Shown one piece after another: positions 1 through 43,515 of a stretch of DNA of 43,515 nt. A program made the position numbers and the translations under genes. The first letter of the stretch is position 1, and every line of letters begins with the position of its first letter. The stretch comes from Nitrospirae bacterium CG2_30_70_394 (GTDB taxonomy: Bacteria > CG2-30-53-67 > CG2-30-70-394), in the NCBI GenBank assembly GCA_001873295.1, contig MNYW01000068.1, positions 18,288 through 61,802 on the forward strand. Reading direction: 5' to 3'. The notes under the pieces are model-generated. The model did not search any database, was not told the DNA's origin, and was given only the letters and a program-made list of their open reading frames with translations.

Positions 1-58
1 CTCCCCCTCGGCCGCGTCTTGGCGCCGGTGCGCACCCATCCCGCGTCCCACCGGACGG

Positions 59-385
59 CTATCCGCTGTCGCCGGGGAAGAAGATGGCGAGCCACACGGA
101 GGGCTGATGCGGGTCGGTCCATGCCAGGCGGTGGCGGGTGTGGGGGGGCAAGAGGAGGTGGTCGCCGGGGGTGAGGTGCACCTCCCGTCCGTCCGCGAAG
201 CCGATCCGCGCCGCGCCCCGGAGCAGCACCACCCACTCGCTCTCGGCCTGGTCGTACCAGAAGCCGGCGGGCGAGGACTGGCCGGAAGAGACGATGCGCT
301 CGATGCGCACCGCCCCGGAGCCGGCGAGCTGCTCGACCCGCTCGCCCACGCCGCTCACCTCGGTGTCGCGAAAGAGGTTGTCCAT
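59..385 (-). CDS. Small cupin-domain protein
   Basis: A 108-residue single-domain protein that folds as one cupin barrel by sequence. Residues about 48-100 carry the two usual cupin strips: a glycine-rich segment with the GREVHLTPGD pattern, followed by LLPPHTRH, which supplies the typical metal-binding histidines of motif 1/2. The N-terminal part contains SSPAGFWYDQ and EWVVLLRG, typical of small cupins that resemble the C-terminal half of phosphomannose isomerase or auxin-binding proteins. The ATG start is preceded at some distance by GGAGG on the minus strand. It is separated from the PilZ gene upstream by about 260 bp in which I see no gene, so it is probably transcribed alone or as a distal member of that cluster. 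The substrate cannot be predicted; a sugar- or metal-binding sensor role is possible but unproven. Confidence 0.85.
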   Translation of the reverse strand: MDNLFRDTEVSGVGERVEQLAGSGAVRIERIVSSGQSSPAGFWYDQAESEWVVLLRGAARIGFADGREVHLTPGDHLLLPPHTRHRLAWTDPHQPSVWLAIFFPGDSG

Positions 386-645
386 GGTGAAGGCGATCCT
401 CCGAGGCTACCCCCCGTCGTCGATCGACCGCACCGCGGCGGATGGGGAGTCTGCCGGACTTTTTCGGGATCGACTAGAACGAAGCAACGAGGCGACCCAG
501 CGGACCATGGTCGACTCTTGGGCCCGGCTCGTGGGCTCGGCTCGTGGGATTTCTTCCTTCCTAGCCCGGTCGCGCGACGAACATTCCCGAGCCGGACTCG
601 CGCGCGCCGCCTCTCGGCGCCCGATCAAGCGCGTCCGGCCACCCC

Positions 646-1032
646 TTAGCGCGCCGTGCGGCGGCGGTTGAAGAGGGTCCAGAGGCGCGGGTCGATGGCG
701 GCGGTGGGGAAGGCGCCGAACTCGAAGCCGTAGCGCACACCCTCCGCGCCGACCGCCCTCCAGCGGACCGTGGCGTGGAGCTCCAGGGGGCGACCCGCCG
801 GGCGGGGCTGGAAACGCAGGACCACCTCCTCCCCGAGATCGAGCTGCGGGGGGGCGGCGGCGGGCCAGCGCAGGCCGGTGCCGCGGGCGCTCAGGTCAAC
901 AATCTCCGCAACGACGGAGGTGGAGTCCGCGCACACCAGGGTGACCTCGAGCTGCAGATCGAGGTCGCGGCAGATGCGGTAGGGGCGGCGCGGGTCTCCG
1001 CCCGTGTTGGTGTCCGAGGGAGGTAGCGCCAC
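646..1032 (-). CDS. PilZ domain protein (c-di-GMP receptor)
   Basis: A 128-residue protein made almost entirely of one PilZ domain. The two c-di-GMP binding elements are visible: RRPYR (RxxxR) near residue 15 and DLSARG (D/NxSxxG) near residue 47. This predicts a functional second-messenger binder rather than a degenerate PilZ. The GTG start lies 4 nt after the stop of the YggS-type gene and is preceded by GAGGATAAGG, so it is the last gene of the minus-strand run from the radical SAM gene. Alone-standing PilZ proteins usually act by protein-protein contact on motility or exopolysaccharide machinery. PilT and a polysaccharide export protein are in the same window but far away, so any link is inference. 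Confidence 0.85.
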   Translation of the reverse strand: MALPPSDTNTGGDPRRPYRICRDLDLQLEVTLVCADSTSVVAEIVDLSARGTGLRWPAAAPPQLDLGEEVVLRFQPRPAGRPLELHATVRWRAVGAEGVRYGFEFGAFPTAAIDPRLWTLFNRRRTAR

Positions 1033-1036
1033 GGCC

Positions 1037-1714
1037 TTATCCTCGCTCCCCGAACAGGGCGGTGCCGACGCGCAACCAGTGGGCCCCCTCCTCGATCGCC
1101 ACCTCGAAGTCGTGGCTCATCCCGAGGGAGAGCCGCAACGGCCGGCCGCTTTGCTGCTCGAGCTCGCGGGCGAGGCGGGCGGCGGCGCAGAAGGTGGGGC
1201 GCGCCTGCTCCGCCTCCAGGGCGTAGGGCGGTACCGCCATGATCCCCTCCACCACCAGCTCGGGCAGGGCGGCCACCGCCTTCCACAGGGTGGCGAGGGC
1301 CTCCGGCAGGACCCCGCCCTTCTGCGGCTCGCGGCCGACGTTGACCTGCACGAGGCACCGCTGGCGCTTGCCGGCGGCGGCCGCGGCGGCGGCGAGGGCG
1401 TTGGCGAGAGGGAGGCGGTCGAGCGAGTGGATCAGATCGAAGAGGGCGACCGCCGCGCTGGCCTTGTTGCGCTGCAACCGGCCGATGAGATGCAGCTCCG
1501 TCACCCCGCTCAGGTGCGGCCGCTTCGCCCGCGCCTCCTGCACCCGCGCCTCGCCGAGGATCGTTACCCCCTGGTCCACCACCGCCTGCACCGCCGCCGC
1601 CGGCTGGCTCTTGGAGACGCCGATGAGGACGACCTCCGCGGGGTCGCGGCCCACCCGGGCGCACGCCGCCGCGATCCGTTCCCGCACCGCCGCCACCCGG
1701 GTGGCCGGATTCAT
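1037..1714 (-). CDS. yggS: YggS/PLPBP-family pyridoxal-phosphate homeostasis protein
   Basis: Encodes about 225 residues of a fold-III PLP-binding protein without known catalytic activity, which keeps pyridoxal phosphate and amino/keto acid pools balanced in the cytoplasm. Diagnostic segments are LIGVSKSQPAAAVQAV (the lysine that forms the Schiff base with PLP), GEARVQEA (usual GENxVQE), HLIGRLQRNK, QVNVGREPQKGG and LSLGMSHDFEVAIEEGA followed by VGTALFG. I start it at the ATG at 1714 rather than the longer frame in the ORF track, because the family begins here. Its ATG overlaps the TGA of the PIN gene (ATGA), implying translational coupling. It is followed 4 nt later by the PilZ gene. In many proteobacteria yggS sits near proC or pil genes; here it follows a toxin-antitoxin pair instead. 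Confidence 0.93.
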   Translation of the reverse strand: MNPATRVAAVRERIAAACARVGRDPAEVVLIGVSKSQPAAAVQAVVDQGVTILGEARVQEARAKRPHLSGVTELHLIGRLQRNKASAAVALFDLIHSLDRLPLANALAAAAAAAGKRQRCLVQVNVGREPQKGGVLPEALATLWKAVAALPELVVEGIMAVPPYALEAEQARPTFCAAARLARELEQQSGRPLRLSLGMSHDFEVAIEEGAHWLRVGTALFGERG

Positions 1715-2184
1715 GACGCCTCGCGGAGCGGGATCACCTCCACCTCGGTCACCCGCAAGAGGCGCCCATCCGCGCTGACAAAGCCATCGGCGCGACTCAC
1801 CACCGCGGTCGCGAGGTGGAGGGCGTCGGGCGTACGGAGGCCGTAGTGGCCACGGAGACGGGCGGCGACCTCGGCGACCTCGGCGTCGATGGGGACCACC
1901 GACAGGTGGGGAAAGGTGGCGAGGAGGCGGCGGTACTCGTCGGCGAGCGCCTCCTCCCCCTGGCGCAGGGGCGCGGTGAGAAGCTCGGTGAGGGTGAGGG
2001 CGGAGGTGACCGCGGTACACGCGCCTCGCTCCACCAGCGAGAAGAGGGGGCGGGTGGCGCGTGTCCAGTCGCTCGCCCCCTCGAAGTGGCGAAGGAAGCA
2101 CATGGTGTCGAGCGCCAGCCGCCGCCGTGGTTGCCGGCCGCGGTAGAGGAGACGCCGCTCGGAGACGGTCAGTCGCCCTCCCAC
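1711..2184 (-). CDS. PIN-domain toxin, VapC-like ribonuclease
   Basis: A PIN-domain protein that should act as an Mg-dependent ribonuclease toxin. The four acidic positions of the family are present: LALDTMCFL near the N-terminus, TLTELL, TPDALHLATA, and FVSADGRL near the C-terminus. I prefer the GTG at 2184 (157 residues): it is preceded by GAGGAG at good spacing and overlaps the end of the antitoxin gene by 16 nt, the usual coupling in such modules. The ORF track's ATG at 2235 would give 174 residues with an Arg-rich, unlikely leader. The gene's own stop overlaps the yggS start. The partner is the AbrB/MazE-type protein encoded just upstream. RNA target unknown. A VapC assignment is by fold and context only. 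Confidence 0.85.
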   Translation of the reverse strand: MGGRLTVSERRLLYRGRQPRRRLALDTMCFLRHFEGASDWTRATRPLFSLVERGACTAVTSALTLTELLTAPLRQGEEALADEYRRLLATFPHLSVVPIDAEVAEVAARLRGHYGLRTPDALHLATAVVSRADGFVSADGRLLRVTEVEVIPLREAS

Positions 2185-2426
2185 TGCCCCCGCTCCTCCT
2201 CGAGATACGCGACGGCGCCGCCTGCACGCACCCACACCGCTCGCCCAAGGCCCTCGCTGCGTTCTGCAAAGCCACCACGTACAGGCCGCAACACCGCGGT
2301 ACCCCCCTCCACCTCCAAGACCACCCGGTCACCCGGCCCGATCCCCAGCCGCCGGCGCACCTCCGCCGGAATGGTGATCTGCGACTTCGACGTGAGGGTG
2401 GCGACCCGGCCCGTTGCCTTACTCAT
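2169..2426 (-). CDS. AbrB/SpoVT-type antitoxin
   Basis: An 85-residue swapped-hairpin DNA-binding protein. The first 45 residues match the AbrB/MazE/SpoVT domain: TLTSKSQITIPAEVRRRLGI followed by GDRVVLEVEGG. The C-terminal 40 residues, including AVAYLEEERGQW, would be the toxin-neutralising tail. It is encoded immediately upstream of, and overlapping, the PIN toxin gene, the classic order for type II modules. Such antitoxins bind their own promoter with the toxin as co-repressor; the probable operator region is the short space between this gene and the radical SAM gene, where I see no clear palindrome. The module is flanked on both sides by same-strand housekeeping genes, so it is embedded in, or has split, an older operon. 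Confidence 0.88.
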   Translation of the reverse strand: MSKATGRVATLTSKSQITIPAEVRRRLGIGPGDRVVLEVEGGTAVLRPVRGGFAERSEGLGRAVWVRAGGAVAYLEEERGQWEGD

Positions 2427-2485
2427 CGCCGCCGAACGTAAGGCGGCGATCGGTACCCGTCAACCGCAGCCGGCGTGTCCGTGGC

Positions 2486-4207
2486 TCAGCAAACGCCGCA
2501 CTTGTGGCAGCCGACCAGCCCCGGCGGACACGGTGAGCTCGCCTTGCCGAGGCTCGCCCGGTGCGCCTCGCGCGCCAGGTACGGGCTGACCACACCGGCC
2601 TCGACGTGGTCCCACGGCAGAGGCGCACCCACCTCGAGCGGCGCGTGGAGGTCGATCCCGGTCGCCGCCAGCCAGGCGGGCAGGACCTTGCGCCAGCGAC
2701 CGCCCGCGGCGGCCGCCGCCTCCAGCAGATCCGCCGCCCGCCGGTCGCCGCGCGCCAGGATCGCCTCCACCGCCACGGTAGTCTCGCCCTCGCAATCCAG
2801 CTCGACGTTGCCAAGGCGCGCCAGGCGGCCACGCAGGGTGGCGACCTTCGCCGCCACCTGGGCAAACGGCTCCAGGGGGGCCCACTGGAAGGGGGTGTGG
2901 GGCTTGGGGATGAGCTGGTTGAGCGACACGGTGATCGCCCCGGCGTGGCCGGCCCGTTGCCAGTGGGGCAGAAACCGTTCGCGCACCGCCGCTACCAGGG
3001 CGGCCATCGCCTCCACGTCCGCGTCGCGCTCGCCCGGCAGGCCGACCATCAAGTAGAGCTTCACCCGGTCGATGCCGGCGTTGGCGAGGGTGTCGGCGGC
3101 GGCGAGGATCTGGCCCTCGTCGAACCCCTTGCTCACCACCCGCCGCAGCCACTCGCTGCCGCCCTCGGGGGCGAGGGTGAGCGACCGGTTGCCGGAGCGC
3201 ACCAGCACGTCGACCACCTCCGGGGTGAGATGGTCGATGCGGATCGACGACGGCGAGACCGTGGCGCCGCGCGCCACCAGCCCCTCTACCAGGGCGAGGA
3301 AGTCGGGGTGGTCGCCGGGCGACGGCGCCACCAGGCCGACGCGCCGGGTGAACGGCAGCGCCGCCTCCGCCTCGGCGAGCAGCCGCGCCACCGGGTGGTG
3401 GCGGGGCGGGTTGTCGGCATAGCCGGCGGTGCAGAAGCGGCACTGGCGCGGGCAGCCGCGCGAAGTCTCCAAGAGGAACATGTCGCCAAAGACCGAGTCC
3501 GCGGGGAGGTAGCGCGAGTGGGTCGGGTACGGGGTGAGATCGCGGAGCCACTGGCGCGCCACCCGCGCGGGGAAGGCGGGGCGCGGGGTGAGACCGGCGA
3601 AGCGGCCGGCGCGGGTCTCACCGATGTAACCGGCGGGGAGGTAGAGGCCGGGGAGGTCGGCGAGCTCGCGGCCGATCACCTCACGGTCAGCGGTGGTGGC
3701 GTGGAGGGCGCGCAACCGCGCCACGACCTCCGGCAGCGCCGCCTCCGCCTCGCCGAGGAAGAGGGCATCGAAGAAGGGGGCGAGGGGCTCGGGGTTGAGG
3801 GAGACCCCGGTGGAGCCGGCGAGGAGCAGCGGCCAGGCGGGCCGATCGGCGGCGCGCACCGCCAGCCCGGCGGCGCGAACCATCTCGACGATGTGCAGGT
3901 AGTCCGCCTCGAAGGGGGCGGAGAAGCAGATCAGGTCGAAGCGCGACAACGGCCGGCCGCTCTCCACCGACCGCGGCTCCACCGCCGGGCGCGGCCGGCC
4001 GCCACCATCCGCGGGGAGGAAGAGGCGCTCGCAGCGGCAGCCGGGGAGCGCCGCGAGCAGCCCGGCAACCACCTGCAAGCCGAGGTTCGCCATCCCCACC
4101 CGGTAGGTGTTGGGGAAGCACAGGCCGATGGCAAAGTGGCCCTCCCCCGGCGCCGCGCCAAGGAGGCGCTCCGCCGCGCCACCGGGGCGCGCGCCACGCC
4201 GGTTCAC
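2486..4207 (-). CDS. B12-binding-like radical SAM protein (TIGR03960-like)
   Basis: A large radical SAM protein of about 573 residues from the chosen GTG. The N-terminal half resembles a B12-binding-like Rossmann region (IGLCFPNTYRVGMANLG, LICFSAPFEADYLHI, LLAGSTGVSLNPEPLAPF). The central half is a radical SAM barrel with LLETSRGCPRQCRFC, the CxxxCxxC that ligates the SAM-binding 4Fe-4S cluster. Further barrel motifs are APEGGSEWLRRVVSKG, KLYLMVGLPGE and LIPKPHTPFQW. The extreme C-terminus is Cys-rich (CPPGLVGCHKCGVC), suggesting an extra metal or cluster site. The track's ATG at 4573 would add a low-complexity leader running through intergenic repeats, so I reject it; the ATG at 4363 is another option. 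The family is widespread in anaerobes and deltaproteobacteria-like lineages, and its substrate is not established. Confidence 0.85.
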   Translation of the reverse strand: MNRRGARPGGAAERLLGAAPGEGHFAIGLCFPNTYRVGMANLGLQVVAGLLAALPGCRCERLFLPADGGGRPRPAVEPRSVESGRPLSRFDLICFSAPFEADYLHIVEMVRAAGLAVRAADRPAWPLLLAGSTGVSLNPEPLAPFFDALFLGEAEAALPEVVARLRALHATTADREVIGRELADLPGLYLPAGYIGETRAGRFAGLTPRPAFPARVARQWLRDLTPYPTHSRYLPADSVFGDMFLLETSRGCPRQCRFCTAGYADNPPRHHPVARLLAEAEAALPFTRRVGLVAPSPGDHPDFLALVEGLVARGATVSPSSIRIDHLTPEVVDVLVRSGNRSLTLAPEGGSEWLRRVVSKGFDEGQILAAADTLANAGIDRVKLYLMVGLPGERDADVEAMAALVAAVRERFLPHWQRAGHAGAITVSLNQLIPKPHTPFQWAPLEPFAQVAAKVATLRGRLARLGNVELDCEGETTVAVEAILARGDRRAADLLEAAAAAGGRWRKVLPAWLAATGIDLHAPLEVGAPLPWDHVEAGVVSPYLAREAHRASLGKASSPCPPGLVGCHKCGVC

Positions 4208-4659
4208 CGCGCCTCGCTTTCGCCGCGCCGCCGCCAAGGCCACCGCGGCGCGCGCGCCTGCGCGGATTCGCGCATCTGCGGCCTTGGGTGCGCCCTTTCG
4301 CGCGGCGGCTGAAGGGCAGGCCGCCGGGACGGGCGCCGCCCAGGCTGCACCAAGCCGTTGCATCCGGCCGCCCGCCGTGGGGGATAAGCCATGGTTAGAC
4401 AGTAGACAGTGGAGAGCAGGGAGTAGACAGGGGGGGGATTTTGGCCCCGGCAGCGGGACACGCGGCGCGCTGGGACGGGTGGCCCACCGCTCGCCTCTCT
4501 CCGGCGGGTGGGGCGGGGCCGCATGATCGCCACCGGTGAGCCGGCGTGGGGTTGAGCCAGCGCCGGATGGCATGTCAGTTGCTTAGTTTTTAGGTGGGGA
4601 CAGGGGACGAGTTCCCCGCGCGTGGTAAGGGACGGTGCAGGAGCCCGGGAGACAACACC
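4208..4659. other. Divergent intergenic region with short repeats
   Basis: Spacer between the radical SAM gene and the AAA+ regulator. No convincing gene. It holds a GC-rich part with a GCGCGAATC-like tract (about 4260-4275, minus-strand reading) that faintly resembles the dispersed repeat found at 11.7, 16.8 and 19.8 kb. It also holds an AGTAGACAGT-type tract (4395-4430) and a GTGGGGACAGGGGAC tract (about 4594-4608) followed by GTTCCCC. The latter two look like dispersed non-coding repeats. The divergent promoters must be here but I cannot assign them. Confidence 0.6.
4395..4430. repeat. AGTAGACAGT-type short intergenic repeat
   Basis: TTAGACAGTAGACAGTGG is followed by GAGCAGGGAGTAGACAGG, so GTAGACAG occurs twice with related spacing. 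The tract is AT-richer than its surroundings and non-coding. It resembles the GTAGAAA tract directly after the regulator gene at 6015-6035. Function unknown. Confidence 0.6.
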
Positions 4660-6018
4660 ATGGGACCGATGTTCGATCTGCAGGCGTGGGTGGAGACCCA
4701 CGACTCTCCCTTCCTCATCCTCGACGAGACCTTCCGGGTGGTGGCCGCGAACCGCGCCTACGAGCGGGTCTTCGCCCGTAGCCGGCGCGAGGTGGAGGGG
4801 CGGCCGTGTTACGAGGTGGCGCACCAGCGGCCGGTGCCGTGTGACCAGGCCGGGGAGGAGTGTCCGCTCGCCCGCGCCCGCACCACCGGCCTGCCCTACT
4901 CCTGCCTGCACACCCACTACGACGCGGTGGGCGAGGTGCGCTGGGTGCGTGTCCACCTCTACCCGATCACCGCCGCCGATGGGATGCGCTACTACGCCGA
5001 GACGGTGGAGGAGATCGCGGCCGCGGAGCGGCCCGTGGGGATGCGGCCGGGGGAGCGGCGGCTGGTGGGTCGCTCGCGCCCCTTCCTGGAGATGGTCGAG
5101 GCCCTCACCGCCGCCGCCACCTTTGGGGGCCCGATCCTCCTGATGGGCGAGGCGGGGACCAGCAAGGAGCTCGCGGCACGCTTCATCCACGGCCACTCGG
5201 CGCGCGCCAGCCACCCCTTTTTCTCCCTCGACTGCGCGGCAGTGGGCGCCACCCGGATTGACCGCGAGCTGTTCGGCGACGAGCGCGGTGGAGGCCCCGG
5301 CAGTGGGGCGGAGAGCGCCGGAATGGTGGAGCTCGCCCACGGCTCCACCCTCTTCCTCGACGAGATCGACGACCTATCCCTGGCCATCCAGGCGAAGCTC
5401 CTGCGTCTCCTCGAGAGCCGCGAGGTGCAGCAGGTGGGCAGCGACCGGTCGCTGCCGGTGGACGTGCGGATCATCGCTGCCGCCCGCCGTCCCCTGTGGG
5501 AGGCGGTGACCGCGGGCCTCTTCCGCGAGGAGCTCTTCCACCGCCTCGCCTGCTTCACCGTCGAGCTGCCCCCCCTGCGCGACCGGTTCGAGGATCTGCC
5601 CCTGATCATCGTTGAGCTCCTGCGCCACCTCCCGCCGCCCACCGGCATTGTGGCCTACCGGATCTCGCGAGCGGCGGTGGCCACCCTGCGCACCTACTCG
5701 TGGCCAGGCAATGTGGACGAGCTCAGGGAGCTCTTGCAGGTAGCCGCCGCCGCCGCACCGGCGGGGAGGATCGAGGCCGAGACCATCGTCCCTATCCTGC
5801 GCGACCACCAGGACCACACCCCCGTGGCCGCCACGGATCGCGCCGGGATTCCCGGCCGGGTGCGGCCGGCGGTGCTACCGCCGGCGGAGGCGGAGCGGCT
5901 CTACCTCGCCGACGCCCTCGCCCGCCACCAGGGCCACCGCCGCCACACCGCCAGCGCCCTCGGGATGAGCGAACGCACCCTCTACCGCAAGCTCAAGCGG
6001 TACGGCCTCGGGAAGTAG
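4660..6018 (+). CDS. PAS-AAA+-Fis regulator, degenerate sigma-54 activator
   Basis: A 452-residue transcription regulator built like a bacterial enhancer-binding protein. Residues 1-115 form a PAS domain with a Cys-rich loop (CYEVAHQRPVPC...ECPLA). Residues 130-370 are the AAA+ domain, and the C-terminus is a Fis-type helix-turn-helix (HTASALGMSERTLYRKLKRYG). Walker B (STLFLDEID) and the arginine-finger region (FREELFHRL) are intact. Walker A reads GEAGTSKE where the family has GETGTGKE. The GAFTGA loop that contacts sigma-54 is absent: ELFGDERGGGPGSGAESAG stands in its place. The protein is therefore unlikely to remodel sigma-54 holoenzyme and may be a sigma-54-independent regulator, as known for some TyrR/HupR-type members. 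I chose the ATG at 4660, which has GGGAGA upstream, over the track's 4594. Next downstream are an HlyD-like adaptor and an ABC ATPase. Confidence 0.88.
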   Translation: MGPMFDLQAWVETHDSPFLILDETFRVVAANRAYERVFARSRREVEGRPCYEVAHQRPVPCDQAGEECPLARARTTGLPYSCLHTHYDAVGEVRWVRVHLYPITAADGMRYYAETVEEIAAAERPVGMRPGERRLVGRSRPFLEMVEALTAAATFGGPILLMGEAGTSKELAARFIHGHSARASHPFFSLDCAAVGATRIDRELFGDERGGGPGSGAESAGMVELAHGSTLFLDEIDDLSLAIQAKLLRLLESREVQQVGSDRSLPVDVRIIAAARRPLWEAVTAGLFREELFHRLACFTVELPPLRDRFEDLPLIIVELLRHLPPPTGIVAYRISRAAVATLRTYSWPGNVDELRELLQVAAAAAPAGRIEAETIVPILRDHQDHTPVAATDRAGIPGRVRPAVLPPAEAERLYLADALARHQGHRRHTASALGMSERTLYRKLKRYGLGK

Positions 6019-6035
6019 AAAGTAGAAAGTAGAAA
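6015..6035. repeat. 3 x GTAGAAA tandem tract at the regulator stop codon
   Basis: Three perfect GTAGAAA heptamers; the first contains the TAG stop of the upstream gene. It directly precedes a GC-rich hairpin. galE also ends in an AAGTAG context, and the terminator after the tRNA is flanked by AAGTAGAAA, so this sequence recurs next to gene ends. Confidence 0.75.
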
Positions 6036-6060
6036 GGGGGCGGGAGACTCCGCCGCCCCC
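6036..6060 (+). terminator. Hairpin after the AAA+ regulator gene
   Basis: GGGGGCGG pairs with CCGCCCCC across a 9-nt loop, 18 nt after the stop. There is no T-run, so it is a terminator-like or mRNA 3'-protecting hairpin rather than a textbook intrinsic terminator. Confidence 0.45.
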
Positions 6061-6201
6061 GGTGATGTGCCACCCCTTTCTACCCTCTCCTCCCTCGCCG
6101 AGGGGCGGTCGGATCGAGCGGTCTACTCCCCCGGTTGTCGAGTCGCCGGCCGGCTCAACCGGGGGCGGTCGTCGCCGGTCGCGGGCGACGGCGGGGCCGC
6201 G

Positions 6202-6230
6202 TTTCCAAGGGGCGGCGCCGCCGCTACCCT
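6202..6230 (+). promoter_or_regulatory. Putative promoter, possibly leaderless, of the adaptor gene
   Basis: TTTCCA and TACCCT are separated by 17 nt. The -10 ends only 7 nt before the ATG at 6238, and no Shine-Dalgarno sequence is visible, so the transcript would be leaderless or nearly so. Prediction only. Confidence 0.4.
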
Positions 6231-6237
6231 CGCGGCC

Positions 6238-7383
6238 ATGCGGCGCTGGCTCCTCCTTTTCGGTGGCGTGGCGGTGGTGGTGGGTGCGACCGTCGCCTTG
6301 CGACGCACGGTGCTGGCGCCGGCGCTGGTGGCGGTGGAGGTCGCCGAGGTCGGCCGCGGGCGGGTGGAGCAGACTCTCACCAACTCGCGCGGCGGCACGG
6401 TGAAGGCCCACCGCCGTGCCCGCCTCTCCCCGGAGGTGGGTGGCCGGGTGGTCACCCTCACCCACCGCGAGGGGGAGACGGTGGCGTTGGGCGAGCTGTT
6501 GCTGGCCCTCGACGACTCGATCCTCCGCGCCCAGTTGGCCCTGGCCCGGGCAGAGGGTACGGCGGCCAAGGCGCGCCAGGAGCAGGCGTGTGTGGAATCC
6601 AGCCGGGCGGCGCAGGAGGTAGCGCGCAATCGCAGCCTCGCCGCGCGCGCGGTGATCGCCGCCGATCTGTTGGAGGGGCTGGAGGCGAAGGCGGCGGCGG
6701 GGGCGGCGGCGTGCTTAGCGGCGGCAGCGGAGGTGGAGCGAGCGGCGGCGCAGGTGGAGGTGGTGGAGAGCACCCTCGCCCAGACCCGCCTGCGTGCGCC
6801 GTTCGCGGGGAGCGTCGCCCGCCAGACCATCGAGGTGGGCGAGTGGGCGACCCCGTCGCCGCCGGCGGTACCGGTGGCGCCAGTGATCGAGCTGATCGAC
6901 GCCGAGCCGCGCTACATCGCCGCCCCCATGGACGAGGTGGACGCGGCCAAGCTCGCGGTCGGCCAGCCGGTGGCGGTGACCCTCGACCCCTACCCGGGAC
7001 AGAGCTTCCCCGCCCACCTCACCCGGGTGGCCGCGTATGTGCTGGATGTGGAGCAGCAGAACCGCACGGTCGAGATCGAGGTCCGCCTTGACGACGCCGC
7101 CTTCGCCGCCCGCCTTCTGCCCGGTACCTCGGCGGACGTGGAGGTGGTCCTCGGCGCCCACGACGAGGTGGTGCGCATCCCCACCCCGGCCCTCGTGGAG
7201 GGGGGGCGGGTCCTGGTGATCGGCGACGACGACCGGCTGGTGGCGCGGACGGTGATCGTGGGGCTACGCAACTGGGACTTCGTGGAGATCTCCTCCGGCC
7301 TGGCGGTGGGCGAGCGGGTGGTCACCAGCCTCGACCGGGCGGGGGTGGCCGCGGGGGTGCGGGTGCAGGTGGCCTCACCGTGA
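6238..7383 (+). CDS. HlyD/MacA-type periplasmic adaptor of an ABC exporter
   Basis: A 381-residue membrane-fusion protein. Residues 4-22 form the single N-terminal membrane anchor. The first lipoyl half (RLSPEVGGRVVTLTHREGE) follows. An Ala/Glu-rich alpha-hairpin spans about residues 100-180. The second lipoyl half and beta-barrel follow (LRAPFAGSVARQTIEVGEWA, VGQPVAVTLDPYPG), then a MacA-like C-terminal domain. It would bridge an inner-membrane ABC transporter to an outer-membrane channel. I use the ATG at 6238 because the track's earlier start lacks any domain support. Its TGA overlaps the GTG of the ATPase gene (GTGA). The expected permease gene is not present, so the pair is incomplete within the window. 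Confidence 0.88.
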   Translation: MRRWLLLFGGVAVVVGATVALRRTVLAPALVAVEVAEVGRGRVEQTLTNSRGGTVKAHRRARLSPEVGGRVVTLTHREGETVALGELLLALDDSILRAQLALARAEGTAAKARQEQACVESSRAAQEVARNRSLAARAVIAADLLEGLEAKAAAGAAACLAAAAEVERAAAQVEVVESTLAQTRLRAPFAGSVARQTIEVGEWATPSPPAVPVAPVIELIDAEPRYIAAPMDEVDAAKLAVGQPVAVTLDPYPGQSFPAHLTRVAAYVLDVEQQNRTVEIEVRLDDAAFAARLLPGTSADVEVVLGAHDEVVRIPTPALVEGGRVLVIGDDDRLVARTVIVGLRNWDFVEISSGLAVGERVVTSLDRAGVAAGVRVQVASP

Positions 7384-8048
7384 TCGAGCTCGCCTCCGTG
7401 GCGCGTACCTTCTGGGTGGGGGAGGAGGAGGTCCACGCCCTCGCCGGGGTCGATCTCACGGTGGCGGCGGGCGACCATCTGGTGATCCTCGGCGCGTCGG
7501 GGAGCGGCAAGTCGACGCTCCTCAACATCCTCGGCCTGCTCGATCGGCCGACCACCGGCACCTACCGGTTCGACGGAAGGGATGTCTCCGCCCTCGCCGA
7601 CGGTGAGCGGACCCGCCTGCGGCGCGACGCGATCGGCTTCGTCTTCCAGTTTTTCCACCTCGTCCCGCGCCTCACCGCCCTGGAGAACGTGGCCTTACCG
7701 ATGGTCTTCGCCGGCGTCGCGCGCACCGATCGGCGGGCGCGCGCCGCGGCCGCCTTGGAGGCGGTGGGGCTCACCGCGCGCGCCACCCACCGGCCGGACC
7801 AGCTCTCCGGCGGCGAGCGCCAGCGGGTGGCGATCGCCCGCGCCACGGTGATGGGGCCACGCCTGCTGCTGGCCGACGAGCCCACCGGCAACCTCGACTC
7901 CGCCTCCGGCCGCGCGGTCCTCGACCTCTTGGAGGGGATGAACCGCGCCGGCCTCACCCTCGTCGTGATCACCCACGACCCGGCGATCGCCGTCCGCGCC
8001 ACCCGTCACATCACCCTGCGCGACGGCCGGATCGTGGCGCAGGGCTAG
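7380..8048 (+). CDS. MacB/LolD-type ABC transporter ATP-binding protein
   Basis: A complete 222-residue ABC ATPase of the MacB/LolD/FtsE class. It has Walker A GASGSGKST, a Q-loop in FVFQFFHLVPRLTALENVALP, the signature LSGGERQRVAIARA, Walker B LLLADEPTGNLD and the H-switch VVITHD. The LDRPTTGTYRFDGRDVS spacing and the LTALENV segment match the class that powers MacB-type exporters and lipoprotein release. Translation should be coupled to the adaptor gene through a GTGA overlap. It is a stand-alone nucleotide-binding domain: the fused MacB membrane domain is absent and no FtsX-like permease follows. After a 50-bp gap a minus-strand gene ends. The membrane partner must be encoded elsewhere or has been lost. 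Confidence 0.92.
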   Translation: MIELASVARTFWVGEEEVHALAGVDLTVAAGDHLVILGASGSGKSTLLNILGLLDRPTTGTYRFDGRDVSALADGERTRLRRDAIGFVFQFFHLVPRLTALENVALPMVFAGVARTDRRARAAAALEAVGLTARATHRPDQLSGGERQRVAIARATVMGPRLLLADEPTGNLDSASGRAVLDLLEGMNRAGLTLVVITHDPAIAVRATRHITLRDGRIVAQG

Positions 8049-8098
8049 GGGTCGACCCTCGAAGAAGGATCTCGGTGGCAGAGCCCAAAGGTCTGTGG

Positions 8099-9073
8099 TT
8101 AGCCCGCGGTCGTCCTCTCCCCCAGGCGAACAAACTGGCAGCGGTGGAAGCGGTCGCCGTCGCGCTGGAGCGGCGGGGCGGCGCTCTGGCAGCGGGGTTC
8201 GGCCCAGGCGCAGCGGTCATGGAAGCAGCAGCCGGGGGGGAGGCGGTCGAGGGCGGGGACCTGGCCGGGGATCGGGGTGAGGCGGGCGAGCCCCGGGCGC
8301 GGGATCGAGGCAAGCAGCCCCCGGGTGTAGGGGTGGCGCGGGTCGGCGAACAGGGGCTCGGTGGCGGCGTGCTCAACGAGCTCGCCCCCGTACATCACCG
8401 CCACCCGATCCGCGGTCTGCGCCACCACCCCCAGGTCGTGGGTGATCAGGAGCACCGCCAGCCCTCGGTCGCGCTGCAGGCGGGCAAGTAGCGCCAGGAT
8501 CTGCGCCTGGATGGTGACGTCCAGGGCGGTGGTGGGCTCGTCGGCGATGAGGAGCTCCGGGTCGCACGCCAGGGCCATGGCGATCATCACCCGCTGGCGC
8601 TGGCCGCCGGAGAGGTGGTGCGGGTAGTCGCGCAGGCGGAGTTCCGGCTCGGCGATCCCGACCTGGGCGAGCAGCTCCGCGGCGCGCGCCCGCGCGGCCA
8701 CCCTACCCAGGCCGAGGTGGATCTTGAGCGGCTCCATCACCTGCGCTCCGATGGTGAAGACCGGGTTCAGGGCGGTCATCGGCTCTTGGAAGATCATCGC
8801 GATTCGGTTGCCGCGCACCCGGCGCATCTCACCTTCCGAGAGGGCGAGGAGATCAGTGGAGTCGAGGCGGATGGCGCCGCCGGTGATCCGGGCCACGCCG
8901 CGCGGCAAGAGGCGCAGGCAGGCCAGGGCGGTGACCGACTTGCCGCACCCTGACTCGCCGACCAGCCCCACCACCTCGCCGCGCTCAACCCCGAGGCTGA
9001 GCCCGCGCACCGCGCTGAAGGTGGCGTGGCGGGTGGCGAAGGCGACGGTAAGGTCGTCGATCTCGAGAAGCAT
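8099..9073 (-). CDS. Oligopeptide/dipeptide ABC transporter ATPase, DppD/OppD-like
   Basis: A 324-residue ATPase of the peptide/nickel uptake family. Visible are Walker A GESGCGKS, the Q-loop with [17 protein letters not shown], the signature [14 protein letters not shown], Walker [15 protein letters not shown] and H-switch [12 protein letters not shown]. The C-terminal oligo_HPY extension with clustered cysteines ([15 protein letters not shown]...HRC) is the region that in DppD-type proteins binds an iron-sulfur cluster. Normally this subunit works with a paralogous DppF, two permeases and a binding protein; none is adjacent. It converges on the adaptor/ATPase pair and is divergent from the PEP synthase regulator gene. 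Start ATG as in the track. Function as a peptide importer subunit is likely but the partners are missing here. Confidence 0.9.
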
Positions 9074-9235
9074 GGGCGGGGCGGGGAGGTCGGGAGGGGG
9101 CGGCGCAGCGGGAGGGGACGATGGTATGCCGGGGGCGGCGGTTCACCCTACGATGGGGGGCGCGGCGGGTCGGCCACCCGGTGCGCTCGGCTCCGTCGCG
9201 CCCTGCTTCTCCCCATCATCGCCTCCACCTTTGCC

Positions 9236-10102
9236 ATGGTCGACCCCGCCCCGCCCGATCCCATCGTCCTGCCGGTGCAGCAGGGGGAGGAGCTCCACCT
9301 GTTCATCGTCTCCGACGCCACCGGCCGCACTGCCGAGGAGGTCCTCAACGCGGCGCTGTTTCAGTTTCAGACCACCCACGTGGTCCTGCACCGTTTCCCG
9401 CGCGTCCTCTCCGCCCCCCTGGTGGAGCGAATCATCGCCCAGGCCTCCGAGCTCAGGGCGGTGATTGTCTGCACGGTGGTGGAGCAGGAGCTTGCCGATC
9501 TCTTGCACCGGCGGGCGCAACAGGCGGGGGTGGCGATGGTGGACATCATGGGGCCGATCATCGAGGCGATCGGCCGGGTGGTGCACCGTGGCCCGCTGGG
9601 GGCGCCGCGCACTCCGGACATGCGGGCGAGCGCGGTGAGCCTGCGCGCCGACGCGATCTCGTTCACCGTCAGCCACGACGACGGCCGGCGCATCGAGGAG
9701 GTGGGCGAGGCGGACGTGGTCCTCCTCGGGGTGTCGCGCGCCGGCAAGACCCCGACCTCGGTCTACCTCGCCACCCACGGGTTGCGGGTGGCGAACATCC
9801 CCCTGATCCCGGGGGTGCGCCTGCCGGAGGCGTTGCGCCAGGTGGAGCCGCAACGGGTCTTCGTCCTCAGCCGCGCCCCGGCCACCCTCGCCCATCTGCG
9901 GCTGGCACGCACCGCGGTGGCGGAGAGCGGCCGCTACGCCGATCTCACCACGATTCGCGAGGAGGTGCGCGCCGCCCGCGAGGAGGTGGAGCGGTTCGGC
10001 GCGGGCTGGCAGAGCATCGACGTCACCACCCTCTCCATCGAGGAGACCGCCACCCAGATCGAGCAGCTCCTTGGGCCGGTGGGCCGCCGGCCGCGGGAGT
10101 GA
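9236..10102 (+). CDS. ppsR: PEP synthetase regulatory protein (bifunctional kinase/pyrophosphorylase)
   Basis: A 288-residue DUF299 protein that switches phosphoenolpyruvate synthase (or pyruvate phosphate dikinase) off by ADP-dependent phosphorylation and on by Pi-dependent dephosphorylation. Family hallmarks are LHLFIVSDATGRTAEEV at the N-terminus, the ISFTVSHDDGR segment and the P-loop GVSRAGKTPTSVYLA, followed by ANIPLIPGV. I use the ATG at 9236, only about 20 residues before the conserved N-terminus; no clear ribosome-binding site precedes it. The regulated enzyme is not encoded in the window. ptsP, another PEP-handling gene, lies 10 kb away. The specific target (PpsA or PPDK) cannot be told from sequence inspection. 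Confidence 0.93.
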   Translation: MVDPAPPDPIVLPVQQGEELHLFIVSDATGRTAEEVLNAALFQFQTTHVVLHRFPRVLSAPLVERIIAQASELRAVIVCTVVEQELADLLHRRAQQAGVAMVDIMGPIIEAIGRVVHRGPLGAPRTPDMRASAVSLRADAISFTVSHDDGRRIEEVGEADVVLLGVSRAGKTPTSVYLATHGLRVANIPLIPGVRLPEALRQVEPQRVFVLSRAPATLAHLRLARTAVAESGRYADLTTIREEVRAAREEVERFGAGWQSIDVTTLSIEETATQIEQLLGPVGRRPRE

Positions 10103-10157
10103 GGGCGGTGTGGCGCGGCCGGGTGCGTCCGGTCTCGTCGCCTCACGGCGAGTGCAA

Positions 10158-10279
10158 AGCCTGAAGGAGCGCGATGGAGATCGTCACGCGGAAAAGCGGC
10201 CCCGCTCCGCGAGGAGCGCCATACGCTGCCGTCGATGGACAAGGTCCAACAGCCTCTGAAAGAGCGCGATGGAGATCGT
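10158..10279. repeat. Direct repeat duplicating a start region
   Basis: AGCCTGAAGGAGCGCGATGG at 10158 and AGCCTCTGAAAGAGCGCGAT at 10251 start two copies of about 28 bp that both continue through ATGGAGATCGT. They differ by one substitution and a 2-nt indel. The second copy is the ribosome-binding site and first codons of the flavoenzyme gene. The first opens a 35-codon reading frame (10174-10281, MEIVTRKSGP...) that runs into the real start in another frame. It could be a translated leader or the scar of a local duplication. Confidence 0.8.
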
Positions 10280-11618
10280 AGTCATTGGGGGTGATGCGGC
10301 GGGGATGAGCGGCGCAAGCCAGATCCGACGGCTCCAGGGGGGCTGGCCGATCACCGTGGTGGAGCGCTCGCCCTTGACCTCGTACGCGGCGTGCGCCGTT
10401 CCCTATTTTTTCGCCGGCGACCTCGCCAGCGCCGGCGACCTGGGGGTGGTCACCCCGGCCGCCTTTCGCGAGCACAGCCGCATCGACGTGCGCACCCACA
10501 CTGAGGTGTTGGCGATCGACCCTCGCGCGCGACGGGTGGCGGTACGCCGGGACGACGGTGGCGAGGAGGCGATCGCCTATGACCGGCTGCTCCTCGCCAC
10601 CGGCGCCCTGCCGGTCCGGCCCACCTGGGAGGGGGTGGAGCTGGACGGGGTCTTTTTCCTCCGCTCCCTCGCCGACTCCCTCGCCCTCGCCAACCGGTTG
10701 CACACCGGCGCCTCCCGCGCGGTGGTGGTGGGCGGCGGCCACGTCGGGCTGGAGTTGGCCGAGGCGTTGGCACGCCGTGGCCTGGCGGTCACCGTGGTGG
10801 AACGCGCGGCCACGCTGTGGGGTGGCGGCGATCCGGAGCTGAGCCGGCTGGCGGTGGACGAGCTCGCCGCCCACCGCGTGGCGGTGCGCCTCAAGAGCGC
10901 GGTGACTGGCCTGGTGGGCCAGGGTGGCCAGGTCGTGGCGGTGGCCACCGAGGGCGGGGAGATCGCCTGCGACCTCTGCCTCATCGCCCTCGGGGTGCGG
11001 CCCAACGTCGCCCTCGCGGCGGCGGCGGGGATCGGTCTCGGGGAGAGCGGCGCAATCGCCGTGGACGAGGGCCAGCGCACGGATCGGCCCGGGGTGTGGG
11101 CGGCGGGCGATTGTTGCGAGGTCTTGCACCGGGTCACCGGCCGGCCCTGCTACCTCCCTCTGGCCCTCGCCGCCCACCGCGCCGGCCGGGTCGCCGGCAC
11201 CACCATGGCCGATGGCGAGGCGCGCTTTCCCGGGGTGGTGGGGAGCCTGGCGTTCAAGTGCTTCGACCTCGCCATCGCCCGCACCGGCCTCACCCCGGCG
11301 GCGGCGACAGCGGCGGGGTATGCGCCGCGCGGCGTTACCGTGGAGGCGGAGTCGCACGCCCCCGCCTCCACGGGCCACGTGCCGATCACCGTGACCCTCT
11401 GGTTCGACGCCACCACCCGGCGGCTGCTCGGTGGGCGCCTCGCCGGCCGCGAGCCCTCGGTGGCGAAGCGGTGCGACCTCTTGGCAGTGGCGATCACCAC
11501 CGGCATGACCGTAGGTGAGGTTGCCGACCTCGACCTCACCTACGCCCCGCCGTTTGGCCCGGTCTGGGACCCGCTCCTCCAGGCCGCCGCCCGCGCCGCG
11601 CGGGAGTGCGGGAACTAG
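10269..11618 (+). CDS. CoA-disulfide reductase / NADH oxidase-like flavoenzyme
   Basis: A 449-residue FAD-dependent pyridine nucleotide-disulfide oxidoreductase of the single-cysteine (CoADR/Nox/Npsr) group. The FAD Rossmann motif is VVIGGDAAGMSGASQIRR. The redox-active cysteine sits in SYAACAVPYF near residue 45, matching the SFANCxLPY motif of CoA-disulfide reductases. The NAD(P)H motif is VVVGGGHVGLELAEAL, and the second FAD contact is GVWAAGDCCEV. The C-terminal dimerisation domain ends with DLTYAPPFGPVWDPLLQAA, where family members carry the conserved tyrosines. There is no fused rhodanese domain. Possible reactions are NADPH-dependent reduction of CoA disulfide, CoA persulfide or polysulfide, or oxygen. 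The neighbouring tusA/dsrE2 operon makes persulfide chemistry attractive, but this is inference. Confidence 0.87.
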   Translation: MEIVVIGGDAAGMSGASQIRRLQGGWPITVVERSPLTSYAACAVPYFFAGDLASAGDLGVVTPAAFREHSRIDVRTHTEVLAIDPRARRVAVRRDDGGEEAIAYDRLLLATGALPVRPTWEGVELDGVFFLRSLADSLALANRLHTGASRAVVVGGGHVGLELAEALARRGLAVTVVERAATLWGGGDPELSRLAVDELAAHRVAVRLKSAVTGLVGQGGQVVAVATEGGEIACDLCLIALGVRPNVALAAAAGIGLGESGAIAVDEGQRTDRPGVWAAGDCCEVLHRVTGRPCYLPLALAAHRAGRVAGTTMADGEARFPGVVGSLAFKCFDLAIARTGLTPAAATAAGYAPRGVTVEAESHAPASTGHVPITVTLWFDATTRRLLGGRLAGREPSVAKRCDLLAVAITTGMTVGEVADLDLTYAPPFGPVWDPLLQAAARAARECGN

Positions 11619-11672
11619 GAGTCGGTCGAACTTTGGCGACCGGGAGGGGGGGGCGGGCGGAGGCGGGCGGTC

Positions 11673-11691
11673 CCACTGGGAGCCCCAGTGG
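11673..11691 (+). terminator. Hairpin followed by a T-run
   Basis: CCACTGGG-AGC-CCCAGTGG is a perfect 8-bp stem. A TTTTT run begins 8 nt after it, at 11699. It may terminate the flavoenzyme transcript, although the T-run is also part of the dispersed repeat. Confidence 0.5.
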
Positions 11692-11768
11692 CAAGGGGTT
11701 TTTAGATCGTGCCGCGAATGGCCGCGAATCGTGGACCTGGACGGTGCGGACCACCCCAGCCGGTCGCG
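11690..11768 (+). repeat. Dispersed intergenic repeat, copy A
   Basis: Starts GGCAAGGGGTTTTTAGATCG, continues through CCGCGAATGGCCGCGAATCG and ends CCACCCCAGCCGGTCGCG. It aligns along its length with 16817-16893 (reverse complement) and 19791-19874. A G-rich lead-in (GGGCGGGCGG) is shared with copy B. Confidence 0.8.
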
Positions 11769-12045
11769 CTGGCGCCAGGGTGGGGAGGTGGCGCTTGGCG
11801 ACGAGACGACGGCGCCCGCACTGGTGGACCACCCCGTGGAGAGGGGGCGCCTAGCGCGGGTCCGGCCTTGGCGCCGCGGTGGCGGGTGCAGCGGTAGAAG
11901 GGCGCGCTCGCTGCCGATTTGCGGCGCCGCGGCGAGGGACCACGCAACGGCCCGCAGTGGGCGCTGGAGACAACCACCGGTCGCGGTTTGGAAGCGGATT
12001 GTGGGGAGTGGCTTGGCGTCGCTGGAAAGAGCCCATCCGCCGCCT

Positions 12046-12074
12046 TTGCCCCGTGGGGCAGACCACCGGATACT
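12046..12074 (+). promoter_or_regulatory. Putative promoter of ubiX
   Basis: TTGCCC, 17-nt spacer, GATACT. The -10 ends 6 nt before the GTG start at 12081 and there is no ribosome-binding site, again suggesting a leaderless transcript. Prediction only. Confidence 0.4.
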
Positions 12075-12080
12075 GGCGGC

Positions 12081-12689
12081 GTGGAACGGTTCATCGTCGC
12101 CATCACCGGGGCCTCGGGCGCCATCTACGGGGCGCGCTTGATCCAGGCGATCGGAGCCGCCGGCGGCGAGGTGGCGGTGGTGGTGAGCCACGCGGCCCTC
12201 GCGATCCTGCGCGACGAGGTGGGGTGGGAGCTCGCCTCCGATGGGGCGGCGCGGGCGGTGCAAATCGCCACCGCCTGCGGGGTCGCGGCCGAGCGGATCA
12301 CCTGCTACCGGAATGGCGACGGGTATGCCCCGATCGCCTCGGGCTCGTATCGATGGCAGGCGATGGTGGTGGCGCCATGCTCGATGGCGAGCCTGGCGGC
12401 GATCGCCCACGGCCTGGCGGACAACCTGATTCGGCGCGCCGCCGACGTGACCTTGAAGGAGGGGCGGCGGCTGATCGTGGTGCCACGCGAGTCACCCCTG
12501 TCGCTGATCCATCTGGAGAACCTCGCCGCGGTCGCGCGCGCCGGCGCCCACATCATCCCGCCGATCCCGCATTTCTATACCCACCCGCAGACCGTCGAGG
12601 AGGTGGTGGCGCAGACGGTGGCGCGGGTGCTGGACCACCTGGGGCTCGCCCACGACCTCACTCCGCGTTGGCACGGGCAGGAGGGATAA
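12081..12689 (+). CDS. ubiX: Flavin prenyltransferase UbiX
   Basis: A 202-residue UbiX/Pad1 protein that attaches a dimethylallyl group to FMN to make the prenyl-FMN cofactor of UbiD-type decarboxylases. Family motifs are VAITGASGAIYGARLI at the N-terminus (FMN phosphate binding), ASGSYRWQAMVVAPCSMASLAAIAHG in the middle, and LIVVPRESPLSLIHLENL with PIPHFYTHPQT near the C-terminus. I start at the GTG at 12081 because it places the conserved glycine-rich motif about 8 residues in; the track's upstream ATG adds unrelated sequence. No ubiD is nearby, so the client may be UbiD of ubiquinone synthesis or another decarboxylase. It ends at a strong hairpin and converges on the dsrE2 operon. Confidence 0.94.
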   Translation: MERFIVAITGASGAIYGARLIQAIGAAGGEVAVVVSHAALAILRDEVGWELASDGAARAVQIATACGVAAERITCYRNGDGYAPIASGSYRWQAMVVAPCSMASLAAIAHGLADNLIRRAADVTLKEGRRLIVVPRESPLSLIHLENLAAVARAGAHIIPPIPHFYTHPQTVEEVVAQTVARVLDHLGLAHDLTPRWHGQEG

Positions 12690-12698
12690 GACGACAAA

Positions 12699-12724
12699 GG
12701 GCCGCCGGGTTTCCCCGGCGGCCC
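12699..12724. terminator. Bidirectional terminator between ubiX and dsrE2
   Basis: GGGCCGCCGGG and CCCGGCGGCCC form a perfect 11-bp stem with a TTTC loop, 10 nt after the ubiX stop. The flanking AAA gives a short T-run when read on the minus strand, so it can serve the convergent dsrE2 operon too. Confidence 0.8.
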
Positions 12725-12773
12725 CAGGTCGCGCGTGCGCTCCGGCGGTTGCCCGCCGGGAGATCACATCCGC

Positions 12774-13277
12774 TCAGGTGAAGAGGTTGATCTGCGCCTC
12801 GCTGGCAATGTCGAGATAGCTGCTCGCCCCGACGAACTCGATGCCGTCGATGAACTCGCTCTTGTCGAAGCCGAACAGGTCGACGGTCATCTGACACGCC
12901 ATCATCTTGACCCCGGCCTCCATGCACAGGCTGCGGAGCTCGGTCACGGAGGCGACGCCGACGTTGGAGATCGTCTTTTTCATCAGGGTGGTGGCGAGGG
13001 CCTCGTAGCCCGGGACCAGGGACTGGACGAAGTTCGGGATGTTCCAGGTGATGTTGCGGAACCACTTCGGCCCGATCGGCATCTTCATGGGCATCGCCGG
13101 GTTGCCCAGGGGGCTGACCTGCGCGGTGATCTCCTTCTTCAACAGGGTGAGGCCGTAGAAGGTGAAGAAGATGGTGACGTCAAAATCGAGCGCCGCGGCG
13201 GTGGAGCCGAGGATGAAGGGCGGGTAGGCCCAGTCGAGGGTGCCCTTCGTGGCGATGATGGTCATCTTGGTGCTCAT
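12774..13277 (-). CDS. dsrE2: DsrE2-type DsrE/DsrF-like sulfur-transfer protein
   Basis: A 167-residue DsrE/DsrF-superfamily protein of the DsrE2 subtype. The sequence opens with MTIIATKGTLDWAYPPFILG and AALDFDVTIFFTFYGLTLL, typical of this subtype. The sulfur-carrying cysteine lies in GVKMMACQMTVDLFG, with another Cys in ELRSLCMEAG. DsrE2 proteins are usually membrane-associated persulfide carriers that exchange sulfur with TusA. It is last in a minus-strand operon tetR-tusA-dsrE2, 48 nt after tusA, with AAGGA before its ATG. It converges on ubiX. The exact sulfur donor and acceptor are not evident because no hdr, sox or dsrAB genes are present in the window. Confidence 0.88.
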   Translation of the reverse strand: MSTKMTIIATKGTLDWAYPPFILGSTAAALDFDVTIFFTFYGLTLLKKEITAQVSPLGNPAMPMKMPIGPKWFRNITWNIPNFVQSLVPGYEALATTLMKKTISNVGVASVTELRSLCMEAGVKMMACQMTVDLFGFDKSEFIDGIEFVGASSYLDIASEAQINLFT

Positions 13278-13325
13278 GGCATGTTCCTTTCACGAGGGAG
13301 AATCGGGCTCCCACCTCGTCAACGG

Positions 13326-13553
13326 TTAGGACTTCTTGATCGAGAAGATGAACTTGCCACCCTCGGCGGTGGCGCCAAGGAGAGTGTTGTTGGTGCGCTT
13401 GCACCAGGCGGTGATGTCGTTCTGCGAGCCGGGGTCGGTGGAGATCATCTGCAGGACCTGCCCTGAGGTCATCGCGTCCACTGCCTTCTTGGTCCGCAGG
13501 ACCGGCAGTGGGCAGTTGAGTCCGCTGCAATCGAGTACCTGATCTGCTGCCAT
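13326..13553 (-). CDS. tusA: TusA-family sulfur carrier protein
   Basis: A 75-residue TusA/SirA-type protein. The functional motif CPxP is present as GLNCPLPVLRTKKA, with the cysteine that carries persulfide sulfur, followed by the family's VLQMISTDPGSQNDI segment and a C-terminal FIFSIKK strand. AAGGAGAA precedes the ATG at good distance. It sits between a TetR regulator and DsrE2 on the minus strand. That arrangement resembles sulfur-trafficking clusters of sulfur-oxidising and anaerobic bacteria rather than the tRNA-thiolation tusBCD-tusE set. It probably passes sulfane sulfur between a thiosulfate or persulfide source and DsrE2. A second cysteine (TAWCKRTNN) is not part of the family's core motif. 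Confidence 0.92.
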   Translation of the reverse strand: MAADQVLDCSGLNCPLPVLRTKKAVDAMTSGQVLQMISTDPGSQNDITAWCKRTNNTLLGATAEGGKFIFSIKKS

Positions 13554-13589
13554 GGTGGTTCTCCTTCGTAGGGGGGGGGTAGACGATCC

Positions 13590-14207
13590 TCAGGCGGCCA
13601 TCTCCTGAGGGGTGGGATGCAGGGTGATGAGGAGGGCGTCGAGGAGTTCGCGGCAGTTGTGGAAGACGGTGATCTCCTTGCGCACCTTGGTGATCAGGGT
13701 GGCGCCCTCGAAGGTGGAGAGGATGAACTGGGCGAGCTGCTCGCTGTCCACCTCCCGCCGCACTTCGTGGCGCTCCTTCGCCGCCTCCACGAGGCGGATG
13801 ATCTGCCCCTCGAAGTAGCGGAAGACCGTGTCCACGTGGGCGGCGATACCGGGGTGGTTGTTGCCCATCTCCAGGGCGAGGTTGCCGAACGGGCAGCCGC
13901 CCTGGAACTGGTTGTCCGTGTGGTACTGCTCCATCGCCCCGAAGAAGGCGTGGATCTGCTCACGCAGGGTCGTCTGGGTGGTGGTGGTGGCGGCGAAGAG
14001 GCGGCTGAACTCGGCGGCGAAGGACTCGACCACCGCGTAGCCGATCTCATCCTTGGTGCGGAAGTGGAAGTAGAGGTTGCCCTTCTTCACCGCCGCCCGC
14101 TGGAGGATCGCGTCGACGCTGGTGTGGTAGTAGCCGTGCAAGTGAAACAGCTCCGCGGCCGCCTGCACGATGCGCTCCCGGGTCTCGTTGCCGCGTGGCG
14201 TGGTCAT
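13590..14207 (-). CDS. TetR/AcrR-family repressor of the tusA-dsrE2 operon
   Basis: A 205-residue TetR-type regulator. Residues about 7-53 are the helix-turn-helix: RERIVQAAAELFHLHGYYHTSV, ILQRAAVKKGNLYFHFRTKDEI. The C-terminal domain contains a Cys in FQGGCPFGNLALEMG, a segment typical of the NemR/AcrR-like C-terminal family that responds to electrophiles or redox signals. The true ATG is at 14207; the track's longer frame fuses it with an antisense run from transketolase. A near-perfect palindrome lies about 40 nt upstream of the start, so the protein most likely represses its own operon and hence tusA and dsrE2. The inducer is unknown; a reactive sulfur species sensed through the cysteine is an attractive guess. 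Confidence 0.9.
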   Translation of the reverse strand: MTTPRGNETRERIVQAAAELFHLHGYYHTSVDAILQRAAVKKGNLYFHFRTKDEIGYAVVESFAAEFSRLFAATTTTQTTLREQIHAFFGAMEQYHTDNQFQGGCPFGNLALEMGNNHPGIAAHVDTVFRYFEGQIIRLVEAAKERHEVRREVDSEQLAQFILSTFEGATLITKVRKEITVFHNCRELLDALLITLHPTPQEMAA

Positions 14208-14246
14208 GGGGGAACCGTGGGTCTGCTCTCGGGGGACAACTAAATA

Positions 14247-14262
14247 GACCGACCGGTCAGTC
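14247..14262. promoter_or_regulatory. TetR-type operator upstream of tetR-tusA-dsrE2
   Basis: GACCGACC-GGTCAGTC is a 16-bp inverted repeat with 7 of 8 matching positions per arm. It is embedded in TAGACCGACCGGTCAGTCA, very close to NemR/AcrR-type operators of the TAGACCnnnnGGTCTA kind. It lies in the spacer between transketolase and tetR, about 40 bp before the tetR ATG, and on the minus strand overlaps a TGGTCA-N17-CTATTT promoter-like pair. Confidence 0.75.
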
Positions 14263-14305
14263 AGTGACCACCCTACGACTCCAAGATCCCGTTGTCCAGC
14301 ACCGC

Positions 14306-16255
14306 TTACCCCTCTTGGCGCACCGCCCGGCGGACCGTGGCGGCGATCCCTGCCGCGTCCAGCCCCATGGCGGCGTAGAGCTCCGCCGGCACCCCCGAGG
14401 AGCCGTAGGTGGTGACCCCGAGGCGAATCAGGCGGCAGCCGAGGCCGTGGTCGGCCAGGCAGTTGGCGACGCTGGATCCCAGGCCGGTGGCCGGGGTGTG
14501 GTCCTCGACGGTGACGATCAGGCCGGTGGCCGCGGCCTGTTGGATTGCCGCCACGTCCACGTCGCGGGCACACGCCATGTTGAGGACCCGGACGTGGATG
14601 GCCTCGGCGGCGAGCCGCTCGTGGGCGGCCACCGCCGCCCCGACTACCGCCCCGAGGGCGATGATCGTTGCGTCGTCGCCCGCCCGCAAAAGGTCCGCCT
14701 TGCCGTACTCGAAGCGGTAGTCCCCAGCGAAGAAGGGGGTGCCGTCCGCGCGGGCAATGGGCGCCATCTTCGACCGCCCCATGCCGAGGAAGCAGTTGCC
14801 CGGCTGGGTCGCCATCCAGCGGGTCGCCCGGTCGGTCTGGTTGGGGTCGGCGGGGATCACCGTGCGAAAGCCGTGCAGGGAGTGGAGCAGGCCGAGGTAG
14901 TCGATGCACTGGTGGGTCTTGCCGTCCTCGCCCACGTCGAGCCCGATGTGGGTGCACACCAGCTTCAGATTGCCGCCATTGATGTCGGTGAGCCGGTGCT
15001 GGTTGTAGGTCTCGCACACCCCGAAGACGCCGAAGTCGGCGAAGAAGGTGAGGACGCCGCAGGCGGAGAGGGCGCCGGCCATCGCCGCGGTGTGGTGCTC
15101 TTGGATCCCCGCCTCGAAGAACTGGGCGGGGAGGCGCTGGTGGAAGCCATCGGTCTTCACCGACCCCTCCAGGTCGCAGTCGAAGACCGCCATCGGGACG
15201 GTGTCGCCGTTACCCGCTGCCAGGTCGGCGAGGGCGTTGCCCCAGGCGGAGCGGTTGTCGGTCTTGTCGGTGGGACCGTAGGTGCGCGGCGTCCCCGCCT
15301 CCACCTTCAAAGCCACCCCCGGCGGCTCGACGCCGTGATAGCGGAGCGGCTCCGCGACCCGCCGCTGGCGTAGGGACTCGACGGTGAGGTCGAGGCCGGC
15401 GGCGCGGAAGGTCGCGTCCGCCACCGCGTCGGCCACCGGCTGGCCGTGGTACCTCGCCTGGTTCTCGATCGCCGGGATGCCGTGGCCCATCACCGTGTGC
15501 GCAAGGATGCAGGTGGGCCGCTCCTTCTGGATCGCCGCCTGGTGGAGCGCCGCGTACAGGGCAGCGAAGTCGTGGCCGTCCGCCTCAACCACCTCCCAGC
15601 CGTCGGCGGCGTAGTCGGCGCCGATCTCCTGCGGCATCACCTCGCGCGTGGCGCCACCGATTTGCAGGCCGTTGAGGTCGACCAGGGCAGTGAGCTCGGC
15701 GAGGCCGTACTTCACCGCGAAGCGGCGCGCCTCGCAGATCTGCCCCTTCTGCTGCTCGCCGTCCCCCATAGCGACATAGACCCGACCGCCGTCGCCGGTG
15801 AGGCGGCCGCCAAGGGTGAAGCCGCAGCCCGCGGAGAGCCCCTGGCCGAGGTTGCCGGTGCCCCATTCGACCCCCGTCACCTTGCGCTCGATGTGGCCCT
15901 CGAAGGGCGAGCCGGTCTGGCGGAAGTGGAGCTGCGCCTCCTCGATGGGGAAGAAGCCAAGGCGGCCGAGGACCGCGTAGACCCCCGGCGAGGTGTGGCC
16001 GTGGGAGACGACGATCCGGTCGCGGGTGGGCTCCGTGGGGGTCGCCGGATCGACGTTCGCCAGCCCCCAGAGGAGCAGGTAGAGGTGGAGCGAGGAGAGG
16101 GAGCCGCCCGGGTGGCCGGAGCGGGCGCCGGAGGTCATCGCGACGATGTCCGCCCGGCACAGGGGGAGCAGCGACTCAAGGAAACGCCGCTCCGCCGCGC
16201 CCAGGGTGGGGGCGGCAAAACCGCGACATGGGCTGTCGAGTAAGGGGTGCGCCAA
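14306..16255 (-). CDS. tkt: Transketolase
   Basis: A 649-residue, full-length single-chain transketolase moving two-carbon ketol units between pentose-phosphate sugars with thiamine pyrophosphate. N-terminal marks are SGARSGHPGGSLSS, VVSHGHTSPGVYAVLGRLG, GNLGQGLSAGCG and the TPP/Mg motif AMGDGEQQKGQICEA...DLNGLQIGG. The middle pyrimidine-binding domain has FFEAGIQEHHTAAMAGALSA, where the catalytic Glu lies, and the C-terminal domain has VEDHTPATGLGSSVA. The TTG start is supported by TGGAG 7 nt upstream on the minus strand. Lengths and motifs point to the class with a more archaeal/thermophile-like sequence than E. coli TktA. It is followed, same strand, by tetR after 98 nt containing the TetR operator, so it likely forms a separate transcript. 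Confidence 0.93.
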   Translation of the reverse strand: MAHPLLDSPCRGFAAPTLGAAERRFLESLLPLCRADIVAMTSGARSGHPGGSLSSLHLYLLLWGLANVDPATPTEPTRDRIVVSHGHTSPGVYAVLGRLGFFPIEEAQLHFRQTGSPFEGHIERKVTGVEWGTGNLGQGLSAGCGFTLGGRLTGDGGRVYVAMGDGEQQKGQICEARRFAVKYGLAELTALVDLNGLQIGGATREVMPQEIGADYAADGWEVVEADGHDFAALYAALHQAAIQKERPTCILAHTVMGHGIPAIENQARYHGQPVADAVADATFRAAGLDLTVESLRQRRVAEPLRYHGVEPPGVALKVEAGTPRTYGPTDKTDNRSAWGNALADLAAGNGDTVPMAVFDCDLEGSVKTDGFHQRLPAQFFEAGIQEHHTAAMAGALSACGVLTFFADFGVFGVCETYNQHRLTDINGGNLKLVCTHIGLDVGEDGKTHQCIDYLGLLHSLHGFRTVIPADPNQTDRATRWMATQPGNCFLGMGRSKMAPIARADGTPFFAGDYRFEYGKADLLRAGDDATIIALGAVVGAAVAAHERLAAEAIHVRVLNMACARDVDVAAIQQAAATGLIVTVEDHTPATGLGSSVANCLADHGLGCRLIRLGVTTYGSSGVPAELYAAMGLDAAGIAATVRRAVRQEG

Positions 16256-16711
16256 GGCGGTCTCCAGAACCAGGGGTCGTTCTTAGCAATCGCGCAACAT
16301 TCGGTCAAGAAAAGCGTTGCGGATCGCCCGCTGCTCCGCGGCCGGTTGGCCCTTGGCGCGATCGCCGGCAACGCAACGGATCCAGGCGGATCGGGGCCCC
16401 AGCGTGGCCCGTGGTGGGTGACCGAGCCCCCGGAGGAGGCGGTCGGCCTTGGGTCCGATCGACCGCCGCGAAGCGGGCGATCCGCGGATCGTGGGGCCGG
16501 GTCGTGCCGTTCTTCGCCGCCTAGGAGGCTGTCGGACTGGGTCGATCGGCGGGGATGCACAGGCGCGGGCGCTTGCGCCTGGCGGGGGTTGCGGCTCCCG
16601 GAAAAGGCAGGCCGCCCATGAACGCGCCGCCCCGTGGCTGGAGGCGCAGGGTGGTTCCCCGCCCCGGAGACGGAGGTCACGAAGGAGCGCCTGAGAACTC
16701 CAACCTCGCTC

Positions 16712-16801
16712 CTCCGTCGCCCCGCGGGTGAGGGGGCCTTCTTATCGGAGACAAGGGGAGCATCCGATGCGGCTCCGTCGCCCCGCGGGTGAGGGGGCCT
16801 T
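16712..16801. repeat. Two identical 29-bp direct repeats, 61-bp period
   Basis: Both copies begin CTCCGTCGCCCCGCGGGTGA and continue to GGGGGCCTT without a mismatch (16712-16740, 16773-16801). The 32-bp interval contains its own inverted repeat ATCGGA...TCCGAT. The dimensions equal a type I-E CRISPR unit. However, there are only two copies, the interval is palindromic, and no cas genes are seen, so a REP/BIME-like element is more likely. Confidence 0.8.
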
Positions 16802-16816
16802 GCAGGCGGCACCGGT

Positions 16817-16893
16817 GCGACCGGCTGGGGTGGCCCGCACCCCCCGGTTCATGAATCGCGCCCCTTCGCGGCGCGATCGAAAAACCCTTTGCC
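16817..16893 (-). repeat. Dispersed intergenic repeat, copy B (inverted)
   Basis: On the minus strand it reads GGCAAAGGGTTTTTCGATCG, then CGCCGCGAAGGGGCGCGATT, then GGGTGCGGGCCACCCCAGCC and GGTCGCA. It matches copy A at 11690 and copy C at 19791, including the block order. It directly adjoins the second 29-bp repeat. Confidence 0.8.
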
Positions 16894-17026
16894 GATGCCT
16901 TTCCCCAACCAGACCGCCCGCCCGCCGCCCGCCGCCCAAGTCCGGCAGCCTCCGCGCGCGCCGGGCGCGGCGCTCCGGACACGCGCCCGCGCCCTTGCGC
17001 CCCCCGCGCCAGAGGGTGCGCGGCGC

Positions 17027-18541
17027 CTACGCGCACAAGGCGAGGATCTTCCCCACCGCCACGTGGTCCTGGACCGCCTGCACGATCCGCACGATCGCCG
17101 TTTCGCGCTGCTGGTGTGGGTCGGGGGCGTCGACGGGCGGCGCGCCGGCGTGGGCACGCAGGCGGCGGAGAAAACAGCGGCGGAAGGCGACATCATCGAA
17201 CAGGCCGTGGATGTAGCTCCCCCACACCTTGCCGTCGTGGGAGATGGCGCCATCGGGCCGGTCGATGAGCTCGCGATCGCGGCGTACGATGGTGGCGAAG
17301 GCCTGCACCTCCTCCTCCAGGAGGGTCCGGCCAAGGTGGTGCTCGTAGCCACGCACGCTCTTGCCGCACAGCTCCTCGGTGTGGTCGAGGCAGAGCGCCT
17401 CCACCTCGTGGCTCTCGCGGGTGTGGCCCAGGAGGCTGGCGATGGGCAGCAGGTCGAGCCCCTCCACCTCGCCGAGGCTGGACTCGCGCCCCATCGGGTC
17501 GAGGACCACCTTGCCGAGCATCTGCAGGCCGCCGCCGATCCCCACCACCACCCCGCCGGCGGCGCGAAAGGCGCGGATGTGCCGGCCGAGGCCGGACTGG
17601 TGGAGGTAGGTGAGGTCCTCGAGGGTGTTGGCGGAGCCGGGAATGATCAGGCAATGGACGGTGGCCAGGGGGGTCTCCGGCCCTACCGCCACCAGCTCCA
17701 CCGCCGGCTCAGCCGCGAGCGGCGCCGCGTCATCGTCGCTGCCCGCGTGCGGCAAATCGACGACGCCGATGCGCAGGCCGAGGGCGGGCCCCTCCGCCGG
17801 CCGCGCCGTCTCCACCACCACCCGCCCCTCGTGGGGCAAGGCAAGGTCGCGCAGCTCCGGCACCAGACCGAAGACCTCTACCGCGCAGCGCGCCTCGACG
17901 TGGGCGGCAAGGGTGGCGCCGTCGGTGCGGTTGCCCTGGTAGCGGTTGATCAGCAACCCCTTGACCCGCGCCCGCTGCGGCTCGGGGAGGAGGGCGAGGG
18001 TGCCGTACAGGGCGGCGAAGACCCCACCCTTGGCGGCGCCACCCACCAGGATCACCGGCGCGTCGGCGATCTCCGCCACCCCGGCGTTGGCGAGCAAGAC
18101 GGCGCGGATCTCCAGGTCGGTGGGTGAGCCCGATCCTTCGATCACCACCACCTCGTGCTCGCGGGCGAGGAAGGCGTAGCTCTCCGCCACCGCCTGTTCC
18201 AGGCGCGGCCGCAGGCGGCGCAGCTCTTCCAGGGTGACCACGCCGTGGCGCTCCCCCTGGATGAACAGCTCCACCCGGTGGCCCTCCACCGGCTTGAGGA
18301 GGAGCGGGTTCATGTGGGTGTTCGGGTAGACCCCGCACGCCTGTGCCTGGACCGCCTGCGACCAGCCAATCTCGCTGCCGGACTGGGTGATGAACGGGTT
18401 GAGCGTCCAGTTCTGCGCCTTGAATGGCGCCACCCGCCTGCCTTGGTCGCGCAGGATCCGACAAAAGGCGGTGGCCAGGATGCTCTTCCCCACGTTCGAG
18501 GCGGTCCCCTGAAACATCAGGGCGTGGGAGGTCGTGGCCAT
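17027..18541 (-). CDS. CobQ/CbiP-like protein lacking catalytic residues
   Basis: A 504-residue protein that aligns end to end with cobyric acid synthase, which amidates adenosylcobyrinate diamide. Architecture is intact: P-loop MFQGTASNVGKS, APFKAQN, MNPLLLKP, the synthetase core to about residue 235, then a GATase-like domain with GYEHHLG and GSYIHGLFDD. Key signatures are changed. The glutaminase nucleophile motif GICGG is GIGGG. DIDRGGVFA is GGAAKGGVFA. SPAEINL is SPTDLEI. PGSKNT is PGSANT. QNMALN is QNWTLN. The frame is otherwise clean and full-length, so this looks like a selected but non-canonical paralogue rather than a fresh pseudogene. No other cobalamin gene and no B12 riboswitch is nearby. 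The ATG at 18541 is chosen because the family starts there. Confidence 0.82.
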   Translation of the reverse strand: MATTSHALMFQGTASNVGKSILATAFCRILRDQGRRVAPFKAQNWTLNPFITQSGSEIGWSQAVQAQACGVYPNTHMNPLLLKPVEGHRVELFIQGERHGVVTLEELRRLRPRLEQAVAESYAFLAREHEVVVIEGSGSPTDLEIRAVLLANAGVAEIADAPVILVGGAAKGGVFAALYGTLALLPEPQRARVKGLLINRYQGNRTDGATLAAHVEARCAVEVFGLVPELRDLALPHEGRVVVETARPAEGPALGLRIGVVDLPHAGSDDDAAPLAAEPAVELVAVGPETPLATVHCLIIPGSANTLEDLTYLHQSGLGRHIRAFRAAGGVVVGIGGGLQMLGKVVLDPMGRESSLGEVEGLDLLPIASLLGHTRESHEVEALCLDHTEELCGKSVRGYEHHLGRTLLEEEVQAFATIVRRDRELIDRPDGAISHDGKVWGSYIHGLFDDVAFRRCFLRRLRAHAGAPPVDAPDPHQQRETAIVRIVQAVQDHVAVGKILALCA

Positions 18542-18592
18542 CGGCAGGGTCTCCGCGGGCAGGAGCAGACGCACACCATGCCGCGAACGGGC

Positions 18593-18622
18593 ACCATAGC
18601 CGAGGCTGGCCAAGAGGGCCAA
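18593..18622 (-). promoter_or_regulatory. Putative promoter of the CobQ-like gene
   Basis: On the minus strand TTGGCC, 18-nt spacer, TATGGT, about 50 nt before the ATG, with GGAG between promoter and start. Weak match; prediction only. Confidence 0.3.
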
Positions 18623-18833
18623 GGCGGGCGGCGCGAGCCGGGGAAGGACTCCGCCACGAGGTCCACGGTGGCGCCGGGCAAGAGGCCACGCCACCCCGCC
18701 GAGCCAGCCAAGACGCGGCGCCGCCGGCGACACCCCACCTCTGCCACTCCCTCCGCTTCGTGCGCCGCGTGGTTTTGTAGGGGATGCGGGCGGCCGAAGA
18801 GCGGGCCAGCCACCCCACCTTTGCGGAGCGCCT

Positions 18834-19658
18834 ATGCACCCCCTCCTCGCCAACTGCCTCGATCGTCTCCCGGTCCTGCCGGTCCACGTCCAATCCCTCT
18901 TCGCCCTCTTTCACGACCCGAACGCGGATGGCCGCCAAGTGGGCGAGCTGGTGTGCCAAGACCCGGCCCTCGCCGCCCAGACCCTGCGGGTGTGCAACTC
19001 GCCCTTCTTTGCCTTGCCCACCGAGGTCACCTCGGTCCACCAAGCGGTGGTGCTGCTGGGGATGGAGATGGTCCAGGGGCTGGTCCTCGCCACCTATTTC
19101 CAGAACACCCTGAAGAGCAACGGCGTCCCGGGGGGCTGGCTCGATGGTGGGGCCGACCACGCCCTCGCCACCGCCCACATCGCCCGCTGGCTCCTCCAGG
19201 CCTTGGGTGAGCCGCTGCAGGCGGGCAGCGCCTTCACCGCCGGCCTGATCCACGACGTCGGCAAGCTCGCCCTCGTCCAACTCGGTCCGGAGGTGGAGCA
19301 GGCGGTGGTGGAGCGGCGCCTGGCAGGAGCCGACTGGCTCACCGCCGAGCGCCACGTGATCGGCCTCACCCACGCCGAGGCGGGCGGTGAGGTGGGGGAG
19401 CTCTGGGGGCTCCCCGACCCGCTGATCCAGTGCGCCCGTTTCCACCACACGCCCCTCGAAGCGCTCAACGAGCCGATGGCGTGCGTGGTCCACGTGGCCG
19501 ATTGCCTCGCCCACGTGGCGGTGGCCGGCGGTGGGGTGGCGGCGGTGGGGTGCGAGCCCATGGAGGCGGGGGCGTGGCAGGCCCTGGGGATCGACGACCA
19601 GGAGATGGCGGAGCTGGCGGAGGAGCTCCTCGACCTCTACACCACCCGCACCCCGTAG
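18834..19658 (+). CDS. HDOD-domain signalling protein
   Basis: A 274-residue protein consisting of one HDOD domain. Family features are DGRQVGELVCQDPALAAQTLRVCNSPFF near residues 28-60, SVHQAVVLLGMEMVQGLVLA, and the HD-like GLIHDVGKLALVQL followed by HAEAGGEVGELWGLPDPLIQCARFHH. HDOD proteins lack phosphodiesterase activity in most cases and serve as regulators in motility, stress and second-messenger circuits, with partners that vary. GGAGCG directly precedes the ATG. It is divergent from the CobQ-like gene (292 bp between them) and followed by a repeat-bearing spacer. No receiver, GAF or EAL domain is fused to it, so its input must come through protein contact. Confidence 0.92.
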   Translation: MHPLLANCLDRLPVLPVHVQSLFALFHDPNADGRQVGELVCQDPALAAQTLRVCNSPFFALPTEVTSVHQAVVLLGMEMVQGLVLATYFQNTLKSNGVPGGWLDGGADHALATAHIARWLLQALGEPLQAGSAFTAGLIHDVGKLALVQLGPEVEQAVVERRLAGADWLTAERHVIGLTHAEAGGEVGELWGLPDPLIQCARFHHTPLEALNEPMACVVHVADCLAHVAVAGGGVAAVGCEPMEAGAWQALGIDDQEMAELAEELLDLYTTRTP

Positions 19659-20065
19659 GTTCGGCGGGCGCGCCGCGGGCCCAAGGTTCAAACCGCGGCG
19701 GCCAAGATCGTTCGACCCAGCGCGGCGCAAGGGGGCGCCCCCCCTTCAGGTCGGCCGCGGCCGGCGATCCGCCGCACCCCGGCGGGATTTGGAAAAGGTT
19801 TTTTCGATCCACCGCGAATCGCCGCATGGGCGCGAATCGTGGAGGGGGGGTGCGGGCCACCCTAGCCGGTCGCGACGGCTGCGCCCGAAAGGCGGCTGGC
19901 GCTCCCGGAGCGGGGGTCGGACTTGGTCGGCGGGGAGCGGGGCCAGGCGGTCGGATGGCGGGCGCTCCCGCTGGGGAACCCAGCCGGAGGCGCCGGGAAG
20001 CGACGCTGGGCCAGGGCGGCGCGGCCGCGGTCGTTTGCGGGCTGGCGGGCGCGCCGAACTTCCTC
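19659..20065. other. Convergent intergenic region with dispersed repeat copy C
   Basis: 407 bp between the 3' ends of the HDOD gene and ptsP. No gene seen. It contains repeat copy C and otherwise GC-rich, featureless sequence; I see no T-tailed hairpin for either gene. Confidence 0.6.
19791..19874 (+). repeat. Dispersed intergenic repeat, copy C
   Basis: Reads GGAAAAGGTTTTTTCGATCC, CCGCGAATCGCCGCATGGGC, GCGAATCGTGGAGG, then TGCGGGCCACCCTAGCCGGT and CGCG. Same block order as copies A and B, with a small insertion in the CGCGAAT part. Confidence 0.8.
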
Positions 20066-22309
20066 TTACCCCTCGTCCGCGCCGTGGCTGGCGAGGTGGG
20101 GAAAGTGGTGCTCCAGGATCTGGATGACCGCGTCCTGGCTGGCGGCGGCGAGGAGGTCGGGCAAAAGCGGCGCGCACGCCGCGCGGGTGAGATCCACCAG
20201 GGCGTCCCAGATGCGCGGGATGGCGGGCGGGGCGAGGGAGAGCTCGTCGATGGCCAGCGCCAACAGCGCCGGCAGGGCGAGGGGCCAGGCGGCGAGCTCG
20301 CCGCACAAACACACCTGTTTGCCCGCCGCGTGGGCCGCCGCCACCGTGTCTTGGATGAGCAGCAGCACCGCCGGGTGGAGCGGCTGGTAGAGGTGGCCGA
20401 CGGTGGCCGATTGGCGGTCCACCGCCAGGGCGTACTGGGTGAGGTCGTTGGAGCCGATGGCGACGAAGTCGACCCGCTCAAACAACGGCCCGCCGGCGCG
20501 CGCCACCACCGGCACCTCCACCATCACCCCCACCTCCACCGGACCGTGGTCGACCCCCTCCGCGACCAGGGCGGCGCGCGCCGCCGCGACCTCGGCGAGG
20601 AGGGCGTCGAGCTCCTCCAGGGTGGTCACCATCGGGAAGAGGATGCGCACCGGGCCGAAGGCGGCGGCGCGCAGCATGGCGCGCAACTGGGTGATGAGGA
20701 CCTGCTTGCGGTGCAGGGTGAGGCGCACCGCGCGCAGGCCAAGGAGCGGGTTCGCCTCCTGCACCGGCAAAAGGCGGAGGAAGGGCTTGTCGCCGCCGAG
20801 GTCGAGGGTGCGCAGGGTGGTGGGGTAGTCCGGGAACCGCTCGACCGCCGCACGGTAGAGGGCGAGCTGCTCCTCCTCGGCGTAGAGGGCATCGCGGTGG
20901 GTGAGCATGGCGTACTCGGTGCGGTAGAGGCCGATGCCCATGGCGCCGTGGGCGGCGGCCAGCTCCAGATCGCGACCCACCGAAACGTTGGCGCGCAACC
21001 GGACCGGCAGGGCGGTGGCCGGGACGTTGGGGGACCAGGTGGTGGAGACCGGCGGCCGGTGCGCCGCGGCCACCGCCGGCGATGGGTTGAGGTAGAGGGT
21101 GCCGGTGGTGCCGTCAACGATCAGCCGGTCGCCGCGCCGGATCGCCCCGACCTCGATGCCAGTGACCATAGGCAGCCCCAGGGTCCGGGCCAGCAGCACC
21201 GCGTGCGAGTCGGGGGTGGTCGCCCCCTGGACCACCCCGCGCACCCCCTGCTCAGGGGCGTCGAGGACGTCGGTGACGCTGATCTGATTGGCCACCCGGA
21301 TGGTCCCGGTGGTGGTCTCCGCCGCCGGTTCTGGCTGCCCCTTGCAGAGGGTCTCGAGGAGGCGGCGCGCCACCTCCAAGACGTCGCCGCCGCGCTGCCG
21401 GATGTAGGGATCGGGGAGGCGCAGGAAGGTGTGGTAGTGGTCCAGCGCCACCTCGCGGATGGTCCGGTAGGCATTCGCGCCGGCGGTGATTCGCGCCTCG
21501 ATGGCGTTCAGGAAGCTCCCCTTGGTGAGGAGCAGCCGCTGCATCTCCAACAGCGCCGCCTCCTCCTCGCCCACCGCCTCGCGCAGCCGGGCGATCACCC
21601 GGTCGAGGTCGCCGCGCGCCGCCGCCACCGCCACGTCGAGGCGGACAAGCTCCACCTCCGGCTCGCCGCTCGCCTGGTAGGCGTGCAAGGGCAGCAGGCC
21701 GCGCTCCACCACCGCCCTGCCCACTGCCACCCCGGGAGCCGCGGCCACCCCAACCAGGCGCAACTCGCGGCGCTCACTCCCGCCACTGGCGGCGATGAGG
21801 GCGGTGCTGTTGAGCCCCTCCACCAGGCCGCCGACCTGGTGGGCGACGGTCTGCAGAAGCTGGATCTCCTGCTCCTCGAAGGTGCGCGCCTGCTCGGTCT
21901 GGACCACCAGGCAGCCGGCCACCTCGCCGCCTTGGACCACCGGCACGCCGAGGAAGGAGACGAACCGCTCCTCCCCGGTCTTCGGCAGGAACTTGAAGCG
22001 CGGGTGGCGCTCGGCCTCGGCCACCGCCACCGCCTGCCCCTTCTCCACCACCAGCCCGACCAGCCCCTCGCCGGGGCCGAGGCGCGGCGGCGCGTGGGGG
22101 TTGAAGCGCAACGCCGTGGAGGCCGCCAGGACCACGCCGCGCGACCCCGGCTCGGTGAGATAAAGGGAGCAGAGCGGCGTCCCCATCTGCTCCGCCACCA
22201 CCCGCACGATCTCGTCCACCGTGGTGCGCGCGTCCACCCCGGCGGCGGCGACCCGCCCCACCCGCTCCAGGGTGGCAAGGGCGTCGATGAGTTGCTGGCG
22301 ATTGGGCAA
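20066..22309 (-). CDS. ptsP: PtsP: GAF-domain phosphoenolpyruvate-protein phosphotransferase (EI-Ntr)
   Basis: About 747 residues: an N-terminal GAF domain (residues 1-165, GMGTPLCSLYLTEP-like start, FLGVPVVQGGEVAGCLVVQ), then enzyme I of the PTS. It uses PEP to phosphorylate a histidine carrier in the nitrogen-related PTS. The phospho-histidine lies in ATTPDSHAVLLARTLGLP, two residues longer than the usual GGxTSH context. The PEP-binding barrel has GIGLYRTEYAML, LDLGGDKPF, ILFPMVTTLEEL, VGVMVEVP and IGSNDLTQYALAVDR, and the active Cys is in VCLCGELAAWP. The start is uncertain: TTG at 22309 fits the domain boundary, but no ribosome-binding site is seen, and the open frame continues upstream through the 23-bp repeats. 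No ptsO or ptsN is in the window. Confidence 0.9.
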   Translation of the reverse strand: MPNRQQLIDALATLERVGRVAAAGVDARTTVDEIVRVVAEQMGTPLCSLYLTEPGSRGVVLAASTALRFNPHAPPRLGPGEGLVGLVVEKGQAVAVAEAERHPRFKFLPKTGEERFVSFLGVPVVQGGEVAGCLVVQTEQARTFEEQEIQLLQTVAHQVGGLVEGLNSTALIAASGGSERRELRLVGVAAAPGVAVGRAVVERGLLPLHAYQASGEPEVELVRLDVAVAAARGDLDRVIARLREAVGEEEAALLEMQRLLLTKGSFLNAIEARITAGANAYRTIREVALDHYHTFLRLPDPYIRQRGGDVLEVARRLLETLCKGQPEPAAETTTGTIRVANQISVTDVLDAPEQGVRGVVQGATTPDSHAVLLARTLGLPMVTGIEVGAIRRGDRLIVDGTTGTLYLNPSPAVAAAHRPPVSTTWSPNVPATALPVRLRANVSVGRDLELAAAHGAMGIGLYRTEYAMLTHRDALYAEEEQLALYRAAVERFPDYPTTLRTLDLGGDKPFLRLLPVQEANPLLGLRAVRLTLHRKQVLITQLRAMLRAAAFGPVRILFPMVTTLEELDALLAEVAAARAALVAEGVDHGPVEVGVMVEVPVVARAGGPLFERVDFVAIGSNDLTQYALAVDRQSATVGHLYQPLHPAVLLLIQDTVAAAHAAGKQVCLCGELAAWPLALPALLALAIDELSLAPPAIPRIWDALVDLTRAACAPLLPDLLAAASQDAVIQILEHHFPHLASHGADEG

Positions 22310-22910
22310 GGCGATGTCCGGGGAACGCGGGGCGCGCCATCCTACCACCGGCCGCGCCCCGCCCGTGTGCCCATCGCCGCCGCCCGCGTTCCACCCGCGG
22401 CCGGGGCGCCAGGCGGCGGTGGGTCGTGGTGATCGGCGGCGGTGGGTCGTGGTGATCGGTGGCGGTGGGTCGTGGTGATCGGCGGCGGTGGGTCGTGGTG
22501 ATCGGCGGCGGTGGGTCGTGGTGATCGGCGGCGGTGGGTCGTGGTGATCGGCGCGCGGTCCCCGCCCCTTCCGTGGGGGGCCGGCGCGCGGAGGGGTAGC
22601 CCGCCGCGGCGCCGGCGCACGCCACCGCGGGTGGTTCGCCCCGGGGGCGCGGAAGGGCCGAGGAACCGGTCGGACCTTGGCGCGCAAGCGCGCCGCCCGA
22701 TCGCGCCGCCCGGATCGATCGCCCCCGGACGCTACGGCGGGCCACCCGCCGCGCGCGGCTTTCGGTCGCCAGAAAGCCCGGCCGCGCCGCGCGCCGCGCC
22801 GCGCCGCCCGGGGTGGACCACCACGCCGGCCGGTGCGGGAGGCAAGTGGCTGATTCCGCCCGCCGGCGTTAGGTTGGACGAGTCATCTCGTGCGCAGGAG
22901 GGAACCACTC
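22310..22910. other. 601-bp intergenic region upstream of ptsP and the ferritin-like gene
   Basis: Divergent spacer. It contains the six-unit 23-bp tandem repeat and then a GC-only low-complexity stretch with GCGCCGCGC runs at about 22780-22800. A GGTGGACCACCACGCCGGCCG segment near 22813 slightly resembles the tail of the dispersed repeat. The same-frame extension of ptsP through the repeats would give Pro/Thr/His-rich sequence and is probably not translated. Confidence 0.6.
22419..22551. repeat. Six-unit 23-bp tandem repeat
   Basis: Unit GTGGGTCGTGGTGATCGGCG plus GCG, six times head to tail at 22419, 22442, 22465, 22488, 22511 and 22534 (the last cut after 18 bp). Unit 2 differs by one C-to-T change. 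Each unit has one GATC. Because 23 is not a multiple of three, all three frames give the same 23-residue protein repeat in shadow ORFs. It lies about 110 bp upstream of the ptsP start. Confidence 0.95.
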
Positions 22911-23645
22911 ATGGCCACAGACATTCGCGAAGAGCCGTTCAGCGGTTGGGAGGCGCTCGCCATTGCCGCGGGCATCGAGGAGCGGGGGATCCGGTTCTAT
23001 CGCGCCGCCGCCGCGGCCACCACGGAGCCCACCGCGAAGACGGTCTTCGAGGCAATGATCGGCGAGGAGCACCGCCACCTGGCGACGGTGGAGGAGGCAC
23101 TGGTGGCGGCGCGCGGCCTCACCCCGGTGGAGGAGGGGGTAGTGCGCACCTACCTGGCGGGGGTGGATGGCGACCTCGATCCCTTCACTTTCGTCGCGGC
23201 CCACAGCGACGGTGGCGCCGCCCTGGCCGCGGCGCACCGCGTCGAGCAGGTGGCGGCGCGCAACTACCTCGACCTGGCGCGCCGCTCCATGGACCTGCAG
23301 GCGAAGGCGGTCCTCGTCGCCCTGGCGGAGGAGGAGCTCAGCCACGACCACCTGCTCACCGCCCGCCTCGGTGGCCCGCCTCTCCCGCTCGCCCCCGAGA
23401 CCGGCCACGAGCAGGTGGCCCGCCTCACCGTCTTGGAAGCGGAGATCCGCCGTTCGATGCCGTCGTTGGGACGGGTCGCCCAGCAGTCCGGGCTCACCCC
23501 GCCCCTGCCCACCCAAGAGGGGTCGGTGTTCACCCAGATCGAGCGGTTGCGCCACCTCCTCCTGGAGGCGGAGGAGGAGCTCAACGACCACCTCGATGGC
23601 CGGATCCAGGGGCTGGCGGTCGCCCTCCAACCCCTCGGGGCGTGA
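22911..23645 (+). CDS. Ferritin-like/rubrerythrin-family protein
   Basis: A 244-residue protein with a four-helix ferritin-like fold by motif. It has EERGIRFYRAAAAATTE in helix A, GEEHRHLATVEEAL in helix B, and a second pair HRVEQVAARNYLDLARRS and ALAEEELSHDHLL. These give two ExxH-type elements plus bridging glutamates, as expected of a di-iron site. There is no rubredoxin domain with CxxC pairs, so it is not classical rubrerythrin. The C-terminal 60 residues end in a Leu/Glu-rich helix (LRHLLLEAEEELNDHL). AGGAGGG precedes the ATG at 22911, which I prefer to the track's start. It stands alone between ptsP and the polysaccharide genes. A role in peroxide or iron handling is plausible. Confidence 0.82.
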   Translation: MATDIREEPFSGWEALAIAAGIEERGIRFYRAAAAATTEPTAKTVFEAMIGEEHRHLATVEEALVAARGLTPVEEGVVRTYLAGVDGDLDPFTFVAAHSDGGAALAAAHRVEQVAARNYLDLARRSMDLQAKAVLVALAEEELSHDHLLTARLGGPPLPLAPETGHEQVARLTVLEAEIRRSMPSLGRVAQQSGLTPPLPTQEGSVFTQIERLRHLLLEAEEELNDHLDGRIQGLAVALQPLGA

Positions 23646-23666
23646 GCCGCACATCGTCTGGGATTT

Positions 23667-23696
23667 TTGACAGGCGCCGCGTCCCTCCCCTAGGGT
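23667..23696 (+). promoter_or_regulatory. Promoter of the polysaccharide export gene
   Basis: Perfect -35 TTGACA, 18-nt spacer, TAGGGT, ending about 60 nt before the ATG at 23758. A strong -35 in otherwise GC-rich DNA. Confidence 0.6.
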
Positions 23697-23726
23697 CTAG
23701 GCCGTCTTGTTGAAACGACTCGTATC

Positions 23727-23744
23727 TCCCCGCCCCAGCGGGGA
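23727..23744 (+). promoter_or_regulatory. 5'-UTR hairpin adjoining the ribosome-binding site
   Basis: TCCCCGC-CCCA-GCGGGGA is a perfect 7-bp stem with a tetraloop. It ends directly at the AGGAGG of the export gene, so it could influence initiation. Function unproven. Confidence 0.4.
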
Positions 23745-23757
23745 AGGAGGGGCAGGC

Positions 23758-24321
23758 ATGGTGCGGAACATGCGGGACATGCGGAAACGGGGGGGGGGGT
23801 GGTGGGTGGCGGTCGCGGGGCTTCTGCTGGCGGCGGCCGGTCCGGCGGCGGCCCAGGAGGCGTACCAACTCGGCCAGGGTGATCTCTTGGAGATCGGCGT
23901 TTGGCACGAGGCGGAGATGCAGAAGCAGGTGGTGGTCCGCCCCGATGGCAAGGTCTCTTTCCCTCTGGTGGGTGACATGGTGGCGGCGGGCAAGACCGTG
24001 GCCGAGCTCAAAGGGATGATCGAGAAGGCGCTCGCCGTCTACATCCCCGACGCGGTGGCGAACGTGGCGGTGGTGAACACGGTCTCCATGCAGGCGTCGG
24101 TGGAGGGGCGGGTCAACCGTCCTGGCCGCTACCCGATCACCGGCACCACGACCTTCTTGGAGGTGATGGCGCTGGCCGGTGGGCCGACGCCGTTTGGTTG
24201 CGAGCGCAAGGTGCAGGTGCGCCACGCAGGCAGCTGGCAGACGGTGAACTATCGCCGCCTGGCCAAGGGGGAGGGGGAGGACTTCGCCCTCACCCGGGGC
24301 GATCTGATCTACGTGCCGTAG
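23758..24321 (+). CDS. Polysaccharide export protein, Wza-like (Poly_export + SLBB)
   Basis: A 187-residue secreted protein. A signal peptide of about 32 residues (WWVAVAGLLLAAAGPAAAQ) is followed by the Poly_export domain (YQLGQGDLLEIGVWHEAEMQ, VVVRPDGKVSFPLVGDMVAAG). Then comes one SLBB segment (VEGRVNRPGRYPITGTTTFLEVMALAGG). No lipobox cysteine is seen, and the protein is half the length of Wza, so it is the short type that partners with other outer-membrane components in EPS export. The start is the ATG at 23758 with GGAAGGAGGGG upstream. galE begins 9 nt after the stop, so the two form an operon making and exporting a galactose- or glucose-derived polymer. No Wzc, Wzx or Wzy gene is nearby. 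Confidence 0.9.
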   Translation: MVRNMRDMRKRGGGWWVAVAGLLLAAAGPAAAQEAYQLGQGDLLEIGVWHEAEMQKQVVVRPDGKVSFPLVGDMVAAGKTVAELKGMIEKALAVYIPDAVANVAVVNTVSMQASVEGRVNRPGRYPITGTTTFLEVMALAGGPTPFGCERKVQVRHAGSWQTVNYRRLAKGEGEDFALTRGDLIYVP

Positions 24322-24330
24322 GGCGAGACG

Positions 24331-25332
24331 GTGCAGGTTCTGGTCGCCGGCGGGGCCGGCTATATCGGCGCCCACATGGTCCGTGCCTTGCTCGCGGCGG
24401 GCCACCAGGTAAGCGTCCTCGACAACCTCGCCACCGGCCATCGCGCCGCCCTTCCCGCGGGGGTGGCACTGGCCCAGGTGGACCTCCTCGACTCAGCGGC
24501 GGTGGCGGCGGCGGTGGCCGCGGCGGCGCCCGCGGCGGTGATGCACTTCTCCGCCCGCTCGCTGGTCGGCGAGTCGGTGGTGGAGCCGGAGCTCTATTAC
24601 GCGAACAACGTCACCGGCACCCTCCACCTCCTGGCGGCGATGCGCGCGGCGGGGTGTGGCCGGTTCATCTTCTCCTCCACCGCCGCCTTGTTCGGCAACC
24701 CGCTGCGCACCCCCATCGACGAGGATCACCCGATCGCCCCAATCAACCCGTATGGCGCCTCCAAACAGATGGTGGAGCGGATCCTCGCCGACTTTGACGT
24801 GGCCTACGGCCTGCGCTACTGCGCCCTGCGCTACTTCAACGCCGCGGGCGCGGCGCCCGGCGGGGAGATCGGCGAGGACCACCGGCCCGAGTCGCACCTC
24901 ATCCCCCTGGTCCTCAAGACGGCCCTCGGCCAGCGCCCGGCGATCACCCTCTTCGGGACCGACTACCCGACACCGGACGGCACCTGCGTGCGCGACTACA
25001 TCCACGTGGACGACCTGTGTACCGCCCACCTCCTGGCCCTGGACTACCTTGCCGAGGGCGGCGCGAGCCGGTGCTACAACCTCGGCAACGGCGCCGGCTT
25101 CTCGGTGCGCGAGGTAATCGACACGGCGCGCGCGGTCACCGGTCGGGAGATCCCGGTGGTGGAGGGGGAGCGGCGGCCGGGCGACCCGGCGGTCCTGGTC
25201 GCCGACCACCAGCGGATCATCGCCGAGCTGGGTTGGCAGCCGCGTTACCCCGCGCTCGCCACCATCATCGACCACGCCTGGCAGTGGCACCAAAGCCACC
25301 CGGCGGGGTATCCGGAAGGGGAGAGGAAGTAG
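24331..25332 (+). CDS. galE: UDP-glucose 4-epimerase
   Basis: A 333-residue extended short-chain dehydrogenase that interconverts UDP-glucose and UDP-galactose. It has the NAD motif VAGGAGYIGAHMVRAL, the LDNLATGHR turn, VMHFSARSLVGESV, the catalytic pair in SSTAALFG and NPYGASKQMVE (YxxxK), RYFNAAGA, and the substrate region GTDYPTPDGTCVRDYIHVDDL that is diagnostic for GalE. The GTG start follows the export gene after 9 nt. The stop lies in an AAGTAG context, similar to the repeat seen after the AAA+ regulator gene. With galU 140 bp downstream this forms a UDP-sugar supply unit for surface polysaccharide. Confidence 0.95.
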   Translation: MQVLVAGGAGYIGAHMVRALLAAGHQVSVLDNLATGHRAALPAGVALAQVDLLDSAAVAAAVAAAAPAAVMHFSARSLVGESVVEPELYYANNVTGTLHLLAAMRAAGCGRFIFSSTAALFGNPLRTPIDEDHPIAPINPYGASKQMVERILADFDVAYGLRYCALRYFNAAGAAPGGEIGEDHRPESHLIPLVLKTALGQRPAITLFGTDYPTPDGTCVRDYIHVDDLCTAHLLALDYLAEGGASRCYNLGNGAGFSVREVIDTARAVTGREIPVVEGERRPGDPAVLVADHQRIIAELGWQPRYPALATIIDHAWQWHQSHPAGYPEGERK

Positions 25333-25472
25333 GGGATAGGGATGGTGCCGGCCGCCAGCCGGCGAGGATTCTTTCCGCGCGTCCCCCGCGCCATGATCGT
25401 TGGCCGGTAAGGCCGCCACCCCGACTCCCCATTCCCCACCCCGAACCCCGATCCCTTCCCGAGCGAGCCCCC

Positions 25473-27877
<2,405 letters not shown>

Positions 27878-28019
27878 GGGCGCGCCCGTGGGGAGTGGGG
27901 GAGGCGAGCGGGACGGTGCCGCGGGTCTGAAGCGAACGGGGCAGGAGCCGTCTTCGGAAGATCGACTTCCGGCCGCGCGCCTCCACGCCGCCCACCCCTT
28001 TCTCGGCGCGCTGCGTGGT

Positions 28020-28048
28020 TTGACAGCCCCCGGCCCGATCCCTACAGT
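28020..28048 (+). promoter_or_regulatory. Sigma-70-type promoter of rpsU
   Basis: TTGACA, 17-nt spacer, TACAGT, 45 bp before the rpsU ATG. This is the best consensus promoter in the window and fits the known location of the macromolecular-synthesis operon promoter. Confidence 0.75.
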
Positions 28049-28092
28049 CCGCAGTCCAGTTTTGGCCAAGACCCTTAGGTTCAGGAGGTTCG

Positions 28093-28299
28093 ATGCTCGG
28101 CATCAAGTTGAAAGATGGCGACCACTTTGAAGGGGCGATCCGCCGCTTCAAGAAGCAGTGCGAGAAGAGCGGTCTGATGGCCGAGCTGCGCAAGCGCGAG
28201 TACTACGAGAAGCCGTCGGTGCGGAAGAAGCACAAGGCGATCGCGGCGCGCAAGCGGTCCGCGAAGATGGAGCGCCGCGCCCGCCAGCAGCCGCGCTAA
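28093..28299 (+). CDS. rpsU: 30S ribosomal protein S21
   Basis: A 68-residue, highly basic protein with the S21 pattern: ALRRFKKxCEKSG-like [27 protein letters not shown], then [20 protein letters not shown]21 sits near the 3' end of 16S rRNA at the mRNA exit of the small subunit and helps initiation. AGGAGG lies 4 nt before the ATG. It is first in the classical rpsU-dnaG-rpoD operon, here extended with yqeY and mutS2. Confidence 0.97.
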
Positions 28300-28312
28300 C
28301 CAGGTAGGGGCC

Positions 28313-28759
28313 ATGGGCGCCGTGGCAGACCGGATCTTCGCCGACCTGAAGGTGGCGATGAAGGCGCAGGAGAGGCAGCGGGTGGGGGTGCTGCGGATGG
28401 TCCGCGCGGACCTCCAGAACGCACGCATCGCCGCCGGCCACGACCTCTCGGCAGAGGAAGAGGTGGCGATCCTCAGCCGGGCGGTGAAGCAGCGGCGGGA
28501 GTCCGCCAGCCAGTACCGGGCGGTGGGCGAGGAGGACCGTGGCGCCGCCGAGGAGGGGGAGATCGCGGTGATCGAGCCGTACCTGCCGCAGCCGCTCGCC
28601 GAGGCCGAGGTGGTGGCCCTCATTGCGGAGGCGATCGGTGAGCTGGAGGCCGCGGAGCGCACCAACCTCGGCAAGGTGATGCGGGCGGTGATGGCGAAGG
28701 TCGCCGGACGGGCCGACGGCAAGCGGGTGAACGAGCTGGTGCGCCAGCACCTCGCCTGA
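28313..28759 (+). CDS. yqeY: GatB/YqeY domain protein
   Basis: A 148-residue protein of the YqeY family, homologous to the tRNA-binding tail domain of the amidotransferase subunit GatB. Typical segments are LRMVRADLQNARIAAGHDLS, VKQRRESASQYRAVG, EIAVIEPYLPQPLAEAEV, TNLGKVMRAVMAKVAGRADGKRVNELVRQ. Function of the free-standing protein is not firmly established; a role in tRNA-linked metabolism is assumed from the fold. It starts 13 nt after rpsU, a very common arrangement, and is followed by a GC hairpin before mutS2. Confidence 0.94.
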   Translation: MGAVADRIFADLKVAMKAQERQRVGVLRMVRADLQNARIAAGHDLSAEEEVAILSRAVKQRRESASQYRAVGEEDRGAAEEGEIAVIEPYLPQPLAEAEVVALIAEAIGELEAAERTNLGKVMRAVMAKVAGRADGKRVNELVRQHLA

Positions 28760-28764
28760 GGGAA

Positions 28765-28781
28765 CCGCCCCGGCGGGGCGG
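28765..28781 (+). terminator. GC hairpin after yqeY
   Basis: CCGCCCC-GGC-GGGGCGG, a perfect 7-bp stem, 6 nt after the yqeY stop. No T-run, so it may only attenuate or protect the rpsU-yqeY message. Confidence 0.4.
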
Positions 28782-28827
28782 CCCACGCCTGGGGCGGGTG
28801 GCCCGGTTGCGGGCGCCGCCCGCGAGG

Positions 28828-28833
28828 TATCCT
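28828..28833 (+). promoter_or_regulatory. Possible -10 element, 8 nt before mutS2
   Basis: TATCCT lies 8 nt before the ATG with no ribosome-binding site between, as also seen at the adaptor and ubiX genes. No good -35 at 17 nt (TTGCGG is 15 nt away). Possible leaderless start. Confidence 0.3.
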
Positions 28834-28841
28834 CCCGCGCC

Positions 28842-31178
28842 ATGGACGAGACGACCCTCCGCCTGCTCGGTGTCGACCGGCTGCGCGCCGCGCTGGCGGC
28901 GCGCTGTGCCAGCGCCTCCGGCCGCAGCGCGGCCCTCGGTCTGGCGCCCCTTCCCACTTGGGAGGAGGCGTGGGCGGAGGCGAGCGCGGTGGCGGCGCTG
29001 GTGACGTGGCGCGCCGCCGGTGGGGAGCTGGTGATCCCTGACGACGACGGGGTGGGGGGGTGGATGGCGGAGGTGGCCGCGGGCCACGACCTCGGCGGCG
29101 AAGCCCTGGCGCGGGTCGGGGGCTACCTCACCGGCCTCGGTCGTCTCGGCGCCTGTTTGCCGCCGGCGGCGGCGTGGCTGCCCGAGGCGGCGGCCGCGGT
29201 CGCGTGGGCAGTGCTGGCGCACCTCGGCCGGGAGGTCGGCCGGGCGGTGGACGGGGATGGCCGGGTGCGCGAGGACGCGACCCCGGAGCTTGGCCGGCTG
29301 CATCGCCACCACCGCGAGCGCCTGGGGGCGGCGCGCGGCCACGCCGAGGCGCTCCTTCACGACCCGGAGAATGCGGAGGCGGTGGCCGAGGCGTGGGTGA
29401 CGGTGCGCGGCGACCGCTTCGTGGTGCCGTTGCGGGCGAGTCAGGCGGGGCGGTTCGGCGGCATCCTCCACGACCGGTCGAAGAGCGGTCAGACCTTCTT
29501 CGTCGAGCCCGAATCTCTGGTGGCGCGCAACAACCAGGTGGCGGAGGCGGCCCTGGCGATCGGGGTGGAGGAGGAGCGGCTGCTGGCGGAGCTGAACCAG
29601 CGGGTGCGCGGCGAGCTGGTCACCCTGGCCGCGGCGCACGTGCTGGCGACCATGCTGGATCGGCGGCACGCGGCCGCCTCTTTGGCCGCGGCCATGGGGG
29701 GGCGGCTAGCCGAGCCGGTGACGGCGGCGCGCCTCGATCTGCGCGCTCTCCGCCACCCCCTGTTGGTCCTCGAGCTCGGTGCGGAGCGGGTGGTCGCGAA
29801 TGATCTGGTGCTCGGCGGCGAGACCGCCGCGGTGGTGGTCTCCGGCGCCAACCACGGCGGCAAGACGGCGCTTCTTCAGGCCGCGGGGCTGGCGGTGGTG
29901 ATGGCCCGCGCCGGCCTCTTGCCGACGGTCGGCGAGGGTAGCCGCATCGGGGCGCTGTCCGGGGTCTTTTGCCACCTCGGCGACCACCAGGAGATCACCA
30001 CCGGCCACTCGTCGTTTTCCGCCCAGGTAGAGCGGCTGGCAGAGCTCACCGCCCGCCCTCGGCCCGGCTGGCTGGTCCTGCTGGATGAGGTGGGGTCGCA
30101 CACCGAGCCGCAGGCAGGCGGCGCGTTGGCGGTGGCAACGATCGAATGGGTGGTCGACGGCGGCGGCCTGGTGGTCGCCACCACCCACCTCACGCCTCTG
30201 AAGGTTCTGGCGGAGGGCTCGCCGCGGATGGTCAACGGCCACGTCCTGTTCGACGCCGGCCGCGGTCTCCCCACTTACCAGTTCGTGGTCGGCGCCCCGG
30301 GCTCCAGCGAGACCCTGACCACCGCCCGCGCCTACGGCCTGCCCGAGCCCCTGGTGGCGCGCACCGAGGCGTTGATGGGTGGCGGGGGGGTGGCGATGGA
30401 GCGGCTTTGGGAGGCGCTCGCCGCCCGCGAGCAGCGGCTCGCCGCGGCCGAGGCGGCGGTGGCGCAGGAAGAGCAGCGCCTCGCCCTTGCCGAGGCCGCC
30501 CTTGCCGAGCGGCGGCGGGGTTTGCAGGAGGCGTGGGGGGAGGAGGTGGCGGCGAAGCGGCGGGAGCTCACCCGCCTGGTGAATGAGACGCGCCGCGCCC
30601 TGCGGCAGGTGGCGAAGAATACGGCGCCACCGGCGGCGGGGGTGGCGGCGGTGGGCAAGCGGACGGCGGCGGCCCTCGCGGCCCTCGCCCCGGAGGGGGA
30701 GCGGCCGGCGGACGAGGTGGCGATCGACCTGCACGCGCTCAAGCCGGGGCTGGCGGTGCGGTTGCGTGGCCTCGGGGTGGAGGGGGAGATCGTCGGGAGC
30801 CGGCGCGGCCGCTGGCAGGTGGCGGCGGTGGGGAGGCGGTTCACCGTCGCCGCCGCGGATCTTTTGCCGGCGCGCGACCTGGCGCCGGGCGGAACGCGGG
30901 TATCGTTGCCGCCCGTACCCGCCGACCTCTCGGTCCGCCTGGAGCTCCTCGGCCTGCGCGCGGAGGAGGCGCGGCGGCGGCTGGTCCACTACCTCGATGG
31001 CTGCGCCCTGGCGGAGCTCTCCCGGGTCGAGATCGTCCACGGCCTGGGCGAGGGGATCCTCAAGCGGGTGGTGGCGGAGGTCCTCGCCGGCCACCCGGCG
31101 GTCGCCTCCTTCCACCACCCGCGACCGGAGGAGGGGGGCGAGGGGGTGACCTGCGTCGTCTTCGGGGAGAAGGGGTGA
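28842..31178 (+). CDS. mutS2: MutS2 family ATPase with degenerate Smr domain
   Basis: A 778-residue MutS2 homologue. These proteins act on recombination intermediates or rescue collided ribosomes rather than in mismatch repair. The N-terminal core/clamp region leads to the ATPase: Walker A SGANHGGKTALLQAAG, GHSSFSAQVERLAEL and Walker B WLVLLDEVGSHTEPQAG. A long charged coiled coil follows (EQRLAAAEAAVAQEEQRL...), then the MutS2-specific KOW-like part. The C-terminus is an Smr domain with HGLGEGILKRVV, but the LDxHG nuclease element reads LELLG. MutS mismatch domain I is absent, as expected for MutS2. The dnaG GTG overlaps its stop (GTGA), so it is coupled to primase. This insertion in the rpsU-dnaG interval is unusual for gammaproteobacteria. 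Confidence 0.93.
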   Translation: MDETTLRLLGVDRLRAALAARCASASGRSAALGLAPLPTWEEAWAEASAVAALVTWRAAGGELVIPDDDGVGGWMAEVAAGHDLGGEALARVGGYLTGLGRLGACLPPAAAWLPEAAAAVAWAVLAHLGREVGRAVDGDGRVREDATPELGRLHRHHRERLGAARGHAEALLHDPENAEAVAEAWVTVRGDRFVVPLRASQAGRFGGILHDRSKSGQTFFVEPESLVARNNQVAEAALAIGVEEERLLAELNQRVRGELVTLAAAHVLATMLDRRHAAASLAAAMGGRLAEPVTAARLDLRALRHPLLVLELGAERVVANDLVLGGETAAVVVSGANHGGKTALLQAAGLAVVMARAGLLPTVGEGSRIGALSGVFCHLGDHQEITTGHSSFSAQVERLAELTARPRPGWLVLLDEVGSHTEPQAGGALAVATIEWVVDGGGLVVATTHLTPLKVLAEGSPRMVNGHVLFDAGRGLPTYQFVVGAPGSSETLTTARAYGLPEPLVARTEALMGGGGVAMERLWEALAAREQRLAAAEAAVAQEEQRLALAEAALAERRRGLQEAWGEEVAAKRRELTRLVNETRRALRQVAKNTAPPAAGVAAVGKRTAAALAALAPEGERPADEVAIDLHALKPGLAVRLRGLGVEGEIVGSRRGRWQVAAVGRRFTVAAADLLPARDLAPGGTRVSLPPVPADLSVRLELLGLRAEEARRRLVHYLDGCALAELSRVEIVHGLGEGILKRVVAEVLAGHPAVASFHHPRPEEGGEGVTCVVFGEKG

Positions 31179-32944
31179 ACGATCGCACCTACGTGGATCG
31201 GGTGCGCGCCGCTTCGGACATCGTGGCGGTGGTGGGCGAGGTGGTGACCCTCAAGCGCCAGGGGCGCGACTACCTGGCCCTGTGCCCCTTCCACCAGGAG
31301 AAGAGCGCGTCGTTCTCGGTGAGCCCGAGCAAACAAATCTTCCACTGCTTCGGCTGCGGCGCGGGCGGCGATGTCTTCGCCTTCGTCATGCGCTACGACA
31401 ACCTCGACTTTCCCGCCGCCCTGGAGGAGCTCGCCAAGCGCGCCGGCATCCCGCCGGAGCGGCCGCCGACCGCCGCCGACCGGCAAGTCGCGGAGGAGCG
31501 CGACCGCCTGCGGGGGGTGTGCGACCTCGCCCAGCGCTGCTTTCGCCACTGGCTCACCGCCGGGGATCGGCGCGGCCTGGCCTATGCCCAGGGGCGCGGC
31601 CTGAACGAACCGGTGATCGAGCGGTTCGGGATCGGCTACGCGCCGCCCGGCGGCGACGCCCTCGCCCGGGCGCTCGCCGCGAAGAGGGTGGCGATTTCCG
31701 TCGCCGCCACCGCCGGGGTGGTGGCGATGGCCGACGGCGGCCGGGCGTATGACCGCTTCCGCGACCGCCTCACCTTCCCGATTGCCGACGCGGATGGCCG
31801 GCTGGTCGCCTTCGGTGGCCGCGCCCTTGGGGAGGCGAAGGCGAAGTACCTGAACTCCCCCGAGACCCCGCTCTTTCGCAAGGGCGAAACCCTCTTTGCC
31901 CTCCACCTGGCGCAGCCGGAGATCCGCCGCCGCGACGAGGTGGTGGTGGTGGAGGGGTACATGGACGCGGTGGCCCTGCACGCCGCCGGCTTCGGCCACG
32001 CGGTGGCAGTCCTCGGCACCGCCCTGACCCGCGCCCATGTGCGGAGGCTGAAGCGCTATACCCGCCGCCTCCACCTCCTCTTCGACGGCGACGCCGCCGG
32101 GGTGCGCGCCGCCGTGCGCTGCCTCGAGGTGACGGTGAACGAGGGGGTGCAGGCGGTGGTCACCGTTCTGCCGCCGGCGGAGGACCCGGACTCCCTGTGC
32201 CGCGGTCAGGGCGCCGAGGCGATGGCCGCCTGTCTGGCGGTGGCAACCCCGCTCTTCGAGTTTGCGGTGGGCGAGCTGGTGAAACGGGCGGGCGGCACCG
32301 ACCTGGCGAGCCGGATGCGCGCCCTGCACGAGCTGGTGCCGGTCGCCCGCACCCTCAACGAGGCGGCGGAGCGCCACCTCTTCCTCAGCCACGTAGCCGA
32401 CGCCTTCCGCCTCCCGCTGGGCGAGGTGGAGGCGGCCCTCGCCGGCTCCCCCCCCGCCCCCCGCCGCCCCGTTCCTTCCGCCGCACCGCGCGGCGCCGCA
32501 GAAGAGGCGGCGTACGGGGTGGTGTGGTTCCTTAGCGAGCACCCCGAATCGTTTGCCTTCGTCAAAGCTCATAGGGTCGACGCGGATCTGGAGCCGGGCC
32601 CCCTACGCGATCTGCTGGCGGCGGTGGTGGCGACGGAGCGGTTCCCCGCCGACCACCTCGCCAGCCTGCTGCACGCCGCCACCCCCCTCAGCGATGAGCT
32701 CGCCCGTCGCGTCTTAGAGTACGACCACCTTCCCGACCCCACCGCGACCTTCAACGACTGGGTGCGTGGTCTGCGCCGCCACCGCCTCCAGCGCGAGGAG
32801 GCGGTGGTGCGTCACCGCCTCAAGCAGGCGGAGGCGGCGGCAGAACGGCCCCAGCTAGGCGACGCACTGGCGCGGTTGAAGGAGTTACGCGAGCAGATCG
32901 CCGCCCTCCCCCACCTCGCATGGGAAGGCGGAGAAAAAAAATGA
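31175..32944 (+). CDS. dnaG: DNA primase
   Basis: A 589-residue primase making RNA primers at the replication fork. The N-terminal zinc-binding domain has CPFHQEKSASFSV and FHCFGCGAGGDVFAF (CHCC ligands). The RNA polymerase core has IERFGIGYAPPGG, FPIADADGRLVAFGGRAL, KYLNSPETPLFRKGETLF and the TOPRIM elements VVVVEGYMDAVALHAAGF and LLFDGDAAGVRAA. The C-terminal helicase-binding region is present but divergent. GTG start overlapping the mutS2 stop. The coding region ends in an A8 run immediately before TGA, exceptional in this GC-rich sequence and potentially slippery. Confidence 0.97.
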   Translation: MNDRTYVDRVRAASDIVAVVGEVVTLKRQGRDYLALCPFHQEKSASFSVSPSKQIFHCFGCGAGGDVFAFVMRYDNLDFPAALEELAKRAGIPPERPPTAADRQVAEERDRLRGVCDLAQRCFRHWLTAGDRRGLAYAQGRGLNEPVIERFGIGYAPPGGDALARALAAKRVAISVAATAGVVAMADGGRAYDRFRDRLTFPIADADGRLVAFGGRALGEAKAKYLNSPETPLFRKGETLFALHLAQPEIRRRDEVVVVEGYMDAVALHAAGFGHAVAVLGTALTRAHVRRLKRYTRRLHLLFDGDAAGVRAAVRCLEVTVNEGVQAVVTVLPPAEDPDSLCRGQGAEAMAACLAVATPLFEFAVGELVKRAGGTDLASRMRALHELVPVARTLNEAAERHLFLSHVADAFRLPLGEVEAALAGSPPAPRRPVPSAAPRGAAEEAAYGVVWFLSEHPESFAFVKAHRVDADLEPGPLRDLLAAVVATERFPADHLASLLHAATPLSDELARRVLEYDHLPDPTATFNDWVRGLRRHRLQREEAVVRHRLKQAEAAAERPQLGDALARLKELREQIAALPHLAWEGGEKK

Positions 32945-33035
32945 CAGGTATTGTGGACATGTCAGCGGTTGTCGACTAACTTGACCCCTTTCGCCCACCG
33001 TCCGGGCCGGACACTTTTTGAGATAGGGACCGAAC

Positions 33036-34865
<1,830 letters not shown>

Positions 34866-34879
34866 GCCCACAGGGCGAC

Positions 34880-34904
34880 GGGGCGGCAGTCAGCGCGCCG
34901 CCCC
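34880..34904 (+). terminator. Hairpin after rpoD
   Basis: GGGGCGGC and GCCGCCCC form a perfect 8-bp stem around a 9-nt loop, 15 nt after the rpoD stop. It lacks a T-run. Confidence 0.5.
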
Positions 34905-34909
34905 GCGCC

Positions 34910-34938
34910 TTGACTTGGACCCGAAAGGGGCGAGAATG
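34910..34938 (+). promoter_or_regulatory. Promoter of the tRNA gene
   Basis: TTGACT, 16-17 nt, GAGAATG, ending about 15 nt before the mature tRNA 5' end. Position and strength suit a stable-RNA promoter. Confidence 0.6.
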
Positions 34939-34952
34939 GCCCTCCTTTTCCG

Positions 34953-35028
34953 GGGCCTATAGCTCAGCGGTCAGAGCCGCCGGCTCATAACCGGTAGGTC
35001 CCTGGTTCGAATCCAGGTGGGCCCACCA
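34953..35028 (+). tRNA. tRNA with CAU anticodon, probably tRNA-Ile2
   Basis: A 76-nt cloverleaf. Acceptor GGGCCTA pairs with TGGGCCC, the D arm is GCTC/GAGC, and the anticodon stem GCCGG/CCGGT encloses the loop CTCATAA. The T arm is CCTGG/CCAGG with TTCGAAT, and CCA is encoded. A CAT anticodon occurs in initiator Met, elongator Met and lysidine-modified Ile2 tRNAs. The 5' G1-C72 pair excludes an initiator. The short D loop (AGCGGTCA) and location after rpoD favour Ile2, but elongator Met cannot be excluded by eye. Antisense ORFs crossing it are artefacts. Confidence 0.93.
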
Positions 35029-35122
35029 GAGCGGCTCGGCAAGGCGACGGAGAAGCCACGAGATTATGGCGAAGACACCTAGGATCACGAAAGCCAGGGC
35101 GATGTCCTCCCCGGCCGGCAGC

Positions 35123-35162
35123 AAGTAGAAAAAGCACCTCACCTGAGGTGCTTTTTCTACTT
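35123..35162. terminator. Strong bidirectional intrinsic terminator
   Basis: A perfect 19-bp inverted repeat, AAGTAGAAAAAGCACCTCA / TGAGGTGCTTTTTCTACTT, separated by CC. With A-run and T-run on the two flanks of the GC core it is a textbook terminator in both directions. It ends the tRNA transcript and lies just before the zinc-ribbon gene, whose ribosome-binding site follows. Confidence 0.93.
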
Positions 35163-35185
35163 GGGGACAACTTCTTGGAGAAGGA

Positions 35186-35917
35186 ATGGTGGCGACAGAC
35201 ATGGCAGTCAACGCGGACCTCAAGGCCCTCATCGAACTCCAGGCGGCGGACAGTCGGATCGTCGAGATCGAGCGCGAGAAGGCGCGGCTTCCCGAGGCGA
35301 TCGAGGCGATGCGCCAGGAGGTGGTGACGTCGCTGGCCGAGTACGACGCTGCCAGCCGCCAGGTTGAACTTCTCGAGGCGCGCCACGAGGTGATCCGGCG
35401 GGAGCGTGCCGAGGAGGAGGAGCGCCTCGCCCACACCCAGGAGCGCCTTCCGAACATCACCACCCAGAAGGCGTACTACGCCCTCCTCAAGGAGGTGGAG
35501 ACCGCGGAACGGGCGCTGGCCAGCCTCGCCGAGGAGGGGAGTCGGATCGACGCCGAGGCCGCCGAGTTGCGCGCCAAGCTGGTGGAGGTGAAGAAGGGAA
35601 TGGTGGGGGAGGAGACGCTGTTCGAGGAGCGCAAGGCGGCAATGGAGGCGGAGTTCGTCCACCTCGACAAGGAGCTGGAGACCCTGCGCAAGAAGCGCCA
35701 GAAGGCGGTGGCCGCGGTCGCGCCCAAGGCGCTGTCGAGCTATAAGCGGATTGCCAGCCGGCGCGCACCGTTGGTGGTGGTGGAGGTCCGCGACGGCCGG
35801 TGCACCGGTTGCCACATCCTCTTGCCGCCCCAGCTCTACGTGGACGTGAAGCGCAACGATCGCATCCACCTGTGCGGCCAGTGCAACCGGATCCTCTATT
35901 ACGCCGGCGAGGAGTAG
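35186..35917 (+). CDS. Coiled-coil protein with C4 zinc ribbon (zf-RING_7 family)
   Basis: A 243-residue cytoplasmic protein. Residues 10-190 form a long antiparallel coiled-coil hairpin rich in Glu, Arg, Leu and Ala, with the conserved turn TQKAYYALLKEVETAER. The C-terminal 50 residues are a zinc ribbon: GRCTGCHILLPPQLYVDVKR followed by HLCGQCNRILYY, two CxxC knuckles. This family (PF02591-type) is widespread, often near Nif3-like or ribonuclease HI genes, and is thought to bind nucleic acid; its exact role is not known. I accept the ATG at 35186, 5 nt after GGAGAAGGA; an ATG at 35201 has no such site. The upstream terminator suggests its promoter lies within or just after the hairpin region. 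Confidence 0.88.
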   Translation: MVATDMAVNADLKALIELQAADSRIVEIEREKARLPEAIEAMRQEVVTSLAEYDAASRQVELLEARHEVIRRERAEEEERLAHTQERLPNITTQKAYYALLKEVETAERALASLAEEGSRIDAEAAELRAKLVEVKKGMVGEETLFEERKAAMEAEFVHLDKELETLRKKRQKAVAAVAPKALSSYKRIASRRAPLVVVEVRDGRCTGCHILLPPQLYVDVKRNDRIHLCGQCNRILYYAGEE

Positions 35918-35953
35918 CATCGCCCCCTCCACTTCCCACCTAAGGTCCAGCCG

Positions 35954-36271
35954 ATGATCCGCCTCCTGCTTGCTGTTGCCCTTTGCCTCGCCACCCTGCC
36001 GGCCTTCGCCGATCCCGACGGCGAGGAGCCGGCGGTCCAGGCCAGCTCCTTGGTCCGTGCCCACCTCGAGCGTAGCCGCCAGCTCGAAGAGGCAGGCCAG
36101 AGCGAGGCGGCGGGCGCGGAGTTGGAAAAGGTCCTCCAGCTCACCGGCAACCTCCCCGCCGCCCACTTCCAGCGCGCCGAGCTCTTCGTCAAGCAGGGCG
36201 ATACGGCCGCGGCGATCGACGCCTACACCCACGCGATCGAGGCCATCGCCCTGCAGCAGTACCTGGAGTAG
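35954..36271 (+). CDS. Small secreted TPR-like protein
   Basis: A 105-residue protein with an N-terminal signal peptide (LLLAVALCLATLPAFA, cleavage likely before DPDGE). It is followed by about two tetratricopeptide-like helical pairs: HLERSRQLEEAGQSEAAGAELEKVLQLTGNLP and AAHFQRAELFVKQGDTAAAIDAYTHAIEAI. It would act in the periplasm as a protein-interaction module. 36 bp separate it from the zinc-ribbon gene, so the two may be co-transcribed. A terminator-like hairpin overlaps its stop. No specific partner can be named. Confidence 0.8.
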   Translation: MIRLLLAVALCLATLPAFADPDGEEPAVQASSLVRAHLERSRQLEEAGQSEAAGAELEKVLQLTGNLPAAHFQRAELFVKQGDTAAAIDAYTHAIEAIALQQYLE

Positions 36272-36285
36272 GGCGGAGTCCGCCC
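36271..36285 (+). terminator. Hairpin at the TPR gene stop
   Basis: GGGCGG-AGT-CCGCCC begins at the last base of the stop codon; a second hairpin CCCGCCG-GCC-CGGCGGG follows almost directly. No T-run. Confidence 0.4.
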
Positions 36286-36316
36286 CCGCCGGCCCGGCGG
36301 GTCCATGGCGAGCGAG

Positions 36317-36336
36317 GGTGGCTTGGAGAAGCCACC
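36317..36336 (+). promoter_or_regulatory. Hairpin with GGAG loop upstream of rnfA
   Basis: GGTGGCTT-GGAG-AAGCCACC, perfect 8-bp stem, about 110 nt upstream of the rnfA ATG. A GGA in a hairpin loop is the shape CsrA/RsmA proteins bind, but it is far from the start codon; regulatory meaning unproven. Confidence 0.3.
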
Positions 36337-36448
36337 TGCCGGTCGCGCCGGCCGCCGGTGCGCCGGGTACGGCCCGAGCCGTTTGAGGAGTGACGGTGGT
36401 GGCCGCTAGACTGCAGCGATCTCTTCTTTCCCTGCGCGGAGGTCCGCC

Positions 36449-37051
36449 ATGCTCGACGCCCTGGTGCTGGTGATCGGCGCCATCCTGGTTAACAACTTCG
36501 TCCTCGCCCGCTTCCTCGGGATCTGCCCCTTCCTCGGGGTCTCCCAGAAGGTCGAGACGTCGTTGGGCATGTCCGCGGCGGTCACCTTTGTGATGACCAT
36601 GTCGGCGATCGCCACCTGGCTCGTCTACCGGCTGGTCCTGGTGCCGCTCCACATCGAGTATCTAAAGACCATCGCCTTCATCCTGGTGATCGCCGCGTTG
36701 GTGCAGTTTGTGGAGATGGTTTTGAAGAAGACCAGCGAGGCGCTCTACGAGACCCTCGGGATCTATTTGCCGCTGATCACCACCAACTGCGCCATCCTCG
36801 GTATCGCGCTTCTGTCGTTGCAGCAGCAGGACAGTTTCATCGAGGCGGCGATCTTCGGCTTTGCCGCGTCGGTGGGCTTCGGCCTGGCCCTGCTCCTCTT
36901 TGCGGGGCTGCGCGAGCGGATCGTCCTTTCCAAGGTGCCGGAGGCGTTTCAGGGCAACGCGATCAAGCTGGTCACCGCCGGCCTCCTCTCCCTGAGCTTC
37001 ATGGGGTTCTCCGGCATCGATAAGGGCATCGCGCGGGTCTTCGGCGGCTGA
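36449..37051 (+). CDS. rnfA: Rnf complex membrane subunit RnfA
   Basis: A 200-residue integral membrane protein with about six transmembrane helices. It is a core subunit of the Rnf ion-translocating ferredoxin:NAD oxidoreductase. Recognisable segments are [38 protein letters not shown] (the [16 protein letters not shown] block with its conserved cysteine), [18 protein letters not shown] (second conserved Cys) and [21 protein letters not shown]. The conserved cysteines in RnfA/RnfE coordinate a membrane iron-sulfur cluster. rnfB follows after 34 bp. rnfC, D, G and E are not found upstream, where the TPR and zinc-ribbon genes lie, so the operon is split or only partial. Confidence 0.95.
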
Positions 37052-37085
37052 CGCCCCTCCCGCAGGTACCGATGAGGAGTACGAG

Positions 37086-37931
37086 ATGATCGAGGTCGTG
37101 CAGGCAGTCGCGGGTCTCGGGGGGATGGCGCTCGCCGCCAGCTTCGGGCTGGGAGTGGCGGCGCGGAAGTTCTACGTCCCGGTGGACGTGAAGGTCGACG
37201 AGATCGACGAGGCCCTGCCGCACGCCAACTGCGGCGCCTGCGGCTTCCCGGGGTGTCGCGCCTTCGCCACCGCGGTTTCCAAGGGCGATGCGCAGACCGA
37301 CGGCTGCCCGGTGGGCGGCGGCGCCACTGCGGTGGCGGTGGCGAAGATCATGGGGATGGAGGCGGTAGCGGGCGCCCGCGAGCCGCTGGTCGCGGTGGTC
37401 TACTGCGCCGGTGGCACGCACAACGCCATGGACAAGATGGTCTACGAGGGGCCGCACGACTGCCGCACCCTGGCGCTTCTCGGCGGCGGCCAGAAGGAGT
37501 GCTCCTTTGCCTGCATCGGTCTGGGCACCTGCACCGTCGAGTGCCCGTTCGACGCCATCCACATGAACGCCTTCATGCTCCCGGAGGTGGACTACACCCG
37601 CTGCACCGGCTGTCGCATCTGCGCCGAGGTGTGCCCGAAGAACGTCATCGACATGGCGGGGATCAGCCACGACGTCCACATCGCCTGCTCCTCCCACGAC
37701 AAGGGCAAGACCACCAAGTCGGTGTGCATGGTCGGCTGCATCGCCTGTAACAAGTGCGTCAAGGCATGCCCGGTGGCGGCGATCGCCATCGACGGCGATT
37801 TGGCGCGCATCGACTACACCAAGTGCGACAACTGCGGTGAGTGCATCAAGGTGTGTCCCACCGACATCATCGTGAACTACAGCCACAAGCGGAAACAGGC
37901 CGAGCAACTGGCGGCCCTCGCCGCCGCGTAG
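37086..37931 (+). CDS. rnfB: Rnf complex iron-sulfur subunit RnfB
   Basis: A 281-residue protein: one N-terminal membrane anchor (residues 5-25), then the HANCGACGFPGCRAFA cluster domain with a fourth Cys in GCPVGG. Several ferredoxin-type motifs follow: CSFACIGLGTCTVECPFDA, CTGCRICAEVCPKNVI, CMVGCIACNKCVKACPV and CDNCGECIKVCPTDII. The number of Cys motifs and the length match the long RnfB of acetogens, Bacteroidetes and deltaproteobacteria rather than the roughly 190-residue RsxB of enterobacteria. It receives electrons from ferredoxin and passes them into the complex. GAGGAG lies before the ATG. The next gene is unrelated to Rnf. Confidence 0.96.
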   Translation: MIEVVQAVAGLGGMALAASFGLGVAARKFYVPVDVKVDEIDEALPHANCGACGFPGCRAFATAVSKGDAQTDGCPVGGGATAVAVAKIMGMEAVAGAREPLVAVVYCAGGTHNAMDKMVYEGPHDCRTLALLGGGQKECSFACIGLGTCTVECPFDAIHMNAFMLPEVDYTRCTGCRICAEVCPKNVIDMAGISHDVHIACSSHDKGKTTKSVCMVGCIACNKCVKACPVAAIAIDGDLARIDYTKCDNCGECIKVCPTDIIVNYSHKRKQAEQLAALAAA

Positions 37932-37964
37932 GGGTCGCACGCGAGGGTGCGACGAGGGGGGCGC

Positions 37965-38648
37965 ATGGCTATAGTGGATTTTGTGAATGGCCACCCCCAA
38001 CCCTGTGACGGCCAGACTGGTGACGCGGCCACGCGCGACTACCTGGTCCTCTTTTGGACGCGGCTGGACGACGCCGAGCGGCGCTGGCATCCGCCCGTAC
38101 CGCTGGTGGCCCTGGCCCCCCGCCGCACCCTCTCCGGTCTCTACCTCTCCAGCGCCGGCGAGAGCGGCTACCGTTGTCGCGTAGTCCCCGGGGTGGTGCG
38201 CCATGACAAGCGGCTGGCGGTCCTCCTCGGCGCCGCGCTCTCCGCCGGGGCGACCCAGGTCTCCGTCGGGGTGGCGAAGCCGCGGCGCGGTGTCGGGCGG
38301 TTCGAGATCAGCGTCACCCACGGCCACCAGCGTTGTCTGGCGGTGGGCGGGCGGCTTCACGCCCTGCCGGCGCGCCTCGCGATCCCCCTGACCTTCCTCC
38401 AGTGGAAACCGTCGGGGGCGCTCGTGGCCCTGCCCGAGTGCGCCCAGGAGGTGGCATGGGGACGGCCCCATCTGGAGGCGCGACCGCCGGTAACGGACCT
38501 CCCCTTCGGCGCCCCCTTCGTGGTCGTGGGGTGGGGGTCAAGCCGGGTCGCCAGCGAGGCGGAGGGGCGGCTCCCGGTCCCCCTGCGCATCTCCATCGAG
38601 GGGATTCACCGGGTCGCCGGCCCCGCCTCCGCGTGCCGGGTGTCGTGA
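37965..38648 (+). CDS. Unrecognised protein, coupled to a lipoprotein gene
   Basis: A 227-residue protein I do not recognise. The ATG at 37965 follows GAGGGGGG and starts MAIVDFVNGHPQPCDG; the track's upstream start adds six residues without support. There is no signal peptide and no transmembrane helix. Visible features are a Trp-containing FWTRLDDAERRWHPP segment, RYRC-like GYRCRVVPGVVRHDKRLAVLLGAAL, a glycine-bounded VGVAKPRRGVGRFEISV strand, FGAPFVVVGWG near the C-terminus, and cysteines scattered without a CxxC pattern. The TGA overlaps the ATG of the lipoprotein gene (TGATG), so the two proteins are probably made together. It follows rnfB by 33 bp and may be in the same transcript. No function can be assigned. 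Confidence 0.75.
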   Translation: MAIVDFVNGHPQPCDGQTGDAATRDYLVLFWTRLDDAERRWHPPVPLVALAPRRTLSGLYLSSAGESGYRCRVVPGVVRHDKRLAVLLGAALSAGATQVSVGVAKPRRGVGRFEISVTHGHQRCLAVGGRLHALPARLAIPLTFLQWKPSGALVALPECAQEVAWGRPHLEARPPVTDLPFGAPFVVVGWGSSRVASEAEGRLPVPLRISIEGIHRVAGPASACRVS

Positions 38649-39127
38649 TGCGGCGGCTCCTCCTCCTCACCTTGCTGGTGGCGCTGGCGGCGTGCGTCGC
38701 CAACCGCGTCCACTACGTCACCCTCGACCACCCCACCTACGCCACCGAGGCGATTGTCGATGCCCCGCGGCCGCGGGTGTGGGCGGTGGTGCAGGCGGTG
38801 ATGGCAGGCAACCCCCTGGCGGTGGTGAACGAGCAGGCCACCACCCTGACCACCGAGTGGAGCTTCACCAAGAGCGACACCACCCGCGAGGTGGTGCAGC
38901 TCGGTGACCAGGTGGAGAGCCACTGGGTGGAGACGCGCGAGCGGATCACCGTGGAGGTCTCCTCGGTCGGTGTCGGCACCCGGGTTGCGGTGCACCGCGA
39001 GGTCTTGGAGAACCGCCGCTACAGCGAGGGGATCGGCCGCTACTACGCCGCCGACCACTACGTCGACTCCCCCTCCTCGACGGTGGTGGAGCACCGCCTC
39101 TTGGACGAGATCCAGCGGCGGCTGTGA
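38648..39127 (+). CDS. Small lipoprotein of unknown function
   Basis: A 159-residue protein with a lipoprotein signal: MRRLLLLTLLVALAACVANR, lipobox LAAC with Cys16. The mature part is a compact alpha/beta domain with IVDAPRPRVWAVVQAVMAG, TLTTEWSFTKSDT, VETRERITVEVSSVGVGTRVAVHREV and a C-terminal HRLLDEIQRRL helix. This pattern resembles BamC-like or DUF-type outer-membrane lipoproteins that measure a small beta-sheet fold, but I cannot assign a family. There is Arg/Asn rather than Asp after the lipidated Cys (VANR), so export to the outer membrane is likely. The start overlaps the preceding gene's stop. The track's longer frame is a shadow of that gene. Confidence 0.8.
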   Translation: MRRLLLLTLLVALAACVANRVHYVTLDHPTYATEAIVDAPRPRVWAVVQAVMAGNPLAVVNEQATTLTTEWSFTKSDTTREVVQLGDQVESHWVETRERITVEVSSVGVGTRVAVHREVLENRRYSEGIGRYYAADHYVDSPSSTVVEHRLLDEIQRRL

Positions 39128-39373
39128 GGCCAGACCGCGGTCCGCGAAGGGCGGCGGCCGATCGCCCGGGGAGCCTTTCGGACGGGGTCGCTGCGCACGA
39201 GAAGGCGCGGGGTCGCGTCTGGATTGCGACCGGTTCGATGCGCCGCCTGGGGCTCGTGCTCCGCAGAACGGCGGCCTCCGGGCCGAGAGCCGCGGTCGTA
39301 GCGCGGGACAAGCTCTGCCACGCTCTTCGGGGGTGGAGCGCGGCCGGCGGTGGCCGGCGGGAGGAGTGGCGGT

Positions 39374-40732
39374 CTAGCCGAGGGTTGCGGCAAGCGCCGC
39401 GGCGAGGGTTCCGGTGAGGCGGTCGATCTCGGCAGCGGTGATCGTCAACGGTGGCATCAAGGCGATCACGTCGCCCAGGGGGCGCAGGTAGACGCCGCGG
39501 GCGATCGCCGCCTGGCACACCTGCCAGCCGCGCCGCTGCCTCCATGGGTACGGTTCCCGCGTCGCCTTGTCCGCCACCACCTCCACCCCGACCATCAGGC
39601 CACGGCTTCGCACCTCGCCCACGTGCGGGTCGCAGGCGAGCTCTTCCAGATTACGGCCCAGGTGCGCCGCCCGTTCCGCCACCCCGGCGAGGGTGCCGCC
39701 GGCGCGCCGCAAGACCTCCAGGCTGGCGGAGGCGGCGGCACAGGCCAGGGCGTTGCCGGTGTAGGTGTGGCCGTGGAAAAAGGTCCTGAGCTCCGCGTAG
39801 TCGCCGAGGAAGGCCGCGAAGATCCGCTCCGTGGCGAGGGTCGCGGCGAGCGGTAGGGTGCCGCCCGTGATCCCCTTGGCGAGGCACATCAAGTCCGGCA
39901 CCACCCCCTCTTGGTCGCAGGCAAACAGGGTGCCGGTGCGGCCGAAGCCGGTGGCCACCTCGTCGCAGATGAGCAGTAGGTCGAGCTCGTCACACAGCTC
40001 CCGCACCCGCCGCAGGTAGCCGGGCGGCTGGGAGATCATCCCGGCGGCCCCCTGCATCAGCGGCTCGACGATCACCGCGGCGATCTCCTCCCGGTGGGCG
40101 CGAGCGAGGCGGGCAAGCTCGTCGAAGCACGCCATGGCGCAGGTCGCCGGCTCCCGGGCGAGGGGGCAGCGGTAACAGTAGGGCGACGGGGCGTGGAAGG
40201 CGTCGAACAAGAGCGGCGCGAAGATCTTGTGGAAGAGCTCGATCCCGCCCACCGACACCGAGCCGAGGGTGTCCCCGTGGTAGGCGTGGGTGAGGCAGAG
40301 AAAGCGGGTGCGCCCGCGGTGCTGCCCACCCGCCTCCTGCTGCCAGAACTGGAAGGCGATCTTCAGGGCCACCTCCACCGCGGTCGAGCCCGAGTCGGAA
40401 TAGAAGCAGCGGCGAAGCCCCGCCGGCGCCGCGGCTACCAGCTCGCCCGCGAAACGCGCCGCCGCCGCCGAGCCGAGGCCGAGGAGGGTGGAGTGGGCCA
40501 CCTTGTCGAGCTGCGCCCGGATCGCCGCGTCGATCTCGGCTACGTGGTGGCCGTGGAGGTTGCACCACAAGGCGCCGGTACCGTCGAGGTACTCGCGCCC
40601 CTCGAGGTCCACCAAGGTGGCGCCGCAGGCGCGCTCGACGATGATCGGCTCACCCGCCATCCACTCGCGCATCTGGGTAAAGGGGTGCCAGAGGCAGTCG
40701 CGCTCGGCGGCGTAGAGGGACGGCTTATCCAT
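39374..40732 (-). CDS. bioA: Adenosylmethionine-8-amino-7-oxononanoate aminotransferase
   Basis: A 452-residue class III PLP aminotransferase that converts KAPA to DAPA in biotin synthesis using SAM as amino donor. BioA marks are [11 protein letters not shown] near the N-terminus, [15 protein letters not shown], the phosphate-binding [44 protein letters not shown] (PLP-contacting Asp) and [20 protein letters not shown] with the Schiff-base lysine. Tyr and Trp substrate contacts are consistent with BioA rather than a generic omega-aminotransferase. It stands alone: no bioB, F, C or D in the window and no clear BirA operator in the 118-bp divergent spacer shared with the M23 peptidase gene. Confidence 0.96.
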
Positions 40733-40850
40733 TCGGAGCTCGGGGGGTGGGCGAAGGCGGGGGTGGAAACCGGTGGGTTAGCCCTTGCGATAGGAACCGG
40801 CGGACCCCGTATCATGCCCGCGCCCGCGCACGGTGCGTGAGGGGGATCCC

Positions 40851-42164
40851 ATGAGAAACGTTGGCGGTCACGGCGGACGGCGCAGGTGGATCACGGTGCT
40901 CCTCGTAGTGGGGGCGGCGGTATGGGCCATGGGGGTGGCACGCCGGCCGGTGCCGCCAGAGCCCACCACCTCCCTCGTCACCCCGGCGGTGGCGGTCGTC
41001 TCCCTACCCGGCGCGGCGCCGCTGGATGGGGGCGGCGCGATCGACGAGCTCTCCCCGCCGGTGGATCGGTGGGAGGGGGTGGTCGGGCGGGCGGACTCTT
41101 TCTACTCGATCCTCACGGGCCACGGCGTCGCCCCGGCGCGGGTCCTGGCGATGGTGGCGCCAGATTGCGGCAAGCGTGAGCTGAGCCACCTCGTCGCCGG
41201 CCAGCCCTACACGGTCACCTGCGATCCGGAGAGCGACGCGGTGGAGTTTCGCTACCGCACCGACGCGGACCACGACTACGTGGCGCGCTTGGAAGGCGAG
41301 CAGTTCAGCGCGCGTCTCGACCCGGTGGCGTGGGATATCCGCCTGCGCCACATTGCCGGCACCATCAATTCTTCCATCTTCGAGAACCTCCAGGCGCGCG
41401 GCGTAGGCGACGCGATCCCCATGAAGCTGGCGGTGATCTTCGGTTGGGACATCGAGTTCGCGATCGATATCCGCCCGGGCGACCGGTACAACCTCCTCTT
41501 CCAGGAGAAGTGGCGCGACGGCAAGTTTGTGGAGTACGGCAAGGTGGTCGCCGCCACCCTCACGGTGCAGGGCGAGGACCACACGGCGATCTACTACAAG
41601 GACGGCAGCGGCTACGAGGAGTACTACGACCCCAGCGGCCGCTCCTTGACCAAGCAGTTCCTCCGCTCGCCGGTGAACTACACCCGCATCTCCTCGAACT
41701 TCACCTACCACCGGCTCCACCCGATCCTCCGCGTCTACCGCCCCCACCTCGGCGTCGATCTCGCCGCGCCGGTGGGGACGCCGGTGCGGGCGGTGGGCGC
41801 CGGCCGGGTGGCGGAGGTGGAGCGCAAGGGGGCGGCGGGGAAGATGGTGCGGATCCGCCACAACGATCGGTACGAGACCGCCTACCTCCACCTCTCCCGC
41901 TACGCCGAGGGGGTGCGTCCGGGGGCGCGGGTACGGCAGGGGCAGGTCATCGGCTACGTGGGGGCGACCGGGCGGGCCACCGGTCCCCACCTCGACTACC
42001 GCTTCTATGTCCACGGTGAGGCGGTGAATCCGATGACCATCAAGTCTCCCGCGGCGGAGCCCGTAAAGGAGGCCTATCGAGCAAACTTTCTCCGTCTGGC
42101 GGCGGAGTACCAAGGGCGACTGGTCACCGAACCCGCGGAGACGGTGATTGCCTCCAGTCGCTAG
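40851..42164 (+). CDS. M23-family peptidoglycan endopeptidase (MepM-like)
   Basis: A 437-residue membrane-anchored murein hydrolase candidate. It has an N-terminal transmembrane segment (WITVLLVVGAAVWAMGVA), an OapA/LysM-like region (RADSFYSILTGHGV...VAGQPYTVTCD), and a Csd3-type second domain with IAGTINSSIFENLQARGV and FGWDIEFAIDIRPGDRYNLLFQEK. The catalytic LytM domain follows: HPILRVYRPHLGVDLAAPVGTPV, TAYLHLSRYAEGVRPG and ATGPHLDYRFYVHG. The metal site HxxxD is present, but the usual HLH of the third motif is HLD, so one zinc ligand His is replaced by Asp, a variant that I believe occurs in some lineages. GAGGGGGATCCC precedes the ATG. pilT begins 29 bp after the stop. It probably cleaves cross-links during growth or pilus assembly. 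Confidence 0.9.
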   Translation: MRNVGGHGGRRRWITVLLVVGAAVWAMGVARRPVPPEPTTSLVTPAVAVVSLPGAAPLDGGGAIDELSPPVDRWEGVVGRADSFYSILTGHGVAPARVLAMVAPDCGKRELSHLVAGQPYTVTCDPESDAVEFRYRTDADHDYVARLEGEQFSARLDPVAWDIRLRHIAGTINSSIFENLQARGVGDAIPMKLAVIFGWDIEFAIDIRPGDRYNLLFQEKWRDGKFVEYGKVVAATLTVQGEDHTAIYYKDGSGYEEYYDPSGRSLTKQFLRSPVNYTRISSNFTYHRLHPILRVYRPHLGVDLAAPVGTPVRAVGAGRVAEVERKGAAGKMVRIRHNDRYETAYLHLSRYAEGVRPGARVRQGQVIGYVGATGRATGPHLDYRFYVHGEAVNPMTIKSPAAEPVKEAYRANFLRLAAEYQGRLVTEPAETVIASSR

Positions 42165-42193
42165 GTTGGGCTCCCGCCGCGCCGGGAGCCCCC

Positions 42194-43399
42194 ATGGATG
42201 GCAACACCTTCAATCGTCTCCTCCAGACCGCGGTGGAGCGCGGTGCCTCCGACCTCCACCTGCAGGTGGGCGACCCCCCCCTCTTCCGTCTCAAGGGGCA
42301 GCTCCAGCCCCAGGACTTCCCCAAGCTCACCTATCAAAACACCCGCGACATCGCCCAGGCAATCCTGCCGTACGGCCTGCAGGAGACCGACTTCGACCGG
42401 CTGCAGGAGCTCGACTTCTCCTACTCCCTGCCCGGTACCGCACGCTTCCGCGTCAACGTCTACCGCCAGCGCGGCACGGTGGCGGTGGTGATGCGCGTCG
42501 TCCCCTTCGAGGTCCCCAACTTCCAGACCCTCGGCCTGCCCGACGCGGTGCGCGACTTCACCCTTGAAGAGCGCGGCCTGGTCCTGGTGACCGGGGTCAC
42601 CGGCTCGGGCAAGTCGACCACCCTCGCCGCCCTGATCAACGAGATCAACACCTGCCGGCGCAAGCACATCATCACCATCGAGGACCCCATCGAGTTCCTC
42701 TTCCGCAGCGACGTCGCCTCCATCACCCAGCGCGAGATCGGCGCCGACACCCACGACTTCGCCACCGCCCTGCGCGCCGCCCTGCGCCAGGATCCGGACA
42801 TCATCATGGTCGGGGAGATGCGCGACACCGAGACCATCGACGTCGCCCTCAAGGCGGCGGAGACCGGCCACCTCGTCTTCTCCACCCTCCACACCCCCGA
42901 CGCCCCGAAGACGATCAACCGCCTGGTCTCCGTCTTTCCCCTCGACCAGCAGCGCCAGGTGCGCATCCGGCTGGCCGAGTCGATGCGCGGCGTGGTCTCC
43001 CAGCGGCTGGTCGCGCGCGCCGATGGGCGCGGCGCGGTGATCGCGGTGGAGGTGATGAAGGTGACGGCGACGATCACCGACTGCATCCGCGACGAGAACA
43101 AGGTCCACCTGATCCGCGACTACATCATCAAGGGGTCGGACCCGTACCGGATGCAGACCTTCGACCAGCACCTCACCGACCTCTACCTGCGCGGCGTCAT
43201 CACCCTCGAGGTCGCCCTCGGTGCGGCCACCAACCCCGCCGATTTCGAGCGCGCCCTGCGCCTCGGCAAGGAGGAGGAGCACGCCGAGGTGGGGGCGGAC
43301 GTCACCGTGGTCGCCTCCTCCGAGGGGACCCAGACCACCGGCCTCGACAGCACCGGTGGCTTCGGCCGCTTCGGTGGCGACCCGATCTTCGGCGAGTAG
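42194..43399 (+). CDS. pilT: Type IV pilus retraction ATPase, PilT/PilU-like
   Basis: A 401-residue secretion-type ATPase that powers pilus retraction at the inner membrane. The N-terminal domain contains RGASDLHLQVGDPPLFRLKG. The ATPase core has Walker A GVTGSGKSTT, the Asp box TIEDPIEFLF, Walker B DPDIIMVGEMRDTETI and the His box TGHLVFSTLHTPDAPKTINRL. The usual PilT C-terminal AIRNLIRE element is replaced by ITDCIRDENKVHLIRDYIIKG followed by MQTFDQHLTDLY. That matches the longer PilT/PilU variants found in several proteobacteria, so PilU is a reasonable alternative. The C-terminal 50 residues are Gly/Thr-rich and probably disordered. Other pil genes are not in the window; the upstream M23 peptidase could open murein for pili (inference). 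Confidence 0.93.
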   Translation: MDGNTFNRLLQTAVERGASDLHLQVGDPPLFRLKGQLQPQDFPKLTYQNTRDIAQAILPYGLQETDFDRLQELDFSYSLPGTARFRVNVYRQRGTVAVVMRVVPFEVPNFQTLGLPDAVRDFTLEERGLVLVTGVTGSGKSTTLAALINEINTCRRKHIITIEDPIEFLFRSDVASITQREIGADTHDFATALRAALRQDPDIIMVGEMRDTETIDVALKAAETGHLVFSTLHTPDAPKTINRLVSVFPLDQQRQVRIRLAESMRGVVSQRLVARADGRGAVIAVEVMKVTATITDCIRDENKVHLIRDYIIKGSDPYRMQTFDQHLTDLYLRGVITLEVALGAATNPADFERALRLGKEEEHAEVGADVTVVASSEGTQTTGLDSTGGFGRFGGDPIFGE

Positions 43400-43471
43400 G
43401 GGCGCGACCGCCGCACGGGGGCGCGAGCCGCGGGGGCGCGGTCGCCCCCGCCCCCGGCCCGCGGCAACCCC

Positions 43472-43515
43472 CGGCGCCCGGCCCCACCCTCGGCGCCCGG
43501 CCCCACCCTCGGCGC
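43472..43515. repeat. 19-bp tandem repeat reaching the window edge
   Basis: CGGCGCCCGGCCCCACCCT occurs twice in direct succession and a third copy starts (CGGCGC) at the last six bases. It follows a GC-rich inverted repeat after pilT. The array continues outside the window. Confidence 0.8.

Follow-up and report, generated by a model that had tools for sequence, protein, structure and literature searches.

Cobyric acid synthase (CobQ, CbiP) and dethiobiotin synthetase (BioD) are understood to phosphorylate a carboxylate with ATP, in the case of dethiobiotin synthetase on a carbamate. Amidases of B12 synthesis have been re-used for other cofactors: DsrN and CfbB, both homologues of CbiA, use glutamine to amidate siroheme and an F430 precursor, respectively (PMC10504309). 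Vertebrate CPS I, a synthetase that uses free ammonia, has kept an inactive glutaminase domain after the loss of its Cys (PMC4655335). GatD no longer hydrolyses glutamine when any one of three residues is changed (C94A, H189A or R128A), and the counterpart of R128 in most CobQs is a lysine (PMC5871853). Our search of the literature for a glutaminase-dead CobQ found no description, most subscription papers lying outside its coverage.

The stretch of DNA analysed here (the window, 43,515 nucleotides) contains the only copy in its genome of a gene that we refer to as cobQ-like. It opens with an ATG at 18541 and runs on the minus strand, with no internal stop, to a stop codon at 17027; its product of 504 amino acids has a CbiA/AAA_26 ATP domain and a GATase_3 domain in Pfam (Table 1). 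The protein passes the cut-offs of two curated models, with an equivalog-level score of 379 bits against TIGR00313 (cut-off 310) and a full-length match of 443 bits to the CobQ/CbiP model PRK00784 (cut-off 273), which agrees with an earlier reading of this DNA from its sequence only, where it was called an intact CobQ/CbiP-like gene aligning over its whole length. Models of the CbiA/CfbB type, a set without DsrN, gave 31–54 bits (cut-offs of 254 or more), and the GatD model only 22 bits (cut-off 400), the GATase domain being fused to a DTBS-like synthetase domain and not stand-alone. Judged by these scores, the protein is a member of the CobQ lineage.

Comparison with the described systems brings out both likenesses and differences. 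With CobQ/CbiP, the protein shares full-length homology, the two-domain layout, the ATP-site residues and the glutaminase His, but its nucleophile Cys is a Gly, at least 10 other invariant residues are changed, and no B12 synthesis genes lie nearby or were found in the genome. DsrN and CfbB provide a precedent for the re-use of a B12 amidase with another cofactor, and DsrN occurs in the same genomes; however, these enzymes descend from CbiA, and the Cys motif is intact in the DsrN copies found here, whereas our protein derives from CobQ and lacks the Cys. The retention of a glutaminase domain that has lost its nucleophile recalls CPS I, although this is an unrelated ATP-grasp synthetase with a known product, and has Ser where the CobQ-like protein has Gly. 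Among solved structures, GatD comes nearest to the C-terminal domain in sequence, but GatD is active, and it forms a subunit of its own that works with a Mur ligase-like partner.

Table 1. Features of the cobQ-like locus, with positions in the window and residue numbers of the CobQ-like protein.
Feature	Position	Strand	Basis
dsrE2 sulfur carrier gene, conserved neighbour	12774..13277	-	domain/profile match, synteny
TetR-family regulator gene, conserved neighbour	13620..14237	-	domain match, synteny
Transketolase gene, next downstream of cobQ-like; order kept in sister species	14306..16255	-	profile match, synteny
cobQ-like, CobQ-family protein of 504 aa; DTBS-like ATP domain (about 1-240) and CobQ-type GATase domain (257-450)	17027..18541	-	ORF, domain and profile matches; fold model
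His445 (YxHG), former glutaminase base, retained	17207..17209	-	alignment
Residues 329-410, 82 consecutive residues identical in both species; dN/dS 0.028 for block 329-411	17312..17557	-	pairwise comparison
Nucleophile elbow GIGGG, residues 334-338; Gly336 (GGC) in place of the catalytic Cys, in both species	17528..17542	-	alignment
PGSANT (301-306); K304 replaced by A in both species	17624..17641	-	alignment
GGAAKGG (167-173); GDASKGG in sister species, canonical xDIDRGG	18023..18043	-	alignment
EGSGSPTDLEIRAVL (135-149); canonical EGAGSPAEINLxxxD; E135 kept; E142D, N144E and D149L (Q in sister species) at invariant positions	18095..18139	-	alignment
QNWTLN (43-48); canonical QNM[AS][LN]N; M45 invariant in 24/24, W in both species	18398..18415	-	alignment
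P-loop GTASNVGKS, residues 12-20, retained	18482..18508	-	alignment

We compared the window genome (G000), a draft of 2.65 Mb in 182 contigs with an estimated completeness of 94%, with that of the only other species of the genus in our comparison (G001), a draft metagenome assembly with an estimated completeness of 100%. The sister species contains the gene on contig JAJRSX010000161, from isolate Dive96_bin1.162, whose name matches a study of hydrothermal vents in the Southwest Indian Ridge (PMC9769843). Both genomes show the same gene order, cobQ-like, transketolase, tetR and dsrE2, and the two products are 87% identical, that of the sister species having the motifs GIGGG, QNWTLN, SPTDIET, GDASKGG and PGSAST. 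A peptide-pattern scan of one genome per species in 84,980 species, which detects close relatives only, retrieved the sister species and, otherwise, four CobQs with the ordinary Cys motif. Likewise, viral contigs, plasmids and phages yielded only distant homologues, with the Cys present in all those read. The gene is carried by two species, so that its conservation rests on a single pair.

The five motif changes listed in the sequence-only reading (GIGGG, GGAAKGG, SPTDLEI at residues 139-145, PGSANT and QNWTLN) are all present in the DNA. Cys336Gly and nearly all the other substitutions also occur in the separate assembly of the sister species, so they are neither unique to this sequence nor sequencing errors. 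We evaluated conservation against a set of 24 other CobQ sequences that spans several phyla of bacteria and includes an archaeon, and in which 97 columns are conserved in at least 90% of the sequences. The window protein departs at 23 of these columns and the sister copy at 18, against 0–9 for the other CobQs, with the exception of a long-branch protein from Thermus (21 columns). Changes common to both species at columns invariant in 24/24 are M45W, Q91E, A137S, E142D, N144E, L145I/T, D149L/Q, R202Q, D239G, C336G and K375R; both species also have K304A, in a column with 23 K and one R. Position D149 corresponds, by our own count, to what we take to be Asp146 of Salmonella CbiP, a position that presumably affects the order of amidation. 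Loss of the initial D of DIDRGG is confined to the window species.

Both species keep 74 of the 97 conserved columns, including the P-loop, K41, E135, N199 and His445, and the earlier claim that nearly all catalytic signatures had been lost is therefore too strong, although the glutaminase Cys and much of the CobQ-specific signature are indeed gone. Within this signature, residues of SPAEINL...D, DIDRGG, FRGD, EDS and PGSK are not retained (for instance E142D, N144E, D149L/Q, R202Q, D239G and K304A). From the distribution of changed and kept columns in the alignment, we infer that CobQ-specific and glutaminase residues bear the losses, and that the ATP site is spared.

In an alignment to BioD proteins of this phylum (hhalign probability 98), the P-loop falls on the BioD P-loop, K41 on Lys39, E135 on Glu117 and N199 on Asn177. 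BioD, whose ATP domain is homologous to that of the CobQ-like protein, needs no glutamine. Recruitment as a dethiobiotin synthetase, suggested by a CobQ profile that picked up BioD in six genomes of family f2 and in neither G000 nor G001, was rejected, as TIGR00347 detects a normal bioD in each of these (144 bits at G000:C7 and 146 bits at G001:C96); the same model barely scores the CobQ-like protein, with only 10.8 bits for the copy of G001.

In the glutaminase site, the Cys is replaced by Gly, His445 and the elbow glycines are kept, and the invariant Lys375 is an Arg, which places a positive residue near the position of GatD Arg128, an equivalence that is approximate. Since GatD C94A is inactive, Cys336Gly indicates that the glutaminase step is almost certainly dead; glutamine binding is possible, given that His445 is kept and Lys375 is replaced by Arg. 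The predicted fold keeps the two-domain synthetase-GATase arrangement (mean pLDDT 78, pTM 0.58), in a shallow model built on 6 sequences whose pocket loops 139-148 and 232-253 are of low confidence. Its best matches among solved structures are GatD, HisH and CTP synthase, and the solved relatives of the protein that we found are all of the GATase domain.

The pair of cobQ-like genes has a dS of 0.37 and a dN/dS of 0.22. For the same two species, the values are 0.27 for the transketolase gene, 0.49 for tetR, 0.21 for dsrE2 and 0.30 for dsrN, which places cobQ-like within or below the range of its neighbours (0.21–0.49), and two pairs of canonical cobQ genes gave 0.17–0.21, close to our value. 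Purifying selection is strongest around the dead nucleophile (dN/dS 0.03), and selection is thus not relaxed. The run of identical residues shown in Table 1 starts at the dead nucleophile elbow and ends shortly after the GYEHHLG motif. It is longer than expected by chance (permutation p 0.00035), and constraint is concentrated on this block (Fisher p 0.0001); the block was picked after the run had been seen, a choice for which the permutation of the longest run allows. In five pairs of canonical CobQs, conservation of the same block does not exceed that of the remaining sequence and, in one of them, it is significantly lower. Within the protein, constraint is highest in the dead glutaminase pocket, which makes this a clean example of a glutamine amidotransferase with a dead pocket under stronger constraint than its remaining sequence. 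In the tree, the pair sits on a stem of 2.07 changes per site, the longest branch, with tips of only 0.04–0.10, a pattern of much change followed by strong constraint.

To place the gene in its metabolic context, we compared eight genomes of the phylum; statements of absence are based on profile searches of the drafts. These searches found no second canonical cobQ, a point raised in the sequence-only reading, and no CbiC, CbiB or CbiA in the window or sister genome, and CbiZ was absent from all eight. In the sister family, genera g3 and g4 contain CbiC, CbiB, CobS and CobT together with an ordinary CobQ and a CbiA-type gene. All of CbiC, CbiB, CobS, CobT and CobQ are missing from genus g2, which contains a DsrN-like gene. 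The only other long GATase_3 protein in the window genus is also DsrN-like, a name that, as with that of the SirC-like gene beside it, rests on motifs and neighbours and not on a profile scan. Both copies keep the glutaminase motif AECGG, and that of G001 lies within a dsr cluster. This cluster (G001:C162, L087) also contains two similar proteins of 417 and 414 amino acids, at 9626-10876 and 14439-15680, that look like duplicated sulfite reductase subunits; one of them is matched by the start of G000:C42 (L086).

Each of the two genomes has one B12 riboswitch, located upstream of a TonB receptor gene (btuB-type uptake) and not at cobQ-like; indeed, the window contains neither cobalamin genes adjacent to cobQ-like nor a B12 riboswitch, as had been noted earlier. 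In the sister species, the riboswitch leads a B12 uptake/salvage cluster (L063; G001:C15, 7594-13797) with genes for the TonB receptor, a lipoprotein, a BtuF-like protein, CobT and CobS, which is cut by the end of the contig; for its equivalent in the window genome (L135), we found the riboswitch and the TonB receptor, and neither CobT nor CobS. The genus probably needs B12, because it has a MetH-sized protein with a B12-binding domain. With no CbiC, CbiB or CbiA, and with the riboswitch at an uptake gene, it appears to import B12 and to be able neither to make the substrate of CobQ nor to use its product. A match to the CobQ family is easily taken as evidence of B12 synthesis, and here a protein passes both curated cut-offs in genomes from which the other synthesis genes tested are absent. 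Separately, a radical SAM protein encoded at 2486-4573 (minus strand) resembles the B12-binding family TIGR03960, with 304 bits (cut-off 462), in this genome without B12 synthesis genes.

The absence of B12 synthesis genes, the ordinary CobQ of the sister family and the purifying selection suggest that the protein probably does not work as a cobyric acid synthase and is not debris either. Together, the shared substitutions, the purifying selection and the lack of a canonical cobQ and of B12 synthesis genes give good support to selection for a function distinct from the synthesis of cobyric acid, and to this extent the new role put forward in the sequence-only reading, be it that of a scaffold, an ammonia-dependent ligase or a regulator, survives, the substitutions being shared and selection not being relaxed. 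As to what this function might be, we tentatively favour, at a little short of even chances, a cobyric acid synthase repurposed as an ATP-using carboxylate ligase with a new acceptor and a non-hydrolysing C-terminal domain. The N-terminal domain would still phosphorylate a carboxylate with ATP, but the acceptor would differ, and the nitrogen of glutamine would be replaced by free ammonia or another nucleophile. The C-terminal domain would have been kept, in a non-hydrolysing form, as an interface, a tunnel or a ligand pocket, possibly one that binds glutamine, and would control or shape the ligase. Against a ligase, the retained ATP residues could serve binding without catalysis, and the neighbours transketolase, TetR and DsrE2 form no coherent pathway; the single pair of species, the unconserved spacer towards the transketolase gene and the shallow fold model also weigh against this reading. 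In broader terms, and with some reserve, the protein may represent a new CobQ-derived class in a lineage without B12 synthesis, either an ATP-dependent ligase or a glutamine/ATP sensor, in which the inactivated pocket is the most conserved part. If the new role is true, the re-use of B12 amidases, already known from the CbiA enzymes DsrN and CfbB, would gain an example that stems from CobQ and has changed in a different way.

The main rival, which we consider rather unlikely, is a non-catalytic sensor or scaffold that binds ATP, and perhaps glutamine, converts neither, and reports the nitrogen or energy state to a partner. In its favour, the pocket has lost the nucleophile but still has its elbow glycines, His445 and, near the position of GatD Arg128, a positive residue, constraint peaks in the pocket block, and a tetR gene lies within the conserved neighbourhood; however, no partner was found, and some CobQ-specific residues have given way to other charged residues fixed in both species (E142D and N144E), which looks like re-tooling and not like loss.

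It is less probable still that the protein amidates another tetrapyrrole, siroheme or a related cofactor, with ammonia. To our knowledge, no cofactor would need further amidation here; both genomes already have a DsrN with the AECGG motif, and genus g2 has a DsrN-like gene without cobQ. These points weigh against the presence of SirC and DsrN in both species, the dsr sulfur-metabolism cluster of G001, the position of cobQ-like three genes from dsrE2, and the similar recruitment of CbiA homologues (PMC10504309).

A cobyric acid synthase running on ammonia, or an enzyme that repairs damaged imported corrinoids by amidating them again, would fit a genus that probably needs and imports B12, and glutaminase-dead synthetases that use ammonia do exist, as in human CPS1, with Cys changed to Ser (PMC4655335). 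Nevertheless, we regard it as very improbable: with no CbiA, CbiB, CbiC or CbiZ found, the normal substrate would not be made and cobyric acid would be unusable, the CobQ-specific residues are changed, and the gene is not under the B12 riboswitch. A decaying leftover of the lost B12 pathway, for which the loss of that pathway and the long stem would speak, is even harder to credit with a gene intact in both species, a dN/dS of 0.22 and 82 identical residues in a row around the dead site. Finally, although both genomes are fragmented drafts and that of the sister species is a metagenome assembly, an assembly or sequencing artefact has a negligible probability, with the same substitutions in a separate assembly at 14–15% DNA divergence and in a conserved gene order.

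The sequence-only reading also described the gene as alone between large repeat-rich spacers, which holds only in part, because its gene order is conserved in the sister species and the flanking spacers contain few repeats: a 29-nt repeat in two copies, a 14-nt repeat in two copies and imperfect inverted repeats. We found no promoter-like site near the gene, and the spacer towards the transketolase gene is not conserved between the two species. The two identical copies of the 29-nt repeat lie in this spacer, at 16712-16740 and 16773-16801, 61 nt apart (a gap of 32 nt); the repeat is absent from the rest of the window, and its 16-base core from the sister locus. The geometry of the pair resembles a minimal CRISPR array, although the repeat occurs only twice and we saw no cas gene in the window. 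Elsewhere in the window, a tandem array at 22412-22559, on the 5' side of a ptsP-like gene and within its longest ORF, comprises 6.4 copies of a 23-bp unit with 97% matches.
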